Source: Actinacidiphila sp. DG2A-62
GTDB taxonomy: Bacteria > Actinomycetota > Actinomycetes > Streptomycetales > Streptomycetaceae
DNA length: 64,000 bases
Direction of reading: 5' to 3'
NCBI RefSeq assembly: GCF_035825295.1
Contig: NZ_JAYMGI010000002.1
Span: 930,001 to 994,000 of the forward strand
Of the stretch, positions 1 to 64,000 are shown piece by piece (the stretch's first letter is position 1; each line of letters opens with the position of its first letter). The notes below the pieces were generated by a model that saw only the letters and a list, made by a program, of their open reading frames with translations, ran no database searches and had not been told where the DNA came from. The position numbers and the translations under genes were made by a program.

Positions 1-3000
1 CCTGACGCCTGGTCAGCTCCGAGGTGAGCCGGTTCAGCAGCCGGTCCAGGTGCTCCAGGTCGTGCCGGGAGACCACCGCGCCGCAGTGCGGCAGCTTCGC
101 GACCGCGGCCAGTCCGCCGCCGGCCGCGTCGATGCCGTACATGTGCAGGTCGGCGACGCCCACCCGGCGGGCCGCGGAGCCGGCGATGGTGCGCAGGGCC
201 TGGGTGCGGCCCGAGCGCGGCGCGCCGATCAGGTACAGGTGGCCGAAGGTCGCCAGGTCCACGGTGGCCACCCGGCGCTCCTGGAGCTGCGGCACGTCCT
301 CCAGTGCGTACGGGATCAGCGGCGGCAGCGCCCCGGAGCGGCCGCCGGCGGGCGCGCCGGGGCGTTCCACCTCGGGCAGGTCGTCCAGCCGGACCTTCTC
401 CTCCAGCGCGGGCAGCCAGGGGCTGGGCTGCGGGGTGAAGTCGTCCAGCAGGCCGGCCGCCTCGCGGATCGCGCCGACCAGCGCCTGCAGGTCGGTGGGG
501 TGCAGCGGTCCGGGGGCCTCGGCGCCGTCCTCGTCGCCCGAGGGCAGCGCGACCGGGCGACCGAGCCGGTTCCACGGCAGCGCGGCGGCGCGCACCGCGG
601 CCCGCGCGGCGTTCGCCTCGCCGCCGTCGGCCGGCGGTCGCTCGGCGCCCACCCACGCGGACTGGAAGGGGATCGCGGACCGGTGCCCGTAGCGGACCAG
701 GGCGCGGCCGGGGGTGCCCGGGGAGATGTGCACGGCGTCGCTGGTGTCGATGATGTCCTGGCTCTCCACCACGTCGGTGACGCGCAGCGCGATGCGCAGG
801 TTGGTGTTGGCCTTGATGTCGGGGGTGACGGCGCCGGCCTGCCGCTGGGTGGCCAGGATCAGGTGGATGCCGAGCGAGCGGCCGCGCTGGGCGATGCTGA
901 TCAACCCGGTGATGAACTCGGGGACTTCGCGCACCAGCGTGGCGAACTCGTCGATGACCAGCAGCAGTCGGGGCAGCGCGGGCAGTTGCGGGTCGGCGGC
1001 CCGCTTGGCCCGGTACTCGGGGTGGTCCTTGGCGTCGTGCTCGGCCAGCAGCCGCTCCCTGCGCCGCAGTTCGGCGCCGAGCGACTCCAGGGCGCGCTGC
1101 ACCAGGTGGGCGTCGAGGTCGGTGACCATGCCGAGGGTGTGCGGCAGGTGGGCGCACTCGCGGAAGGCGCTGCCGCCCTTGTAGTCGACCAGCACGAAGG
1201 TGAGTTCGTCGGGCCGGTTGGTCGCCGCGAGCGAGGCGACGAAGGTCTGGAGCAGTTCGGACTTGCCGGAGCCGGTGGTGCCGGCGACCAGGCCGTGCGG
1301 CCCGTCGCGGACCAGGTCCAGGCTGAGCGGCCCGTCGAAGCCGGTGCCCAGCACGAAGGAGGTGGTGGCCGGGCGGCGGCGCCAGCGGGCCGCCAGCGCC
1401 TCGGCGTCCGGGGGTTCCTGCCGCAGCAGTTCCAGCAGTCGGACCTGCTCGGGCAGTCCGCTGTCGTTGTCGGGGCTGACGTCGTGCAGCGGCGCGAGCG
1501 AGCGGGCGACCCGCTCGCACCAGGCCGGCGCCACCAGGTCGGCGCGCACCCCGGACACGTCGGGCATGCCGGTCCTGCGGATGGTCAGGTCGGCGCCGGC
1601 CAGGGTGAGCACGGCCGCGCACTCCTCGGGCAGCAGCCGCTCCTGCTCGTCCAGGCACAGGCTGAACACCCGCACGGCCGGGCCGTCGGTGAGCACCTGC
1701 ACCATGCCGGGCACGTCGCGCAGCCGGCGGGCACTGTCGGCGACGACGAGGATGTCGGGCGCGGTGAACATGGCCCGGCCCATGGAGGAGCCGAGGGCCC
1801 GCTGCCGGGCCTGGATCTGCGAGACGAGTTCGGTGACGCGGTTGGCGACGCTCTCGGAGTCGTTGCCGACCGCCACCAGCGGGCCGCCCGCGCCCGGCGG
1901 CCGGGCGTGCGGCAGCCAGCGCACCCACGCCCACTCCTGCGCCCGGGTGTCCTCGGTGAGCAGCACGACGTGCAGGTCGCGCGGGCTGTGCAGGACCGCG
2001 GCCTGGGCCACGCACCAGCGGGCCAGCGCCTGCACCGGCGCCGCGGGTCCCGCGACGCCGACCACGCCGAGTTCGGCGATCTCCACGCCGATCGGGATGT
2101 CGGGCAGCGTCCAGCGGATCTTGCGGTGGTTCTCGTCCCTGGCGGGGTCGTCGACGGCCTTGACCGACGGCAGGTCCACGGTGCCGACCCGCAGCACCAG
2201 GTGGTCGGGGTCGCGGCGGCGCCGCTCCCACAGCCGGACGCCGGGGCCGGTGGCGGCGAGCCCCACGGCGGCCGGGTCGGGCCCGGTGACGCAGCGCACC
2301 CAGCGCTCCCTGACCACCGCGGTACGGATCTCCCGCTCCACCACGCGCCGCCGGGAGCGGTAGCGGCGGTGCGCCTCCTCGGTGGCCTTGCGGTTGTTGC
2401 GACGGCCCGACACCCAGTTGGACAGCGCCATCAGCGGCGTGAACACCAGGAAGACCAGGTAGTAGTACGACTTGAAGACGCCCACCATGACCAGGCCGAG
2501 CACCACCGGCGCGATCATGATGACGAGCGGGAACGGCGCCTTGGCGCGGGCGCCGGGCCGGCTGGGCATCTTCAGCGGCTCGGCGTCCAGGTGCGGGACG
2601 ATGCGCGGCGGACGGTTGTAGTCCAGGCCGAGCCCGTCGGCGGACTCGGTGACCGCGGCGTCCGGCTCGACCGGGGCGACCAGGCGCAGCAGTGTGCCGC
2701 CGCCGACCGCGAGGTCCACCTCGCGCGGCCAGGCGAGCCCGCCGTGCGGCGGCTGCGGCGCGCCGCCGGCCGCGCGCCGGTCCGCCGCGAGCCGCGCCTC
2801 CTCCTCGGCGGCCTTGACGGCCTCCAGCTTCTCCTCGGGCGTGGAGCGTTCGGGGGCGGCGCCGGTGAACGGATCGATGTCCGGGGGCGGTTCGGGCAGG
2901 CACAGCCGGACCGCGCCGTCCTCGCGCGCGCCGGGCCGCTCGTCGTGCACGTACGCGCCGCCGTCCGCGGTCACCGTCACCCACACCCCCGACTGCGGGG

Positions 3001-3637
3001 CGTCGGCGCCCGGGGCGACGCGGATCGCGCAGCCGGCCGCGGACCCGATCTCGTAACTGCCCTGCGCCAGCCGCCAGCTGCGGCCCGAGCCGGGTCCCGA
3101 GACGCTGTGCACCTCGGCCAGCACCGGTTCGCCGGCCGCCACGGTGACGCGGCCGGCGGCCTGGTCGCGGTCGGTGGCGGGGCCGCCGAGGCCGAGCACC
3201 GAGCCCTCGCGGATGCCGCTGCCGCGCACCGGCAGCTCGGGGTCGAGCGCGGTGGCGCCGAGGTACAGCCGCGGGGTGCCGCCGTGGTGTTCGCCGGCGA
3301 GGAAGGCGTCGAGGCCGCCGCCGGGCGCGCGGGACCCGGTGGGGGGTGCGGCTGCGGCCGCGGCTGAAGCGACGGCTGGGGCCGAGGCGGCGGAACGGCC
3401 CGCGACGGCGGCGAGCAGCGCGTCGGGCTCCGCGTCCGGGTCCGCGTCCGGGTCCGCGTCGAGGTCCGCGAGACCGGCCGGCGGCCGGGGGCGCGCCGCG
3501 AACGGCGCGTCCTCGTCCTCCTCGCGGCGCGCGACGGCAGCCGCCAGCTCCCCCACGGTGCACCCGTCCGGGAGGTCCAGCAGGTGATCACGCCGCGTGG
3601 CGTCCGCGGCGTCGACGGTGGTGATGATCAGCTTCAC
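1..3637 (-). CDS. eccC: EccC-type FtsK/SpoIIIE ATPase of type VII secretion (3' end outside window)
   Basis: Membrane-bound motor ATPase expected to drive export of WXG100/Esx-type substrates. The frame stays open for about 1212 codons from a GTG start and runs off the window, so the C-terminus is missing. The N-terminal 270 residues carry an Ala/Pro/Asp-rich linker and a region resembling the FHA-like domain of streptomycete EccC. Two hydrophobic helices lie near residues 366-400. The first FtsK domain has a good Walker A (GTTGSGKSEL, about residue 790) and Walker B (LLLVIDEFA). A second, weaker P-loop (GAPRSGRT) is near residue 1140. The start is supported by the first residues VKLIITTVD, which read like the beta-grasp N-terminus of the family. 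A repeat-rich gap separates it from the gene upstream. The identification is secure; which secretion system it serves cannot be told because the partners lie outside. Confidence 0.88.
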   Translation of the reverse strand, partial: MKLIITTVDAADATRRDHLLDLPDGCTVGELAAAVARREEDEDAPFAARPRPPAGLADLDADPDADPDAEPDALLAAVAGRSAASAPAVASAAAAAAPPTGSRAPGGGLDAFLAGEHHGGTPRLYLGATALDPELPVRGSGIREGSVLGLGGPATDRDQAAGRVTVAAGEPVLAEVHSVSGPGSGRSWRLAQGSYEIGSAAGCAIRVAPGADAPQSGVWVTVTADGGAYVHDERPGAREDGAVRLCLPEPPPDIDPFTGAAPERSTPEEKLEAVKAAEEEARLAADRRAAGGAPQPPHGGLAWPREVDLAVGGGTLLRLVAPVEPDAAVTESADGLGLDYNRPPRIVPHLDAEPLKMPSRPGARAKAPFPLVIMIAPVVLGLVMVGVFKSYYYLVFLVFTPLMALSNWVSGRRNNRKATEEAHRRYRSRRRVVEREIRTAVVRERWVRCVTGPDPAAVGLAATGPGVRLWERRRRDPDHLVLRVGTVDLPSVKAVDDPARDENHRKIRWTLPDIPIGVEIAELGVVGVAGPAAPVQALARWCVAQAAVLHSPRDLHVVLLTEDTRAQEWAWVRWLPHARPPGAGGPLVAVGNDSESVANRVTELVSQIQARQRALGSSMGRAMFTAPDILVVADSARRLRDVPGMVQVLTDGPAVRVFSLCLDEQERLLPEECAAVLTLAGADLTIRRTGMPDVSGVRADLVAPAWCERVARSLAPLHDVSPDNDSGLPEQVRLLELLRQEPPDAEALAARWRRRPATTSFVLGTGFDGPLSLDLVRDGPHGLVAGTTGSGKSELLQTFVASLAATNRPDELTFVLVDYKGGSAFRECAHLPHTLGMVTDLDAHLVQRALESLGAELRRRERLLAEHDAKDHPEYRAKRAADPQLPALPRLLLVIDEFATLVREVPEFITGLISIAQRGRSLGIHLILATQRQAGAVTPDIKANTNLRIALRVTDVVESQDIIDTSDAVHISPGTPGRALVRYGHRSAIPFQSAWVGAERPPADGGEANAARAAVRAAALPWNRLGRPVALPSGDEDGAEAPGPLHPTDLQALVGAIREAAGLLDDFTPQPSPWLPALEEKVRLDDLPEVERPGAPAGGRSGALPPLIPYALEDVPQLQERRVATVDLATFGHLYLIGAPRSGRTQALRTIAGSAARRVGVADLHMYGIDAAGGGLAAVAKLPHCGAVVSRHDLEHLDRLLNRLTSELTRRQ

Positions 3638-3805
3638 GGTGTCCAAGCAGGTCGCAGGAGAACGGAGTTGACGCCCGGCGCCGGCCGACCCGGCGCGGCG
3701 GGACGCGAGCCGCCGCGCGCCGCGCGGCGAACGGAGGAAGAGCCGCCCACCGCGCCGGCGGACACGCCCGAAGGTCCCGAGCGCCGTCCCACCGCCGCAC
3801 CCGGA

Positions 3806-4260
3806 CCACGGCCCGCCCCGCGCCCGGCACCGGAACACGAGCGGGGTCCCGGGCCGCGCTCGCGCGAGCGAACCCGCGTGACCGGCGTGACCGGCCCCGA
3901 GCATCGGCCACCGAGCAGGGCCGCAGCCGCCGCCTCCGACCATCGGTCAGCGCAGCCACGGACCACGCGCGGCGCGGCGCCGGAGCACGAGCGGGGTCCC
4001 AGATCGCGCTCGCGCGAGCCGACCCGCGCGACCGGCCCCGAGCATCGGCCACCGAGCAGGGCCGCAGCTGCGGCTGCCGCCTCCGACCATCGGTCAGCGC
4101 AGCCACGGACCGCCCCGCGCCCGGCATCGGAGCACGAGCGGGGTCCCGGATCGCGCTCGCGCGAGCGAACCCGCGCGACCGGCCCCGAGCATCGGCCACC
4201 GAGCAGGGCCGCAGCTGCGGCTGCCGCCTCCGACCATCGGTCAGCGCGGCAACGGACCGC
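3806..4260. repeat. Three tandem copies of a ~147-bp GC-rich repeat
   Basis: Three head-to-tail copies fill most of the gap upstream of eccC. The anchor cggagcacgagcggggtccc recurs at 3831 (one base different), 3981 and 4128, giving periods of 150 and 147 bp. A second anchor, gcatcggccaccgagcaggg, starts at 3901, 4042 and 4189. Copies differ by short indels (gctgcggctgcc against gccgcc) and point changes. Each contains the self-complementary run cgctcgcgcgagc and a cgaccatcggtc segment, so each could fold. Long frames crossing the array exist on both strands but look like composition artefacts. Together with the decayed duplication next to it, this accounts for the 823-bp stretch without a gene. 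Confidence 0.85.
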
Positions 4261-4330
4261 GCCCGGTGCGGCGGGGTTCGCAGCGGCTGTGCGGGTCGCC
4301 TCTGGCAGAGGCAGCGCAGCGTGTGCGAGG

Positions 4331-4520
4331 CGGGCGGTCATGGCGCGCCCGGGGACCTTGTCGGTCTCGGCGAGGTCGTCCCGCGCGCCGACTCCGGAGG
4401 TCGGGACGGCTGTCGGAAACGTCCGCGGAAGGCGGCGCGGGCCGGCGGCACGACGGGCGGTCATGGGGCGCCCGGGGAGGTCGTGGCGCCCGGCGAGGTG
4501 GTTCCGCGCGCCGGCTCCGG
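4331..4520. repeat. Decayed duplication of the 3' end of the adjacent membrane-protein gene
   Basis: About 67 bp at 4331-4397 match 4454-4520 with roughly 11 differences, an offset of 123 bp. The second copy covers the stop codon and the last ~20 codons of the membrane-protein gene ending at 4461. The first lies downstream of it and has no matching frame. It looks like a slipped or recombined copy of the gene's tail. Confidence 0.6.
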
Positions 4521-5801
4521 GGCCGGGGGTGCGGCGGCGGGCGCGGGGGCGTCCGCGGCCGACTCGGCGGGGGCGGCGGGGTCCGCCGCGAGGGCAGGCT
4601 CGGCGGCGGGGGCCGGTGCGGAGTGCGCCGCGGAGACGCCGGTCGGCCAGGGCTCCTCGGCCGACGGCCGCGGCCGCGCGAGCGCCGCCGCGCGCTCGTC
4701 GCCGCGCGGGCGGGCCGCGGCGGAGCGGCCGAGGGCCGCCCCGCCGACGAGGACGCCGGACTCGGCCGTGGCGGCGGCACGAGCCGGCGGGCGGAAGGGC
4801 GGCAGCGCGCCGATCGCCCTGGCGACCGCGCGCGGCAGCGCGGTGGACTCCGGGCGCACCGGCGTGCCGTGCACCACCACCGCGTCGTGGCGGCCCACCG
4901 ACACGAGCCGGGCGCGGCCCTGCGCGCGGCCGCGCAGCAGCACCGAGGGGCCGTCGGGGTCGAGCAGCGCGGCCGGCGGCTCGGCGCAGACCGCGAACGC
5001 CGGCATCCCGCCGTGCGCGCGCCGCCAGGCCGCCGCGTCGCGCAGCGCCTGCTGCGCCGGCGGCCCGCTGAACCGCGGGTGCACGCCGTCCGCGACGGTC
5101 ACCGCGCCGTCTGGCAGCCGCCGCTCCAACTGCGCGGCCAGCGCCTGGAGCAGCGCGTCGGCGGTCTGCCGGTCGCCGTAGAGGGCGGTCAGCGCGGGCC
5201 CGTCGAACAGGTCGAGGAAGACCACCCGGTCCTCGTCGGCGCCGAAAGCGGCCAGCAGCACCGGCGGCGCGGGCGCGGGGTGCGGACCGGGCGCGGCGTG
5301 CGCGTCGGGCGCGGGCGCCGGCTCGTCCCACGTCTCGCGCAGGCTCCACCACAGGTGCGGGTCGCTCTCGTCCGCGGTCCACGGCGCCGGCGGCGCGACC
5401 GCGTCGAGCCCCGCGGTGTGCACGCCGACCAGGTCGGCGCCGACCACCGCGGCGTAGGGCCTGCGCCGCCCGCGGCCCGCCTCGTACGCCGCGCGCATCG
5501 CCCGCTCCCCCGCGTGCCACACCGCCGCGTCCCCCAGCATCCGCGCGAGCAGCCGCAGTTGGCGGCGGTAACGGACCCACCGGCGGACCGGCGCGGCGAA
5601 CGCGGCGGCGGTCAGCCGCAGTTCGCGGCGGGCCCGGCGGCGCACCACGTACCAGCCGCCGACCCGGCGGGCCAGCCGGTGCGCGACCACCAGCAGCGCG
5701 ACGGCCAGGCCGATCACGCCGAGCACCTGGGTGATCCCGGTGCGGTGCTCGGTGACCGCGTGGAAGGGGCCGCTCGCCGCGACGACCGTGGCGCCGGTCA
5801 T
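4461..5801 (-). CDS. Membrane-anchored protein of unknown function, coupled to an ECF sigma factor
   Basis: A 446-residue protein. One clear transmembrane helix (ITQVLGVIGLAVALLVVAHR, about residues 22-42) is followed by an Arg-rich stretch, then a soluble domain (about residues 75-330) with motifs such as ESDPHLWWSLRETWDEP and VFLDLFDGPALTALYG. The last 120 residues are an Ala/Pro-rich, poorly structured tail. Its ATG overlaps the TGA of the sigma-factor gene (ATGA), so the two are translationally coupled. The position invites an anti-sigma role, but no ZAS motif (HxxxCxxC) is present, so that is only a guess. I do not recognise the family. The tail is partly duplicated downstream. Confidence 0.72.
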   Translation of the reverse strand: MTGATVVAASGPFHAVTEHRTGITQVLGVIGLAVALLVVAHRLARRVGGWYVVRRRARRELRLTAAAFAAPVRRWVRYRRQLRLLARMLGDAAVWHAGERAMRAAYEAGRGRRRPYAAVVGADLVGVHTAGLDAVAPPAPWTADESDPHLWWSLRETWDEPAPAPDAHAAPGPHPAPAPPVLLAAFGADEDRVVFLDLFDGPALTALYGDRQTADALLQALAAQLERRLPDGAVTVADGVHPRFSGPPAQQALRDAAAWRRAHGGMPAFAVCAEPPAALLDPDGPSVLLRGRAQGRARLVSVGRHDAVVVHGTPVRPESTALPRAVARAIGALPPFRPPARAAATAESGVLVGGAALGRSAAARPRGDERAAALARPRPSAEEPWPTGVSAAHSAPAPAAEPALAADPAAPAESAADAPAPAAAPPAPEPARGTTSPGATTSPGAP

Positions 5802-6463
5802 GCGGCCGCCCGCCCGCCGCGGCCGTAGGGGCGCTCCTCGTACGGGTCGTCGTCCTCGAACGGCTCGTCCTCGTAGGGGCGTTCGGGCGACGGCCGGTCG
5901 TCCTCGTACGGCTCGTCCTCGTACGGCGAGCCCAGTTCGCGGCGGAGCGAGCGGACCGCGTGGTACGTCCGCGACTTGACCGTGCCGCGCGGGATGCGCA
6001 GCGCCGCGGCGACCTGCTCGCCGCCGAGGTCGAGCATGTAGACGTACACCAGGATCTCGTGCTGGGCCCGCGGCAGCCGGTGCAGGGCCGGCAGCAGCCA
6101 GCGCCGGTCGACCACGCGCTGCTCGACGTCCTCGCCGTGCGGGCCGTCGTCGCGTACGTCGCCGGCCCCGCCGACCGGGATCGCGCGGTCCTTGCGCCAG
6201 GTGTCGACCGCGAGGTTGCGGGCGGTGCGGAACAGCCAGGGGCGGATCGGCCGCTCCTGCCACTCCAGCCGGTCGGCGTGCAGCCAGGCCCGCAGCAGCG
6301 TCTCCTGGACGACGTCCTCGACGTGTCTCATGTCCGGCGCCAGCAGTTTCACCACATATCTGAGCAGTGCGTCCCGCTCGTTGCGCAACCTGCCGGCAAT
6401 GATCTCAGCTCCGCCCAAGGGCGGCCGAGTCCGCGTCGTCACGGCGTCAAGACCCCGATCCAT
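5798..6463 (-). CDS. ECF RNA polymerase sigma factor with acidic repeat tail
   Basis: A 221-residue group IV sigma factor. Region 2 lies at about residues 30-95 (LLRYVVKLLAPDMRHVEDVVQETLLRAW, here abbreviated from DMRHVEDVVQETLL, then RPWLFRTARNLAVD). Region 4 is at about residues 130-180 (ALHRLPRAQHEILVY, VAAALRIPRGTVKSRTYHA). The C-terminus adds about 35 acidic residues built on PYEDE/PFEDD repeats, absent from most ECF factors. The ATG is chosen because an AGGG lies about six bases upstream; a GTG a few codons in is possible. The gene ends in an ATGA overlap with the membrane protein that follows. Target promoters cannot be read from here. Confidence 0.88.
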   Translation of the reverse strand: MDRGLDAVTTRTRPPLGGAEIIAGRLRNERDALLRYVVKLLAPDMRHVEDVVQETLLRAWLHADRLEWQERPIRPWLFRTARNLAVDTWRKDRAIPVGGAGDVRDDGPHGEDVEQRVVDRRWLLPALHRLPRAQHEILVYVYMLDLGGEQVAAALRIPRGTVKSRTYHAVRSLRRELGSPYEDEPYEDDRPSPERPYEDEPFEDDDPYEERPYGRGGRAAA

Positions 6464-6648
6464 GGGAACCCTGTTTCGTCAACTCACCGTAGTTGCACCG
6501 GAGTTCACAAACCGCGACGGGTGATCCAACAGCCGATGGCGATCGTCCGACCCACAGGTGAACGCCCCCACCCCGCACGTCCCGGCCCCGCCCCCGCGCG
6601 CCTGCGGCCCGTCACCGCGCGTGCGGGCCGCCGGCCTTTGAGCGGTCA

Positions 6649-8301
6649 TCAGCGGCCCTTTGCGCCTCCTCCGGGCGTGCGCTCGGGCTCCAGCCGGAGC
6701 CCGCGGCCCTGCCAGCGGCGGCGCAGCCACCGGTCGTGGCTGGCCAGGACGATCGCGCCGGGGCCGGTACCGAGGGCGGCCTCCAGCTCGTCGCACAGCG
6801 TCGGCGACAGGTGGTTGGTGGGTTCGTCGAGCAGCAGGAGCTGCGGCGGGCGCGCGACCACGAGGGCCAGCGCGAGCCGCCGGCGCTGTCCCACGGACAG
6901 CTGTCCGACGGGTCGGCCCAGATCGGCCTCGTGCAGCAGGCCGAGCGAGGCCAGCGGCACCTCTTCCGCGCGCTCCGGGCCCAGGGACCGCAGGTAGGTG
7001 TCGCGGACGGTGCGGTCCGGCCGGTCGAACACGGTGTCCTGGGCGAGCAGCCCGACAGTCAGCCCGTGCCGCCTGCGCACCTCGCCCTCGGCGGACAGCC
7101 GCCCGGCGAGCACGGCCAGCAGCGTCGACTTGCCGGCCCCGTTGCCGCCGGTGACCAACAGCCGGTCGGTGGCCGACACCTCGAGACCGCCGAGCGCGAG
7201 ACGGCCTGGCACCCGCACCCCTCGCAGGGACACCAGCGGCTGCGAGGACGCCGCCGCCGGCGCGGCCAGCTCTCCCGCGGCGAACCGCAGCGGCCGCGGC
7301 GGCTCGGCGACCCGGCCGCGCTCCAGCTCCTCCAGGCGTCTGGTCGCGTTGCGCACCCTCCGCGAGATCTGCTGCTGGACCCGCCCGCCGCGGTGGCCGT
7401 AGCCCATCTTCTCGTTGTCGCGCCGCTCCCGGTCGGGGGCGAGGCGGTGCGCGCTGATCTGCGCGGAGCGGCGCAGGGCGGCCAGTTCCTCCTGTTCCTC
7501 TGCGTACTGCCGCTCCCAGCGCTCCCGTGCGGCGCGCTTCTCCCGGACGTAAGCGCTGTAGCCGCCGCCGTAGCGGACGGGGCCGGCCGCCGCCGGGTCG
7601 AGGTCGATCAGGTCGGTGCACACGGCGTCCAGGAACGCCCGGTCGTGGCTGGCGACCACGACGGCCCCGGGCAGGCCGCGCAGCTGCTCCTCCACGAAGG
7701 CCGCCGCGTCGTCGTCGAGGTGGTTGGTCGGCTCGTCCAGCAGGAGCGCGCCGGGCCTGCGCACCAGGAGTGCGGCCAGGGCCAGCCGGCTGCGCTGCCC
7801 GCCGGACAGTGATCCCAGAGCGCGGCCGTGGTGCAGCGCGCCCAGTCCCAGGCCGTCCAGGACCAGGGCCGCGCGCCGGTCGGCGTCCCAGACCCCCCGG
7901 TCCCGGGCCCGGTCGAGTCGGCTGCCGTAGGCGTCGAGGAGTGCGCGATGCTCGGGGTCGTCCTCGGGGACGCGGGCGAGCGCGGCGCCGAGCCGTTCGA
8001 GTTCCGCGAGGTCCTCGCGGGCCTCGCGGAGCGCCTCGTCGAGCACCGAGGCGATCGTCGCGCCTGCCTCGAAGGGCATCTCCTGACGGAGGAAGCCGAG
8101 ATCGGCGGGGCGCGAGACGCTTCCCGCGTCGGGTGCGTCGACGCCGGCGAGCACCCGCAGCAGGGTGGACTTGCCGGCGCCGTTCTCCCCGATCAGGCCG
8201 ACGCGGCGGCCCGGCGCGGCGGTCAGCGAGAGGCCGTCGAGGACGCGCCGGCCTCCCGCGGCGCGGACGATGTCGTGGGCGAGCAGGGCGGCTAGGGGCA
8301 T
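6649..8301 (-). CDS. ABC-F family ATPase (ribosome-protection type)
   Basis: A 550-residue soluble protein with two ABC domains and no membrane segments, the ABC-F layout. Walker A motifs are GLIGENGAGKSTLL (about residue 40) and VTGGNGAGKSTLL (about residue 375). Signature motifs are LSGGQRSRLA and the slightly degenerate LSVGQRRRLA. Both Walker B boxes read LLLDEPTNHL. The interdomain linker is Arg/Glu-rich, as in antibiotic-resistance ABC-F proteins that dislodge drugs from the ribosome. It starts 82 bases after the stop of the upstream ABC-F gene and has no good Shine-Dalgarno of its own, so it probably shares that transcript. A housekeeping role in translation is the alternative; resistance is suggested by the tandem arrangement and the leader upstream. 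Confidence 0.88.
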   Translation of the reverse strand: MPLAALLAHDIVRAAGGRRVLDGLSLTAAPGRRVGLIGENGAGKSTLLRVLAGVDAPDAGSVSRPADLGFLRQEMPFEAGATIASVLDEALREAREDLAELERLGAALARVPEDDPEHRALLDAYGSRLDRARDRGVWDADRRAALVLDGLGLGALHHGRALGSLSGGQRSRLALAALLVRRPGALLLDEPTNHLDDDAAAFVEEQLRGLPGAVVVASHDRAFLDAVCTDLIDLDPAAAGPVRYGGGYSAYVREKRAARERWERQYAEEQEELAALRRSAQISAHRLAPDRERRDNEKMGYGHRGGRVQQQISRRVRNATRRLEELERGRVAEPPRPLRFAAGELAAPAAASSQPLVSLRGVRVPGRLALGGLEVSATDRLLVTGGNGAGKSTLLAVLAGRLSAEGEVRRRHGLTVGLLAQDTVFDRPDRTVRDTYLRSLGPERAEEVPLASLGLLHEADLGRPVGQLSVGQRRRLALALVVARPPQLLLLDEPTNHLSPTLCDELEAALGTGPGAIVLASHDRWLRRRWQGRGLRLEPERTPGGGAKGR

Positions 8302-8383
8302 GGGGGTTTTGTTCGATGTGTTCGGTGGACGGCCCGCGGGGCGCACGGCGCCTCGGACGCGGGCCACGGCGCATGCCGGCGGC

Positions 8384-10016
8384 TCACACCGCGGGCGCCC
8401 CGGTCTCCTCCAGCGCCCCGCCGGCCAGCCGCAGCCAGCGGTTGACGCCGATCGCGGCGAGGAACCGCTCGTCGTGGCTGACCACCATGAACGCGCCCCG
8501 GTAGGCGTTGAGGGCGCTTTCCAGCCGGCCCACGCTGACCAGGTCGAGGTTGTTGGTCGGCTCGTCGAGCAGCAGCAGGTGGGGCCGGCTCGGCGCACAG
8601 CACGCAGGCCAGGGTGGCCCGCAGCCGCTCGCCGCCGGACAGGACGCCGACCGGCAGGTGCGCGCGGACGCCGCGGAAGAGGAAGCGCGCGAGCAGGTTC
8701 ATCCGCTCGGCCTCGGGTCGCTCCGGCGCGAAGGCGGCGAAGTTCTCCGCCACGGTGCGGCCGGGGTCCAGCAGGTCGAGACGCTGCGACAGGTACGCGA
8801 TTCGGCCGTCGTTCCGGGTGATCTGCCCGCTGTCGGGGGCGAGTTCGCCGGTGATCAGGCGCAGCAGGGTGGTCTTGCCCGCGCCGTTGGGCCCGGTCAG
8901 GGCGATGCGCTCGGGGCCCCGGACCGACAGGCCGACGCCGCCGTCGGCGAACACCGGCCGTCCCGCGTGGTGGACCTGCAGGCCCTCGCCGAGGAAGAGG
9001 GTGCGACCGGCGGGCACCTGCGTGTCGGGCAGGTCCAGGGTGATCCGCTGCTCCTCGCGCAGCGCGCGGCCGGCCTCGTCGAGGCGCGCCTTGGCCTCGC
9101 CGACCCGGGACGCGTGCATCTGGCCGGCTCGGCCCGCCGACTCCTGTGCGCCGCGCTTCATGGTGCCGGCGAAGATGCGGGGCAGTCCCGCGCTCTTGAG
9201 GTTGCGGGCGGCGTTGCTCGCGCGGCGCTCGGCGCGTTCACGGGCCTGCTGCAGTTCCCGCTTCTCCCGCTTCAGTTCCTGTTCGGCGTTGCGGACGTTC
9301 TTCTCCGCGACCTCCTTCTCGGCCCGCACCGTCTCCTCGTACTCGGTGAACGTGCCGCCGTAGAAGCGCAGTTCGTCGCCGCCGAGCTCGGCGATGCGCT
9401 CCATGCGGTCGAGCAGCGCGCGGTCGTGGCTGACCAGCAGCAGGCAGCCGGTGACGTCGGACAGCACGTCGTAGAGCTTGTGCCGGGCCTCCAGGTCGAG
9501 GTTGTTGGTCGGCTCGTCCAGCAGCAGCACGTCCGGGCGCCGCAGCAGCTGGGCGGCCAGGCCCAGCGAGACGACCTGGCCGCCGCTGAGGGTGGCCAGG
9601 CTGCGGTCCAGGGCGAGGTGCGCCAGGCCCAGGCGGTCGAGCTGGGCGCGGGTGCGCTCCTCGATGTCCCAGTCGTCGCCGATGGTGGCGAAGTGCTCCT
9701 CGCTGACGTCCCCCGCCTCGACGGCGTCGATCGCGCGGATGACGGCGGCGACGCCGAGCACCTCGGCGACGCTGAGATCACCGGTCAGCGGGAGGGTCTG
9801 CGGCAGGTAGCCGAGCGTGCCGCCGACCGACAGCGAGCCGGAGGCGGGGGTCAGCTCGCCGGCGATCAGCTTCAGCAGGGTGCTCTTGCCGGAGCCGTTG
9901 GGGGCGACCAGGCCGGTGCGGCCGGCGGTCAGGGCGAAGGACAGGTCCTGGAAGACCGGGGTGTCGTCGGGCCAGGAGAACGACAGGTTCGAGCAGACGA
10001 CGGTGACATCGGACAT
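8384..10016 (-). CDS. ABC-F family ATPase, first of a tandem pair (single-base frameshift near 8585)
   Basis: About 543 residues once one extra base is ignored. The first 480 codons are in frame from the ATG (MSDVTVVCSNLSFSWPDD). Walker A motifs are GLVAPNGSGKSTLLK and ALTGPNGAGKTTLLR, with signatures LSGGQVVSLG and LSGGERLRA. After LACVLCAEP the frame is lost; reading one base on restores LLLLDEPTNNLDLVS, MVVSHDERFL and a stop at 8384. The distance from start to stop is 1633 bases, one more than a multiple of three. The extra base sits in ggggccgg, where ggggcgg would be expected. The start lies just after a GAGG that is enclosed in a small hairpin. A real mutation would remove the second Walker B; sequencing error is likelier. 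Confidence 0.82.
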
Positions 10017-10020
10017 GGGG

Positions 10021-10225
10021 CGACCTCGAAGAGGTGGCGGGCAGACGGAGACCTCTGCCCTGGGCAGACGGGGAACGCGGCACCTGCGGTCCACGCGGGA
10101 CCGGGGCGGCCGGAAAAGGGGTACGACAAACGGGCCACGGCAGCGCTCCCGAGCGCGTCCGACGGCCGTCAGATCCGGGTCTCACCCGGAGATGTCGTCG
10201 TCACCCGCCACGTCTGTCACTCCTC
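10021..10225 (-). promoter_or_regulatory. Leader peptide and nested hairpins upstream of the ABC-F pair (probable attenuator)
   Basis: Reading the minus strand there is a Shine-Dalgarno GAGGAG, eight bases, then a nine-codon frame GTG...TGA (10211-10182, peptide VAGDDDISG). Its stop codon lies inside the hairpin ccgggt-gag-acccgg (10175-10189). Next come gcgctc-cc-gagcgc (10143-10156) and three alternating arms of one 7-mer: gggcaga at 10039-10045, tctgccc at 10054-10060 and gggcaga at 10062-10068, which can pair two ways. Finally acctc-gaa-gaggt (10023-10035) encloses the GAGG that serves the ABC-F start codon. A short leader peptide, competing stems and a hidden ribosome site are the parts of a drug-induced translation attenuator as known for several ABC-F and erm genes. 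The order is visible; the mechanism is inferred. Confidence 0.55.
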
Positions 10226-10294
10226 GCCTGCACGGTCTGTGTCGCTGCCAGTTTAACAGCCGCCCCCGTTCTCGCCCGGAGCCGCGGCGCTCTC

Positions 10295-10350
10295 CCAGGT
10301 CCTTGCGGGCGCCCGGGGCGGCACACACGCGTGCGCCGCTTAGGACCTGG
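10295..10350. other. Inverted repeat with inner stem in the ABC-F/exporter intergenic region
   Basis: A perfect 9-bp inverted repeat (ccaggtcct at 10295-10303, aggacctgg at 10342-10350) encloses an inner near-palindrome, gcggcacac...gtgcgccgc (10318-10339). It sits between the divergent ABC-F and exporter operons, and the whole intergenic stretch of about 510 bases holds no protein gene. It could be a structured RNA element on either transcript or a protein-binding site. No known motif is recognised. Confidence 0.4.
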
Positions 10351-10528
10351 ACCTCCCGCGTGACCCCTTCGATCGGTCGTCTCCGCCCGAACGCCGTCCC
10401 ATCGGCGCGGAGCACCCTTGCAGCGGAAGCCGGTCGCCTCCCCTTCCCCAACCGTTCAACTCCCGTCCCCTGCCACGGCCGTGTGGTGTCTCTAAGTTCC
10501 CTGAGGGTCGTGCGCGAAAGAAGGGACT

Positions 10529-11605
10529 ATGGACACTCTGCTCGCCGTCCGGGCTCGGGGGATCACCAAGTGCTTCGGTGACGTCGTCGCGCTCGACGGC
10601 ATCGATCTCGACGTGGCCCGAGGGCGCGTCCACGGGCTCGTCGGGCCGAACGGCGCCGGCAAGACCACTTTGCTGGGCATCCTGCTGGGTCTGGCCGCGG
10701 CCGACAGCGGCGAACTCGACGTCCTGGGCGTCACGGCGGGCCGGGCGCTCGCCGCGCCGGCCGGGGTGGCGGGGTTCGTCGACGGTCCCGGACTCTACCC
10801 CACGCTGACGGCACGTCAGAATCTCTCCGCGCTCGCGGCGCTGCGCGGCCTGGACGCGCGGACGCCGGGCATCGACGCGAGCCTGCGCGAGGTGGGTCTG
10901 ACCGAGGTGGCCGACGACCGGGTCCGCGGCTTCTCCCTCGGCATGCGCCAACGCCTCGGTCTGGCCGCCGCGTTGCTCACCGGGCCGCAACTGCTGGTGC
11001 TGGACGAGCCGGCGAACGGCCTGGACCCGGCGGGCAAGAAGCACGTGCACGGGGTGCTCACCCGGCTCGCCGCGGAGGGCACGGCGGTGGTGCTGTCCAG
11101 CCACCGGATGGACGACCTGGAGGCGCTGTGCTCCGAGGTCACCATCCTGTCCACCGGGCGCGTGGTCTTCTCCGGCCCGCTGGGCGAACTGGCCGCCGAG
11201 AACCGCGAGCTGGACTACCGGCTGCTCACCTCCGACCCGCGGGCCGCGCGCGAGGCGGCGGCCGGCGCGGCCGGGGTGCGCGTGGTGACCGGCGCGGTGG
11301 AGTGGCGCGGCGCGGAGGCGCTGGTGGTGCGCGCGCTGGTGCCGGCGCTGGACGCGCTGGTCGCCGACCTGGTGCGCGACGGCGTCGCGGTGCGTGAACT
11401 GGCGCCCGTGGTCTCGCCGTTGGAGGCGGCCTTCCTCCGCCTGACCGACACGGACGCCGACGCCGGGACCTCGGGCGCCGAGGCCGGGACCGGTGCGCGC
11501 GCCGCCGACGCGGACACCGATGCCCGCACCGGCGCCGCGGCCGAACCGCCCGCCGAGCCCCCGCGCCCCGCGGCCGCGGCGCAGCCGAAGGAGACCGCCC
11601 GATGA
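10529..11605 (+). CDS. ABC exporter ATP-binding protein
   Basis: A 358-residue ATPase of the CcmA/drug-exporter type. Walker A is GPNGAGKTTLLG (about residue 42), the signature is FSLGMRQRL (about residue 137), Walker B is LLVLDEPANGLDP, and the switch histidine is in SSHRMDDLE. After about residue 305 there is a low-complexity Ala/Asp/Thr tail made of DADA/GA repeats with no obvious role. The start has AAGGGA six bases upstream. It overlaps the permease gene by four bases (ATGA), and the propeller/phosphoesterase gene follows. The three genes form one operon, so the exporter may act on the envelope or on the partner's substrate; the actual cargo is unknown. Confidence 0.87.
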   Translation: MDTLLAVRARGITKCFGDVVALDGIDLDVARGRVHGLVGPNGAGKTTLLGILLGLAAADSGELDVLGVTAGRALAAPAGVAGFVDGPGLYPTLTARQNLSALAALRGLDARTPGIDASLREVGLTEVADDRVRGFSLGMRQRLGLAAALLTGPQLLVLDEPANGLDPAGKKHVHGVLTRLAAEGTAVVLSSHRMDDLEALCSEVTILSTGRVVFSGPLGELAAENRELDYRLLTSDPRAAREAAAGAAGVRVVTGAVEWRGAEALVVRALVPALDALVADLVRDGVAVRELAPVVSPLEAAFLRLTDTDADAGTSGAEAGTGARAADADTDARTGAAAEPPAEPPRPAAAAQPKETAR

Positions 11606-12984
11606 CCGCCACCGCCACCGCGACCGCGCGCCCGGACGCCGGAGCCGCCACCGCCGCCGCCGTCCGCCCGGTCTCGGTGCTCCGCGGCTACCGCTTCGAG
11701 GTCGTCAAGCTGGTCTCGCAGTGGCGCGTCCGGCTGCTGGTGCTGGCCTGCTGGCTCGCGCCGGGGCTGTTCGTCGCGGCGGTGGGCCAGCAGAGCACGC
11801 TGCCCACCGACACCCTGTTCGGCCGCTGGATGCACGCGACCGGCTGGGCCGGCCCGCTGGTGGTGCTCGGCTTCTCCGGGACCTGGGCGCTGCCGCTGCT
11901 GACCTCGGTGGTGGCCGGCGACGTGTTCGCCGCCGAGGACCGGCTCGGCACCTGGCGCCATCTGCTGGTGGCGGTCCGCTCGCCGCGCCGGATCTTCGCC
12001 GCCAAGGCGCTGGCCAGCCTCACCGTGATCGTGCTGATGCTGGCCGGGCTGGCGCTGTCCGGTGTGGCCGGCGGCCTGCTGGCGGAGGGCAATCACGCGC
12101 TGGTGGGCCTCGACGGCCGACTGCTGCCGCCCTCGCACGCCGCCGGCGCGGTCTTCCTGGCCTGGGCCTGTGTGATCGCCCCGACGCTGGCGCTGGCCGC
12201 GATCGGCCTGCTCGGCTCGGTGGCGCTCGGCCGGTCGCCGATGGGGCTGCTGCTGCCCGCGCTGGTGGCGCTGGCGATGCAGCTCGCCCAGATGCTGCCG
12301 CTGCCGGTGGCGGTGCGGGTCTCGCTGCCCGGCTACGCCTTCATCGCCTGGAACGGCCTGTTCACCGGCCCGCGGCAGACGACGCCGCTGCTGATCGGCA
12401 TCGTGGTCGCGCTGGTGTGGGCGGTGGTGGCCACCACGCTGGCGTATCTGCTGTTCCTGCGGCGGGACTTCACCAACACCGCGCACGACGCCTCGGGCCG
12501 CCGCGCGATCGGCGCGGGCCTGGTGCCGCTGGCCGCGCTGCTCGGCGTGACCGTCGCCGTGGTCGGCGTGTCGACCTCGTCGTCGGGCACCGGGATCACC
12601 CAGGCGAAGGTGCAGCGCTCGGTGTCGGTGGCCTTCGCCCACCTGTACCGGATGCAGACCCGCGAGCTGCACCGCCCCGCCGTCACCGAGGCGCAGCTGC
12701 GCACCTCGGCCGCGTGCAGCAAGGGCGATGTGCGGGACGACGCCCACGGCGCGGGCAACGACTGGCGCTGCGTCGTGTCCTGGCACGTGCCGGGCGTGTC
12801 GATCACCGGGACGGCGATCTACCAACTGGATGTCACCGCGGACGGGAGGTACGTCGCCGACGGCGACGGCCCGAAGGAAGTGAACGGCTACTTCCTGCTG
12901 CACACCGATCAGGGTGATGCGCCCAACCCGCTGTGGCAGTTCGACGGCAACGTCGATCTGCTCTCCACCACCCCGAAGGGATAA
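11602..12984 (+). CDS. ABC transporter permease with an exported C-terminal domain
   Basis: A 460-residue membrane protein, partner of the ATPase before it by a four-base overlap. About six hydrophobic segments can be seen between residues 35 and 320 (for example LLVLACWLAPGLFVAAVG and TVIVLMLAGLALSGVAGG). The last 130 residues after GVTVAVVGVST are hydrophilic and contain two cysteines (AACSKGD, WRCVVSW) that could form a disulphide, so this part is probably outside the membrane. Such a tail is unusual for ABC-2-type permeases. It may contact the secreted propeller protein encoded two bases downstream. Confidence 0.8.
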   Translation: MTATATATARPDAGAATAAAVRPVSVLRGYRFEVVKLVSQWRVRLLVLACWLAPGLFVAAVGQQSTLPTDTLFGRWMHATGWAGPLVVLGFSGTWALPLLTSVVAGDVFAAEDRLGTWRHLLVAVRSPRRIFAAKALASLTVIVLMLAGLALSGVAGGLLAEGNHALVGLDGRLLPPSHAAGAVFLAWACVIAPTLALAAIGLLGSVALGRSPMGLLLPALVALAMQLAQMLPLPVAVRVSLPGYAFIAWNGLFTGPRQTTPLLIGIVVALVWAVVATTLAYLLFLRRDFTNTAHDASGRRAIGAGLVPLAALLGVTVAVVGVSTSSSGTGITQAKVQRSVSVAFAHLYRMQTRELHRPAVTEAQLRTSAACSKGDVRDDAHGAGNDWRCVVSWHVPGVSITGTAIYQLDVTADGRYVADGDGPKEVNGYFLLHTDQGDAPNPLWQFDGNVDLLSTTPKG

Positions 12985-12986
12985 CC

Positions 12987-15737
12987 ATGCAGGTAACACG
13001 GCAGCGTCGGACGACCGAGAGGGAGTTCACCCTTCTCGGCCGGCGCGTCGGCCGCCGGACGACGCTGGTGACGGCGTGCATCGCCGTCGCCCTGGGCGTC
13101 ACCGGGACGGCTGTCGCCTCGACGACGCAGTTCGGCACCCAGCAGGTCGGCCAGGTCACCCCACAAGGCCAGGTTGTCTCCGACGATCAGTACATCAACC
13201 CGTACGGCGACCGCACCGTGATCAACGACGGCAAGATCATGTCGTCCGCGGTGAGCCCGGACGGGAGCACGCTCGCGGCGGCCGTCACCGACGGCGACGC
13301 GGCGCTGGTGCTGATGGACCTCAAGACCGGGCAGGTCAAGCAGCGGGTCGGCACGAACGCCGCCGACACCCTGAAGATCAAGAGCGCGTCGATCGGCCAG
13401 GAGGGGCCGACGTACTCGCCCGACGGCAAGCAGCTGTGGCTCGGCCAGAGCGACGGCTACACCAAGTTCACGGTGGCCGCGGACGGCACCCTGTCCAACC
13501 CGGTCGCGGTCTCGATCCCGGCCGACGGCGGCAAGCAGGCGCTGGTGGGCGGGGCGGTGTTCTCCGCCGACGGCTCCACCGTCTACGCGGCGGTCAACGG
13601 CCAGAACCGGGTGGTCGCCATCGACGCGGCCACCGGTGCGATCGAGCAGAGCTGGGCGACCGGCATCGCGCCGCGCGGCCTGGCCCTGGTCGGCGGCAAG
13701 CTCTACGTCAGCAACGAGGGCGGACGCCAGGCGAAGCCCGGCGAGACCACCATCAACTCCTACGGCACCGACGTGCAGGCCGACCCGAAGACCGGCGCCT
13801 CGACCACCGGCACGGTCAGCGTGATCGACGTGGCGAACCCCGCCGCGGCGGTCGGCACCATCGGCGTCGGACTGCACCCGACCGCGGTGTACGCAAAAAA
13901 CGGCACGGTGTTCGTCACCAACACCGCCGACAACAGCGTGTCGGTCATCAGCACCGCCCGCGGCAAGGTCGTGCAGACCATCTCCACCCAGCCGTGGCCC
14001 GAGGCCTCGGTCGGCTACGAGCCCGACGCGGTGACGCTCACCGACGACGGCCGGCTGCTGGTGACGCTCGGCCGCGCCAACGCGGTCGCGGTGTACCGGT
14101 ACAGCGGCGCCCAGCAGCCGGTCTCCTACGTGGGCCTGCTGCCGACGGACTACTTCCCCGCGGAGATCACCACCGTGGGCAAGCAGGTCGTCGTCTCCAA
14201 CACCCGCGGCGTGGACGCCCGCCGCCCGGACGCCTCCGGGCACGCCACCCACGACACCACCTCCAGCCTGACGCAGTTCACGCTGCCCAGCGACAAGGTG
14301 GTCAGGTCGTACACCGCGAAGGTCTTCGCGCAGAACGGCTGGACCGAGGGCGACGTCAAGCTGGCCAAGGGCCACAAGGCCAAGGCGGTGCCGGTCCCGG
14401 CCAGGATCGGCGACCCGTCGACGATCAAGCACGTGTTCCTGCTGGTCAAGGAGAACCGGACCTACGACCAGGTCTTCGGCGACATCCCGCAGGGCGACGG
14501 CGACCCGGCGCTGACCCAGTTCGGCGAGAACGTCACGCCCAACCAGCACGCGCTGGCCGAGCAGTTCGGGCTGTACGACAACTTCTACGACGTCGGCACG
14601 AACTCCGCCGAGGGCCACAACTGGCTGATGCAGTCGGACAACCCGGAGTACACCGAGTCCTCGGCGGGCGAGTACACCCGCAGCTACGACACCGAGAACG
14701 ACGTGCTGGGCCACCAGAAGTCCGGCTTCATCTGGACCGGTGCGCAGGCGGCGGGCAAGTCGGTGAAGGACTTCGGCGAGTTCCAGTCGATCGAGAGCAA
14801 GCCGGCCGGCGCGACGTGGCAGAACCTGTACTGCGACGCCAAGACCATGGACGCCACCGGCGCGCCGACGCAGTACCCGATCGCGACGGGTTCGGCGATC
14901 CCGTCGCTCAACGACGTGTCGGTGCAGGGCTTCCCGCAGTTCGACCTGAACGTCCCGGACGTCTACAAGTACCAGGTGTGGAAGCAGGACTTCGAGAAGA
15001 ACGGTCCGGCGAACCTGAACATGTTCTGGTTCTCCAACGACCACACCGGCGGTCCGGCGAACGCCGCCGCACAGGTCGCGGACAACGACCTCGCGGTCGG
15101 CAAGGTGGTCGACGAGATCTCGCACAGCAAGTACTGGAAGGACTCGGCGATCTTCGTCGTCGAGGACGACTCGCAGGCCGGCCTGGACCACATCGACGGC
15201 CACCGCGCGCCGGTCCAGGTGATCAGCCCGTACGCCCAGCACGGCGCCGTGGACAACCGGTACTACTCGCAGATCACCATGGTCCGCACCATCGAGCAGA
15301 TCCTCGGCATCCACCCGATGAACCAGAAGGACAGCGCGGCCACGCCGATGTACGGCGCGTTCACCAAGCGCCCGGACTACACGCCGTTCACCGCGGTGCC
15401 CAACCGCACCTCGCTGACGCTGGGCCTGTCCACGCTGCCGCCGTGCGGCGCCGACACCCCGGCGCCGCAGGACCCGACGGCGGCGCCCGCGCCGACCAGG
15501 GTCTTCGTGCCGGCCGCGGAGAAGCAGGTCGCCGCGCAGTGGCAGACCTGGAAGTCCCACCAGCGGCTGACCGGGAACAAGGCGGTGCCCGACTTCGCCA
15601 ACCCCGAGCAGATGAACCGCTACACCTGGTACGAGACGCACAACTGGACCACGCCGTACCCGGGTGACCACAAGATCTACGCGCCGAACGACGTGCCCGG
15701 CGCGTACGTGCCGTCGGCCGACGCGGACGACCAGTAG
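12987..15737 (+). CDS. Secreted YncE-like beta-propeller / phosphoesterase fusion
   Basis: A 916-residue exported protein. A signal anchor (TLVTACIAVALGVTGTAVAS, about residues 24-43) is followed by a seven-bladed-propeller region of the YVTN/YncE type (about residues 70-450; repeats such as VSVIDVANPAAAVGTIGVGL). A phosphoesterase domain of the PLC/acid-phosphatase superfamily (PF04185-like) follows, with the typical opening HVFLLVKENRTYDQVFGD near residue 480 and later EGHNWLMQ and FVVEDDSQAGLDHIDGHR metal/active-site-like segments. The ATG is preferred over an upstream in-frame start because AAGGG lies just before it. The gene follows the permease by two bases, making a three-gene operon. 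The substrate is unknown; phospholipid, teichoic acid or other phosphodiesters are possible. Confidence 0.85.
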   Translation: MQVTRQRRTTEREFTLLGRRVGRRTTLVTACIAVALGVTGTAVASTTQFGTQQVGQVTPQGQVVSDDQYINPYGDRTVINDGKIMSSAVSPDGSTLAAAVTDGDAALVLMDLKTGQVKQRVGTNAADTLKIKSASIGQEGPTYSPDGKQLWLGQSDGYTKFTVAADGTLSNPVAVSIPADGGKQALVGGAVFSADGSTVYAAVNGQNRVVAIDAATGAIEQSWATGIAPRGLALVGGKLYVSNEGGRQAKPGETTINSYGTDVQADPKTGASTTGTVSVIDVANPAAAVGTIGVGLHPTAVYAKNGTVFVTNTADNSVSVISTARGKVVQTISTQPWPEASVGYEPDAVTLTDDGRLLVTLGRANAVAVYRYSGAQQPVSYVGLLPTDYFPAEITTVGKQVVVSNTRGVDARRPDASGHATHDTTSSLTQFTLPSDKVVRSYTAKVFAQNGWTEGDVKLAKGHKAKAVPVPARIGDPSTIKHVFLLVKENRTYDQVFGDIPQGDGDPALTQFGENVTPNQHALAEQFGLYDNFYDVGTNSAEGHNWLMQSDNPEYTESSAGEYTRSYDTENDVLGHQKSGFIWTGAQAAGKSVKDFGEFQSIESKPAGATWQNLYCDAKTMDATGAPTQYPIATGSAIPSLNDVSVQGFPQFDLNVPDVYKYQVWKQDFEKNGPANLNMFWFSNDHTGGPANAAAQVADNDLAVGKVVDEISHSKYWKDSAIFVVEDDSQAGLDHIDGHRAPVQVISPYAQHGAVDNRYYSQITMVRTIEQILGIHPMNQKDSAATPMYGAFTKRPDYTPFTAVPNRTSLTLGLSTLPPCGADTPAPQDPTAAPAPTRVFVPAAEKQVAAQWQTWKSHQRLTGNKAVPDFANPEQMNRYTWYETHNWTTPYPGDHKIYAPNDVPGAYVPSADADDQ

Positions 15738-15810
15738 GAACCGCGGCCGGACCTCCGGCGGGATCGCCGGGACAACGGCCGGAGCGCCACCGCACCACCG
15801 CGACACACCC

Positions 15811-15845
15811 GGGCCCCGGGCCGGCTCACCGCCGGCCCGGGGCCC
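15811..15845. terminator. Strong bidirectional terminator
   Basis: Perfect 15-bp stem (gggccccgggccggc / gccggcccggggccc) with a five-base loop, lying between two convergent genes, so it can serve both. Confidence 0.85.
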
Positions 15846-15869
15846 TTCGCAGGTCGTCCCGCGCGGCGC

Positions 15870-18125
15870 CTACGGGTACGAGGTCAGCGTCTCGTGCGTG
15901 TGGCTCGCGGTGACCGCCGCGCCGCTGCCGTCCACGATGTGGTTGATGGTGCCGGCGCCGCCGAGCACCGTGGTGACCATGTCGTGGAACTTCACGCCGG
16001 CCGTGGTGGGCGTCTCGATGGCGTGGCCGAGGACCAGGTCGGGGTGGTCTCTGAGGTAGGCGTAGACGCCGACGCCCCACGCCTCGTGCCTGGTCACCGA
16101 GTTGGCGACCTTGTACGACGCGTAGCCCAGGTCGCCGCCGCTGGTGGTCCAGCTTGCCTGGTCCGGGACGTCGTAGGGGGTCTCGCTCTGGTAGAAGTAC
16201 ACCCGGCCGCCGTTGGCGTTCCAGGTGGTCTGGTACTTCTCGTAGTGCTCGACCGCGAGGCCGTAGAGCGTGGCGTTCGCGCCGTTGACGACCAGGCCCT
16301 GTGCGGCCGGGTTGGTGCTCCAGCCGACGCCGTTGGAGTGGTCGCCGCGCCACAGCCACAGGTCGTCGCCGACCACGTCGGCGCTGTTGATCACCAGGGT
16401 GGTGGTGGCCTTGCCCGCGATGTCGCCGCCGACGCGGAAGAAGACGTCCTGCAGCACCGTCGGGTCGGCGGCGTGGCTCGCCGTGGAGCCGCTGGGGCCG
16501 ATCTGCATCAGGGTCGCGGAGTTGGTGGTGTTGGCGCTGATCAGCAGGCCCGCGATGTCGATGCCGTCGACGTCGGCGGTGGTGATCGCGGTGACGCCGT
16601 TGTCCGGGACCAGCGTGGCCAGCCCCATGCCCAGCACGATGGTGTCGGGCCGGGTCACGTCCAGCGGGGCGGACAGGTGGTAGACGCCGGGCGTGACCAG
16701 GAGGTTCTTGCCCGCGGCCAGCGCCGCGTTCATGGTCGCCGCGGTGTCGCCGGGCTTGGCGATGTAGAACCGGTCGATCGGGACGGAGGTGCCGGGCGCG
16801 GTGCCGTTCACCCAGTCCGGGCCCTGGACGCCGGTGCGCAGCGCGGGGGCGAAGACCTGCCAGTCGCCCGCGGAGTCGACGTACAGGAACGGCTTCTCCT
16901 TGGAGACCGGGCTCTGCGCGACGGCGGTGTCCGGCGGGTTGGGGAAGGTGGTGCCGGGGGCGCCGGTGTCGCCGACGAAGACCATGTTCCAGTTGGAGCC
17001 GTTCCAGCTGCCCATCGAGGAGTTCTTGGTGAGGAACTGCTGCTGGGTGCCGGAGCTGATCTGGCCGGTGACGCGGGAGTCGCCGATGTAGCCGCCGCTC
17101 GACCAGTTGCCGGAGGTGCCGTGCGTGTTGTCGTACAGCAGCATGCCGCCGTGCACGTCCATCCGGCGGAACGGGTCGGCCTGGGAGACCGCCCACATGG
17201 TGCTGCCGGAGCTGGGACTGAGCGACATGTTCTCCACGTCGCGCCAGAAGTTCTGGGTGGCGTTGCCGTCGCTGGTGTGCCCGGCGACGTGGACGCCGCC
17301 GCCGGTGATGGACACCTGGTCGGGTGACAGGCCGAGTCCCGCGACCTGGGTGTAGTAGCCGACCGGGATGTCCACGTTGTAGGTGCCGGGGGTGAACAGC
17401 AGCGCGTTGCGCTGGGTGCCGAACTCGTTGCCGGCCTGGGCGTTGTAGACCGAGGTGATCTTCGACTGGATGGCGGAGGCCGACATCGACGGGTCGAAGA
17501 CGGTGACGTTGGGGCCGAAGTCCGGGGTGCCGGGCGGGTTGGTGGGCGGGGTGCCGCCGGTGCCGAGGCCGAAGGACTGCGCGGCGGTGCCGTTGCACGT
17601 GTACTGCTGGAGCTGGACGCTGTCGGCGGTGGAGGCGCCCGGCACGTCCAGGCACTTGCCGCTGTTGCGGTTGACGAAGTGGAAGGCGCCGGAGGACTCG
17701 GCGACCGGCAGCCACTGCTGGTTGGCGCCGCCGCCGTACAGCCACAGCTGGGTGGGCGCGCCGTCGGCGGTGGACACGTCGGTCTCGTCCCAGACCTGGT
17801 CGGGCGCCGCGGCGAGGCCGATCCGGTAGTAGCCGCTGTCGGTGGCGGTGAACTGCCAGGACTGCGCGGAGCTGCCGTTGCACGTGTACTGCTGCACGGC
17901 GGTGCCGTTGCCGGTGGCGGCGGCGCGGGCGTCGACGCACTTGCCGCTGCCGGCGCCGACGACCGTGGTCGGGGCGGTGGGGACCGTGGCGGCTCCGGCG
18001 TCCCGGGCGGTGGCCAGGGCGAGGCCCGCGCAGGCCGGCAGCAGGAGCGCCGCGGCCAGCGCGGCGGTTCTCCTGCGGCGCCGCGGACGGCCGGGGGGTT
18101 GGGGAGCGTGGGGTACCTGGGGCAC
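15870..18125 (-). CDS. Secreted RICIN-lectin / right-handed beta-helix protein
   Basis: A 751-residue exported protein. A twin-Arg-rich signal region and hydrophobic core (TAALAAALLLPACAGLALA) end near residue 45. A ricin-type CBM13 lectin domain follows (about residues 50-195; CVDARAAATGNGTAVQQYTC, SGKCLDVPG, QLQQYTCNGT). After a Pro/Thr linker, the remaining 540 residues look like a pectate-lyase/GH55-type parallel beta-helix (GTYNVDIPVGYY, GVYHLSAPLDVTRPDTIVLGMG, DIAGLLISANTTNSATLMQIG). A polysaccharide-active enzyme is likely, but no catalytic residues are recognisable and I cannot assign a glycoside-hydrolase family. GTG start with GGAG ten bases before it. Its own promoter lies just upstream. 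Confidence 0.78.
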   Translation of the reverse strand: MPQVPHAPQPPGRPRRRRRTAALAAALLLPACAGLALATARDAGAATVPTAPTTVVGAGSGKCVDARAAATGNGTAVQQYTCNGSSAQSWQFTATDSGYYRIGLAAAPDQVWDETDVSTADGAPTQLWLYGGGANQQWLPVAESSGAFHFVNRNSGKCLDVPGASTADSVQLQQYTCNGTAAQSFGLGTGGTPPTNPPGTPDFGPNVTVFDPSMSASAIQSKITSVYNAQAGNEFGTQRNALLFTPGTYNVDIPVGYYTQVAGLGLSPDQVSITGGGVHVAGHTSDGNATQNFWRDVENMSLSPSSGSTMWAVSQADPFRRMDVHGGMLLYDNTHGTSGNWSSGGYIGDSRVTGQISSGTQQQFLTKNSSMGSWNGSNWNMVFVGDTGAPGTTFPNPPDTAVAQSPVSKEKPFLYVDSAGDWQVFAPALRTGVQGPDWVNGTAPGTSVPIDRFYIAKPGDTAATMNAALAAGKNLLVTPGVYHLSAPLDVTRPDTIVLGMGLATLVPDNGVTAITTADVDGIDIAGLLISANTTNSATLMQIGPSGSTASHAADPTVLQDVFFRVGGDIAGKATTTLVINSADVVGDDLWLWRGDHSNGVGWSTNPAAQGLVVNGANATLYGLAVEHYEKYQTTWNANGGRVYFYQSETPYDVPDQASWTTSGGDLGYASYKVANSVTRHEAWGVGVYAYLRDHPDLVLGHAIETPTTAGVKFHDMVTTVLGGAGTINHIVDGSGAAVTASHTHETLTSYP

Positions 18126-18168
18126 AGGTGTCTCCTCGTCGCGTTGTGGGGGTCGCGATGCGCAGTGG

Positions 18169-18198
18169 ACGCTAGGGGCCCGGCTCGTGAGGAGTCAA
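18169..18198 (-). promoter_or_regulatory. Promoter of the RICIN/beta-helix gene
   Basis: On the minus strand TTGACT (18198-18193), 18 bases, TAGCGT (18174-18169), the housekeeping streptomycete type, about 45 bases before the start codon. An unusually AT-rich stretch (ttattttttgatgtg) sits immediately upstream and could act as an UP element. Confidence 0.6.
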
Positions 18199-18232
18199 TA
18201 CACATCAAAAAATAAGTCGTGAACTATGCGCG

Positions 18233-18266
18233 CGGGGGCCGTCGCGCACGTGCGCGACGGCCCCCG
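18233..18266. terminator. Terminator after uppP
   Basis: A perfect 34-base palindrome (cgggggccgtcgcgcac and its complement), 30 bases beyond the uppP stop codon. It is followed on the minus strand by a T-rich run that also lies next to the promoter of the following gene. Confidence 0.8.
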
Positions 18267-18295
18267 GAAGCACGGAGTCCGCAGGTGGAAGCCGG

Positions 18296-19132
18296 TCAGG
18301 CGTCCAGGACGTTGGTGGCGAGCAGGCCGATCAGCACGAAGCCGACCACGATCCGGTAGATCACGAAGGAGTTGAAGGAGTGCCGCGCCACGAACCGCAG
18401 CAGCCAGGCGATCGAGGCGTAGGCGACCACGAACGACACCAGCGTGCCGATGGCGAGCGCGGGCATGCTCACGCCCCCGCTGGTGGCGTCCTTCAGCTCG
18501 TACAGCCCGGCGCCGGTGAGCGCGGGCAGGCCGAGGAAGAACGACAGCCGGGTGGCGGCGGTGCGGTCCAGGTCGCGGACCAGCGCGGTGGAGATGGTGG
18601 CGCCGGAGCGGGAGAAGCCGGGGAACAGCAGCGCCAGGATTTGCGAGGTGCCCACCAGCATCGCGTCCTTGACGGTGACCTCGTCCTCGCCGCGCTTGAA
18701 GCGCGCCATCTGCTCGGCGCACCACATCACGACGCTGCCGCCGATCAGCGACAGGGCGACCACCCACAGCGAGCCGAGCGGTCCGTCGATCAGCGGCTTG
18801 GCCGCGAGGCCGACGATGACGATGGGGATCGTCGCGTAGATGACCCACCAGGTGAACTTGTAGTCGTGGTTGTCGCGCTCCCTGCTGTTCGTCAGCCCGC
18901 GCAGCCACGCGCCGACGAACCGGGTGATGTCCTTGAAGAAGTAGACGAACACCGCGGCGATCGCGCCGACCTGGATCACCGCGGTGAAGCCGACGACCGC
19001 GTCGTCGTCCACCGGGATGTTCATCAGACCTTCGGCCATCTTCAGATGTCCGGTCGAGGAGACCGGCAGGAACTCGGTCAGCCCTTCGACGATGCCGAGA
19101 ACGACGGCTTGGCCGACGCCGATGACGCTCAT
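18296..19132 (-). CDS. uppP: Undecaprenyl-diphosphatase UppP (BacA family)
   Basis: Integral membrane phosphatase that recycles undecaprenyl diphosphate to the monophosphate carrier for peptidoglycan and other cell-wall polymers; overproduction gives bacitracin resistance. The 278 residues carry the family motifs GIVEGLTEFLPVSSTGHL at the N-terminus and PGFSRSGATI near residue 170, with eight or so hydrophobic segments. The ATG giving MSVIGVGQAVV matches the usual family N-terminus; an upstream in-frame ATG at 19171 would add 13 non-conserved residues. The gene stands alone between terminators. Confidence 0.93.
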   Translation of the reverse strand: MSVIGVGQAVVLGIVEGLTEFLPVSSTGHLKMAEGLMNIPVDDDAVVGFTAVIQVGAIAAVFVYFFKDITRFVGAWLRGLTNSRERDNHDYKFTWWVIYATIPIVIVGLAAKPLIDGPLGSLWVVALSLIGGSVVMWCAEQMARFKRGEDEVTVKDAMLVGTSQILALLFPGFSRSGATISTALVRDLDRTAATRLSFFLGLPALTGAGLYELKDATSGGVSMPALAIGTLVSFVVAYASIAWLLRFVARHSFNSFVIYRIVVGFVLIGLLATNVLDA

Positions 19133-19229
19133 GGGTTGTGTGGTCCCGTCCCCTGCTCTGCCGGTGCTCATCCCGGCGCCCGCGACGACTACATTCGCGT
19201 AGACGTCCGAGCAGACTCTAGAGGATCAG

Positions 19230-19260
19230 CGGCCGGACCCCGAATCCGGGGCCCGGCCGC
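19230..19260 (-). terminator. Terminator after the chitinase gene
   Basis: Stem ggccggaccccg / cggggcccggcc with one A-C mismatch and a short loop, about 25 bases past the chitinase stop codon. Confidence 0.65.
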
Positions 19261-19283
19261 CGGGACCTGGCGCCCGGGGCGGG

Positions 19284-20870
19284 TCAGCAGGGACCGAGGT
19301 CCTGCCAGACGCCCCACTGGCCGGTGGTGCCGGGGGTCTCCCCGGTGGTCCACCACTTGGCCTTCCAGGTGTGGCCGCCGTAGGAGACGGTGTCGCCGCC
19401 CACGTAGACCGCGGAGGACTGCCAGGGCTGCGCGGTGCAGGCCGAGGAGCCGCCGGTGACGGTGAGGGTGAAGGTCGCCGTGTGGGCGGCCGAGCCGGCG
19501 GCGCCCTTCACGGTCAGCGCGTAGGTGCCGGAGACCGCGGCGGAGGTGGTGGCCACGGACAGGGTGGCGCTGCCGCCCGCGGTGACCGAGCCGGGGCTGA
19601 CCGAGGCGGTCACGCCGGCCGGCGCGCCGCTGACGGTCAGGGCCACCGACTGCGCCGAGCCGCTGGTCACCGCGGTGTGCACGGTGGAGGTGGTGGAGCC
19701 GCCCGCGGCGACGGTGGCCGAGGCCGGGGAGAGCGACACCGAGAAGTCGTTGGCCGGCGGGGTGGTGGTGCCCGCGCTGGTGAACGGCTCGAAGGTGTGG
19801 CTGAACTGCCAGGTGCTCTGGGTGGTGCCGGAGCAGGAGTCGGAGCCGCCCTGGCCGGGGCAGTTGCCGTTGTCGCGCTGCAGCGCCCAGAAGGACAGGG
19901 TGTTGATGCCCTTGCCGACCGCCCAGTTGTAGACGGTGGTGGCGTTGGCGGTGGTGAAGGTCTCGGCCGCGCCGTAGTCGTCGATGCCGGGCATCTCGGT
20001 GACGCCGACCATGCCCCACAGCTGCGCGTCGGTCTTCGACGGGTAGAGCTGCGCCAGTTGGTCGTGCAGGCCCTGCGCGGCGGTCTCGGTGTCGGTGGCC
20101 ATGTTGTGCGTGGCGCCGTCGTAGTAGTCGAACGTCATCAGGTTCACGACGTCGAGCTTCACGCCGTTGGAGATGGCGTTGCGCAGGATGGGCAGCGTCG
20201 AGCCGTCGCCGAGGGTGCCGTCCACCAGGCCGTGGGTGGTGGTCGGGAAGGTGTACGAGAACTGCACGGTGCGGCCGTTGGCCGCCGCCCAGTCCTGGAC
20301 CTGCTTGACGGCCTTGTTCCGGCGGTCCAGCGCGGCGGACTTGGTCAGCGAGTTGTCCTCGACGTCCAGGTCGATGCGGCTGACGTCGTAGGTGGTGATG
20401 ACCTTCTCGTAGGCGGCGGCGATGGAGTTCACGTCCGTGCAGCTGTCGGCGATGTCGGTGCCGCTGTTGTCGGCCGCGTAGCCGCCGAAGGACGGGATGA
20501 CATCGCCGCCGCCGGCCTGGAGGGCGTCGATGTCGGAGCCGAAGTTCGCCTGCGCGATCGGCATGCCGCTGTCGCCGTTCCAGTAGGCGGTGCAGGACCC
20601 GGCCGAGGCGGTCTGGATGAAGGCCATGGTGAGGTACTTGTTGCCCGAGGCGGAGGCGAGCCCGGACAGGCTGTCGCCGTTGTACGCCTCGAAGTACGGG
20701 GCGAACACATGGGCGGGCAGCGGGGTGGCGGCGTGCGCGGCGCCGGCTCCGGTCAGTGCCAGTCCGGCGGAGGCCGCGACGGTGGCCAGTCCGGTGAGCA
20801 CGGCGCGCGGGCGGGCCCAGCCCCGCGCGCGGCGGGCTATGGGGAGGGATCTGCGAACGGGTCCGGTCAT
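19284..20870 (-). CDS. Secreted GH18 chitinase with chitin-binding module
   Basis: A 528-residue exported enzyme that hydrolyses chitin. The signal peptide (AVLTGLATVAASAGLALTGAGAAHA) ends near residue 48. The GH18 barrel runs from about residue 50 to 340, with the catalytic motif IDLDVED (acid Glu). A bacterial Ig-like domain follows (about residues 365-455), then a C-terminal CBM5/12 chitin-binding domain (AWQSSAVYVGGDTVSYGGHTWKAKWW-type aromatic motif, here read from QPWQSSAVY to WTTGETPG). The barrel is short and lacks the chitinase insertion domain, as in the ChiC/ChiD-type bacterial enzymes. The start has AAGGGAG upstream. A DasR/chi-type operator overlaps the promoter. Confidence 0.9.
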   Translation of the reverse strand: MTGPVRRSLPIARRARGWARPRAVLTGLATVAASAGLALTGAGAAHAATPLPAHVFAPYFEAYNGDSLSGLASASGNKYLTMAFIQTASAGSCTAYWNGDSGMPIAQANFGSDIDALQAGGGDVIPSFGGYAADNSGTDIADSCTDVNSIAAAYEKVITTYDVSRIDLDVEDNSLTKSAALDRRNKAVKQVQDWAAANGRTVQFSYTFPTTTHGLVDGTLGDGSTLPILRNAISNGVKLDVVNLMTFDYYDGATHNMATDTETAAQGLHDQLAQLYPSKTDAQLWGMVGVTEMPGIDDYGAAETFTTANATTVYNWAVGKGINTLSFWALQRDNGNCPGQGGSDSCSGTTQSTWQFSHTFEPFTSAGTTTPPANDFSVSLSPASATVAAGGSTTSTVHTAVTSGSAQSVALTVSGAPAGVTASVSPGSVTAGGSATLSVATTSAAVSGTYALTVKGAAGSAAHTATFTLTVTGGSSACTAQPWQSSAVYVGGDTVSYGGHTWKAKWWTTGETPGTTGQWGVWQDLGPC

Positions 20871-20916
20871 GGACCGCGCTCCCTTCGACGGTGGGGGCGT
20901 CAGCACGGGAGGGTGC

Positions 20917-20959
20917 TGGTCTGGACCAATACTCTTGGTCCGACCCACCGAACTGTCAA
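20917..20959 (-). promoter_or_regulatory. Chitinase promoter with chitin/DasR-type operator repeats
   Basis: On the minus strand a TTGACA -35 box (20959-20954) precedes AAGAGT/GAGTAT as candidate -10. Overlapping it are TGGTCCAGACCA (20928-20917), close to the known dre/chitinase consensus TGGTCTAGACCA, and a weaker copy TGGGTCGGACCAA just upstream. Streptomyces chitinase promoters are known to carry such direct repeats and to be controlled by DasR and N-acetylglucosamine. Confidence 0.68.
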
Positions 20960-21023
20960 GACTCCTAACAGATAATCCGCGCACCGCGGCCGCATCCCGC
21001 GGGCTCCCGCACCCCGCCGCCGC

Positions 21024-21061
21024 GGGTCACCGCCGCGCCGCTGCGGACGCGGCGGTGACCC
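21024..21061 (-). terminator. Terminator after the sedolisin gene
   Basis: Perfect 14-bp stem (gggtcaccgccgcg / cgcggcggtgaccc) with a ten-base loop, about 30 bases past the sedolisin stop codon. Confidence 0.8.
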
Positions 21062-21093
21062 CTCATGAGCTGCCCGGACGCACCCGGACCGGC

Positions 21094-22494
21094 TCAGCGC
21101 CCCCAACTGGTCAGGGCCAGCGCGGGCACGAAGCGCGCGGCGTCCGGCGTGCCCACACCGGTCGCCATGTCGTAGCCCTTGACGGCGGTGTAGCCGGTGA
21201 CGCCGTCGTAGGAGTTGTTCGTGCCGTCGGCGACGTCGACCACGCCGCCGAACTTCGCGCCGCCCTTGGCCAGGGCGTAGAGGGCCTGGTGGATGTCGCC
21301 GACCCGGTGGCCGCCGAACTGGTCGGCCAGCGCGACGATCCCGGAGAACAGCGGGCTGGCCTCGCTGGTGCCGCCGTAGACGTCCCAGCCGACCGCGGTC
21401 GGGTCGTAGCTGGAGTACACCCACGCGCCGCCGTCCACGGCCGCGGACATCGAGATGTCCGGGGTGCCGCGCCGGTCGCCGACCACGTTCCTGACGCCGT
21501 TCTGGTACGAGGGCCGGGTGAAGACGTGCGACTGGCCGCCGCCGCCCGCGCCGTAGTCGTTGTAGACGCTGTCCGGGGCGGTGCGGTCGCCCGCGTCGTC
21601 CAGGTGCAGTTGGGTGCCGCCGATCGAGGTGACCAGCGGGTCGGCGGACGGCCAGGAGTTCACCGGGTACGGGTAGTTGCCGCTGCCGTCCTCGGTGGCG
21701 TCGGTGGCCCCGCCGTCCCCGGAGGACGCCAGCACCGTCACGCCGTGCTTCTGCGCGTCCTTGAACGCGTACCTGAGCTTCTGGATGCTGGAGAAGTCGC
21801 CCTGGTCGAAGCCGGGGAAGGTGTTCTCGGTGGCGCCGAAGCTCTGGGTGATGACGTCGCCGACGCCGCGGTCGATCAGTGCCTTCTCCGCGTCCATCAT
21901 CTCCGGCAGGCCGGTGACGCCCTCGGTCTCGGCGACGCCGGTCTCCACCAGCACGATGTGCGCGTCCGGCGCGACGGCGTGCGCCATCTCGACGTCGAGC
22001 GTGGACTCCCCGGCCCACCCGGTGTGGTCGGGGTCAGTCGGGTCGAACGGCGGCACGTCGCCCCACTTGACGACCTGCACCTTGCTGCTGGGGATGCCGA
22101 ACTGGGCGCTGTAGACGTCGAGGTCGTGCTGGATCGTCGGCGAGCCGAACGAGTCCACGATCACGATGGTGCGGCCCTTGCCGGTCACCCCGGCGCGGTA
22201 CAGCGGCTTCAGGTCGTACGCCTGCCGGTACTGCAGCGGCGTGTAGCAGTTGATGCCCCACTTGGCCTGGCACTGGGCGCTGCTCAGCGGGCTGCTGACG
22301 CCGTGCACGAGCCGGTGGCCGGTGACCGCGGGCACCGCTTTGACGGCCGGCGCGGCCTGGGCCGCGGGCGCCGACCGGGCGGGCGCGGCGAGCGCCGGCC
22401 CCGCCGACGGAGCTGCGATCAGAGCGGCGGCGGTGAGGGCGGTGACGCCGGCCGCGGCGGCCACGGCGCGCGGCCGCGGACGAAGTCTGTGCAT
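21094..22494 (-). CDS. Secreted sedolisin (S53) serine-carboxyl protease
   Basis: A 466-residue exported acid protease. A signal peptide (VAAAAGVTALTAAALIAAPSAGPALA) is followed by a short propeptide-like region, then the S53 catalytic domain. The Glu/Asp pair is in GESTLDVEMAHAVAP, the oxyanion Asp region in SSGDGGATDA, and the nucleophile serine in YGGTSEASPLFSG. The C-terminal calcium site is represented by GYDMATGVGTPD. The long inhibitory propeptide of many S53 enzymes is missing, so this belongs to the short streptomycete type. ATG start with AAGGAG upstream. It follows no operon partner and ends in its own terminator. Confidence 0.88.
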   Translation of the reverse strand: MHRLRPRPRAVAAAAGVTALTAAALIAAPSAGPALAAPARSAPAAQAAPAVKAVPAVTGHRLVHGVSSPLSSAQCQAKWGINCYTPLQYRQAYDLKPLYRAGVTGKGRTIVIVDSFGSPTIQHDLDVYSAQFGIPSSKVQVVKWGDVPPFDPTDPDHTGWAGESTLDVEMAHAVAPDAHIVLVETGVAETEGVTGLPEMMDAEKALIDRGVGDVITQSFGATENTFPGFDQGDFSSIQKLRYAFKDAQKHGVTVLASSGDGGATDATEDGSGNYPYPVNSWPSADPLVTSIGGTQLHLDDAGDRTAPDSVYNDYGAGGGGQSHVFTRPSYQNGVRNVVGDRRGTPDISMSAAVDGGAWVYSSYDPTAVGWDVYGGTSEASPLFSGIVALADQFGGHRVGDIHQALYALAKGGAKFGGVVDVADGTNNSYDGVTGYTAVKGYDMATGVGTPDAARFVPALALTSWGR

Positions 22495-22750
22495 GGACGC
22501 TCCTTGTGTCGACGATCTCCACATGTGCCGTACGACCGCGCAGGGCGGTTGACGCGATCACATATCCGGATCATCGGCTGAACAAGCGAATACGCCGTTT
22601 GCAGGGCTGCGCTTTACCCGGACGGCCGAATCCTTGGGCAAATCATGGGCATGACAGGTCTGGACACGCCGCCCTCCGCGTGCGGGACGCCGCCCGCGAG
22701 GCGACGCCGCGTCAGGGACACCGCCGCGGCGCCGGGGAGGCGACACGCCG

Positions 22751-23758
22751 TCAGGACACGATGTCCTTGGTGCGAAAGCCCCGGAAGGCGAGCGCGCCGA
22801 GCACCAGCGCGTACGAGACGGAGACCGACAGGCCCTGGAGCATGCCGGTCCACTCCATGGTCGGCTGGATCGCGTCCGCCCAGGCGAACTGCCAGTGCGC
22901 GGGCAGCACGTCCCGCCACGAGCCGAGCGCGGTCACCGCGTCCAGCACATTGCCGACGATGGTCAGCCCCACCGCGCCGCCGACCGCGCCCAGCGGCGCG
23001 TCGGTGACCGTGGAGAGCCAGAACGCCAGCGCCGCGGTGACCAGTTGGCCGACGAAGATGTACGCCACCACGACCGCGACCCGCGGCAGCGCGCTCCCGG
23101 CCGGCAGCGCCCCGCCGGCCGGCAGCTCCAGATCGCCCCAGCCGTACGCGACCGTGCCGGCCGCCAGCGCGACCGCCGGCAGCAGCACGATGGCGGCGGC
23201 GCTGAAGCCCAGCGCCACGGTCAGCTTGACCGCCAGCAGCCGCACCCGCGGCACCGGCGCGGCCAGCAGGTAGCGCAGGCTGGACCAGCCCGCCTCCGAG
23301 GCCACCGTGTCGCCGCAGAACAGCGCCACCGGCACCACCAGCACGAAGCCGGCCGAGACGAACAGGCAGGTCGCGGCGAAGTTCGCGCCGGAGGCGGTGG
23401 CGGTGTCGATCAGCGTCGGGCCTCTGCGGCCGCCGCCGTCCGGGGTGCCGCCGATCGCGAACGCGGCGATCAGGATGAACGGCAGCGCGACCAGCAGCGC
23501 GAAGACGATCAGCGTGCGCCGTCTGCGCACCTGGCGGCGCGCCTCGACCCGCAGCCGCAGCGTGCGGCCGGGCCGGTAGCCGGGCGCGGTGCCGCCGCTG
23601 CCGCGCGGATCGCGCGGCGCGAGGGCCGGGCCGCCGCCGGGAGCCGGACCGTCCGGGGGCGGTCCGGCGGCGGGGGTGCGGCCGGGCGCGCCGCCGGGCG
23701 TGCTCCCCTCACCGGGCGTCGGCGCGGGGACGGGCGCGGGTGCGGGCGCGGCGCTCAT
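22751..23758 (-). CDS. ABC-2-type transporter permease
   Basis: A 335-residue membrane protein with about six hydrophobic segments (TLIVFALLVALPFILIAAFAI, FVSAGFVLVVPVALFCGDTV, AIVLLPAVALAAGTVAYG, VVVAYIFVGQLVTAALAFWL). The first 65 residues are a Pro/Gly/Ala-rich cytoplasmic tail. GDTVASEAGWSSLRYLLAAPVPR is the conserved coupling segment of this permease type. Its ATG overlaps the stop of the hydrolase/ABC fusion gene by four bases, which makes it that protein's membrane partner. Confidence 0.85.
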   Translation of the reverse strand: MSAAPAPAPVPAPTPGEGSTPGGAPGRTPAAGPPPDGPAPGGGPALAPRDPRGSGGTAPGYRPGRTLRLRVEARRQVRRRRTLIVFALLVALPFILIAAFAIGGTPDGGGRRGPTLIDTATASGANFAATCLFVSAGFVLVVPVALFCGDTVASEAGWSSLRYLLAAPVPRVRLLAVKLTVALGFSAAAIVLLPAVALAAGTVAYGWGDLELPAGGALPAGSALPRVAVVVAYIFVGQLVTAALAFWLSTVTDAPLGAVGGAVGLTIVGNVLDAVTALGSWRDVLPAHWQFAWADAIQPTMEWTGMLQGLSVSVSYALVLGALAFRGFRTKDIVS

Positions 23759-26561
23759 GCCGGGCCTCCGATCAGGGTCAGGAAGGCGTCCTCCAGCCGG
23801 CGGTGCGGGCCCACCTGGGTCACCGCCACCCCCCGCCGGACGAGTTCGGCCACCAGTTGCGGGGCGGTCATGCCGTCGAGCACGGCGAGCAGGCCGTCCT
23901 CCTCGCGGACCGCGGTCGCCACGCCGGGCAGCGCGGCCACCTCGTCCACCAGGGTCTGCGGCAGCTCGCCCTCGACGCCGATCAGGACGGTGTCCGCGGA
24001 CCCGACGATCTCGGCGACCGGTCCCGCGGTCACCAGCCGGCCGCGGTCCATCACCACCAGGTGCGAGCAGGTCTGCTCGACCTCGGACAGCAGATGGCTG
24101 GAGACGATGACCGTGCGGCCGGTCCCGGCGTAACGGATCATCACCTCGCGCATCTCGCGGATCTGCGGCGGGTCCAGGCCGTTGGTCGGCTCGTCGAGGA
24201 TCAGCAGGTCGGGCAGGCCCAGCATGGCCTGGGCGATGGCCAGGCGCTGCCGCATGCCCTGCGAGTACGTGCGCACCGCGCGCTCCAGCGCGTCGCCGAG
24301 CCCGGCGATCTCCAGCGCCTCGGCCAGGTGGGCGTCCGTCCCCGGTCGCCCGGTGGCCTGCCAGTACAGGTCGAGGTTGGCGCGGCCGGTCAGGTGCGGC
24401 AGGAAGCCGGCGCCCTCCACGAACGCGCCGACCCGCGAGAGCACCGGCGCGCCCGGCCGCACCGTCTCGCCGAAGACCCTGATCTCCCCCTCGTCCGGGC
24501 GGATCAGGCCCATCAGCATGCGCAGCGTGGTGGTCTTGCCCGCGCCGTTCGGCCCGAGCAGGCCGAGCACCTGCCCCGCCTCGACGCGGAAGGACAGCTC
24601 GCGCACCGCGTAGCGGCCCGACGCGCCCGCGTACCGCTTGCTCAGCCCGGTGATGGTCAGCGGCACCTCGGCCAGCGCGGGGTCCGCGGGCCGGGGCCGG
24701 ACCCGGCGGCGGCCGGTGAGCAGCAGGGCCGCGGCGACCGCGAGCGCCACCGGCGGCAGCACCCACACCCATCCCGGCAGCGGCGCGGCGTCGGCCGCCA
24801 ACTGCGGGTCGGTGGGCAGCATGAGATCCGGCGAGGCCAGCGAGACGGTGTAGGCGGCGGGCGCGGCCGGCGACGCGTAGCCCATGTCGGTGCTCGCCAG
24901 CACCAGCGCGAGCCGGTGCCCGGCGGCGAACCGGTGGTCGACCGCGGGCAGGCGCACCCGTACGGCCGTCCCCTGCGGCGAGCCGGCGATCCGCAGCGGG
25001 GTGGCGAGCGAGGCGGGCAGCGTCTGCTTGCCGTCCGGCCCGACGTCGTAGAGCTTGGCGAAGAGCACCGCGTCCGGTGCGCCGGTGGCGACCTTCACGG
25101 TGACCGAGGGCGCGCCGGTCACGGTGACCGCCTGGGAGAGCTTCGCGGAGGTGAACCGCGCGAACTGCCCGGGGAAGTCCACCGACAGGCCGGCGCCCGC
25201 CGACGACAACGCGGACAGCGAGGACAGTCCGCTCAGCGTGCCGAGGCCCGGCACCGAGGAGATCGCGGGCGGCGCGCCGCCGGGCGGGTTGGCGACCGGC
25301 TGCGCCGGGCCGGCCAGCGCGATCTGCCGGCGCCGGGAGCCGTCGAGCCCGGGGTAGCCGCCGCCGCTCGCGCCGCGCAGCACCGCGGTGCCGTCGGTGG
25401 AGTCCAGGCCGCCGGTGCGGGTGACGCGGAAGGCGGGGCCGGTGTGCGCGGCGGAGTCGCCCTTGAGGTAGTGGTCGAACCAGGCGCTCACCCTGCGGTC
25501 GATCCTGGCGTCCTCGGTGTCGCCGCCGTCGTGGCCGCCGGAGATCCAGTCGACGGACACCGGCGCGCCGGCCGCCCGGATCGACCGGGCCATCGCGTCG
25601 GACTGGGCGAGGGTGAACAGCGAGTCGCTCTGGCCCTGCACGATCAGCGCGGGGACCTTGATCCGGCCGGCGAGCGCGGACGGGCTCAGCGCGGTGAGCT
25701 TCGCGACGGCCGCGGCGTCCGGCCGCCCGGACTGCGCGACGCGCTGGTACAGCGCGCAGATGTCCGGGGTGAAGCGGCCGCACAGCGGTGCGGCGACGGG
25801 CCCCTGGGCGCCGGCGGCGCCGGTCGGCGCGGACGGCGCGGACGGCGCGGACGGTGGGGGTGTCGGCTGCGGGGACGCGGGGCGCGCGGTGTCCGCCGGG
25901 GCGCCGGCCGGGGGTTCCGCGGACGACGGCAGGGAGCCGGAGGAGAAGAAGACGCCGGCCCACAGCTTCTTGTAGACGCCGTCCGGGAAGAGCGCGTCGC
26001 TGAGGTTCCAGTACGTCTCGCGCGGCGCGATCGCGTCGATCCTGCGGTCGTGCCCGGCGGCCAGCAGCGAGACCGCGCCGCCGTACGAGACGCCGGTGAT
26101 GCCGACCCGCGGGTCGCCCGGCGCGTCCAGCCGCACCTCGGGCCGGGCGGCCAGCCAGTCGACGAGCCGGCTGACGTCGGCGACCTCGGCGTCCGGCGCG
26201 TTCAGCGCGATCGAGCCGCCGGAGCGGCCGAAGCCGCGGGCGGACCAGGTCAGCACCGCGTAGCCGTGCCGGGCCAGCGACTCCGCCTGGCCGCGCACGT
26301 CGTCCTTGCTGCCGCCGAAGCCGTGCGCGAGCAGCACCGCTGGTCTGCGCCCGGCGCCGCCCGCGGTGAAGTACGAGGTGTCCAGGCGGACTCCGCCCGC
26401 GCCGGTCAGCATCGCGTCGCTGCGGTGCACCGCGGGCCCGCCGCCGGACGCCGCGGCGGCGGCCGCGGCTCCCCGCCGGCGAGCAGCACGGCGAGCGCGC
26501 CGACCGCGGCGAACCACCGGGCGCGCCGGGACCGCGGCAGCCGCGGCCGTCGAAGATCCAT
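23755..26561 (-). CDS. Alpha/beta-hydrolase (X-Pro peptidase-like) fused to an ABC ATPase (probable frameshift near 26475)
   Basis: A ~935-residue two-part protein. The N-terminal half is an S15/CocE-like alpha/beta hydrolase: AVLLAHGFGGSKDD, nucleophile elbow GVSYGGAVS, acid near GQSDSLF, histidine in SGGHDGGDTED. An X-Pro-peptidase C-terminal beta domain follows (VTVTGAPSVTVKVATG, VRVRLPAVDHRFAAGHRL). A transmembrane helix (WVWVLPPVALAVAAALLL) then leads to a complete ABC ATPase (GPNGAGKTTTLRM, YSQGMRQRLAIA, LLILDEPTNGLDP). The in-frame N-terminus from 26517 is an Arg-rich artefact. The ATG at 26561 gives MDLRRPRLPRSRR plus a hydrophobic anchor FAAVGALAVLLAGG, one base out of frame, so a base is probably missing at ggggagcc. 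The hydrolase would then face outward and the ATPase inward. Confidence 0.8.
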
Positions 26562-26762
26562 CCCCCGATCCTAAAGCCGACGCTCAGCCGGAGCTTCATG
26601 TGGCGTACGCGACGCTCCCGGAGCCGGCGGACCTGCTGAAGCGGCTGCACTGGCTGGAGAAGCCCGGGTTTCCCGGCTGCGGGATGACACCCCGGTGAAC
26701 TTCGGGCCTGCCCGCAGCGGTTCCCACGTCACCCGGCTCTGCCGAAGTCCTGCCCCGATGGC

Positions 26763-27389
26763 CTACTTGGCGTCGGCGACGACGACGATCTGACGGATGT
26801 GGGTGCCTTCGACGGCGGAGCGGAGGAGGAAGTCGGCGACGTTCTCGCGAGCGGTCGAGGGGAAGAGCGACAGCTTCTCGAGATCCTCCAGCACGATCGC
26901 CGAGTAGCGGGTGTTGCTTCGGTTGCTCAACGGACCGGGGTATTCGACGGTCCATTTCAGGTCACTGGCCTTCAGGAGCGCTTCCGCCGCGACCTTGTCC
27001 TCGTATTTCTTTTGGAGCATGCTGCTCACAATGGCGTGTACGAGGAATGAGGTTTTGGGAAGGGAGTCGCCGACTCCGAAGGCGGACACGATGAGGAATC
27101 GGTCGACGCCGGAGATTTTCGCCGAGGCGATGACCGCGCGGACGGTGTCGGTGATCAGCGTCGGGGCTTCGCTGGAGTTTCCGAGCGTGCTGATGACAGC
27201 GTCGTGGCCCTCGGCCGCCGCCGCGATCACGGCGGCGTCAGTGGTGGCTCCGCTGACGACCTGGGCGCGCGGGTCAACCTTGGCGTCGGCCCTCCGAACG
27301 AGAGCGGTGACGTGGTGTCCCTGGTCGAGTGCCTTTTTGACGAAGTGGACGCCGGTACGACCGGTTGCTCCGAGGACGAGAAACTTCAT
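26763..27389 (-). CDS. NAD(P)-binding oxidoreductase (atypical SDR)
   Basis: A 208-residue Rossmann protein with the glycine motif GATGRTG at residues 8-14 and the NmrA/SDR-a5-like pattern (HDAVISTLGN, VDRFLIVSAFGVGD, LKWTVEYPGPL). No substrate can be named; relatives bind NAD(P) and act as reductases or redox sensors. The DNA is less GC-rich than its surroundings and uses more A/T third positions, which suggests later arrival. A MarR-type operator overlaps its promoter. It stands with the MarR gene, the hemerythrin-like gene and another NmrA-like gene. Confidence 0.82.
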   Translation of the reverse strand: MKFLVLGATGRTGVHFVKKALDQGHHVTALVRRADAKVDPRAQVVSGATTDAAVIAAAAEGHDAVISTLGNSSEAPTLITDTVRAVIASAKISGVDRFLIVSAFGVGDSLPKTSFLVHAIVSSMLQKKYEDKVAAEALLKASDLKWTVEYPGPLSNRSNTRYSAIVLEDLEKLSLFPSTARENVADFLLRSAVEGTHIRQIVVVADAK

Positions 27390-27477
27390 GACGTTCGCTC
27401 TCTGTCGAGGCTGAGTCGAACCTCCTCAGAGCGCCGCCGATGCCGGCGCGCCGTATGCGGTGAAGGTCCGATCGCCA

Positions 27478-27507
27478 ATTTTAGTCATAGAACCTGACTA
27501 AAGACAA
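27478..27507 (-). promoter_or_regulatory. Promoter with TTAGTCA-N7-TGACTAA operator
   Basis: On the minus strand TTGTCT (27507-27502), 18 bases, TAAAAT (27483-27478), about 90 bases before the SDR start. The spacer and -10 contain the perfect inverted repeat TTAGTCA-N7-TGACTAA (27481-27501). A related repeat sits in the promoter of the second oxidoreductase gene, so the neighbouring MarR protein is the obvious candidate regulator. Confidence 0.62.
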
Positions 27508-27895
27508 GGCGACGCCCGAGTATGCCGAGGCCCGCCGAGCCAGGTGGACCGGGCACGCGCGAGCCGGTTGCGGACGCGATTCTGGGTGGGGGGCAGCCCA
27601 CGTACGGGTCGGTGATCTCGCACCGCTGCCCCGGATCGCCGCCGGCCCGGCCCCGGCGGCGCGAGCACAGTTCCCACCCTCCGCCCGCGCCGTCCGCCCC
27701 CTCTCTGGAACCTCGTCCCAAGATCATTGCCACGGCGTACGATACTAAGGATTGCTGACTAATGTGGCGGCCGGTGAATGGAGGGGCGCTGCCGCCGCCA
27801 CCGGACAGCAATCGGCGGCGTCGGCGTAAGTCTGCGGGGCGCGGGCGGTCCGGGATGAAGGGGAGCGGGGCGCCGACGATGCGGTGCCGCCGGGA
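27508..27895. other. Gap without a gene; isolated half-operators
   Basis: No convincing coding frame. The only notable sequence is atactaaggattgctgactaat (27741-27762, quoted in part: actaa-N8-tgactaa), two similarly oriented half-sites of the operator seen on either side of it. The rest is GC-rich and featureless. Confidence 0.45.
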
Positions 27896-28339
27896 CTAGC
27901 GGGCGTACGGGTCGGTGATCTCGCGGAGCTGGTCCAGGATCTGGTGCAGCAGGGCGAAATTGCGGGTGCCCAGATACGCCTTCCACTCGGCGAGGATGTC
28001 GTCGAGTGTTGCTGAGGCCACCTCGACGGCCCGCCGACCGCGTTCCTCGATCACGATCAGCCGGGCGCGGCCGTCACTGGGGTCCGGCACCCGGCGGACG
28101 TAACCCAGGCGTTCCAACTGGTCGACCAGTACGCCGGCGCTCTGCTTGGTCACCTGTGCCTGGTCCGCAAGGTCCGTGAGGCGTGAACCGTCCGGGGCGA
28201 TCCGCTGGAAGACCCGGCACTGGGCGAGCGTCCAGTCGTCGAACCCGGCGTCCTGGAGAGCCCGGAACATCCGGTCCTCGGAGTACCGATAGGGGATGAA
28301 CAACAGCACCCCAAGGTTCATCCGCTGCTCGTCGTCCAT
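27896..28339 (-). CDS. MarR-family transcriptional regulator
   Basis: A 147-residue winged-helix regulator. The recognition helix region is LTDLADQAQVTKQSAGVLVDQL and the wing is RVPDPSDGRARLIV. The ATG giving MDDEQRMNLG is chosen because GAGAGAGG lies just before it; a GTG six codons upstream is possible. It most likely represses the two oxidoreductase genes on either side through the shared TGACT-containing palindromes, a link inferred from position and shared sites. The ligand is unknown; the neighbours suggest a quinone, phenolic or oxidant signal. Confidence 0.85.
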   Translation of the reverse strand: MDDEQRMNLGVLLFIPYRYSEDRMFRALQDAGFDDWTLAQCRVFQRIAPDGSRLTDLADQAQVTKQSAGVLVDQLERLGYVRRVPDPSDGRARLIVIEERGRRAVEVASATLDDILAEWKAYLGTRNFALLHQILDQLREITDPYAR

Positions 28340-28532
28340 GCCTCTCTCGGCCTCATCGCTCACCTGATCCCACGAGGTCCACACCCTACGCCAACGCCGC
28401 TGAGCCAGGCCGCCGCCGACCCCGTCGCGGCAACGCGCGGACACCGCCGCGGGCCGGCGCGCCGGCGGCTGAAGGTGACCGTCACCGTGGCCCGCGCGGA
28501 GGTTCGGGGTGCGGTGTGGGATCGCTGGACGG

Positions 28533-29201
28533 TCAGCGGCGGATCGTGGCGGTTTCGCGGGTGAACTGGCGGTGGCCGATCAGTTTGTAGGCCAAGCGTG
28601 CCGGCGCCGGCACGACTTTCAGAAACGTCTGCCTTTCCACGTCATCGGCCTCCTCGGTGATGTGGCCGAGCATGACCAGCCGCCGCGTGAGCGGAATCGC
28701 GCTCATCCCGTGCTTGCCGAGCGCGTCCCATTCGCGCTGCGTCACCGTGACGGAGACGATCGGAAGCAGTTTCTGCTCCTCCTCGGCCAGGTGATCGATC
28801 AGCGTCGGCATCATGGCCTCGATGAGGGCCGCCATCCGCTCGCCGGCGGCGGCGTCCGCGCTCGCCGTCCATCCGGGCAGCTCCGCGCCGATGCCCGTGA
28901 CGGCATTGTCGACCTGCTCGTGCTGGGCGTCCATCCGGTCCATCAACTCGGGGTCGAGCGCGGCCCGTTCGCGGAGCAGGGGGAAGAGCAGCTCGTCCTC
29001 GCCGCAGTGGTGCGTGTGCAGGAAGCTCACCATCTCCCGGGCGTGCGCGCCGATGACCTTGGACCGCGCGCGGTCACCGGCCGCGGAGCGCAGCAGTCGG
29101 GGCAGCTGACCGAACTCGCGCCGGATGACGCGGTGGATCAGGACCATCTCGTGGGTGTCGACGACGGCCCGCCTGCCCGTCGGGCTTGATGACGACGTCA
29201 T
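28533..29201 (-). CDS. Hemerythrin-domain protein
   Basis: A 222-residue four-helix protein with the metal-ligand pattern of hemerythrin-like domains: THEMVLIHR (early His), HTHHCGEDELLFP (HxxxE), AQHEQVD (His), HLAEEEQKLLP (HxxxE). Such proteins bind a di-iron centre and sense or buffer oxygen, nitric oxide or iron. The start has GAGGTAG eight bases before it. It lies between the MarR gene and the NmrA-like gene, with an imperfect palindrome of its own upstream, so it probably belongs to the same redox-responsive group. Confidence 0.8.
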   Translation of the reverse strand: MTSSSSPTGRRAVVDTHEMVLIHRVIRREFGQLPRLLRSAAGDRARSKVIGAHAREMVSFLHTHHCGEDELLFPLLRERAALDPELMDRMDAQHEQVDNAVTGIGAELPGWTASADAAAGERMAALIEAMMPTLIDHLAEEEQKLLPIVSVTVTQREWDALGKHGMSAIPLTRRLVMLGHITEEADDVERQTFLKVVPAPARLAYKLIGHRQFTRETATIRR

Positions 29202-29312
29202 AGCGCTACCTCTTTCTTTCTGTCTTCTCCGCATGTGAACAGTCCTTGGGTCGCGCCGAGACGTGGCGCGCCTGCCGACGGCCGCGTCAGGTGACCCTGG
29301 ATCGATGCTATT

Positions 29313-29332
29313 GGTCAGTAACTCTTACGACC
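29313..29332 (-). promoter_or_regulatory. Imperfect palindrome upstream of the hemerythrin-like gene
   Basis: ggtcagtaa-ctc-ttacgacc, an imperfect inverted repeat about 110 bases before the start codon. Its minus-strand half ACTGACCAAT resembles ACTGACTAAT in the operator of the next gene, but the arm spacing differs by three bases, so common control is uncertain. Confidence 0.35.
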
Positions 29333-29439
29333 ATACACCGTGGCAATGGCGGACGGCGTGAGGTCACAAGAGGGCATCCATCGCTGGACAGCCCGTCATC
29401 ACAGCCCGTCGACACCCAGCGGAGACACTCGGCGGCGCC

Positions 29440-29468
29440 TTGACGAAGTCAGTTCTACTGACTAATCT
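29440..29468 (+). promoter_or_regulatory. Promoter with AGTCAGT-tct-ACTGACT operator in the spacer
   Basis: TTGACG (29440-29445), exactly 17 bases, TAATCT (29463-29468). The spacer is almost filled by the perfect inverted repeat agtcagt-tct-actgact (29447-29463). The core AGTCA-N7-TGACT is the same as in the operator upstream of the other oxidoreductase gene. This arrangement is classic steric repression. The start codon lies about 140 bases downstream, leaving a fairly long leader. Confidence 0.68.
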
Positions 29469-29613
29469 CATCAATGATCCTGACGATCTAGTGATGGGTG
29501 ATCGCGCAGGGGCGCGGCCCGGCAACTTCTCTCTCGGCGCCCGGCGAGTCCGGCCGGCCGAGTTCCCTCCCCGTTCGCCTCGGAACCCCGTATCAAGCAA
29601 AGGACCACAGGCC

Positions 29614-30471
29614 ATGATTTTGATCACCGGAGCCACCGGCACCATCGGTTCGGAAGTCGTCAAAGCGCTTCTCCCCGCCCAGGCGGATCACCTTCGGGTC
29701 CTCACCCGCAATCCCGACGCGGTTTTCCCCGAAGGCACCGAGAAGGTCGTGGCCGATCTCGGCGACGACGATCTGGCACCCGTGCTGGACGGCGTACGCA
29801 CCGTGTTCTCGCTGACCGAGGGGCTCAACATAGCCGCGCACGGCCGGCGGCTCATCGACGCGGCGCAGCAAGCGGGCGTCGAGCGGATCGTCAAGCTGTC
29901 CGTACGCAACGTCGCACACGGCGCCACCGACCCGATCACCAGTCTGCACCGGGCCGACGAGGACGCCATTGGCGGCAGCGGCATCGACTGGACGTTCCTG
30001 CGGCCCACTGGCTTCATGTCCAACGCGCTCAACTGGGTAAGAATGATCACGGGCGACCAGGTCGTGCACGCCCCGTTCGCCGCGGGCCGGGGCGCCTTCG
30101 TCGACCCCGCGGACATCGCCGCGGTCGCCGCGGCCTGCCTCACCCAGGGCGGCCACCACCACCGGATCTACGAGCTCACGGGGCCCGATCCGCTCAGCCC
30201 CGCCGACCAGGTCGCCATCCTCGGCAAGGTGCTGGGCCGCGACCTGCAGTACGCCGAGGCCGATCCGACCGGCTGGGTCGCGCAGATGGTGTCCTACGGC
30301 ATGCCCGAAGAGCACGCGAACGCCGTCAAGGAGCAATTCCGCTCCACCCTGGAACCGTGGAGCGCCGAGCCGACGGACGACGTCACCGCCGTCACGAACC
30401 GCCCGGCGCGCAGCTTCACCGACTGGGCCGAGGCCCACCGCAACGAGCTGCTCGCCCCCGCCAGTTGGTGA
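29614..30471 (+). CDS. NmrA-like NAD(P)H-binding oxidoreductase
   Basis: A 285-residue Rossmann protein of the NmrA/quinone-reductase-2 type (ILITGATGTIGSEVV at the N-terminus; IVKLSVRNVAHG, IDWTFLRPTGFMSNALNW). Relatives reduce quinones or sense the NAD(P)/NAD(P)H ratio. The ATG is preceded by AAAGGACC; a longer in-frame start near 29440 would begin inside the promoter and is rejected. Expression is probably controlled by the MarR-type operator in its promoter. Confidence 0.85.
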   Translation: MILITGATGTIGSEVVKALLPAQADHLRVLTRNPDAVFPEGTEKVVADLGDDDLAPVLDGVRTVFSLTEGLNIAAHGRRLIDAAQQAGVERIVKLSVRNVAHGATDPITSLHRADEDAIGGSGIDWTFLRPTGFMSNALNWVRMITGDQVVHAPFAAGRGAFVDPADIAAVAAACLTQGGHHHRIYELTGPDPLSPADQVAILGKVLGRDLQYAEADPTGWVAQMVSYGMPEEHANAVKEQFRSTLEPWSAEPTDDVTAVTNRPARSFTDWAEAHRNELLAPASW

Positions 30472-30688
30472 CATGGTCCCGGCGACGGCCCACGCCTGCT
30501 TCGCCCGGGTGACCCCAGGGCGGTGAGTTGCCGGAGGTACGGCCGACTTACGATGTCCGACCGGCCGTTGACACCCCACCGGGTCCACCTGCGCGGCGCA
30601 GCACCCGAATCCGCCCCGTTGGCCCGGTCGGCCGGACCGTGCCCTGTGCGGCGAGGTGTCGAACGTATCGAACGAGGAGCAGTGAGGC

Positions 30689-31635
30689 ATGAACGACCAC
30701 GTCGAGCAGAGTGATCCGGCGGCCATGCTGGAAGGTCATCTGTGGGCGCTGGCCGCGATGGTCGCGACCTTGCGGGAGACCGGGACGGGCTCGTTGGAGG
30801 AGGCTCTGGCGGCGGACCCGGCGCGTACCGCGGTGCTGGTGGCGGCCGGAGTGGTGCGACGGGACGGGGAAAAGCTGGTCCCCGCTCCCGTGCTGCAACT
30901 CGGTCCCGCGGCTTCCAACATGGCGTCGGCTCGGCTCAGTTCGATGCGGCAGGCGGTCGCCGCAGCCGGCGGCGAGGCCGTGACGGGGTGGGACGCGCAG
31001 AGCGACGACGTACTGATCGATCAGGGACGCGCCTCCGCGGGCACCGGGCACGCGCTCGCCACCCGTCTCGTGCCCTCGCTGCCGGGACTCGCCGACCGGC
31101 TCGCCACCGCGGGCAGCCGCGTCCTGGACATCGGCACCGGGACCGGGGCACTCGCCCTCGCGCTGGCCCAGGACCTGCCGCAGGTCCACGTGACCGGGAT
31201 CGACAGCCTGGAGCGGGCGATCCGGCTGGCCCACCGGGAGCTGGACAAGGCAAGGCCCGGTGCCGCCGACCGAGTCGAGGTGCGGCATCAGGACGCCGTC
31301 GATCTGCGCGAACGGGATCTCTACGATCTGATCTGGCTGCCCGCGCCGTTCCTCTCCGACGACGTGCTGCAGGCCTGTCTCCCCCATGTGGCGGCTGCCC
31401 TCACCGACGGCGGATGGCTGGTGACGGGCACCAACCCCGCACCCCACGACCCCCTGCTCGCCGCCGTCGCCGACTGGACCGCCGCCCGCAACGGCGGCAG
31501 CGCCCTGACCGCCCCCGCATGAGCCGCGCACTCAGTGACCTCGGGTTCCAGGACCTCCGCCACATCCCCACGGCCCCTGGCGGCCCCGTACTCGTAGCCG
31601 CCCGCCGCCCTGACCGCACCACATCCCCGTCGTGA
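30689..31635 (+). CDS. SAM-dependent methyltransferase (single-base frameshift near 31515)
   Basis: A class I methyltransferase of about 314 residues if one missing base is restored. The SAM motif VLDIGTGTGALALALA is near residue 145, followed by HVTGIDSLERAIRLA and LIWLPAPFLSDDVL. An N-terminal helical region (residues 1-80) resembles the dimerisation domain of O-methyltransferases. In the printed frame translation stops after TAAPA-like codons at 31522. Reading one base on gives MSRALSDLGFQDLRHIP...VLVAARRP, the natural C-terminal strand pair, ending at 31635. The start has GAGGAG upstream. Substrate unknown. Confidence 0.78.
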
Positions 31636-31649
31636 CGGCTCGGCGGCTT

Positions 31650-31859
31650 CACGGAAGCTGCTTGAGGACGTCGCCTGCGGGGCAGCTCGGGATCGTCTGC
31701 CGGTCGCGCCTCCAGCACGTCGGCTGGCACATCCGCGATCCACTCGCCGACCGTCGGCAGCGAGGTCGCGCCGGCCAGGATCGCGCACGCGTAAGCGCCG
31801 GCGTCCACGACTGCGCGCACGCGAATTCCCGCCGGCCGCGGGGCCGACGGGGAATTCAC
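31650..31859 (-). pseudogene. Remnant of an ISAs1-family transposase N-terminus
   Basis: About 60 codons read AVVDAGAYACAILAGATS, LPTVGEWIADVPADVLEA and a degraded RRRR stretch. This matches the start of ISAs1/H-repeat-type transposases (domain ahead of the DDE core, typical phrase AGASSLLAIGEW). No DDE domain follows; the frame runs into the methyltransferase gene on the other strand. It is a truncated, inactive trace of an insertion sequence. Confidence 0.55.
31823..31857 (-). terminator. Hairpin downstream of the sortase-substrate gene
   Basis: Near-perfect inverted repeat gaattcccgccggcc / ggccgacggggaattc with a four-base loop, about 75 bases past the stop codon of the cell-wall protein. 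It may instead be an end of the decayed insertion sequence that it overlaps. Confidence 0.45.
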
Positions 31860-31930
31860 TTACCGGGCGGCGGAATTCGCCTGCGGCACGGTGATCATCC
31901 GCCTTTCGGCGATCAGCCGGTGGAAGGGGA

Positions 31931-32614
31931 TCAGCGGTGCGACGAGGAACGCCTCTTGCGCGTGATCACCAATGCGCCGGCGCCCACGACCACCGCGGCC
32001 GCGGCGATTCCCGCGATCACCGGCGTGGCGTTGGAGCTGCCGGTCTCCGCGAGGTCGCCGGACGCGGGCGAGGTCGTGGCCGGGACCGCGGGGGCGCTGC
32101 TGGTGGGCGGCGCGGTCGTGGTCGGCGTCGTCGGCGGCGCGGTCGTGGTGGGCGGCACGGTGATGGGAGGCGCGGTCGTCGGCGGGGCCGTGGTGGGCGG
32201 CGCCGTGGTCGGCGGCGTGGTCGTGGGAGGCGGCGTGGTCGGCGGCTTCTCGCACGGCTGCGAGGTCTTGACCTGGTCGACGTTGTAGCGAGAGCCGTCC
32301 CCCGCGGTCACCACCAGGCGCACCTGGAGCGGCGCGTCGTGCGGCGGCAACGCGCCGGTGTAGGTGAACGTGCTGCCGAAGTCGGGGTTGTCGGCCAGCG
32401 CGCCCTCGCCGCCGACGATCTTCAGCGTCACGGAGTTCGTGACCCGCTTGTTGTAGTCCTTCAGATGCACGGACACCGAATCGCACGTCACCGACCAGTC
32501 GCTGGTGTGCGCGGACGCGGGCGACGCGAACACCACTCCCCCGATTGCCACCGCGGCGATCATGGCGGCGCCCGTCACGGCGGATCTTCTGCGTATCCGA
32601 TACGGCTCTCTCAT
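31931..32614 (-). CDS. Cell-wall-anchored protein with LAETG sortase signal
   Basis: A 227-residue surface protein. A signal peptide (AVTGAAMIAAVAIGGVVFASPASA) precedes a ~95-residue extracellular domain with two cysteines (VTCDSV, TSQPCEK). A Pro/Thr stalk of PPTTAPPTT-type repeats follows (about residues 125-185). The C-terminus is a sorting signal: LAETG, a hydrophobic helix (TPVIAGIAAAAVVVGAGALVI) and TRKRR. Streptomyces class E sortases recognise LAxTG, as in the long chaplins. ATG start with GGGAG upstream. The function of the small domain is unknown; it is probably displayed on hyphae. Confidence 0.85.
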   Translation of the reverse strand: MREPYRIRRRSAVTGAAMIAAVAIGGVVFASPASAHTSDWSVTCDSVSVHLKDYNKRVTNSVTLKIVGGEGALADNPDFGSTFTYTGALPPHDAPLQVRLVVTAGDGSRYNVDQVKTSQPCEKPPTTPPPTTTPPTTAPPTTAPPTTAPPITVPPTTTAPPTTPTTTAPPTSSAPAVPATTSPASGDLAETGSSNATPVIAGIAAAAVVVGAGALVITRKRRSSSHR

Positions 32615-32799
32615 CACTGCTCCCACTGCTCCCTGGAATTTGCGGAACCGCCCCCGGGCCACTCCCCGTTCGGCTTTCGTTGCGTTGGACCGGGAAGCTA
32701 CACCCGGGGTTGTACGCGGTCGCGCGCGGGGGCCGTGATGTACGCGTTCCGAAGAATTCCGCGGCCGTGATGTCGGCGCCCGGCAGTAGGCTCCGCGGC

Positions 32800-33576
32800 A
32801 TGACCAGGAAACTCTCGCCGGCGCAGCGCAGGGCGGTGAGCGGCTCCGACCCGTCGACCGGGCGGCTGTCCGCGGACCCGCGGGTGTGCACCGCCCTGGT
32901 CGCCGCGGGCCTCGCGGTGCCGCACGGCCGCGGCGGCCACCACAGCCACTACCTCACCGCCGAAGGGCGGCGGCTGCGCGAGGAGTTGGCGCAGGCCGCC
33001 GGGCGAGGCGCGGGGCGCGCAGGCGTCCGGGAGGGCGCGGACGGGCCCGGCGAGGAGGGGCGTGGAGGCATCCCGGGGGGCGCGGACGGGCGCGGAGAGG
33101 GCCACGGGGACATGAAGCGCGGCGGCGGCGGCGAGCCGCCGGAGGGCCCGGCGGCCGGGGGCTCGTTCCGCGCGGACGACGGCACGGGCGACCGGCCGGC
33201 CCCGCCGCCCGCCGTGCGGGCCCGGCGCGCCGCGGAGGTGGCCGCGGCCTGGGAGGGCCTGCTGCAGATCCGCGCGGTGCTCGCGAACGGCGCGACCGGC
33301 GTCCCGGCGCCCTGGGAGCGGGACCGGCCGGTGCACGCGGTGGCGCTGGCGCTGGAGGCCGCGGGCTGCCCGCCGGCCCGCCCGGACTCCCCCGGCTACC
33401 GGGTGACCGCCTCGGCGCACCCCGGACTCGCCGAGGTCACCTGGACGCAGCCGACCTCCGCGCCGGCCGCGCTCGCCAAGTGCGCGCGGCTGCTGGCCGC
33501 GTACGGCTGGCAGCCGACCACCCACCGGACCCGCGCCGGCGACCCCTACCTGCTCACCTCCCCGGCCACCCGCTGA
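32800..33576 (+). CDS. Conserved actinobacterial protein of unknown function
   Basis: A 258-residue protein. The first 70 residues look like a small helical, possibly winged-helix segment (ALVAAGLAVPHGRGGHHSHYLTAEGRRL). A Gly/Arg/Glu-rich linker of about 75 residues follows. The C-terminal 110 residues form a compact domain (AAAWEGLLQIRAVLANG, VHAVALALEAAGCPP, APAALAKCARLLAAYGW). The first segment resembles the end of MarR-like wings. No Shine-Dalgarno stands out before the ATG. I do not recognise a named family. Confidence 0.6.
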   Translation: MTRKLSPAQRRAVSGSDPSTGRLSADPRVCTALVAAGLAVPHGRGGHHSHYLTAEGRRLREELAQAAGRGAGRAGVREGADGPGEEGRGGIPGGADGRGEGHGDMKRGGGGEPPEGPAAGGSFRADDGTGDRPAPPPAVRARRAAEVAAAWEGLLQIRAVLANGATGVPAPWERDRPVHAVALALEAAGCPPARPDSPGYRVTASAHPGLAEVTWTQPTSAPAALAKCARLLAAYGWQPTTHRTRAGDPYLLTSPATR

Positions 33577-33795
33577 CCCGCCGCGAGCCGGCCCCTGACA
33601 CGCCGCGCGCCGGCCGCACGCCCCCCGGCCCGCATGACCCCGGCCGCGCGCCGCCCGCGGCGCCGCACCCGCCCGCGTCGCGCCACCCGCGGCCCCGCGC
33701 CCACCCGCCGCGCCACGCCCCCGGAGACGGCGGAACGGCGTCCGGCCGGGGCCGCCTGTTCCACCGCCTCCGGGGCACGCTTAGAGTCGTTGACC

Positions 33796-34800
33796 ATGGA
33801 ATATCGTCATCTCGGCCGGAGCGGCCTGGTCATCAGCGCGATCGCGTACGGCAACTGGCTCACCCACGGCTCACAGGTGGAGGAGGACGCGGCGACGGCG
33901 TGTGTGCGCGCCGCGCTGGACGTCGGGATCACCACCTTCGACACCGCGGACGCCTACGCGCAGACCCGCGCGGAGTCGGTCCTCGGGCGGGCGCTGAAGG
34001 GCGAGCGCCGCGAGGGCCTGGAGATCCTCACCAAGGTGTACTGGCCGACCGGTCCCGGCCGCAACGACCGCGGTCTGTCCCGCAAGCACATCATGGAGTC
34101 CATCGACAACTCGCTGCGCCGACTGCAGACCGACCGCGTCGACGTCTACCAGGCGCACCGCTTCGACCGGTTCACGCCGCTGGAGGAGACGATGGAGGCG
34201 TTCGCCGACGTCGTGCACGCCGGCAAGGCGCACTACATCGGCGTCTCGGAGTGGACCGCGGACCAGATCCGCCGCGCCCACGCGCTCGCCCGTGAACTGC
34301 ACGTCCCGCTCGTCTCCAACCAGCCGCAGTACTCCGCGCTGTGGCGGGTCATCGAGGGCGAGGTGGTGCCGACGAGCGAGGAGCTGGGCCTGGGCCAGGT
34401 GGTGTTCTCGCCGGTCGCGCAGGGCGTGCTGACCGGCAAGTACGTGCCCGGCGGGCAGCCGCCCGAGGGGTCGCGCGCCACCGACGACAAGGGCGGCTCC
34501 GGCATGATCAGCCGCTGGATGCGCGACGAGGTGCTGGAGCGGGTCCAGCTGCTCAAGCCGCTCGCCGCCGAGGCCGGCCTGACCATGGCCCAGCTCGCGG
34601 TCGCCTGGGTGCTGCAGAACCCGAACGTCTCGGCGGCGATCATCGGCGCCTCCCGTCCCGAGCAGGTCGCGGAGAACGCGAAGGCGGCCGGCGTCCGGCT
34701 GGACGCGGACCTGATGGCGCGGATCGAGGAGGCGCTGGCTCCGGTCGCCACCACCGACCCCAAGCGCGTGCACGACAACGTCCCGGCGCAGCGCCCGTGA
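33796..34800 (+). CDS. Aldo/keto reductase
   Basis: A 334-residue NADPH-dependent (alpha/beta)8-barrel oxidoreductase close to the Kv-beta/AKR6-like bacterial group. Visible motifs are GNWLTHGSQVEE, FDTADAYAQ (catalytic Asp/Tyr), LTKVYWP (Lys), DVYQAHRFD (His position) and GASRPEQVAENAKA (cofactor clamp). The ATG giving MEYRHLGRSGLVIS is the family start; the longer frame upstream is Arg-rich and rejected. It stands alone and ends before a strong terminator. The natural substrate is unknown. Confidence 0.9.
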   Translation: MEYRHLGRSGLVISAIAYGNWLTHGSQVEEDAATACVRAALDVGITTFDTADAYAQTRAESVLGRALKGERREGLEILTKVYWPTGPGRNDRGLSRKHIMESIDNSLRRLQTDRVDVYQAHRFDRFTPLEETMEAFADVVHAGKAHYIGVSEWTADQIRRAHALARELHVPLVSNQPQYSALWRVIEGEVVPTSEELGLGQVVFSPVAQGVLTGKYVPGGQPPEGSRATDDKGGSGMISRWMRDEVLERVQLLKPLAAEAGLTMAQLAVAWVLQNPNVSAAIIGASRPEQVAENAKAAGVRLDADLMARIEEALAPVATTDPKRVHDNVPAQRP

Positions 34801-34849
34801 CGCCGTACGGCGACCGGCCGGGCGTAGACTGACTACACCCCTGTAGACA

Positions 34850-34884
34850 CGTGGGCCCGCGCCCCTCGCGGGCGCGGGCCCACG
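34850..34884 (+). terminator. Terminator after the aldo/keto reductase gene
   Basis: Perfect 15-bp stem (cgtgggcccgcgccc / gggcgcgggcccacg) with a five-base loop, 50 bases past the stop codon. Confidence 0.82.
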
Positions 34885-34966
34885 GTCGCGCGGGGTGCAC
34901 GTCCCACCGCCGACGGCCGGGCGGGCCCCGCCGGCCCGAGACCCGGGGAAAGGCCCGCCCGACTCC

Positions 34967-35718
34967 ATGCTGCGGCCCGTACTCTCGCGCCCCCGGCTGC
35001 TCGTGCTCCCCGCCCTCCTCGCCGCCGCCTTCGCGGTGCTGGCCTGGGTGGTGCTCTCCCGGCACGGCGCCCCGTACCCGGTGGACACCCGGCCGCACCG
35101 CTGGTCGGTCGCGCACCGGCCGCACTCCGCGGCGGTCGCCGCCCGCGCCGTCACCGCCGCGGGCACCGGCCCGTACCCGTATCTCGCGGCGGCCGTCGGC
35201 GGCTGGCTGGCCGGCGGCCGGACCGCCCAGCGCGGCGCGGCGACCGCGCTGCTCGCGGTGGTGGCGCTGCTGGCCGGGCAGTCGCTGCGCACGCTGCTCG
35301 CCGTGCTGCTGGGCCGGGCCAGACCGCCGGCCGCGGACTGGGCCGCCCACGCGGCCGGCCACTCCTTCCCCTCGGGGCACACCGCGTCCAGCGCGATGGC
35401 CGCGGGCCTGCTGTCCTGGGGCCTGCTGCGGGTGCTGCCCGCGGTCGCAGGACGCGCGGCGGCGGCGGTGTGCCTGCTGGCCGCCGCGGCGATCGGCTGC
35501 AGCCGGGTCTATCTGGGCGTGCACTGGCCGACCGACGTGCTCGGCGGCTGGCTGTTCGCCGGGTGCTGGCTGGCCGCCGTCCTGCCGCCGCTCGCCGCCT
35601 ACGCGGACGGCGGCGGGACGAGCGGCGGGGCGGACGGCGGACCGGACCAGCGGCCGGACGGCGGACCGGACCAGCGGCCGGACGGCGGACCGGACCAGCG
35701 GGCGGACGGCGGGACGGG

Positions 35719-35737
<19 letters not shown>
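34967..35737 (+). CDS. PAP2-family membrane phosphatase
   Basis: A 256-residue integral membrane lipid phosphatase. The three PAP2 motifs can be traced: LLGRARPPA (degenerate first motif), PSGHTASSAMA and SRVYLGVHWPTDVLGG. About five hydrophobic helices are present. The C-terminus ends in three near-perfect 24-bp repeats encoding DGGPDQRP. The ATG giving MLRPVLSRP is preferred to an upstream GTG. The 3' end overlaps the convergent Rpf/M23 gene by 19 bases. Likely substrates are phosphatidic acid or prenyl diphosphates. Confidence 0.85.
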
Positions 35738-38253
<2,516 letters not shown>

Positions 38254-38879
38254 GGCGTGAGGCCGCGGCGGGCCGCGCTCGGGCGCGGGGCGGGGGTCGC
38301 AGGGTGCTAGGCGGGCGTGCGGCGTGCGCGCTGTCGGCCGGCGCGGAATGCCCTGCCCACGCGGGTGCCCGGCGCGCGAGGCGTACGGCGTCTGACGGCA
38401 CGCCATGCGCGGGTGTGCGGTACGGCGGCATCCTGTGACGACTCGCTGACAGATCGACAGGTCGACAAGCCGATGCGCCGACTTATCGACTCACTCGGCC
38501 GCGCACGCGCTTCCCGCACCGGCCGGACTCCCTGACGCCGCGTCCGCCCGCCTGCGGGGGCTCTCGCCCTAACCGCACCGACCGGCAAGGGTCCGCCTCG
38601 GGCTGTCCCCGCGCCCTGTCGCACCGATCCGCAGGCGTCTGCGCGCCGATTGACGCGCCGTTCGCAGGCGCCCCGAGCCGGGCTCGCCGCCCCGCGCCGC
38701 CCGCCCATGACGCCGGCTCACACGGCGTCCGTCCGGTTCACACGGCGCCCGTGCAACGCCCCCTCCGCTCCCGCCGGCCAGGCGGAAGCGGGCCCGCGCG
38801 TCACCCGGAGGCACGTCGGGCTCATCCGGATGGACCGCGCCGCCGCGCACGACCGCCGCGGCCGTCCTTACCTGACGGC
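38254..38879. other. 626-bp gap without a gene, containing one inverted repeat
   Basis: No frame here has a believable start and composition. One imperfect inverted repeat is visible, gtcgacaag-N12-cttatcgac (38461-38490, one mismatch), in slightly AT-richer DNA. It could be an operator or promoter region, but it lies about 390 bases before the carboxypeptidase gene. Confidence 0.5.
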
Positions 38880-40340
38880 ATGACAGCTTTCCGTCCCCCC
38901 TTCGACCGCACCGCGCCGGCCCCGCCCGCCGGCGCCTCCCCCGGTGGCGCGGACGCCCCGGCCGCCGGCTCCCGCGGCCCCGCCGCCCGCCGTACGACGA
39001 CCGGGCCCGTACGCCTGCGGGACGGCGAGCCGCGCAGCCGCCGGCCGCGGGACCGCCGGCTGCCGCGGGCCGCCGCCTCGCTCGCCGCCGCCTGCTGCCT
39101 GTGCGCGCTGTCCGCGGCGCCCGGTGCGGCGGCCTCGGGCGGCGGACACGGCCGGAGCGGGTCCGGCGACGCGTCGTCGGTCCGCGCCTCGGGCTCCGAC
39201 CAGGGCTCCTCGCTCGCCTCCGTGACGTCCGGGTCCGCCGAGTCGGCGGTCGCCGGCGGCGCGCTGCTCGCCGAGCCCGGTGTGCACGTGCTGCCGCACA
39301 CCGGCGTGCCCGACCTGCCCACGGGCCTGTCCGCGCTGGCGTGGACCGTCTCCGACGCGCGCACCGGACAGGTGCTGGCGGCGAAGAACGCGCACCGGCA
39401 GCTGCCGCCGGCCTCCACGCTCAAGACGCTGTTCGCCGACACCGTGCTGCCGCGCTTCCCGCGCGAACAGACCCACAAGGTCACCCCCGAGGACCTGGCG
39501 GGGATCGGCGCGGGCAGCAGCCTGGTCGGCGTGCAGGCGGGTCAGACGTACACCGTCGCCGATCTGTGGCGCGGCGTCTTCCTGGCCTCCGGCAACGACG
39601 CGGTGCACGTCCTGGCGCACATGAACGGCTCGGTCGCCACGACCGTCGAGCAGATGCAGGCCAAGGCGCGGATGCTCGGCGCGCACGACACGCATGTGGT
39701 CTCCCCGGACGGCTACGACATGCCGGGCCAGGTGTCCTCCGCCTACGACCTCGCCGTCTTCGCCCGCGCGGGCCTGGCGGACCGGGACTTCGCCGAGTAC
39801 TGCTCCACCAAGTGGGCGCAGTTCCCCGGCGGCTACGACAAGAACGGGCACTACGTGTCCTCGTTCGGCATCCAGAACACCGACCGGCTGCTCACCGGCG
39901 CGGGCGGCGTGACCCCGTACCCCGGGATCATCGGGGTGAAGAACGGCTACACCACCAACGCCGGCAACACCCTCGTCTCGGCGGCCCGGCGCGACGGCCA
40001 CACGCTGATCGCCACGGTGATGAACCCGCAGTCCGGCCTCCCGCAGGCGGTCTACACCGAAGCGGCCAAGCTGCTGGACTGGGGCTTCGCCGCGGTCGGC
40101 CGCACCACCTCGGTCGGCACCCTCAACGCGGCGCGTCCGGCGAGCTTCCAGGGCAGCCCGGGCCGCGGCCCGCTCGCGCCGGTGCACGGACCGACCCCCA
40201 CCCGCGCGGTCCCCGAGGCCCCGGCCGCCGCGCGCTCCGGGTCCGGCTCCCCGACCGCGTGGTACGTCGGCGGCGGCCTGGCGGTCGTCGCGGCCGCGTC
40301 GGTGCTGGTGCTGCGCCGAAGGTCGGCCGCGCAGCGCTGA
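38880..40340 (+). CDS. D-alanyl-D-alanine carboxypeptidase (S11, DacA-like)
   Basis: A 486-residue penicillin-binding protein that trims the terminal D-Ala of peptidoglycan stem peptides. The catalytic motifs are STLK (SxxK), SGN (SxN) and KNGYT in place of the usual KTG. The long N-terminus (about 150 residues) holds an Arg/Pro-rich cytoplasmic part, a hydrophobic segment (AASLAAACCLCALSAAPGAAA) and a Ser/Gly-rich linker. A C-terminal transmembrane helix (YVGGGLAVVAAASVLVL) with Arg residues anchors the protein, typical of streptomycete class C PBPs. The start codon lies at the first in-frame ATG; an Ala/Arg-rich upstream extension is rejected. Confidence 0.88.
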   Translation: MTAFRPPFDRTAPAPPAGASPGGADAPAAGSRGPAARRTTTGPVRLRDGEPRSRRPRDRRLPRAAASLAAACCLCALSAAPGAAASGGGHGRSGSGDASSVRASGSDQGSSLASVTSGSAESAVAGGALLAEPGVHVLPHTGVPDLPTGLSALAWTVSDARTGQVLAAKNAHRQLPPASTLKTLFADTVLPRFPREQTHKVTPEDLAGIGAGSSLVGVQAGQTYTVADLWRGVFLASGNDAVHVLAHMNGSVATTVEQMQAKARMLGAHDTHVVSPDGYDMPGQVSSAYDLAVFARAGLADRDFAEYCSTKWAQFPGGYDKNGHYVSSFGIQNTDRLLTGAGGVTPYPGIIGVKNGYTTNAGNTLVSAARRDGHTLIATVMNPQSGLPQAVYTEAAKLLDWGFAAVGRTTSVGTLNAARPASFQGSPGRGPLAPVHGPTPTRAVPEAPAAARSGSGSPTAWYVGGGLAVVAAASVLVLRRRSAAQR

Positions 40341-40427
40341 CCTGCGGCGACCTCATGTCGCAACGGCGGCCCGCCCGGTGACGCGACCGGGGCGGGCCGC
40401 CCGCGCGTCGGAACGTGCTACACTTAC

Positions 40428-40705
40428 CGTAGGGACGTATAGGTCTGTGCCCTTCCGTAGGCACCGGTCCCTCGTGTCTCACCCGGACTGCGATCCGCCG
40501 GGACCGGCTTCATCCTCATCCGGTTCCCGTTCCGGCCCCCTCCGGTTGTCCTTCCGTCACACGTCGCACCGGCGACCGCAACCGGTCCCGTACGCCGTGA
40601 CATACGCGGCCCATGGAGCGTGACAGTCCCGCTCGTGCCGCACCTCCCCTCCCGGAACGCTTTCCCGCCTTCCACGCAACGTGCGTCCTCGAAAGGACGA
40701 ACCAC
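40428..40705 (+). promoter_or_regulatory. Long pyrimidine-rich leader of the second rho gene (rut-like)
   Basis: Between a TACACT -10-like box (40428-40433) and the rho start lie about 270 untranslated bases. The central part (about 40500-40600) is rich in C and T and poor in G (for example ttcatcctcatccggttccc), the composition Rho binds. Autogenous attenuation of rho through such a leader is known in other bacteria. A possible small frame overlaps it but has no ribosome site. Confidence 0.45.
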
Positions 40706-41872
40706 ATGACAGAAACTCTCGAACGCCCCGCTGTCCGGCCGCAGTCGCCGCCGCAGCGGGTGGTCGGCGTACTCGACGTCGACCGGAACGGCAACGGGCA
40801 CCTGCGGGGGCCCGGACTGCTGCCCGAGCCCGACGACGTGCAGGTGCCGCAGGCGCTGATCCGCGGCTCCGGGCTCCGCAGGGGCGACCTGGTGGAGGGC
40901 GTCGTCGGACGCCGCCCCGGGGTGCTCGGCGAGGCGGCCCTCGCCGCGGGGCCGGCCGGGGACCATGAACTCCCCCGTCAGCGGCAGGCGTTCGCCGACC
41001 TGACACCTGTGCACCCGCACCGCAGGCTGCGGCTTGAGAGCCCGGCGCTGAAGGGCTCGGGCGCGGTGGCCGGGCGGGTGATGGACCTGATGAGCCCGGT
41101 CGGCAAGGGCCAGCGCGGGCTGATCGTGGCCCCGCCGAAGGCCGGCAAGACCGTGGTGCTGCAGAGCATCGCCGCCGCCGTCGCCGACAACCACCCCGAG
41201 TGCGCGCTGATGGTGCTGCTGCTGGACGAACGCCCCGAGGAGGTCACCGAGATCCGCAGGAGCGTCCGCGGCGAGGTGATCGCCTCGACCTTCGACCGCC
41301 CGGCCAAGCAGCACATCGCCGTCGCAGAACTCGCCGTCGAGCGGGCCAAGCGGATGGTGGAGCGGGGGCAGGACGTGGTGATCCTGATGGACTCCCTGAC
41401 CCGGCTGTGCCGGGCGCACAACACCGCCGCGGCGAGCGGCGGCCGCACCCTGTCCGGCGGCGTGGACGCCTCCGCGCTGCTCGGCCCGAAGCGGGTGTTC
41501 GGCGCGGCCCGGCAGACCGAGGAGGCCGGCTCCCTGACCATCCTGGCCACCGCGCTGGTCGACACCGGTTCGCGCGCCGACGACTTCTACTACGAGGAGT
41601 TGAAGGGCACCGGCAACATGGAGCTGCACCTGGACCGGTCGCTCGCCGAGCGGCGGCTGTTCCCCGCGATCGACGTGACCGCCTCCGGGACCCGCCGCGA
41701 GGAGCTGCTGCTCTCACCGGCCGAGGCCCAGACCGTCCGCGGCCTGCGGCGCGCGCTGCACGGCCGCGACGCGCAGAGCGGCTTGGAGGTGCTGCTGGAC
41801 CGGATGCGGCAGACGCCGGACAACGCGGCGTTCCTCCGGAAGATCCAGGGCACGCTGCCCGAGCACGGCTGA
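40706..41872 (+). CDS. rho: Transcription termination factor Rho, short paralogue
   Basis: Hexameric RNA-dependent ATPase that ends transcription. The 388 residues hold the RNA-binding N-terminal domain in short form and the complete motor: Walker A APPKAGKTVVLQS, LLDERPEEVTEI, Walker B VVILMDSLTRLCRAHN, and the Q/R-loop segment LSGGVDASALLGPKRVFGAARQTEEAG. It lacks the long Arg/Asp-rich insertion of the main actinobacterial Rho, and neither rpmE nor prfA follows, so it is probably a second copy. The bicyclomycin-contact residues (Walker A Lys/Thr, DS..R) are kept, so there is no sign of drug resistance. The start has AAAGGA upstream; an earlier ATG at 40613 has no ribosome site. A weak hairpin (41884-41905) follows. 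Confidence 0.9.
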   Translation: MTETLERPAVRPQSPPQRVVGVLDVDRNGNGHLRGPGLLPEPDDVQVPQALIRGSGLRRGDLVEGVVGRRPGVLGEAALAAGPAGDHELPRQRQAFADLTPVHPHRRLRLESPALKGSGAVAGRVMDLMSPVGKGQRGLIVAPPKAGKTVVLQSIAAAVADNHPECALMVLLLDERPEEVTEIRRSVRGEVIASTFDRPAKQHIAVAELAVERAKRMVERGQDVVILMDSLTRLCRAHNTAAASGGRTLSGGVDASALLGPKRVFGAARQTEEAGSLTILATALVDTGSRADDFYYEELKGTGNMELHLDRSLAERRLFPAIDVTASGTRREELLLSPAEAQTVRGLRRALHGRDAQSGLEVLLDRMRQTPDNAAFLRKIQGTLPEHG

Positions 41873-41925
41873 GTCGGCCGCGTCCCCCGCTCGTCGGCGC
41901 GGGGAACGGCGCGCGGGTGGGGCGG

Positions 41926-42100
41926 CTACCGGGAGAGGGCGGCCACCTGGGCGCGAGGGAGGCGGGCCAGGTCGGCGGAGTCGATCTCCAGGGTGCGGTC
42001 GGCCGATCCGGCACCGCAGTAGACGGGGCCGCCCGGGTCGGCGACCGCGGCGTCGATCAGGCACGGCCCCCCGGGCCGGTGGCTGACCGGCGGCACGCCC
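41926..42100 (-). pseudogene. Possible gene remnant downstream of rho
   Basis: A minus-strand frame reads GGPCLIDAAVADPGGPVYC, then DRTLEIDSADLARLPRAQVA and a stop, which looks like the tail of a real protein. No start or upstream domain can be found. On the plus strand 42110-42210 reads RMRAHDFVVADHVPALFERR, another protein-like scrap. The 343-bp stretch between rho and the NmrA-like gene is probably made of decayed genes. I recognise neither. Confidence 0.3.
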
Positions 42101-42215
42101 CCGCCTGCCCGCCGCCCTGCGCCGGCGCATGCGCGCCCACGACTTCGTCGTGGCCGACCACGTCCCCGCCCTCTTCGAACGCCGCAACGGCGGGGCGTTC
42201 ATCGCGGCCGGCGGG

Positions 42216-43103
42216 TCATGCAGCCGCGTGCGTGGGGGCGGTCCAGCCGGTAGCCCGGATCCACGCGGCCAGGTCCAGGGTGGCCGACTCGATCGAGCGC
42301 ACCGCCGCGGGGTCCGACGGGTGGTCCGCCGCCTTCGCGAACTCGCGGAACATGACCTTGTCGAGGTCGTTGGGGAGCACGCTCAACGGCAGGGCCTCGT
42401 ACCGTGCCGGGAGCCCGGCGCGGGCGCCGAACGCCGCGGCGATCTGGGGGCCCGTCAGCTCGTCGCCGACGAGTTCGACGGCTCCGCCGGGCGCCTGCGC
42501 GCTGCCGAGCAGCAGCGCGGCGGCGACCCGGCCGATGTCCCTGATCGAGATCATCTTCAGGGCGACGTCCTCCGGCAGCGGCAGCCTCAGCACGATCTCC
42601 CCGTGCTCCAGGCTGGGCGCCATCACGCTCGCGAAGTTCTCCATGAAGGCGGTCGCGCGAACCATCGTGGCCCTGAGCCCGGACTTCCCCAGGTACTCCT
42701 CGATCGCGTGCTTGGAGTCGTGGTGCGGCACGCCCGACTCCCGGTCCGCTCCGAAGACCGAGTGGAACACGACGTGCGGGACGCCCGCCTCGACCGCCGC
42801 GTCGACGAGCGCGGTCCCTACGCGGATCTCCGCCTCGACCTCTTCGAGGCTGTTCGCCTCCGGGGTCATGAACGAGAACCCCTCGACCGTCGCCAGCGCG
42901 GCGGCCAGCGACGCCGGGTCGTCGGTCCGGACGGCCGCCAGCTCGACGCCGCGGGCGGCCAGCGCCCGAGCCCGGTCGGACCGCGGGTCGCGGACCAGCG
43001 CCCGCACCCGCGCCTGGTGGTCCAGCAGCGCGTCGACCACCGCCCCGCCCTGTTGCCCCGTCGCGCCGAAGACCGCGACCGTTCCGGCCGTCTGTGTGCT
43101 CAT
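42216..43103 (-). CDS. NmrA-like NAD(P)H-binding oxidoreductase
   Basis: A 295-residue Rossmann protein (VAVFGATGQQGGAVVDALL near the N-terminus; EGFSFMTPEANSLEE, HVVFHSVFGADRESGVPHHDSKHAIEE, ATMVRATAFMENFASV). It is of the HSCARG/NmrA type that binds NADP(H). The ATG giving MSTQTAG is preferred because AAGGGTGG lies nine bases upstream; a GTG three codons earlier lies too close to it. Two perfect operators sit in its promoter. The MarR gene that follows upstream is the likely repressor. Confidence 0.86.
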   Translation of the reverse strand: MSTQTAGTVAVFGATGQQGGAVVDALLDHQARVRALVRDPRSDRARALAARGVELAAVRTDDPASLAAALATVEGFSFMTPEANSLEEVEAEIRVGTALVDAAVEAGVPHVVFHSVFGADRESGVPHHDSKHAIEEYLGKSGLRATMVRATAFMENFASVMAPSLEHGEIVLRLPLPEDVALKMISIRDIGRVAAALLLGSAQAPGGAVELVGDELTGPQIAAAFGARAGLPARYEALPLSVLPNDLDKVMFREFAKAADHPSDPAAVRSIESATLDLAAWIRATGWTAPTHAAA

Positions 43104-43121
43104 CGCTGCCACCCTTCATTG

Positions 43122-43166
43122 GTTCATGACATGAACGAAAGTAGTTCATGCCATGAACCTCGTCAA
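43122..43166 (-). promoter_or_regulatory. Promoter with two perfect GTTCATG-N-CATGAAC operators
   Basis: On the minus strand TTGACG (43166-43161), exactly 17 bases, TACTTT (43143-43138). The spacer holds the perfect palindrome gttcatg-c-catgaac (43144-43158). A second, gttcatg-a-catgaac (43122-43136), lies just after the -10 over the start of transcription. Their centres are 22 bp apart, two helical turns, so two dimers could bind side by side on one face. It is a textbook repressor layout for the MarR protein encoded just upstream. Confidence 0.8.
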
Positions 43167-43209
43167 GGTCGGGTGGAGGGGTACGTCACGGGGGACCTCG
43201 CAGGTGACC

Positions 43210-43650
43210 TCACGGTGCGGCGGGTCGGTTCGAGGTGGGCGCGGAGAGGTCCGAGGTGTCCACGATGGCGGTGGCCACGCGCTCGAAGTCGCGCTGGTCG
43301 TCGGCGTCGAGGTTCCTCGCGATCTCGGGCAGGCGCGTGGCGATCTCGGCGTAGATGGCGTCGCCGAGCTCCTTGCCCGTGGGCGTCGCACTGAGCATGA
43401 CGACCCGGCGGTCCTGCTCCGAGCTCGCCCGGCCGACCAGCTCGCGCCGCGCGGTGCGATCGACCAGCTGGCTCAAGGCGTTCTTGGTCATGCCCAGTGA
43501 CGCGGCGAGGTCGGCCATCTGCCGCGGCTCGTTCCTGACCGCGCAGAGCAGGGTGGCCTGCGAGGGGGTCAGGTCGAACTCCGCGCAGATCTGCGCGTAC
43601 TTGCGTTGAATGAGAACCGAGAGCCAGAAGAGCTTGTCGCCATAGTCCAC
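43210..43650 (-). CDS. MarR-family transcriptional regulator
   Basis: A 146-residue winged-helix regulator (LTPSQATLLCAVRNEPRQ, recognition helix MADLAASLGMTKNALSQLVD, wing ASSEQDRRVVMLSATP). The GTG giving VDYGDKLFWLS is chosen because GGAGG lies about seven bases before it; the longer frame upstream is rejected. It is followed on the same strand by the NmrA-like gene, whose promoter carries two palindromes that fit a MarR dimer. No cysteine suited to an oxidation switch is conserved except one in CAEFDL and one in LLCAVR, so a small ligand or oxidant signal is open. Confidence 0.87.
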   Translation of the reverse strand: MDYGDKLFWLSVLIQRKYAQICAEFDLTPSQATLLCAVRNEPRQMADLAASLGMTKNALSQLVDRTARRELVGRASSEQDRRVVMLSATPTGKELGDAIYAEIATRLPEIARNLDADDQRDFERVATAIVDTSDLSAPTSNRPAAP

Positions 43651-44001
43651 GCCGACCTCCCCGGTCCGATGCCGAACGATCAGCCTACTCGTCACGGGCC
43701 GGCGGCCACGCCACTCAACAGGAGATACGCACACCTCAGCGAGACCGGCCGACCTCGTCCGCGTAAGCAACCGCCGCCCCGGCCCCGTCCACGCAAGCAA
43801 CCGCCGACCCGGCCCGACCCCGTCCACGCGGGCAGCCGACGCCACGGGGCCGCGCCCTCGCCGCCCGACACCGCCGACTCCTCGACGCGGCCGTACGGTC
43901 CTCCGCCACAGGCCGGCGACACGCCCTTCGGCCTGACGGCGCGCGGTCGGTCGGGCCGGACCGAGGAGCAGCCCGGGACGGGCTGAAGGGGAGGCGCCGC
44001 C
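43651..44001. repeat. Gap without a gene; 30-bp direct repeat
   Basis: Two adjacent 30-bp copies (cgtccgcgtaagcaaccgcc... at 43756-43785 and 43786-43815) differ at four positions; a partial third copy follows at 43821. No coding frame is credible. The region also holds the promoters of the MarR and GNAT genes, with GGGGAGG just before the latter. Confidence 0.6.
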
Positions 44002-45039
44002 GTGCTAGCGTCCACGACCACCATGACTGTCGCCATCGCGCCGCTGACCGACGATCACATACCCCTGGCCGCGCAGCGGTACGACCGCTGGTTCGCGCGC
44101 GCCCGCCGGCCCCCCTCCCAGCGCTCCTGGCTCGCGGACGGCCCGGTCCGCGGCGACGAGCTCCTGGGCAAGCTCCGGAACGCGCCCGGCCTGGAGGCGT
44201 GCCGCGCGCTGGACGCCGAGGGCGGCCAGATCGGGCATCTGGCCGCCGTGCCCGTCGACCTCGCGCCCGACGACCCCGCCGCCCTGCGCAGCCACCCGCG
44301 GTCCGCCCTGGTGCCGCACGGCGGCCACGCGCTGCCGTCCGGCCGGGAGAGCGAGGTGCTGCGCGCGCTGTACGCCCGGGTCGCCGAACGTCTGGTGGCC
44401 GACCGCCGGCTGGTCCACTACGTCGACGTACCGGCCGGCGAGACCGCGACCGCGCCGTGGTCCGACATGGGCTTCGGCCGCGAGGTCGTGCACGGTCTGA
44501 TGGCGGTCAAGGCCCGCGGCCGGCAGCCGCGCGGCGTCGAGGGCCTCGGCATCCGCAGAGCAGGGCCGGGGGACCTGCCGCAGATCGGGCGGATGGCGGC
44601 GGAGTCCTCGCGGCGGCAGCGCGGCGCCGCGGTGTTCAAGCCGCAGCCCGAGGGCCCGCTGGCCGCGCTGCGGCTGCACTACGCCGACGCGCTCGCCGAT
44701 CCCCGCTGCGGCGCGTGGATCGCGGCACGGCGCGGCGAGGAGATCGGCATGGTCGTCGTGGTCCCCGCGGCCCCCGACCCGGTCACCCCCGAGTCGTGCG
44801 TCGAACTCGTCGAGGCGTACGTCGAGCCGGTCGCGCGCGGCGAGGGGATCAGCCGGGTGCTGCTTGCCACGGCGCTGGCCTGGGCGTACGACAACGGTCA
44901 CCGCTACATGTCGGCGCGCTGGTACTCCGCGTCGCCGCCGGCGGCCGACCACTGGCCCCGGATCGGCTTCCGCCCGGTCGCGTACCGGCTCAGCCGTACG
45001 CTCGACGCCCGCATCGGAGGCCCCGCCGGCACCTACTGA
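44002..45039 (+). CDS. GNAT-family acetyltransferase
   Basis: A 345-residue protein with two GNAT-like halves. The N-terminal part (residues 1-165) is divergent. The C-terminal part (residues 175-320) shows the acetyl-CoA fold: IRRAGPGDLPQIGRMAAES, AWIAARRGEEIGMVVV, CVELVEAYVEPVARGEGISRVLLATALAWAYDNG, then HWPRIGFRPVAYRLSR. The GTG start is favoured by GGGGAGG seven bases upstream; the ATG seven codons later has none. Substrate unknown. Confidence 0.8.
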   Translation: MLASTTTMTVAIAPLTDDHIPLAAQRYDRWFARARRPPSQRSWLADGPVRGDELLGKLRNAPGLEACRALDAEGGQIGHLAAVPVDLAPDDPAALRSHPRSALVPHGGHALPSGRESEVLRALYARVAERLVADRRLVHYVDVPAGETATAPWSDMGFGREVVHGLMAVKARGRQPRGVEGLGIRRAGPGDLPQIGRMAAESSRRQRGAAVFKPQPEGPLAALRLHYADALADPRCGAWIAARRGEEIGMVVVVPAAPDPVTPESCVELVEAYVEPVARGEGISRVLLATALAWAYDNGHRYMSARWYSASPPAADHWPRIGFRPVAYRLSRTLDARIGGPAGTY

Positions 45040-45113
45040 CCCCCGGCGGCCGTGCCCGTCCGGGCTGCCCAGGTTGCTCTCTGCGCGGACCGTCCCCCGG
45101 AGGGCGATTGCTC

Positions 45114-45205
45114 GCGCCGTTCCCCGCGCCCCTGTAACGCAACGCCCGGCGTTGGGCTGCTCAGCGCTCGGCGTAAAACGAATAGGGAGGCGCGGAGAAC
45201 GGCGC
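45114..45205. repeat. Long imperfect inverted repeat of the streptomycete ttccccgcgcccct type
   Basis: gcgccgttccccgcgcccct (45114-45133) is mirrored by agggaggcgcggagaacggcgc (45184-45205, quoted as two parts: agggaggcgcgg, agaacggcgc) across a 50-base loop. Such ttccccgcgcccct palindromes recur at gene ends all over Streptomyces chromosomes. Here the element lies between two convergent genes and may act as their terminator. Confidence 0.6.
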
Positions 45206-45289
45206 GACCGACCATCCCCGACCGGGTGGGGGGCAGCGCCGCCCTCCTACGACGATGTCCGGCGGAACTCCTGGGCGGTCCCAGGCAGG

Positions 45290-45805
45290 TCAGGCTGTGG
45301 CCGGAGAGTCGCCGGCGGTCGGGTCGTCGGTGCGGTGGCGTTCCGCCCAGTCCTCGCGGGCGGCGGCGAGTTCCGGTGCGACGGAGTGGGTGAGGTGGTC
45401 GGCGAGGGCCCGTAACCGCCGGCCGAGGTCGGCCACGCCCGCCGGGTCCAGGTCGGTGATCCACCAGTCGTCCACGACCTGGACGTTGACCACCGGCAGC
45501 TCAGGATCGCCATCCTCGCCGAACGGCCGGCAGTCGATGGTGGCGACGAGCACCCCCGCGTCCGTCGCCGGATCCACGCCCTGGGTCACCGGAACGATCA
45601 GACCACCCCGGTTGGCCTGATGCCCGATGGCGGCCAACTCCAGGTGCAGCCGCTCCGGACGCACACCCGTCCTGCTCGGATCGTCCTCGGCCCACCACGG
45701 CAGATAACCGCGCACCACCTCACCACTGGTGGTCGACACCGCCCAGGTGCGGACGGACGGCGCGGTCGATGCGGGTCCATGCCCGTCGAAGCGCGTCACG
45801 GGCAC
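45290..45805 (-). CDS. Small hypothetical protein coupled to an HATPase gene
   Basis: A 171-residue soluble protein of unknown function (VRTWAVSTTSGEVVRGYLPWWAEDD, LHLELAAIGHQANRGG, LPVVNVQVVDDWWITDLDP). The GTG start overlaps the end of the HATPase gene by ten bases, so the two are coupled. Streptomyces genomes carry many copies of XRE regulator, HATPase and a small variable protein together; this is the variable member. No fold is recognised. Confidence 0.65.
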   Translation of the reverse strand: MPVTRFDGHGPASTAPSVRTWAVSTTSGEVVRGYLPWWAEDDPSRTGVRPERLHLELAAIGHQANRGGLIVPVTQGVDPATDAGVLVATIDCRPFGEDGDPELPVVNVQVVDDWWITDLDPAGVADLGRRLRALADHLTHSVAPELAAAREDWAERHRTDDPTAGDSPATA

Positions 45806-46266
45806 ACCCCGTCACCTGGTGCGGTGCACACCGCCCAGACCACCTTGCCCGGCCCGTCCCGGTCGCCCACGCCCCACATCCCGCGGGTGAGCGCGTCCAC
45901 CAGGCCCAGACCGCGCCCGGACTCCTCCTCCGCCCCCGCGTCACGAAGCTCGGGCTTGCCCTCACCGGCGTCATGCACCTCGATCCGCACCCCGTCCGCC
46001 AACCGCTCGAACCGCGTCGCGATCAACCGACCATACGGCGGACGCGCATGCGTGATCGCGTTCGTCACCAACTCCGAGAGGATCAACTCCGCCTCGTCCA
46101 GGACATGCGACAAACCCCAGGCGACAAGATGCTCAGCGAGCAACCGCCGCGCCCTGCTCACCGAACGAGGAGTGGGCGGCCACAGCTTCTGGACGACGGA
46201 CGGACGTTTCTCGCTGATTGCCGCGGTCGCGGCAGGGGCCGTCACGCGGGCCCCTGGTACACGCAC
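45796..46266 (-). CDS. ATP-binding anti-sigma-like protein (HATPase)
   Basis: A 156-residue GHKL-type ATPase resembling the anti-sigma/serine kinase family of streptomycetes. The N box is LILSELVTNAITHARPP, the G1 box IEVHDAGEGKPELRDA and the G2 box GRGLGLVDALTRGMWGV. Such proteins pair with DUF397/BldB-like partners and an XRE regulator, and modulate development or antibiotic production. Start uncertain: GTG at 46266 has no clear Shine-Dalgarno. TAGGGG motifs shared with the XRE promoter lie about 100 bases upstream. Confidence 0.78.
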   Translation of the reverse strand: MRVPGARVTAPAATAAISEKRPSVVQKLWPPTPRSVSRARRLLAEHLVAWGLSHVLDEAELILSELVTNAITHARPPYGRLIATRFERLADGVRIEVHDAGEGKPELRDAGAEEESGRGLGLVDALTRGMWGVGDRDGPGKVVWAVCTAPGDGVCP

Positions 46267-46365
46267 GGATGGTGGTTAAGCTCTTGCACGTCGACGCTCC
46301 TCAGCAGCGTTGGCCACGCCCCCGGGCCGGTCGCACGGTCGCGGGGGTCCTCTTGGCCAATGACG

Positions 46366-46395
46366 CTAGGGGCGGTCGCCGCCGAGTAGGGGTAC
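46366..46395 (-). promoter_or_regulatory. TAGGGG motif pair shared with the XRE gene promoter
   Basis: ctaggggcg (46366-46374) and gtaggggtac (46386-46395), 20 bp apart, lie upstream of the HATPase gene. The same motif, ctaggggtag, occurs at 47702-47711 upstream of the XRE regulator gene. Repetition at the two promoters of one functional set suggests the binding site of the XRE protein. Confidence 0.4.
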
Positions 46396-46412
46396 AGATC
46401 GTGCCCCCTTGG

Positions 46413-47663
46413 TCACGCCGCGAGCACGCCCATCTTCACGGCGAGTTCAGACGCCCGGCGGCGACGTGCTGGATTCTTCGACTCGGTCTCCTCCAAGACG
46501 ATCCGCTTCGCGTACCCGTTGTACTTGATCGTCTCCGGGGCAGCTTCGTATGCCTTGTCCAACGTCGCCAACGCCACGTCCGGCTGCCCGTCCAGCTGGT
46601 AGCCCCGCGCCTCCTCGATCCGGTGGCGGGCTCGGCGCGGCCGGGATCGAATGGTGTCGGCGTCAGCCGCCGCGGCCTGCCGGACGGACTCGCTGCCCGC
46701 GTGCAGTTCGACGGCCACCGTCACCGCATGGGCTCCCATGATGGCCCGCGAGAACGACGTGATCGGGTCGTAGTAGTCCGCGGGCAGGCGTTCGGCCATG
46801 GCTCGGGCCTGGTCCCAGTACCGCCAGGCCGTACCCGTCTCGGTGCGACGCGCGGCCGTGTACCCGGCCTCGAACGTCAACGCGCCGGCGACGGCCAGCA
46901 CCTCGTCCGGCGCATCGGGCAGCAGCGGCATCAGGTACTCGAGGCTTTCGAGGTTCACGGCGTCCGCCGCACCGAAGTGGGCCGGGCCGGAATCCCGGTG
47001 GGCCTGGCCGGCCAGCCAGGCCGCCACTCCGATGGCGCGTGCGTCCTCGCTCTCCTGGGCCGCGATCAGGCACCGCTCAGCCACCCGCCACAGCAACGCC
47101 GCATCGGGCTGGTACGCCACGAAGAACTGGCACAGCGCATACGTCTCGCTGAGAACCGCCTGCGCAGCTCGCCGCTGGCCCGCGCCATCCGATTGCCGAA
47201 CCGCCGCCTGGCAGTCCCGGATCAGATCCGGCAGGAGAGACCCGACCACTTCGCGGTGGTGGGGCGACCTGTGCCGGGCGGCCCAAGCCCGGTCGAGCCG
47301 GGCTCGCAGGTGCGCCACGGGCGGCGCCTCGTGCTCCGACCTGACGGGATAGGCATCCACCGCCGCTTTGACGGCAGCCAGCCTCGGATGCCCGGGCCCC
47401 ACGAACAGGTCGACGTGAACGGTCTGGCTCCCCGTGAGGTCGGCCAGGTCCGCTACGCGCAGGATCTCGGCGATCCGCAAGATGATCTCGAGCTTCGGTG
47501 TCTTGAGCCGACCGCTCTCCACACCCTTCACCCAGGAACCGGTGAACCCGAGGAGGCCGCCCAACTGTTCTCGGGTGATCCCCCTTCGTGTGCGGAGAAT
47601 CTGCAGCCTCTGGCCGAACACCAGCGGGTCTGCGTACGGGTCCGGCGTGCCGTCTGAAGCCAT
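46413..47663 (-). CDS. XRE-family regulator with TPR-like sensor domain
   Basis: A 416-residue protein. The helix-turn-helix is at about residues 17-70 (LQILRTRRGITREQLGGLLG, FTGSWVKGVESGRLKTPKL). The remaining 330 residues are helical repeats of the TPR type (VSETYALCQFFVAYQPDAALLW-type segments, VLAVAGALTFEAGYTAARR, ARHRIEEARGYQLDGQPDVALATLD). This architecture is common upstream of HATPase/DUF397 pairs in Streptomyces and is thought to regulate development or secondary metabolism. It lies before the HATPase gene on the same strand with a 146-base gap that carries shared motifs. Confidence 0.85.
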   Translation of the reverse strand: MASDGTPDPYADPLVFGQRLQILRTRRGITREQLGGLLGFTGSWVKGVESGRLKTPKLEIILRIAEILRVADLADLTGSQTVHVDLFVGPGHPRLAAVKAAVDAYPVRSEHEAPPVAHLRARLDRAWAARHRSPHHREVVGSLLPDLIRDCQAAVRQSDGAGQRRAAQAVLSETYALCQFFVAYQPDAALLWRVAERCLIAAQESEDARAIGVAAWLAGQAHRDSGPAHFGAADAVNLESLEYLMPLLPDAPDEVLAVAGALTFEAGYTAARRTETGTAWRYWDQARAMAERLPADYYDPITSFSRAIMGAHAVTVAVELHAGSESVRQAAAADADTIRSRPRRARHRIEEARGYQLDGQPDVALATLDKAYEAAPETIKYNGYAKRIVLEETESKNPARRRRASELAVKMGVLAA

Positions 47664-47793
47664 CAGGCCCTGCCCCTCCTCGCAGCTTCGTCACTGCCAG
47701 ACTAGGGGTAGGGCCGTCCCCGTGTGCCCACTGGCGTCCGGGACTTCGACGCGAAGGTGCACGACGTCTGCATGCGGCAGGGAGCACAGGAAC

Positions 47794-47962
47794 GTGACGC
47801 GCGTCGGAATCACCGGGCACCGCGGCCTGCCGGACGAGGTCGAGGCGTGGGTTCCGACTCCCACGCGCACATGACCGGCAGCGAGATCCTCGTGGACCTC
47901 GCGGACGAGGTGGTCGCCGTCTGGGACGGACAGCCCCGGCCGCACGCGGTCCACGGCGCCTC
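47794..47962 (+). pseudogene. Internally deleted remnant of a small streptomycete protein
   Basis: From a GTG with AGGA upstream the plus strand reads VTRVGITGHRGLPDEVEAW, typical of a ~150-residue protein that often sits divergently to XRE regulators of this type. The frame ends soon after. One base on, the 3' part of the same family follows: HMTGSEILVDLADEVVAVWDG. The middle, about 80 codons, is missing. This remembered match is the basis for calling an internal deletion. Confidence 0.55.
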
Positions 47963-48701
47963 ACGTGGGCTTGCGCCACACCGAGATGTGCTTCGGGGAG
48001 TCCTGGGTGAACGCTGACCCGTCCCAGTCCGCGACGCGGCGCTCCCGTTCGAGCCCGGCGATCCGCGCCATCAGGTCGAGCTCCGCCGGCCACGCGTAAC
48101 GGTGCCGGGAGTTGTCACGGCGGTAGCGGCCGTCCTCGCCGTCGCGGGTGAGATGGTGCGAGACGAGGATCTGCTCGACCAGGTCGAAGGTGTCGAAGCC
48201 GAGGTGCCGTTCGGAGACGTCGAACGGCACCGCGACCTGCCCCGGCGGCAGGAAGCGCAGCGGCGGCACGCCCAGCTCGATGACGAATCGGCCGCCGGGC
48301 GCCAGGTGGCGCGCGGCGTTGCGGAAGCACGCGACCTGCTCGTCCTGCGTCAGGAGGTTCGTGATCGTGTTGTAGACGAGGTAGACCAGGGTGAACTCCC
48401 CCGGGACGACGGTCGTGGCCATGTCCCCGATGGCCACGGGGAGCGCGTCCTCGTCGATCTTGCGCCGCAGGACCGCCGCCATGTGCTCGGACAGCTCGAT
48501 GCCCACGACGGGCACACCGCGTTCCCGGAGCGGGACGCCCACCCGTCCGGTCCCGATGGCGAACTCCAGCGCCCGGCCGTCTCCGGCGAGTTCCGCCAGG
48601 AAGTCCAGGGTCGGTCCGAGAGCGGCGGCCGAGGACGACGCGGCTTCCTCGGCGTCGTAGCGGTCGGCGGTCGCGCGGGTCCACAGTTCACTGCTCGTCA
48701 C
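47961..48701 (-). CDS. SAM-dependent methyltransferase
   Basis: A 246-residue class I methyltransferase. Motif I is ALEFAIGTGRVGVPL (about residue 45), then VVGIELSEHMAAVLRRK, the acidic IGDMATTVVPGEFTLVYLVYNTITNL and LAPGGRFVIELGVP. The last 80 residues form a small beta domain (HRYAWPAELDLMARIAGLERERR). The GTG giving VTSSELWTRATADRYD is favoured because the YD-motif start is typical; the 14 residues upstream are not. Substrate unknown. Confidence 0.85.
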   Translation of the reverse strand: MTSSELWTRATADRYDAEEAASSSAAALGPTLDFLAELAGDGRALEFAIGTGRVGVPLRERGVPVVGIELSEHMAAVLRRKIDEDALPVAIGDMATTVVPGEFTLVYLVYNTITNLLTQDEQVACFRNAARHLAPGGRFVIELGVPPLRFLPPGQVAVPFDVSERHLGFDTFDLVEQILVSHHLTRDGEDGRYRRDNSRHRYAWPAELDLMARIAGLERERRVADWDGSAFTQDSPKHISVWRKPT

Positions 48702-48785
48702 AGGTGGCCACTGTGCCGGGCGCCGGGGACGCTGTCGACGCATTTACGCGCGCCGCGGCCGAGCGTGTACCGGCTGCGACCGGGG

Positions 48786-49418
48786 TCAGCCGGTCCACGC
48801 GGGGCGCGTGGGGTCGTCCGCGCGGACGACGACGTCCGCGGCCTCCTCCGGCAGCGCCTCCCGCGCGTAGCGCGCGTACGCCGGAAGCGTCCACCGCTCC
48901 CCCGGCTCGGTCCTGCGCTCCAGCGCCCCCGCCGAGAGCCTCAGATGGACTGTCAGGTCGAACGGCAGGCCCTGCCCGAGCAGCAGCGGCCCGTCCAGCA
49001 CCAGCACACCCCCGGGCGGCAGCGCCACGTACCCCGCCCGGGTCGAGCGGTCGGTCGCGGGATCGCGCAGCGACGGCAGCGCGCGCCCGCTGCCCCCGGG
49101 CCCGAGCGGGTCGAGCACCTCGCGGCGCAGCGCCCCGGTGTCCAGCCACAGCGTGTAGTACGCCTCGACGTCCTCGTGCCCGTACTCCAGCCGCAGCGAC
49201 GCGGGCCGCCAGAAGTCGGTCGCGCGCACCCGCAGCACCGGCCGGCCCAGCGCGGGCAGCGCCGCCGCCAGGGCGTCGGCGAGGACGCCGGTGCGGGCGG
49301 CGGGCGCGCCGTCGACGGCGACCCGCCACCAGGAGCCGCCGTCGGCCGGCGCGGTCGTCGCCAGGCGTTCCGCGAGCTCCGCGGCCATCCGGTCCCAGGT
49401 GATCGGTTCCAGTCGCAC
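48786..49418 (-). CDS. Uridine-kinase-like protein with altered P-loop
   Basis: A 210-residue P-loop-like protein. The position of Walker A reads VAVDGAPAARTGVLADAL, without the GKS/T of active nucleoside kinases. The remainder fits the family: VLRVRATDFWRPASLRLEYG, EDVEAYYTLWLDTGALRREVLDP, VLVLDGPLLLGQGLPFDLTVHL. Catalytic activity is therefore doubtful. GTG start with GAGG upstream. It is convergent with nothing and ends next to the methyltransferase gene. Confidence 0.75.
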   Translation of the reverse strand: MRLEPITWDRMAAELAERLATTAPADGGSWWRVAVDGAPAARTGVLADALAAALPALGRPVLRVRATDFWRPASLRLEYGHEDVEAYYTLWLDTGALRREVLDPLGPGGSGRALPSLRDPATDRSTRAGYVALPPGGVLVLDGPLLLGQGLPFDLTVHLRLSAGALERRTEPGERWTLPAYARYAREALPEEAADVVVRADDPTRPAWTG

Positions 49419-49669
49419 GGCCTCATTCTCACCCGGCGGCCGGTCCCGGCCGTCACCCGGCCGCCACCCGGCCGTCACCCGGTCGGCGCAGGCCGGTGCG
49501 GCGGGCGGGGCGCGACCGGGCGGCCCGCGGCCCGGCGCCGGGCCGCCCACCTCACCCAGGTGGGGGAAATGATCGACAAATCACCCGTCTGCCGCCATGC
49601 GCGATCCATCACTTCCTGTGAGCCTGGAAGAACTCATGGTGACCGTCCCCATCATCCAGGAGAAGAGCA

Positions 49670-49864
49670 ATGATCCTGTCCATCTCCGGCGTCGTCCTGC
49701 TCGGCGTCATCGTGTTCCTGTTCTTCCGCAAGGACGGCCTGAAGCCCTCGCACGGCGTGGTGTGCGCCCTCTTCGGCTTCTACATGGCCAGCACGGCGAT
49801 CGCGCCCAGCATCAGGGCCGGCGGCGCGAGCCTGGCGGGGCTGATCGGCGGTCTGAAGATCTGA
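49670..49864 (+). CDS. smeA: Small sporulation membrane protein SmeA
   Basis: A 64-residue membrane protein with one strong helix (ILSISGVVLLGVIVFLFF), a conserved RKDGLKPSHGVVCALFGFYMASTAIAPSI segment (here cited as RKDGLKPSHG and FGFYMASTAIAPS) and a Gly/Ala-rich end. Its size, sequence style and position directly before an FtsK-like gene match SmeA of Streptomyces coelicolor, which is made in sporulating hyphae and targets SffA to division septa. ATG with AGGAGA upstream. The identification is from memory of that pair. Confidence 0.8.
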   Translation: MILSISGVVLLGVIVFLFFRKDGLKPSHGVVCALFGFYMASTAIAPSIRAGGASLAGLIGGLKI

Positions 49865-50144
49865 GCGCACGCCTTCGCGCCGCGGCCGCTCCCGCCGCGC
49901 GTGCCACGGGTCCGGCGGCGGCCGACACCGCCCCGGGCCCGTGCACGGGTTCCCCCGGCTCGTCCGCTTCCCCCGGTTCCCCCGGTCCGTCCGGCTCCCC
50001 CGGCTCGTCCGGCCCGTCCGGCCCGTCCGAGCGGCGGTCCACCGGGCCGTCCCCGTGTCCCCCACCTCCCCGCGGCGTACGCGTCCCCCGCGCGCCCCTC
50101 GTACCGCGACCGGTACCCCCACTCGAACGACCCATGGAGCACCC

Positions 50145-51775
50145 GTGGCCAGGCGTCCCCTTCCCAGCATCCTGACGAGCGGCCGGCCGGCGCTGGTCCG
50201 CGGCCGCGACATGGCCCGCAGCGCGGCCGACGGCGCGACCGACGTGCTGCACCCCGTGATCATCATCGCCCGCGGCATGCGCCGGCAGGCCGCCTGGGCG
50301 GGAGGCTGGTGGGCGCGCACCCCCAAGGACCGGCGCGGCAGGCCCTGCTGCTGGCGGCCGCGGCCGCGGTGATCGTGGTGATGATGCCCTACGGCCCGAT
50401 CCTGGCGCTGGTCGCGCTGGCCGCCTCGGCGGCGTGGATGGGCCGGGACCGCACCGCGCCGGCGCCCGCGAGCCCGACCGAGGCGGAGTCGGTGCGGCTG
50501 CAGTCGCTGTACGAGGCGCTGGTGCCCTATCTGTCGGTGCCCGGCGATCCGGCGCCGCTGTACGCGCCGGACGGCAGCTGGGAGCGGGTCTTCGACGAGT
50601 ACGCCTTCGAGGACGGCCGGCTGACCCGGCTCCACCTGCGCTACCCGGCGTACTTCACCGACGGCGAGGCGGACTCGCGGGCCAGGGTCGAGCAGTTGCT
50701 GCACGCGAAGGCGGGGCGCGGCCGGGAGTACCGCTTCGACTGGAACGAGGAGGAGAACCACGTCGGCCTCACCGTGCTGCCGCCGCTGCCGACGGACGTC
50801 GTCGCGCAGCGGTTCGTCGCCTCGCCCGGGGAGACGGTGCTCGGGTTCACCGACGCGGAGGCGGTGCAGCGGACGGTGCCGGTGGTGGTCGGCGAGGAGC
50901 GCCGCGACGCGCCGCCGGTGGTGTGGCGGACCGGCGCCCGCTCGACCGAGCCGCACCTGCTCGCGCTCGGGCAGCCCGGCACCGGGACGACCACGCTGCT
51001 GCGGTCGATCGCGCTGCAGGCGCTGCAGCACGGCGACGTGGTGGTGCTGGACGGCAGCGGGAGCGGCGAGTACGCGTTCCTGGCCGGGCGACCGGGCGTG
51101 CTGGCCGTCGAGGACGGGCTGCTCGGGGCCGCGGCCACGCTGGAGTGGGCGGCGCACGAGACGGAGCGGCGGCTGATCGCGGTCAACCGGGCGCGGCAGT
51201 CCGGCAGCCCGGTGCCCGAGGACGTACGGCGGCCGCTGTGGATCGTGGTGGACCGGCCGACCGCGCTCAGCCAGCTCGCGCACGCCGAGGGGCGGCCGGA
51301 CCCGCAGAACCTGCTCGACGTGCCGCTGCGGCACGGCAGGACCGCGAACGTCGCGGTGGCGGTGGCGGACCAGCTCGACGCGACGGAGGCGCTGGCGCCG
51401 GTGGTGGTCGCGCAGACCAGGGCGCGGGTGGTGCTGGGCGGGCTGGCGCCCGAGCATGTGGCGGCGGTGCTCGGGGAGCGGCCGCGGACGACGCCGGCCG
51501 GGGAGGTGCCGCCCGGACGCGGATACGCGCGGCTCGGGGCGGGGCCCGTGCTGCGGGTCCAGGTGCCGGTGACGCCCGATCCTTTCGACGAGGAGGCGTC
51601 CGCGTCCGCGCGGGACGCCGTCCTCTCCCTCCTCCCGGGCGCCGAGCCCCCCGCGCCCGTTCCCCCCTCCCCCGCCGCGCCGCCACAGCCGCAGCCGCAG
51701 CCGTCCGAGGCTCCGCCGGTCACCCTCCACAAGGACACGGTCATCCGCACGGTCGCGGATCTGGAGCTCAACTAG
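50145..51775 (+). CDS. sffA: SffA, SpoIIIE/FtsK-like protein (single-base frameshift near 50340)
   Basis: About 543 residues with one missing base restored. The first 65 codons (VARRPLPSILTSGRP to KDRRG) are in one frame. The next frame continues with a transmembrane pair (LLLAAAAAVIVVMMPYGPILALVALAASA) and the ATPase domain. Its P-loop region is LLALGQPGTGTTTLLRSIALQ, with TTT instead of GKS/T, and Walker B is LWIVVDRP. This weak ATPase motif is noteworthy for a translocase. GTG start with GGAG eight bases upstream. A Pro/Ser-coding repeat gap of 280 bp separates it from smeA. In S. coelicolor SffA acts at sporulation septa in chromosome segregation. The tail is Pro/Gln-rich. Confidence 0.8.
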
Positions 51776-51917
51776 GGAGGGCACCGGCGGTCCGGCCTCA
51801 CCTCGGACCACGCGGCGCCGGTGCCGTGGATCGGCCAGCGTCCGCGGCCGTGCCGCCAGTGGCCCGGTCACGACGCTGCTCCGTCCATGCCGGGCGCGTG
51901 GGGGAAGCCCTTCGTCG

Positions 51918-52340
51918 TCACTCGCCCTTCGTGCGCAGTTCCCACGGCCGCATGCCGAGGACATGCGCGATGTTCCCCTGCATCTCGACAGCGGACGGCA
52001 GCGGGCGCCACAGCACGGACAGTTCAATGATCTTGCCGTCCGAGTCGAACCGGGCGTAGTCCATCCCGTGGACCACGGTGCCCTCGATCTGCAGCCGGAA
52101 GAACGCGGACTGGTGGGCCTCGCCGCTGAGGACTTCCTCCGTGGTGAGGTCGCCCAGCTCGTAGACAGCCTGCAGAACGTCCGCGACGGCGTCGCGGCCG
52201 GTGACCGGCTCACCGAGGATCGGGCTGTTCAGCACCACCTCATCGGCGAGGCACGAAGCGACGGCGTCTTTGCCCGCGCGGCCGTCCACGCAGGCGAGGA
52301 GGGACTCGAAGGCGGTGCGGCTCTGGGGGGACGTGATCAT
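51918..52340 (-). CDS. SnoaL-like / NTF2-fold protein
   Basis: A 140-residue protein of the NTF2/SnoaL-like fold (FESLLACVDGRAGKDAVASC, VVLNSPILGEPVTGRDAV, VVHGMDYARFDSDGKIIELSVLWRP). Members include cyclases, isomerases and binding proteins; function cannot be narrowed. ATG with AAGGAAG upstream. It diverges from a TetR gene across a palindrome, so it is probably that regulator's target. Confidence 0.78.
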   Translation of the reverse strand: MITSPQSRTAFESLLACVDGRAGKDAVASCLADEVVLNSPILGEPVTGRDAVADVLQAVYELGDLTTEEVLSGEAHQSAFFRLQIEGTVVHGMDYARFDSDGKIIELSVLWRPLPSAVEMQGNIAHVLGMRPWELRTKGE

Positions 52341-52423
52341 GGCTGCTTCCTTGCTGTGCGAGACCTGGCTGATGCGTTCACCAGCCAGGGGAGCGGGCCG
52401 GGCTGCCCGACCCATGTGAGACA

Positions 52424-52442
52424 GAGTATCAAATTGAGAGTC
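52424..52442. promoter_or_regulatory. TetR-type operator between the SnoaL-like and TetR genes
   Basis: gagtatcaaattgagagtc is a 19-bp near-palindrome centred on 52433 (core TCAA-a-TTGA, 15 of 19 positions symmetric), in the only AT-rich part of the divergent spacer. Typical of a TetR binding site controlling both genes. Confidence 0.58.
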
Positions 52443-52481
52443 AGTCTTAGACGGTGAGGCCGGCAGCTATACTCGCCCGTG

Positions 52482-53099
52482 ATGGATACCTCGTCCGATC
52501 TCAGCGGCGGCACGGCCGCGACACGGCCGCTGCGAAGTCGGGCCCGCGCGGTCATGAAGGCCGAAGTGGTCGCCGTGGCGTCACGACTGTTCGACGAACA
52601 GGGGTTCGACCACACCACCGTCGACCAGATCGCCGCCGAAGCGGGGCTCTCCCGTGCGACGTTCTTCCGGTACTTCAAGACCAAGGAGGACGTCGCGCTC
52701 GACGACCTCCATGAACTAGGCCGGCGAGTCGCCGCCGCGTTCATCGCGCAACCTGACGGAGAGCAGCCGTGGACCGCCCTTCGCCATGCGTTCGACGTCA
52801 TCACCGAAGCACACGCGAGCGACCCCGAGCGCTCCCTGCGCTTCTTCACGATGATGTGTGAGACACCCTCGCTCAAGGCGCGGCACTGGCAGAAGCAGCA
52901 GCGCTGGCACGAACTGCTGGACCCGGAGATGCGCCGCCGACTCGGCCGGCCGCCCACCCCGCACGATCCGGTGGCGGCGGCGCTCGTGGGTGCCGGTCTC
53001 GCGTGTCTCGACGCAGCCACCGAAGCATGCCTGGCGTGCAACGGAACCGAAAGCCTGGCCTCGCTTCTCGACCAGTCCATGGGAGCGCTGGGCAACTGA
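52482..53099 (+). CDS. TetR-family transcriptional regulator, probably leaderless
   Basis: A 205-residue regulator. The N-terminal helix-turn-helix is at about residues 30-65 (VASRLFDEQGFDHTTVDQIA, AEAGLSRATFFRYFKTKEDV). The ligand domain is typical but uninformative. A TATACT -10 box ends nine bases before the ATG (52468-52473), so the transcript would begin at or next to the start codon and no Shine-Dalgarno is present; translation is probably leaderless. A GTG one codon earlier could also serve. It likely represses itself and the divergent SnoaL-like gene. Confidence 0.85.
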   Translation: MDTSSDLSGGTAATRPLRSRARAVMKAEVVAVASRLFDEQGFDHTTVDQIAAEAGLSRATFFRYFKTKEDVALDDLHELGRRVAAAFIAQPDGEQPWTALRHAFDVITEAHASDPERSLRFFTMMCETPSLKARHWQKQQRWHELLDPEMRRRLGRPPTPHDPVAAALVGAGLACLDAATEACLACNGTESLASLLDQSMGALGN

Positions 53100-53325
53100 G
53101 TGGCGCTGTTGGAGGTCCGCCAGACCCGGCCCCGGACCCAGGCTGCGCAGACCGTCCACGTGAACGCCGAGACGCCCGCCCCGGAGCCATCCCAGGTATG
53201 TCACGTGGTGGCACATCGCCCGAGCCGCCCTCATCCTGCTTCAGCTCTCCCACCGTCCACTCACAGGCGCGATCTATGCTGAGGCAAACGGGGTCCCGTC
53301 GTGACGCACCTGCAGGGAGACAACG

Positions 53326-53988
53326 TTGGCAAGGATCGCTCTCTTCGGCGCTACCGGAATGATCGGCAGTCGCATCTTGAGCGAGGCGCTCGATCGCGGC
53401 CATGACGTCGTGGCTGTCGTGCGCGATCGTACGAAGCTGACTCGGACTCATCCGGCCTTGCGCGTGGTGACCGGTGACGTCCTCCAGCCGACGTCGGTCA
53501 GCTCCGCCGCCAGGGGCGAAGATGTCGTGGTCAGCGCGGTCGGTGGTGGTCACGGCAACGGTCCCGGGCATCTCGCCACGGCCGAACCGGCCGTGAGATC
53601 GCTGGTGGCCGGGCTACGCGCACTCGATGGCGGCCCGGGTGGCACACGTCTGATCTCGGTCGGCGGAGCCGGATCATTGCGCGTCTCAGGGGGTAAGCGA
53701 CTCTGGGACACAGCGGGACTACCGGAGCACGCGCTCCAGATCATGCACGCAAGTGGCGACGCACTGGAATATGTCCGCACCGTCAACGACGTTCGCTGGA
53801 CGATAATTAGCCCACCCGCACGGATCGGGCCCGGTCCCCGGACCGGAACGTACCGCAGCGCGCTGGAAGACCTCGTCGTGGACGCGGACGGCGAGAGTCG
53901 GATCTCCACCGATGACTTCGCCGTTGCCGTCGTCGACGAGATCGAGCACGCACGGCACATCGGCGAGCGGTTTGCCGTGGGCTACTGA
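53326..53988 (+). CDS. NAD(P)-dependent oxidoreductase (atypical SDR)
   Basis: A 220-residue Rossmann protein (IALFGATGMIGSRILSEAL at the start; TRLISVGGAGSLRVSGGKRL, VRWTIISPPARIGPG). It resembles the biliverdin-reductase-B/NmrA-like group. The start is TTG, chosen because GGGAG lies about eight bases before it. It is the fourth small NAD(P)-binding oxidoreductase of this kind in the window. Substrate unknown. Confidence 0.83.
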   Translation: MARIALFGATGMIGSRILSEALDRGHDVVAVVRDRTKLTRTHPALRVVTGDVLQPTSVSSAARGEDVVVSAVGGGHGNGPGHLATAEPAVRSLVAGLRALDGGPGGTRLISVGGAGSLRVSGGKRLWDTAGLPEHALQIMHASGDALEYVRTVNDVRWTIISPPARIGPGPRTGTYRSALEDLVVDADGESRISTDDFAVAVVDEIEHARHIGERFAVGY

Positions 53989-54026
53989 ACTCTTCCGCGG
54001 CGTTGCGCCATGACGGCTCGTGATCT

Positions 54027-54436
54027 TCAGGCTGTTCGGTCGCGTTCCAGACGCAGTAGCGGCGGCAAGAGCCGGGGCGTGGCCGGCGAGGTCAGGCCCT
54101 CGCGCAGGTAGCGGTGGACGGTGGTGACCCGGCCGGCCGCCCCACCTCGCCGAGCGCGTGAAAGAGCCGGGTCGTGGCGTACGCCGAGTGTCCGCCTTCG
54201 TGCAGCAGAAGCGCCACGGCGCGGAACTGCGCGCCCCCGTACGGCAGATGCCGCGCGCCGCCGTGCTCGTCGTCGAGGAATTGCCACAGGGGGAGGCGGC
54301 CGCCTTGGGGTGGGACGACTTCCTCGGGGTCCGGAACCCGGGTCTCAAGAGGTAGTCGGCGAGCGATCGCCCTGGCGACCGGAGAGTGACGTCGGCGCCA
54401 AGCCCCGGTCCGCTGGCATGCCAGGGTCGGAGGCAC
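54027..54436 (-). pseudogene. Degenerate protein gene, unrecognised
   Basis: Two overlapping minus-strand frames together read like one protein: RVPDPEEVVPPQGGRLPLWQ, GGAQFRAVALLLHEGGHSAY, ATTRLFHALGEVG, then one base on VTTVHRYLREGLTSP and LLPPLLRLERDRTA-stop. A frame change near 54130-54150 breaks it and the N-terminus is unclear. The sense is plausible (helical, HTH-like) but no family comes to mind. This and flanking GC-rich DNA make up the 645-bp gap before the furan operon. Confidence 0.35.
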
Positions 54437-54633
54437 CCCGAACCCCTGCTGGCGGGGTGGCGCCCGGCGGCGGGTTCACGCCGGAGTGCGGGGCGCACGG
54501 GAGGTCGGGGCGAGCGCCCCGCGGGGCCTTCCGCACGCTCTACCGGGTGGCGGCGAGCGGCCGAAATGATGAGCGCACCGCACGGTGACCCGCACCCCCG
54601 CCCTCCCCGGCGGGGGTTCGACGGAAGGAGCCC

Positions 54634-55455
54634 ATGGTGTTGCTTCTCATCTCCCCGGACAGCGTCGAGGAAGCCCTCGACTGCGCCAAGGCCGCGGAGC
54701 ACCTCGACATCGTCGACGTCAAGAAGCCCGACGAGGGCTCGCTCGGCGCCAACTTCCCCTGGGTCATCAAGGCGATCCGCGACGCCGTCCCCGCCGACAA
54801 GCCGGTGTCCGCCACCGTGGGGGACGTGCCGTACAAGCCCGGCACGGTCGCCCAGGCCGCGCTCGGCGCGGCCGTGTCCGGCGCCACGTACATCAAGGTC
54901 GGCCTGTACGGCTGCACCACGGCCGAGCAGGGCGTCGAGGTGATGCGCGGGGTCGTCCGGGCGGTGAAGGACCACCGTCCGGACGCGCTGGTCGTCGCCT
55001 CCGGCTACGCCGACGCCCACCGGATCGGCTGCGTCAACCCGTTGGCCCTGCCCGGCATCGCCGCACGCTCCGGCGCGGACGCGGCCATGCTCGACACCGC
55101 GATCAAGGACGGCTCGCGGCTGTTCGACCACGTGCCGCCGGACGTGTGCGGCGAGTTCGTCCGGCTCACCCACGCCGCCGGCCTGTTCGCCGCCCTCGCC
55201 GGCAGCGTCAAGCAGGCGGACCTCGGCGAGCTGACCCGGATCGGCACGGACATCGTCGGCGTGCGCGGCGCGGTCTGCGAGGGCGGCGACCGCACCGCAG
55301 GAAGGATTCAGCCGCACCTGGTGGCCGCCTTCCGCGCGGAGATGGACCGGTGCGCCCGGGAGCACGCGACCGCGGGTTCCGCGGTCCCGGCCGTTCCCCC
55401 GCAGCTGACCGGTCCCACCGGTGCGGCCGCTTCCGCCGTCCCCGCCGCCGGCTGA
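54634..55455 (+). CDS. mfnB: MfnB-like 4-(hydroxymethyl)-2-furancarboxaldehyde-phosphate synthase
   Basis: Class I-aldolase-like enzyme that condenses two glyceraldehyde-3-phosphates into the furan 4-HFC-P, the first step of methanofuran synthesis in methanogens. The 273 residues match the family closely at [40 protein letters not shown] and [10 protein letters not shown]. The catalytic residues of the Methanocaldococcus enzyme (Lys27, Lys85, Asp151) fall on Lys30, Lys88 and Asp154 with a constant offset of three. About 35 Ala/Pro-rich residues extend the C-terminus. GGAAGG precedes the ATG. It is the first gene of a four-gene operon; later methanofuran genes (MfnC, MfnD) are absent, so the furan is used for something else. 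Confidence 0.87.
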
Positions 55456-55463
55456 CCGCCGGC

Positions 55464-56873
55464 ATGCCGACATCCGCACCCGGCCGCGGCGTCCCCGGCC
55501 GCCGGGCCGCGACGTTCGCCGTCCTCGACCCGGCCACCGGTGAAGCCGTCGACGAGTGCCCCGACCAGCGGCCGGAGGAGCTGGACGCGGTGGTCGACCG
55601 GGCCCACCGGGCCTGGCCGGCGTGGCGCGCCGACCCGGCCGCCCGCAGCGGTGCGCTGCGGGCTGCGGCCGACGCGGTGGAGGCGGCCGGCGACACTCTG
55701 GCCCAGCTGCTCACCCGCGAGCAGGGCAAGCCGCTGGCCGAGTCCTGCGCGGAGGTCGCCCGGACCGCGGCCCGCCTGCGCTACTTCGCCGGCCTGGCCC
55801 CCAGGACCCGGCGGATCGACGACGGCCGGCCGGTGGACAGCGAGGTCCGCTGGCGGCCGGTCGGGCCCGTCGCCGCGATCGTGCCGTGGAACTTCCCGCT
55901 GCAGCTCGCGGCGGCGAAGTTCGCGCCCGCGCTCGCGGCGGGCAACCCCGTCGTCCTCAAGCCGTCCCCGTTCACCCCGCTGGCCACCCGGCTGCTCGGC
56001 TCGGTGCTCGCCGCGGTCCTGCCCGAGGACGTGCTGACCGTGGTGACCGGCCGCGAACCGCTCGGCGCGCGGCTCGTCGCGCACCCGGGCATCCGGCACG
56101 TCACCTTCACCGGCTCGGTGCCCACCGGGCGGGCCGTGGCGGCCGGCGCGGCGGCCTCGCTCGCCCGCGTCACCCTGGAGCTGGGCGGCAACGACGCGGC
56201 CGTGCTGCTGGACGACGTCGAGGTGGACCGGATCGCCGACCGGCTGTTCTGGGCGGCGTTCCGCAACTGCGGCCAGGTCTGCATGGCGGTCAAGCGGGTC
56301 TACGTCCCGGCACGCCGCCACGCGGAGGTGGTCGAGGCCCTCGCCGAGCGGGCGAAGTCCGTCGCCGTGGGGCCGGGGCTCGACCCGCGCACCCGGCTGG
56401 GCCCGGTCAACAACGCCGACCAGCTGGCCCGGGTCCTGCGGGTCACCGAGCAGGCGCTGGCCGACGGCGCCCGGGCGGCGGCCGGCGGCCACCGGCTGGA
56501 CCGGCCGGGCCACTTCTTCGCCCCCACGGTCCTCACCGACGTGTCCCCGGACAGCGCGGTGGTGACCGAGGAGCAGTTCGGACCGGTGCTGCCGGTGCTG
56601 CCGTACCGGAGCGTGGACGAGGCGGTCGAGGCGGCCAACGGCACCGGCTTCGGGCTGGGCGGCTCGGTGTGGGGCGCCGACCTCGACCGGGCCGAGGCGG
56701 TGGCCGAGCGCCTCGAGTGCGGCACGGCCTGGATCAACCACCACGCCGAACTCTCCCTCGCGCAGCCCTTCGCGGGCGTGAAGGACAGCGGCGTCGGCGT
56801 CGCGGGCGGCCCGTGGGGGCTCTACGGCAATCTGCGGCCGTTCGTCGTCCACCGGCCCAGGGAGGAGGTGTGA
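55464..56873 (+). CDS. Aldehyde dehydrogenase
   Basis: A 469-residue NAD(P)-dependent enzyme of the succinate-semialdehyde/benzaldehyde dehydrogenase type. Motifs: VPWNFPLQLAAAKFAPALAAGN, FTGSVPTGRAVA, general base Glu in LELGGNDAAV, nucleophile Cys in RNCGQVCMAVKRV, and EEQFGPVLPVLPY. It begins nine bases after the MfnB-like gene and overlaps or abuts the alcohol-dehydrogenase gene at its end. In this setting it could oxidise the furan aldehyde to a furoic acid. The long frame upstream of its ATG is an artefact. Confidence 0.9.
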   Translation: MPTSAPGRGVPGRRAATFAVLDPATGEAVDECPDQRPEELDAVVDRAHRAWPAWRADPAARSGALRAAADAVEAAGDTLAQLLTREQGKPLAESCAEVARTAARLRYFAGLAPRTRRIDDGRPVDSEVRWRPVGPVAAIVPWNFPLQLAAAKFAPALAAGNPVVLKPSPFTPLATRLLGSVLAAVLPEDVLTVVTGREPLGARLVAHPGIRHVTFTGSVPTGRAVAAGAAASLARVTLELGGNDAAVLLDDVEVDRIADRLFWAAFRNCGQVCMAVKRVYVPARRHAEVVEALAERAKSVAVGPGLDPRTRLGPVNNADQLARVLRVTEQALADGARAAAGGHRLDRPGHFFAPTVLTDVSPDSAVVTEEQFGPVLPVLPYRSVDEAVEAANGTGFGLGGSVWGADLDRAEAVAERLECGTAWINHHAELSLAQPFAGVKDSGVGVAGGPWGLYGNLRPFVVHRPREEV

Positions 56874-56875
56874 CG

Positions 56876-58050
56876 GTGCGGTTCCAGGCGGCGGTCCTGC
56901 GGGCGTACGAAGAGCCGTTTACGGTCGAGGAGGTGGTGCTGCGGGCGGAGCCCGGAGCCGGCGAGATCCTGGTCGAGATAGCGGGCTGCGGGATGTGCGG
57001 GACCGATCTCGCGGTCCGCCGCTCGGGCGGGCGCAGCCCGCTGCCGGCGGTGCTCGGCCACGAGGGGCCGGCGTGGTGGTCCGCACCGGCGGGCCGGGCG
57101 ACGGTACGGAGGCCGGCGGCGCCTCGGGCGGCGCCTCGGGCGGCGGCTCGGGCGGCGGCTCGGGCGGCGACACCGCCATTGCGGTCGGCGACCACGTCGT
57201 GCTGAGCTTCGACTCCTGCGGGCACTGCCGCAACTGCCGCGCCGCGGCCCCCGCCTACTGCGACTCCTTCGCCTCCCTCAACCTCTTCGGCGGCCGGGCG
57301 GAGGACCCGCCCCGGCTCACCGACGCGTCCGGCGCGGCGCTGGCCCCGCGGTGGTTCGGCCAGTCCTCCTTCGCCCGGTACGCGCTCGTGCCGGCCCGCA
57401 ACGCCGTGCGCGTCGACCCCGCGCTGCCCCTCGCCCTGCTCGGACCGCTCGGCTGCGGCTTCCTCACCGGAGCGGGCGCCGTGCTGAACTCCTTCGCAGC
57501 GGGGCCGGGCGACACCCTCGTGGTCCTCGGCGCGGGCGCGGTGGGCCTGGCCGCGGTGATGGCGGCCACCGCCGCGGGCGCGGTCACGGTGGCCGTCGAC
57601 CGGCACCCCGGGCGGCTCGAACTGGCGGAACGCTTCGGCGCGGTCGCGCTGTCCGCGGGGACGGCCAGGCTGCCCGAGCGCATCCGGCGGCTGACCGGCG
57701 GCGGCGCGCAGTACGCGCTGGACACCACGGCCTCGCCCGCGCTCGTCAACGACGCGCTGCGGGCGCTGCGCCCCACCGGCACGCTCGGCCTGGTGGCACG
57801 GCTGCACGCCGCGCTGCCGCTGGAGCCGGGCACGCTGGACCGGGGCCGGGCCGTCCGCCACATCTGCGAGGGGGACGCCGTCCCCGCCCTGTTGATCCCC
57901 CGGCTGATCGGGCTGTGGCGGGCCGGGCGGTTCCCCTTCGACCAGCTGATCCGCACCTATCCGCTGACCGAGGTCAACGAGGCCGAACGCGACTGCGACG
58001 CGGGCCGCGTGGTCAAACCCGTGCTGCTACCGGAGGGAACGAGCCGATGA
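56876..58050 (+). CDS. Zinc-dependent alcohol dehydrogenase (MDR) with a Gly/Ser insert; single-base frameshift near 57065
   Basis: About 392 residues after restoring one base. The catalytic-zinc motif GCGMCGTDLAV and VLGHEG are in the first frame. The second frame continues with the structural-zinc cluster CGHCRNCRAAAPAYC, GFLTGAGAVLN and the cofactor loop VLGAGAVGLAAV. It is closest to aryl/benzyl alcohol dehydrogenases. Right after GHEG there is an insertion of GGASGGASGGGSGGGSGG encoded by 12-bp repeats, an unusual flexible loop in the catalytic domain. The GTG start is eight bases after GGAGGAGG. It ends in an ATGA overlap with the methyltransferase gene. It would interconvert furan aldehyde and alcohol. 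Confidence 0.83.
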
Positions 58051-59126
58051 GTTACGTGGAACGCGTCGAGCCGGAACACGTCGGGGCGCAGGCGCAGGCG
58101 TCCGGGGCCCCGGGCGCCGGCGCCCCGGCCCTGGGCCAGGACCTGGACCCGGGCCCGGGCCCGGGCCCGGACCCAAGCCCGGACATGGCCCTGGACCTCG
58201 ACGCGGTCGCGGGCCGGTACGCCGACGCCCGCGGGGACGGCGTGGACGCGGGCGTCGGCCTGACCGCCCTGCTGGTGGCCGCCGCCCGCGCGATCGAGAC
58301 CCACCGCCACGACAGCCTGGCCCAGGACCCCTACGCGGAGCACTTCGTGCGCGCCGCGCCCGCCTGCGCGCGGTGGCCGGTGCGCATCGAGCAGGTCCCG
58401 GCCGGCGACCGCGACCCGCTGTGGGGCCGGTTCGCCCGCTATTTCGGCCTGCGCACCCGGGCTCTGGACGACTTCGTCATCCGGTCCCTCGGGGCGGACG
58501 GGCCGCACGGGCCGGGCGCGCGGCAGGTGGTGCTGCTGGGCGCGGGGTTGGACACCCGCGCGTTCCGGCTGGACTGGCCGCCGCACTGCACGGTCTTCGA
58601 AGTGGACAGGGCGGGCGTGCTGGCGTTCAAGCACCGGGTACTCGCGGACCTGTCGGCGGTGCCGCTGGCGCGGCGCGTGACCGTCCCGGTCGACCTGCGC
58701 GACGACTGGGTGAGCGCTCTGACCGCCGCCGGCTTCGACCCGGCCGCTCCCAGCGTCTGGCTGGCCGAGGGGCTGCTGTTCTACCTGCCGAGCGCCGCCG
58801 AGAGGTATCTGATCGACACGGTGGACGAACTGGCCGCCGGGGGAAGCGCGCTGGCCTTCGAGGCCAAGCTGGAGCGGGACCTGCTGGCGTACCGCGACAG
58901 CGCGATCTACACCGCGACGCGCGAGCAGATCGGCATCGACCTGCTCCGCCTCTTCGACAAGGGCCCGCGCCCGGACTCCGCGGGCGACCTGCGGGCCAAG
59001 GGCTGGTCGGCCGTGATGCGCACGCCCTTCGACTTCACCGACCGGTACGGCCGCGGCCCGCTGCCCGAGCCGAACGACGCGCTGGAGGGCAACCGCTGGG
59101 TGTTCGCGCACAAGCCCCGGAGCTGA
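58047..59126 (+). CDS. Class I methyltransferase of the LCMT/PPM type
   Basis: A 359-residue SAM-dependent methyltransferase resembling leucine carboxyl methyltransferases and the actinobacterial TIGR00027 family. Motifs: GLTALLVAAARAIET, DPYAEHFVRAA, QVVLLGAGLDTRAFRLDW, TVFEVDRAGVLAFK and WLAEGLLFYLP. The first 50 residues are a Gly/Pro/Asp-rich tail (GPGPGPDPSPD). The ATG overlaps the alcohol-dehydrogenase stop by four bases, so it is the last gene of the furan operon. Carboxyl methylation of a furoic acid is a reasonable guess. Confidence 0.85.
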   Translation: MSYVERVEPEHVGAQAQASGAPGAGAPALGQDLDPGPGPGPDPSPDMALDLDAVAGRYADARGDGVDAGVGLTALLVAAARAIETHRHDSLAQDPYAEHFVRAAPACARWPVRIEQVPAGDRDPLWGRFARYFGLRTRALDDFVIRSLGADGPHGPGARQVVLLGAGLDTRAFRLDWPPHCTVFEVDRAGVLAFKHRVLADLSAVPLARRVTVPVDLRDDWVSALTAAGFDPAAPSVWLAEGLLFYLPSAAERYLIDTVDELAAGGSALAFEAKLERDLLAYRDSAIYTATREQIGIDLLRLFDKGPRPDSAGDLRAKGWSAVMRTPFDFTDRYGRGPLPEPNDALEGNRWVFAHKPRS

Positions 59127-59127
59127 T

Positions 59128-59499
59128 TCAGACGGAGTGGGCGGCGCCGCGTACCGAGCTGCGGCGCGGGGCGGCGCCGTGGGCGTTGGGGCCGTGGGCG
59201 CCGTCGAGGGCCTGGAGCACGGCCACCGCGATCCACCCGACCGGCGGGAGCAGCAGGAGAAGCTGCCACCAGCCGGAACGGCCGGTGTCGTGCAGCCGGC
59301 GGCAGCCGGCTGCCAGGCCGGGGACGATCACCGCCAGGCCGTAGAGCAGGTCCGGCAGCCGGGTCCCGATCACCGTGTCGACACAGACCAGAAGTGTCGC
59401 CACCACGATGTTGACCAGGACGAAGAACCAGTATTCGGTGCGGGAGGCCCGGCCGCCGAACACGGCGTACTTCTCCCAGGCGCGTAAGTACCAGTGCAT
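59128..59499 (-). CDS. DUF805 membrane protein
   Basis: A 123-residue inner-membrane protein of the DUF805 family (WYLRAWEKYAVFGGRASRTEYW, then three or four hydrophobic helices and LHDTGRSGWWQLLLL, the family signature RLHDtgrSGWW). Function unknown. ATG with AGGAGG upstream. Its 3' end lies one base from the end of the furan operon, which is convergent. Confidence 0.85.
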   Translation of the reverse strand: MHWYLRAWEKYAVFGGRASRTEYWFFVLVNIVVATLLVCVDTVIGTRLPDLLYGLAVIVPGLAAGCRRLHDTGRSGWWQLLLLLPPVGWIAVAVLQALDGAHGPNAHGAAPRRSSVRGAAHSV

Positions 59500-59749
59500 G
59501 ATCCGCCTCCTGTGGTTCGGGGTGGGGCCCCGCCGCCGCGTCCTCGGGCGGTGGGGTCCGCCTACTGGTGCGGCTGCCCCTGTTCGGCGGCGGCATTCGC
59601 CTGATGGCCCGTCAGGACGCCTGCCCGGTGCGGCGCTCGCGGTCGGCGATCGCGACGGAAGCGCGGAGGGGACGCATGGCGCCGTGTGTGCGGGTAGGCG
59701 GTCGGACGGGGGAGACCATCGACCCACCCGACCTTTCGGAGGAATCACC

Positions 59750-60016
59750 ATGGACTGGCGGAACCAGGCCAGGTGCAAGGACGCGGACCCCGAGCTCTTC
59801 TTCGCCGTGGGGACCGCGGGTCCGGCTCTGCTGCAGATCCAGAAGGCCAAGGCCGTCTGCGGCCGGTGCCCCGTGCGGGAGCAGTGCCTGCAGTGGGCGC
59901 TGGAAGAGCGCCAGGAGTACGGCGTGTGGGGCGGCATGTCCGAGGACGAACGCCGCGCGCTGCGCCGCCGCATGTCCCGTCAGGGCGCGAAGGCCGGGTC
60001 GGGCCGGCGGAGTTGA
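59750..60016 (+). CDS. WhiB-like iron-sulphur regulator (WblE-type)
   Basis: An 88-residue WhiB-family protein. The four cluster cysteines are present: ARCKDADPELFF, then AVCGRCPVREQCLQW (Cx2Cx5C). The GVWGG turn and a basic C-terminus (RRALRRRMSRQGAKAG) follow. It closely resembles WblE/WhiB1 in length and in the PELFF..GPALLQI pattern. GGAGGAATCACC precedes the ATG. Such proteins bind a [4Fe-4S] cluster and the principal sigma factor, sensing NO or redox state. Confidence 0.9.
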   Translation: MDWRNQARCKDADPELFFAVGTAGPALLQIQKAKAVCGRCPVREQCLQWALEERQEYGVWGGMSEDERRALRRRMSRQGAKAGSGRRS

Positions 60017-60061
60017 GCCGCCGTCGCCCTCGGGCGGGCGACGGACGCCCTGGGCCGGGCC

Positions 60062-61564
60062 CTACGCGACGAAGAGTCCGGTGGGCTCGCCGTCCGCGCC
60101 CGCGCCCGAGCGGACCAGGCGGGCCGCTTCGGCGAGTCGGACGCCGGCCTCGTCGGCGGCCGGGTCGCTGACCGTGAAGGGGACGCGGACGTAGGACTCG
60201 AACGCGCCGTCGACGCCGAACCGCGGCCCTGACGGCACGCGCACCCCCAGGCGCTCCCCCGTGACCGCCAGCCGCGAGCCGGAGAGCTCGCCGGTGCGCA
60301 CCCACATCGTCATGCCGCCGCGCGGCACCGCGAACTCCCACTCGGGGACGTGCCGGCGCAGCGCCGCCGCCAGGTCGTCGCGGCACTCGCGGGCCCGGGC
60401 CCTGCGGGCGGCGAGCGCCTCGTCCCAGCCGCCCTCCCGCAGCAGCCAGGCGACGGCGAGCTGGTCGACCACCGGCGAGGCCAGGTCGAGGTAGGCGCGC
60501 GCGGACACCAGCCGGCGCACCGCGTCCGGCGTGGTGCGCACCCAGCCGATCCGCAGCCCGGCCCACACCGCCTTGCTGGCCGAGCCGACCGTCATGACGG
60601 TGCCGCCGCGGTCGAAGGCGGCCATCGGCCGGGCCCCGGGCTCCTCGCCGTCCAGGACGAGCTCGGCCATGGTCTCGTCGGCCACGACCACCGTGCCGGC
60701 CGCCCGCGCGGCCTCCACCAGGTCGCGCCGCTCGTCGTCGCCGATCAGCGTGCCGGTCGGGTTGTGGAAGTCCGGCATGACGTACGCCATCCGGGGGGCC
60801 GCGTCGCGCAGCACCCGCCGCCACGCGTCCATGTCCCAGCCCAGCAGCCGCTCGCGCAGGGCGACCGGCACCAGCCGGGCGCCGGTCTCGCGGAACAGCT
60901 CCAGCACGTTGGCGTAGCTGGGCGACTCCACCGCGACGCGCTCGCCGTAGCCGACCGCGCGCCGGGCGGCGGCGCCGATGGCGCCCATCGCGCCGGTGGT
61001 GACCATGATCTGCTCGGGCATGGTGGGCACGCCGCGCAGGGTGTAGCGGTCGGCGATGGCCTCGCGCAGCACCGGCAGGCCGGCCGGGAAGTCGCCGTGC
61101 GTGGCGGCGTAGGCCGGCAGCTCGGCCAGGGCGCCCTCCATCGCGCGGCTCAGCCACGGCTCGGTGGCCGGCAGCGAAGCGGTGCCGAGGTCGATGACCC
61201 GGCCGGCCGCGTCCGGCGGCAGCGGTTCGAGGCTGCGCGAGGGCAGCACATGGCCCTCGGGGATGGCCGTCCAGCTGCCGGCGCCGCGCCGGGACTTGGC
61301 GAAGCCCTCGGCGCGCAGCGCCTCGTAGGCGGCGGCGACGGTGGTCCTGCTGACGCCGAGGGCGAGCGCCAGCTCGCGTTCCGCGGGCAGCCGCGCGGCG
61401 ACCTGGATGCGGCCTTCCAGCACCAGCAGGCGCACCCCGTCGGCCAGCTCGCGGTAGGCGGGCAGCCGGCGGGCGTGCGGGCGGACCGGCTCGGCGGGCC
61501 GGGGGCGGGGGGCGAGCAGCCGGGCGAGGTGGGCGGCGCCGACGGCCGCGGTCCACTGTGGCAT
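60062..61564 (-). CDS. MocR-type GntR/aminotransferase regulator
   Basis: A 500-residue fusion regulator. The GntR winged helix is at about residues 40-105 (LPAERELALALGVSRTTVAA, AYEALRAEGF). A fold-type I aminotransferase domain follows (VTTGAMGAIGAAARRAV, MPDFHNPTGTLIGDDERR, PLP-lysine in SASKAVWAGLRIGW). MocR proteins sense PLP or amino-donor compounds and usually control a divergent gene. Here the divergent gene encodes a YczE-like membrane protein, an association common in actinobacteria. ATG start giving MPQWTAAVGA; GGAGAGG lies about a dozen bases upstream. Confidence 0.9.
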   Translation of the reverse strand: MPQWTAAVGAAHLARLLAPRPRPAEPVRPHARRLPAYRELADGVRLLVLEGRIQVAARLPAERELALALGVSRTTVAAAYEALRAEGFAKSRRGAGSWTAIPEGHVLPSRSLEPLPPDAAGRVIDLGTASLPATEPWLSRAMEGALAELPAYAATHGDFPAGLPVLREAIADRYTLRGVPTMPEQIMVTTGAMGAIGAAARRAVGYGERVAVESPSYANVLELFRETGARLVPVALRERLLGWDMDAWRRVLRDAAPRMAYVMPDFHNPTGTLIGDDERRDLVEAARAAGTVVVADETMAELVLDGEEPGARPMAAFDRGGTVMTVGSASKAVWAGLRIGWVRTTPDAVRRLVSARAYLDLASPVVDQLAVAWLLREGGWDEALAARRARARECRDDLAAALRRHVPEWEFAVPRGGMTMWVRTGELSGSRLAVTGERLGVRVPSGPRFGVDGAFESYVRVPFTVSDPAADEAGVRLAEAARLVRSGAGADGEPTGLFVA

Positions 61565-61660
61565 CGAATTCAGTCCACCTCTCCCTGATTGGCTCTGGCG
61601 TGGCCGGTCCCCCGAGCCACAGAGTGACATGCGCGTCCAGCCGACCGCCAGGGGGTTCCG

Positions 61661-62581
61661 TTGTCCCGACGTGCGCCGTTGTCCCGTGCCGTCCCGTCCC
61701 GAAGCGCGCCGTCCGGCGGCGAGCCCTCCCGTGGCGCGCCGCCGCGTGCCGTGCCCTCCCGCGGCGCGCCGCCGCGTGCCGTGCTCTCCCGCGGGCCGGT
61801 GCCGCGCGGCCCGGTGCCGTACCGGCGGCTGGTGCGGCTGTACGCGGGGCTCGCCCTCTACGGCGCCAGCGACGCGCTGCTGATCCGCGGCAACCTGGGC
61901 CTGGACCCGTGGGACGTCTTCCACCAGGGGCTGTCGCGGCACACCGGCGTGAGCATCGGCAACGTCTCCATTGTCGTCGGCGCGGCGGTGCTGCTGCTGT
62001 GGTGGCCGATCCGGCAGCGCCCGGGCCTTGGGACGGTCTCCAACGTCTTCCTGGTGGGCGCCTTCATCGACCTGACGATGGCCGTGGTGCCGCACTACGA
62101 TGCGCTGGCCGTGCGCGTCCCGCTGCTGGTGGCGGGCGTGGTGCTCAACGGCCTGGCGACCGGCCTCTACATCACCGCGCGCTTCGGGCCCGGCCCGCGC
62201 GACGGCCTGATGACCGGGCTGCACCGCAGGACCGGCCGGTCGGTGCGGCTGATCCGCACCGGCATCGAGGTGACCGTGCTGGCGGCGGGCTTCGTGCTGG
62301 GCGGCGGGGTGGGCGTGGGCACGGTGCTCTACGCGGTCGCGATAGGCCCGCTCGCGCAGTTCTTCCTGAAGCTGTTCGCGCTGCCCGAGGAGGGCGGGGC
62401 CGGTCCCGGTGATCGCGACGCCGACGGCGACGGCGACGCCAAGGGGGTGCGGGCCCACCGAGGCGCGCGGGCCGACCGAGGCGATCGCGACAGCCGCGGC
62501 GGTTCCGGGGGCCGCCCGGCCGATCCTTCTGCGCGGGTTCGCCGGGAAGCGCCCGAATGCGCGGCGGCGGACCCGATTTAG
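61661..62581 (+). CDS. YczE/YitT-like membrane protein
   Basis: A membrane protein with five hydrophobic segments (LYAGLALYGASDALL, IVVGAAVLLLWWPI, VFLVGAFIDLTMAVV, VPLLVAGVVLNGLATGLYI, VTVLAAGFVLGGGVGVG). The family phrase GLDPWDVFHQGLS is present. As drawn it starts at a TTG and has 50 N-terminal residues made of PSRGAPPRAV repeats (30-bp DNA repeats). A GTG at 61814 giving VPYRRLVRLYAG fits the family better and may be the true start. The C-terminal 70 residues are Asp/Arg/Gly repeats. Regulated by the divergent MocR protein, by analogy. Confidence 0.78.
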   Translation: MSRRAPLSRAVPSRSAPSGGEPSRGAPPRAVPSRGAPPRAVLSRGPVPRGPVPYRRLVRLYAGLALYGASDALLIRGNLGLDPWDVFHQGLSRHTGVSIGNVSIVVGAAVLLLWWPIRQRPGLGTVSNVFLVGAFIDLTMAVVPHYDALAVRVPLLVAGVVLNGLATGLYITARFGPGPRDGLMTGLHRRTGRSVRLIRTGIEVTVLAAGFVLGGGVGVGTVLYAVAIGPLAQFFLKLFALPEEGGAGPGDRDADGDGDAKGVRAHRGARADRGDRDSRGGSGGRPADPSARVRREAPECAAADPI

Positions 62582-62749
62582 CCTTCGGGCGTGCGGACCG
62601 GTAGTGTACGCGGTTGGCCCTGAAGCTTGACCGTTACTGCACGCAAAACATACGACATCACCGGGTGACATCTTCGTCCAGATGTGACAAATCGGGCACC
62701 GGTGGGTACAAACAGGGGCGACACGACGGGCGACGCATCTCCCGAAACG

Positions 62750-62775
62750 GGAATCTTCACCGCCGACCGGACGTT
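62750..62775 (+). promoter_or_regulatory. Sigma-R promoter of rbpA
   Basis: GGAAT (62750-62754), exactly 18 bases, GTT (62773-62775), the sigma-R (disulphide-stress) consensus GGAAT-N18-GTT. It lies about 60 bases before the rbpA start. rbpA is a known sigma-R target in S. coelicolor. Confidence 0.8.
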
Positions 62776-62837
62776 GACCGGATGACGACGACAGCGACAC
62801 CTGTCCTGTGGGCGACCAAGCCCGGGAGGCACGATTC

Positions 62838-63212
62838 ATGAGTGAGCGAGCTCTCCGCGGCACGCGACTCGGGGCCACCAGCTACGAGACCGACCGCGGC
62901 ATCGATCTGGCCCCGCGCCAGACCGTGGAGTACGCATGCCGGAACGGCCATCGATTTGAGATGCCGTTCTCGGTTGAGGCCGAGATCCCGCCGGAGTGGG
63001 AGTGCCGCGCCTGCGGCCAGACCGCCCTGCTGGTGGACGGCGAGGGCCCCGAGGAGAAGACCAGCAAGCCCGCGCGCACGCACTGGGACATGCTCATGGA
63101 GCGGCGCACGCTGGAGGAGCTGGAGGAAGTGCTGGCCGAGCGGCTGGCCGTCCTGCGCTCCGGGGCGATGAACATCGCCGTGCACCCGCGGGACAACCGA
63201 AAGAGCGCGTGA
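62838..63212 (+). CDS. rbpA: RNA polymerase-binding protein RbpA
   Basis: A 124-residue transcription factor that binds the principal sigma factor and RNA polymerase and stabilises open complexes; it also affects rifampicin tolerance. The sequence is typical throughout: LRGTRLGATSYETDRGIDLA, core-domain cysteines in YACRNGHRFEMPFS and WECRACGQTALLV, the sigma-interaction helix HWDMLMERRTLEELEEVL, and a basic end. ATG with GGGAGG upstream. Transcribed from the sigma-R promoter; ends before a strong terminator. Confidence 0.96.
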   Translation: MSERALRGTRLGATSYETDRGIDLAPRQTVEYACRNGHRFEMPFSVEAEIPPEWECRACGQTALLVDGEGPEEKTSKPARTHWDMLMERRTLEELEEVLAERLAVLRSGAMNIAVHPRDNRKSA

Positions 63213-63293
63213 CATCGTTCGGGGCTCGGCCCGGCTCGCTCCCGAGCCGGCGCTGAGCCCCCTTTTGTGCCCTGAGCAGGTGCCCCCAGGCTT

Positions 63294-63331
63294 GTGAGCG
63301 GGCCCGGTCCGGCCGGACCGGGCCCGCTCAC
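63294..63331. terminator. Bidirectional terminator between rbpA and fxsA
   Basis: A perfect 38-base palindrome (gtgagcgggcccggtccgg and its complement) midway between convergent genes. Its symmetry makes both strands open with the same few codons, which is a by-product and not coding. Confidence 0.85.
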
Positions 63332-63355
63332 TGCGCTGCGCGGCCCTCGACGGCC

Positions 63356-63964
63356 TCAGCGGCGGTCGTCGTCCACGACCTCGCCCTGGATGACCTTGCC
63401 GTCCGGGCGGTGGATACGCGCCTGCTCCTCGGCCTGGCGCGCCTGCTGGAAGAGGTCGCCGAAGGAGCCGGGGTCGCCCGTGGCGGCCGGGTGCCGGCGC
63501 AGATGGCGCTCGGCGGCGCGTTCGGCGCCCGCGCCGATCAGCCGCCGGGTCGGCGGGAAGAGCAGCAGCAGCGCCACCGCGTCGGAGACGAAGCCCGGGA
63601 TGATCAGCAGGATGCCGCCCAGCATGTGCAGTCCGGTGCGGCCGCCGCCGGCCGGGGCCGCCGGAGCCTCGGGCGCGGCCCGGCCGCTCTGCCGGGCCTG
63701 CTGCGCCTGCACCGAGGCGGTCAGATTGCGCCACGCGCTGCGCCCGGCCCGCTTGATCGCGGCGGCGCCCAGCACGAAGCCGGCCACGATGCACAGGAAC
63801 ACCACGAAGCCGCTCGTCGCGTCCGCCACCGCGATGAGCAGCCATATCTCCAGCACCGCCCACGCCGCGACGGCCAGCGGCAGCAGCCGCACCCGCCTGC
63901 GCCGGCGTCCTGGCGCCTGGGGGGCCGGGCGCGGACGGACCGGGGGCGGTGAACTCGTCGTCAT
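63356..63964 (-). CDS. fxsA: FxsA-family membrane protein
   Basis: A 202-residue membrane protein of the FxsA family (phage-exclusion suppressor of E. coli). Helices: LLPLAVAAWAVLEIWLLIAVA, GFVVFLCIVAGFVLGAAAIK and LHMLGGILLIIPGFVSDAVALLLLFPPTRRL, the last the family signature (here cited as GGILLIIPGFVSDAVALL). The C-terminus is a charged cytoplasmic tail ending VIQGEVVDDDRR. Its position beside rbpA is conserved in Streptomyces. Confidence 0.9.
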   Translation of the reverse strand: MTTSSPPPVRPRPAPQAPGRRRRRVRLLPLAVAAWAVLEIWLLIAVADATSGFVVFLCIVAGFVLGAAAIKRAGRSAWRNLTASVQAQQARQSGRAAPEAPAAPAGGGRTGLHMLGGILLIIPGFVSDAVALLLLFPPTRRLIGAGAERAAERHLRRHPAATGDPGSFGDLFQQARQAEEQARIHRPDGKVIQGEVVDDDRR

Positions 63965-64000
63965 ACCCCCAAGTGTGCCAAAGACGAGGTAAAGGCCGGG

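Follow-up and report, generated by a model that had tools for sequence, protein, structure and literature searches.

What does a relative of MfnB (MJ1099; PF04476/NF002573), an enzyme of methanofuran biosynthesis, do in a streptomycete in which its gene adjoins those for an aldehyde dehydrogenase, an alcohol dehydrogenase and a methyltransferase? The question is raised by a locus of Actinacidiphila sp. DG2A-62 that lies in a 64,000-nucleotide stretch of contig NZ_JAYMGI010000002.1 (positions 930,001 to 994,000, in the following called the window). Forming a furan ring from a central metabolite in a single step would be a remarkably direct way to a small aromatic molecule. If new, the product might be a signal or metabolite that has escaped notice in bacteria under intensive study. 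The enzymes of the cassette might also offer a natural model for making bio-based furan acids. The features considered here are:

51776..60040, no strand: insertion block, without matching DNA in 9/9 same-genus stretches
54462..54636, + strand: conserved upstream DNA, promoter/operator-like (column identity in 80 aligned sequences)
54634..55455, + strand: predicted MfnB-family 4-HFC-P synthase (PF04476 and NF002573 above cut-off; 4rc1/4u9p)
55464..56873, + strand: aldehyde dehydrogenase, ALDH (PF00171, 468 bits)
56876..57064, + strand: Zn alcohol dehydrogenase, ADH, N-terminal part in frame 2 (ADH_N match; frame break near 57065)
57065..58050, + strand: Zn ADH, C-terminal part in frame 1 (ADH_zinc_N match)
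58047..59126, + strand: SAM methyltransferase of the LCM/TIGR00027 family, MT, predicted carboxylate O-methyltransferase (PF04072, TIGR00027)

The synthase and the methyltransferase

The first protein scores 262 bits against PF04476 (cut-off 22.4) and 386 bits against the NCBIfam equivalog NF002573 (cut-off 341), and phmmer aligns it with Methanocaldococcus jannaschii MJ1099 (4rc1) at 277 bits. The catalytic residues D25, K27, K85, D151 and K155 of MJ1099 correspond to D28, K30, K88, D154 and K158, and in the alignment all five are retained in the window protein and identical in 80/80 relatives. The original prediction, an MfnB-like protein with its catalytic residues at a constant offset, was thus borne out, the offset being +3. 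The parts of the published work on MfnB that we consulted assign the Schiff base to K27, also name K155, and describe two lysines and two aspartates as essential. Judged by family scores and residues, the first gene encodes a genuine MfnB-family enzyme. Its likely start is GTG 54637 and not ATG 54634, because two of three annotated plasmid homologues begin at the equivalent of the GTG and only 20 of the 80 aligned sequences (window included) have an ATG at the codon corresponding to ATG 54634. Of 394 Streptomycetaceae genomes sampled, 81 (about a fifth) contain the gene; an excerpt of an earlier report gives SCO6440 as the mfnB of Streptomyces coelicolor, a model strain (PMC7581861). MfnB homologues on non-streptomycete plasmids share 29–35% identity with the window protein (17 among the matches listed, with 12 further records beyond these).

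The MT reaches 184 bits against PF04072 (cut-off 22.3) and 251 bits against TIGR00027, scores by which it is a member of the leucine-carboxyl-methyltransferase (LCM) family. It shares family and SAM domain with ML2640 and Rv0731c, its nearest solved structures, and it has no second match in the source genome at E ≤ 0.001. TcmP is also an LCM/TIGR00027 methyltransferase; a search of the literature on this carboxyl methyltransferase returned nothing useful. The ALDH stays below the cut-off of each NCBIfam family among the 25 matches listed.

Conservation and linkage of the four genes

Relatives were found through MfnB alone, and the best 80 of 196 were taken as loci, so that the set favors close homologues. 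Among these 80, MfnB was detected at 80, ADH at 79, ALDH at 78 and MT at 78; the sequence of one locus, L087, ends just after mfnB. At 72/80 loci all four genes occur and ALDH is nearly complete, with 430 or more of its 469 residues covered (for ADH and MT, presence was sufficient), and the expectation that the same four-gene order would recur in relatives was confirmed at 64 of these 72, on the same strand and mostly with different flanks. When neighbor families were defined with our own GC-based gene caller, clustering at 40% identity and a minimum of eight loci, an EF-hand gene was the only other family present at more than 10/80 loci within 10 kb. The association of the four genes exceeds chance, since they recur together and every other family except EF-hand is confined to at most 10/80 loci. 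Across the 68 of 80 loci at which all four called proteins fell within set length ranges, the distance matrices of the four proteins, compared among themselves and not with a species tree, correlate at r 0.78–0.87 (null maximum 0.19). The EF-hand protein is tied to the cassette in two different arrangements in relatives; this partner gene had been missing from the earlier account.

The coupling of the MT to the cassette is loose: the ATGA overlap into its gene was called at only 7/78 loci by our GC-based caller and is not typical, the gene lies on the opposite strand at 8/78 loci, and L085 lacks it. Among plasmid records, there is a gap in identity to the MT between 72% and 54%; of the 14 records above it, several of them near-duplicates, 13 also carry MfnB, which sets the cassette MT apart from LCM/TIGR00027 methyltransferases at large. 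One plasmid holds MT and EF-hand genes with no MfnB match, so the MT may have another role.

The insertion site

The block containing the cassette also encodes SnoaL-like, TetR, NmrA-like, DUF805 and WhiB proteins, and it is bordered by an FtsK-like gene (ending at 51775) and a MocR-type regulator. The FtsK-like gene is close to RbpA in 9 of 12 same-genus genomes; in the remaining three, the two are distant or on separate contigs. In 9/9 same-genus stretches, window-matching DNA skips from about 51.6–51.8 kb to about 60.0 kb with 0.1–1.1 kb in between, absence of the block meaning no DNA match of at least 120 nt in the stretches fetched across the site. The earlier proposal of an insertion that splits a conserved block therefore stands, and acquisition of a roughly 8-kb insertion that carries the cassette and is missing from nine relatives is supported. 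An integrative element was considered and rejected, as neither a tRNA nor end repeats in excess of chance occur at the borders. The cassette occurs in a second family too, and on plasmids, and we read it as a mobile gene set carried by many streptomycetes. Neither the NmrA-like gene (0/80 loci) nor the TetR gene (52479–53099; 1/80 loci, 40% identity) was retained as a pathway component.

The alcohol dehydrogenase gene and its frame break

A four-gene operon had been predicted. Its synthase gene, the ALDH gene after a gap of 8 and the ATGA overlap into the MT gene were recovered, but the ADH, described as one open frame after a gap of 2, is split over two frames, the N-terminal part running from GTG 56876 to about 57064 and the C-terminal part from about 57065 to 58050. 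In relatives both parts lie in a single called ORF at 79/79 loci that hold the gene (360–383 residues at 77 of them). One alternative to a working cassette is that the break is a real pseudogene mutation and the cassette is inactive here. The split itself, a G/S-rich repeat in the C-terminal part (about 57118–57170) that most relatives lack, and the ADH of L095, in which a separate frame break follows further along even though both parts are in one called ORF, speak for such a mutation. Against it, residues flanking the break on both sides agree with the family consensus, and 3/18 other conserved window genes are also frame-broken, compared with 0/30 in a control between two relatives. The comparison drew on 18 genes of G002 and 17 of G007 that match in the window, and either set revealed the same three breaks; a further control of window ORFs against G002 gave 0/17. 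Given the breaks in other window genes, an assembly or sequencing error is likely in the ADH, and a real pseudogene, judged less likely than such an error, is improbable.

The nearest solved chains to the C-terminal part of the ADH are 5tnx (246 bits) and 1f8f, a benzyl alcohol dehydrogenase (206 bits), followed by the next at 112 bits. This resemblance to benzyl alcohol dehydrogenase would suit a furan alcohol as substrate.

Conserved DNA upstream of mfnB

Across 80 aligned sequences, column identity amounts to 0.67–0.81 within about 175 bp before mfnB, compared with 0.43–0.49 further upstream, and the conserved blocks match CCCTACCGG and AATGATGAGC in alignment A1, which comprises 40 of 81 upstream stretches. 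An RNA element was rejected here, as the consensus fold has −0.21 kcal/mol and four pairs and no Rfam match falls in this region; the sole Rfam match, at 58130–58194, is far below the gathering score. The evidence is in favor of a putative promoter/operator region.

Proposed pathway and alternative roles

From its family and residues, MfnB would condense two molecules of D-glyceraldehyde-3-phosphate to 4-HFC-P, whose furan ring carries an aldehyde at position 2 and a phosphomethyl group at position 4. A phosphatase encoded outside the cassette would then remove the phosphate; no candidate recurs near the cassette among the neighbor families of the best 80 of 196 loci. The benzyl-alcohol-dehydrogenase-like ADH, by its subfamily, and the ALDH are predicted to oxidize the side chains toward a furan carboxylic acid, and the LCM-type MT may cap the carboxylate as a methyl ester, with the EF-hand protein as a frequent partner in relatives. 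The outcome of these steps would be an acid or ester of a small furan substituted at positions 2 and 4, and the cassette probably makes a compound of this kind. The most likely product would be an oxidized small furan with this 2,4-substitution, perhaps as a methyl ester. This simple scheme meets a difficulty: ALDH is near full length at 73/80 loci, but it is partly deleted at 4/80 and undetected at 2/80, and it is also undetected on a Streptomyces cattleyicolor plasmid; these six loci and the plasmid keep ADH and MT, which leaves room for another source of the acid or for a variable product. On balance, we consider it fairly probable that the cassette represents a mobile, largely self-contained streptomycete pathway to a small 2,4-substituted furan acid or ester and not to methanofuran, and that its ADH break in this assembly is most likely an error.

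Should the product act as a signal, it might be a diffusible furan autoregulator like the methylenomycin furans (MMFs). In the portion of PMC6604932 available to us, these are furan acids that induce methylenomycin, and their ring is proposed to form from DHAP and a beta-ketoacyl thioester via MmfL. The cassette resembles this MmfL/MmfH/MmfP system in that it, too, may yield furan carboxylic acids in a streptomycete, small furan acids or esters being what is predicted, and it has conserved regulatory-looking DNA upstream. Unlike the MMF system, its four proteins contain no AfsA or MmfL-type domain, no dedicated receptor recurs with it at the 80 loci, and the adjoining TetR gene is not conserved, all of which makes this role unlikely.

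The furan might instead be a precursor, either of a methylofuran-like coenzyme or of a larger natural product built by genes elsewhere. The known role of MfnB lies, according to the parts of two reports that we consulted, in methanofuran and methylofuran (PMC8141765, PMC11365854), and the distant actinobacterial homologues L114 and L115 adjoin, by our reading of the ORFs, kinase-like and formylmethanofuran-dehydrogenase-like genes. The cassette has the family, the five residues and the predicted reaction in common with methanofuran biosynthesis but differs in the partners of MfnB, here ALDH, ADH and MT, and in the absence of FTR (PF01913) and MCH (PF02289), each with 0 matches in 21 genomes (G000 included) and with positive controls in 2 and 3 of 14 named genomes, methanogens among them. 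On this ground a methanofuran coenzyme role was rejected as the main reading, and the earlier idea of an MfnB-led furan pathway outside methanofuran metabolism held in this respect, though not in the open ADH frame. With the Methylorubrum extorquens methylofuran gene cluster, described as containing Orf22/MfnB, Orf21/MfnE and Orf9/MfnF in the section of PMC8141765 seen, the cassette shares a bacterial MfnB homologue within a gene cluster; it differs in that fhc, MfnE and MfnF do not recur at its loci. That the EF-hand gene is the only further family at more than 10/80 loci within 10 kb also speaks against a precursor role, which we regard as unlikely, and the data suggest that MfnB is used here outside one-carbon metabolism.

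A role of the enzymes confined to furan aldehyde detoxification or generic redox chemistry, with MfnB linked incidentally, is highly improbable: ADH/ALDH pairs occur widely in the metabolism of aromatic aldehydes, yet loci retrieved by MfnB alone have ADH, ALDH (partial in some) and MT adjoining at 78–79/80, and flanks beyond the cassette are mostly unrelated. The cassette shares the alcohol–aldehyde–acid logic of benzyl alcohol dehydrogenase (1f8f, the closest solved structure to the ADH whose substrate is named) and aryl-ADH–ALDH pairs, but its ADH gene stands beside those of a furan synthase and an MT, and the enzyme is therefore probably biosynthetic and not catabolic.

Extending the preferred furan acid/ester pathway, we tentatively raise a more speculative proposal: streptomycetes might exchange a compact five-component system, located on plasmids and close to the ends of chromosomes and made up of EF-hand protein, MfnB, ALDH, aryl-ADH and carboxyl MT, that turns glyceraldehyde-3-phosphate directly into a previously undescribed 2,4-disubstituted furan (e.g., furan-2,4-dicarboxylate or a formyl-furoate methyl ester), which would act outside the cell and be tied to calcium via the EF-hand protein. 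Among the papers listed in our searches of the open-access literature (PMC), none described an MfnB pathway in streptomycetes or the product of one; a literature match to ProFaNA was discarded, as it concerns a different family, DUF5565. The papers on 2,4-FDCA among those listed appear to concern chemistry and polymers.

The mfnB cassette and its conservation

The 8.6 Mb genome that holds the window (G000:C2:930001-994000) has Streptomyces and its allies as the closest named homologues at the cassette locus. The leading gene encodes MfnB, already named as such in public annotation:

54634-55455: MfnB (PF04476, 262 bits; NCBIfam equivalog NF002573, 386 bits, cut-off 341)

The only PDB sequence matched by the protein is Methanocaldococcus jannaschii MJ1099 (277 bits). 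Three catalytic residues of the methanogen enzyme had been noted as kept at a constant offset; D25, K27, K85, D151 and K155 of MJ1099 are all retained, offset by +3, and all five positions are conserved in the alignment of 80/80 relatives. Translation likely starts at GTG 54637, the position annotated in two of three plasmid homologues; in the third annotated plasmid the mfnB start is placed farther upstream than the equivalent of this codon.

We scanned genome contigs and found 196 relatives, the best 80 of which were retained. Among these 80 loci the alcohol dehydrogenase (ADH) was detected in 79, the aldehyde dehydrogenase (ALDH) in 78 and the methyltransferase (MT) in 78. By a stricter count, all four genes, with ALDH near full length, are present in 72/80 loci: 64 share order and strand, and eight have MT reversed. 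Among the other loci, one lacks MT and one is a contig end. In our own gene calls, 8 nt separate mfnB from ALDH in 57/76 loci. Distance matrices of the four proteins correlate (r = 0.78-0.87, 68 loci, calculated without species-tree comparison), which shows co-inheritance, not function.

The alcohol dehydrogenase frame break

The original prediction was largely right in what it observed, and its open reading frames exist as named, with the exception that matters most: ADH, described as a single gene at a gap of 2, is split in the window across two frames near 57065. The window ADH also contains a G/S-rich repeat that is absent from most relatives. Both ADH parts lie within a single called ORF in 79/79 loci holding the gene, of 360-383 aa in 77; the exceptions are L046, with one long ORF including MT, and L095, which has its own frame break. 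The 699-aa ADH-MT ORF of L046 reflects either a genuine gene fusion or an error of sequencing.

Such a break could mark a pseudogene or an assembly error. When proteins of the relatives G002 and G007 were compared with the window, 3/18 and 3/17 conserved genes, respectively, were frame-broken in the window, versus 0/30 and 0/29 when the two relatives were compared with each other. It is therefore likelier that assembly indels, rather than pseudogene mutation, broke the ADH frame. These three breaks lie at ~36.2, ~38.0 and ~50.35 kb, in genes intact in two relatives, among them an FtsK-like gene at 50.3 kb. The completeness of G000 (95.57%) is on the low side, 30/34 same-genus genomes reaching at least 98%.

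A putative route to a furan methyl ester

The product of the MfnB reaction is described as 4-HFC-P (PMC6604932); its name implies a furan carrying a formyl group at C2 and a phosphomethyl group at C4. Among solved structures ADH is closest to 5tnx and to the benzyl alcohol dehydrogenase 1f8f, with all others far behind, so a furan-methanol suits it as predicted substrate. ALDH belongs to PF00171 and stays under threshold for all 25 NCBIfam families listed. The window MT is of the LCM/TIGR00027 family, with ML2640 and Rv0731c as closest solved proteins; the LCM-type enzymes LCMT-1 and TcmP methylate carboxylates. From family membership, conserved residues and linkage we infer each reaction of the most economical route: MfnB would form the furan ring, a housekeeping enzyme would remove the phosphate, ADH and ALDH would oxidize the product, and methyl esterification would follow. 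The earlier interpretation holds in outline, with its product and role as predictions. We found no description of such a pathway in the open literature library searched.

ALDH is partly deleted in 4/80 loci and not detected above threshold in 2/80. In the partly deleted genes the ends tend to stay and the middle is gone, so there have been repeated losses of ALDH from loci that kept MfnB, ADH and MT. The simplest scheme, with this ALDH as the sole supplier of acid to MT, is disfavoured by these losses. Loci with ALDH lost or internally deleted and the other three retained are L023, L034, L051, L054, L059, L095 and L106.

A role in methanofuran metabolism was rejected as the main reading on the absence of FTR (PF01913) and MCH (PF02289), each found in 0/21 genomes with methanogen controls positive.

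Distribution and acquisition

Strong MfnB matches occur in 18/60 relatives, and ALDH adjoins MfnB in 17/17 of the matches with at least 80% identity in these 60. With MfnB alone as query, 88/394 sampled Streptomycetaceae genomes, G000 included, gave a match at E <= 1e-3: seven weak and 81 strong, namely 80 at ≥80% identity and G006 at 51%. The phylum sample yielded 7/396 (G000, two other Streptomycetaceae, two weak matches and two strong ones outside Streptomycetaceae at 44-46% identity); by our own reading of the ORFs, the two strong extra-family genes adjoin C1-type genes.

The proposal that the cassette was acquired by the window genome is supported. The full set also occurs in three loci (L122-L124) of a second family of the order, and 13 plasmid records from Streptomyces or Streptantibioticus, several near-duplicates, carry MfnB at 84-90% identity; 13/14 plasmid records with MT at ≥72% identity are MfnB-bearing ones. 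In the same-genus genomes G002, G005, G007 and G034, with chromosome-size contigs, mfnB lies at most about 230 kb from a contig end, and the block enclosing the window cassette is absent from nine same-genus stretches. In G000, the shorter distance from mfnB to a contig end is just under 1 Mb.

A plasmid of Streptomyces sp. NBC_00846 (L140:5962-8573) carries MT and EF-hand genes, then a metallophosphoesterase gene; the plasmid search found no close MfnB match on it. G006 encodes an MfnB paralogue (L113:9381-10157), 51-53% identical and with K27 replaced by E and K85 by R. Its neighbours code for a UbiA prenyltransferase, an aminotransferase and an isopentenyl phosphate kinase that scores above the NF040647 cut-off; the paralogue may be an MfnB put to a new use within a cluster of terpenoid-like character.

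An EF-hand partner and conserved upstream DNA

The sole other family in more than 10 of the 80 loci is an EF-hand protein (PF13499), encoded in 37. Its gene follows mfnB in 32 of these, 30 times on the opposite strand and twice on the mfnB strand, and lies upstream in five. In the second family of the order, all 7/7 loci have it immediately 5' of mfnB and in the same orientation, the called ORFs being 23 nt apart in L124.

L124:7734-8273 and equivalents in L014-L020: EF-hand genes
L045:14373-14915: EF-hand gene

The two separate arrangements suggest that the EF-hand protein is functionally tied to the cassette. No EF-hand gene adjoins the window cassette, and the best match in G000 is a 64% homologue far off.

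About 175 bp of non-coding DNA 5' of mfnB (window 54462-54636) are conserved, with column identities of 0.67-0.81 versus 0.43-0.49 beyond, and include near-invariant blocks; a search of this DNA for an RNA fold found none. The S. coelicolor mfnB, SCO6440, is listed among the up-regulated genes in a study of AbrB1/B2 (PMC7581861), and SCO6439, next in number, is described as a putative DNA-binding protein up-regulated by pH shock (PMC2631018).
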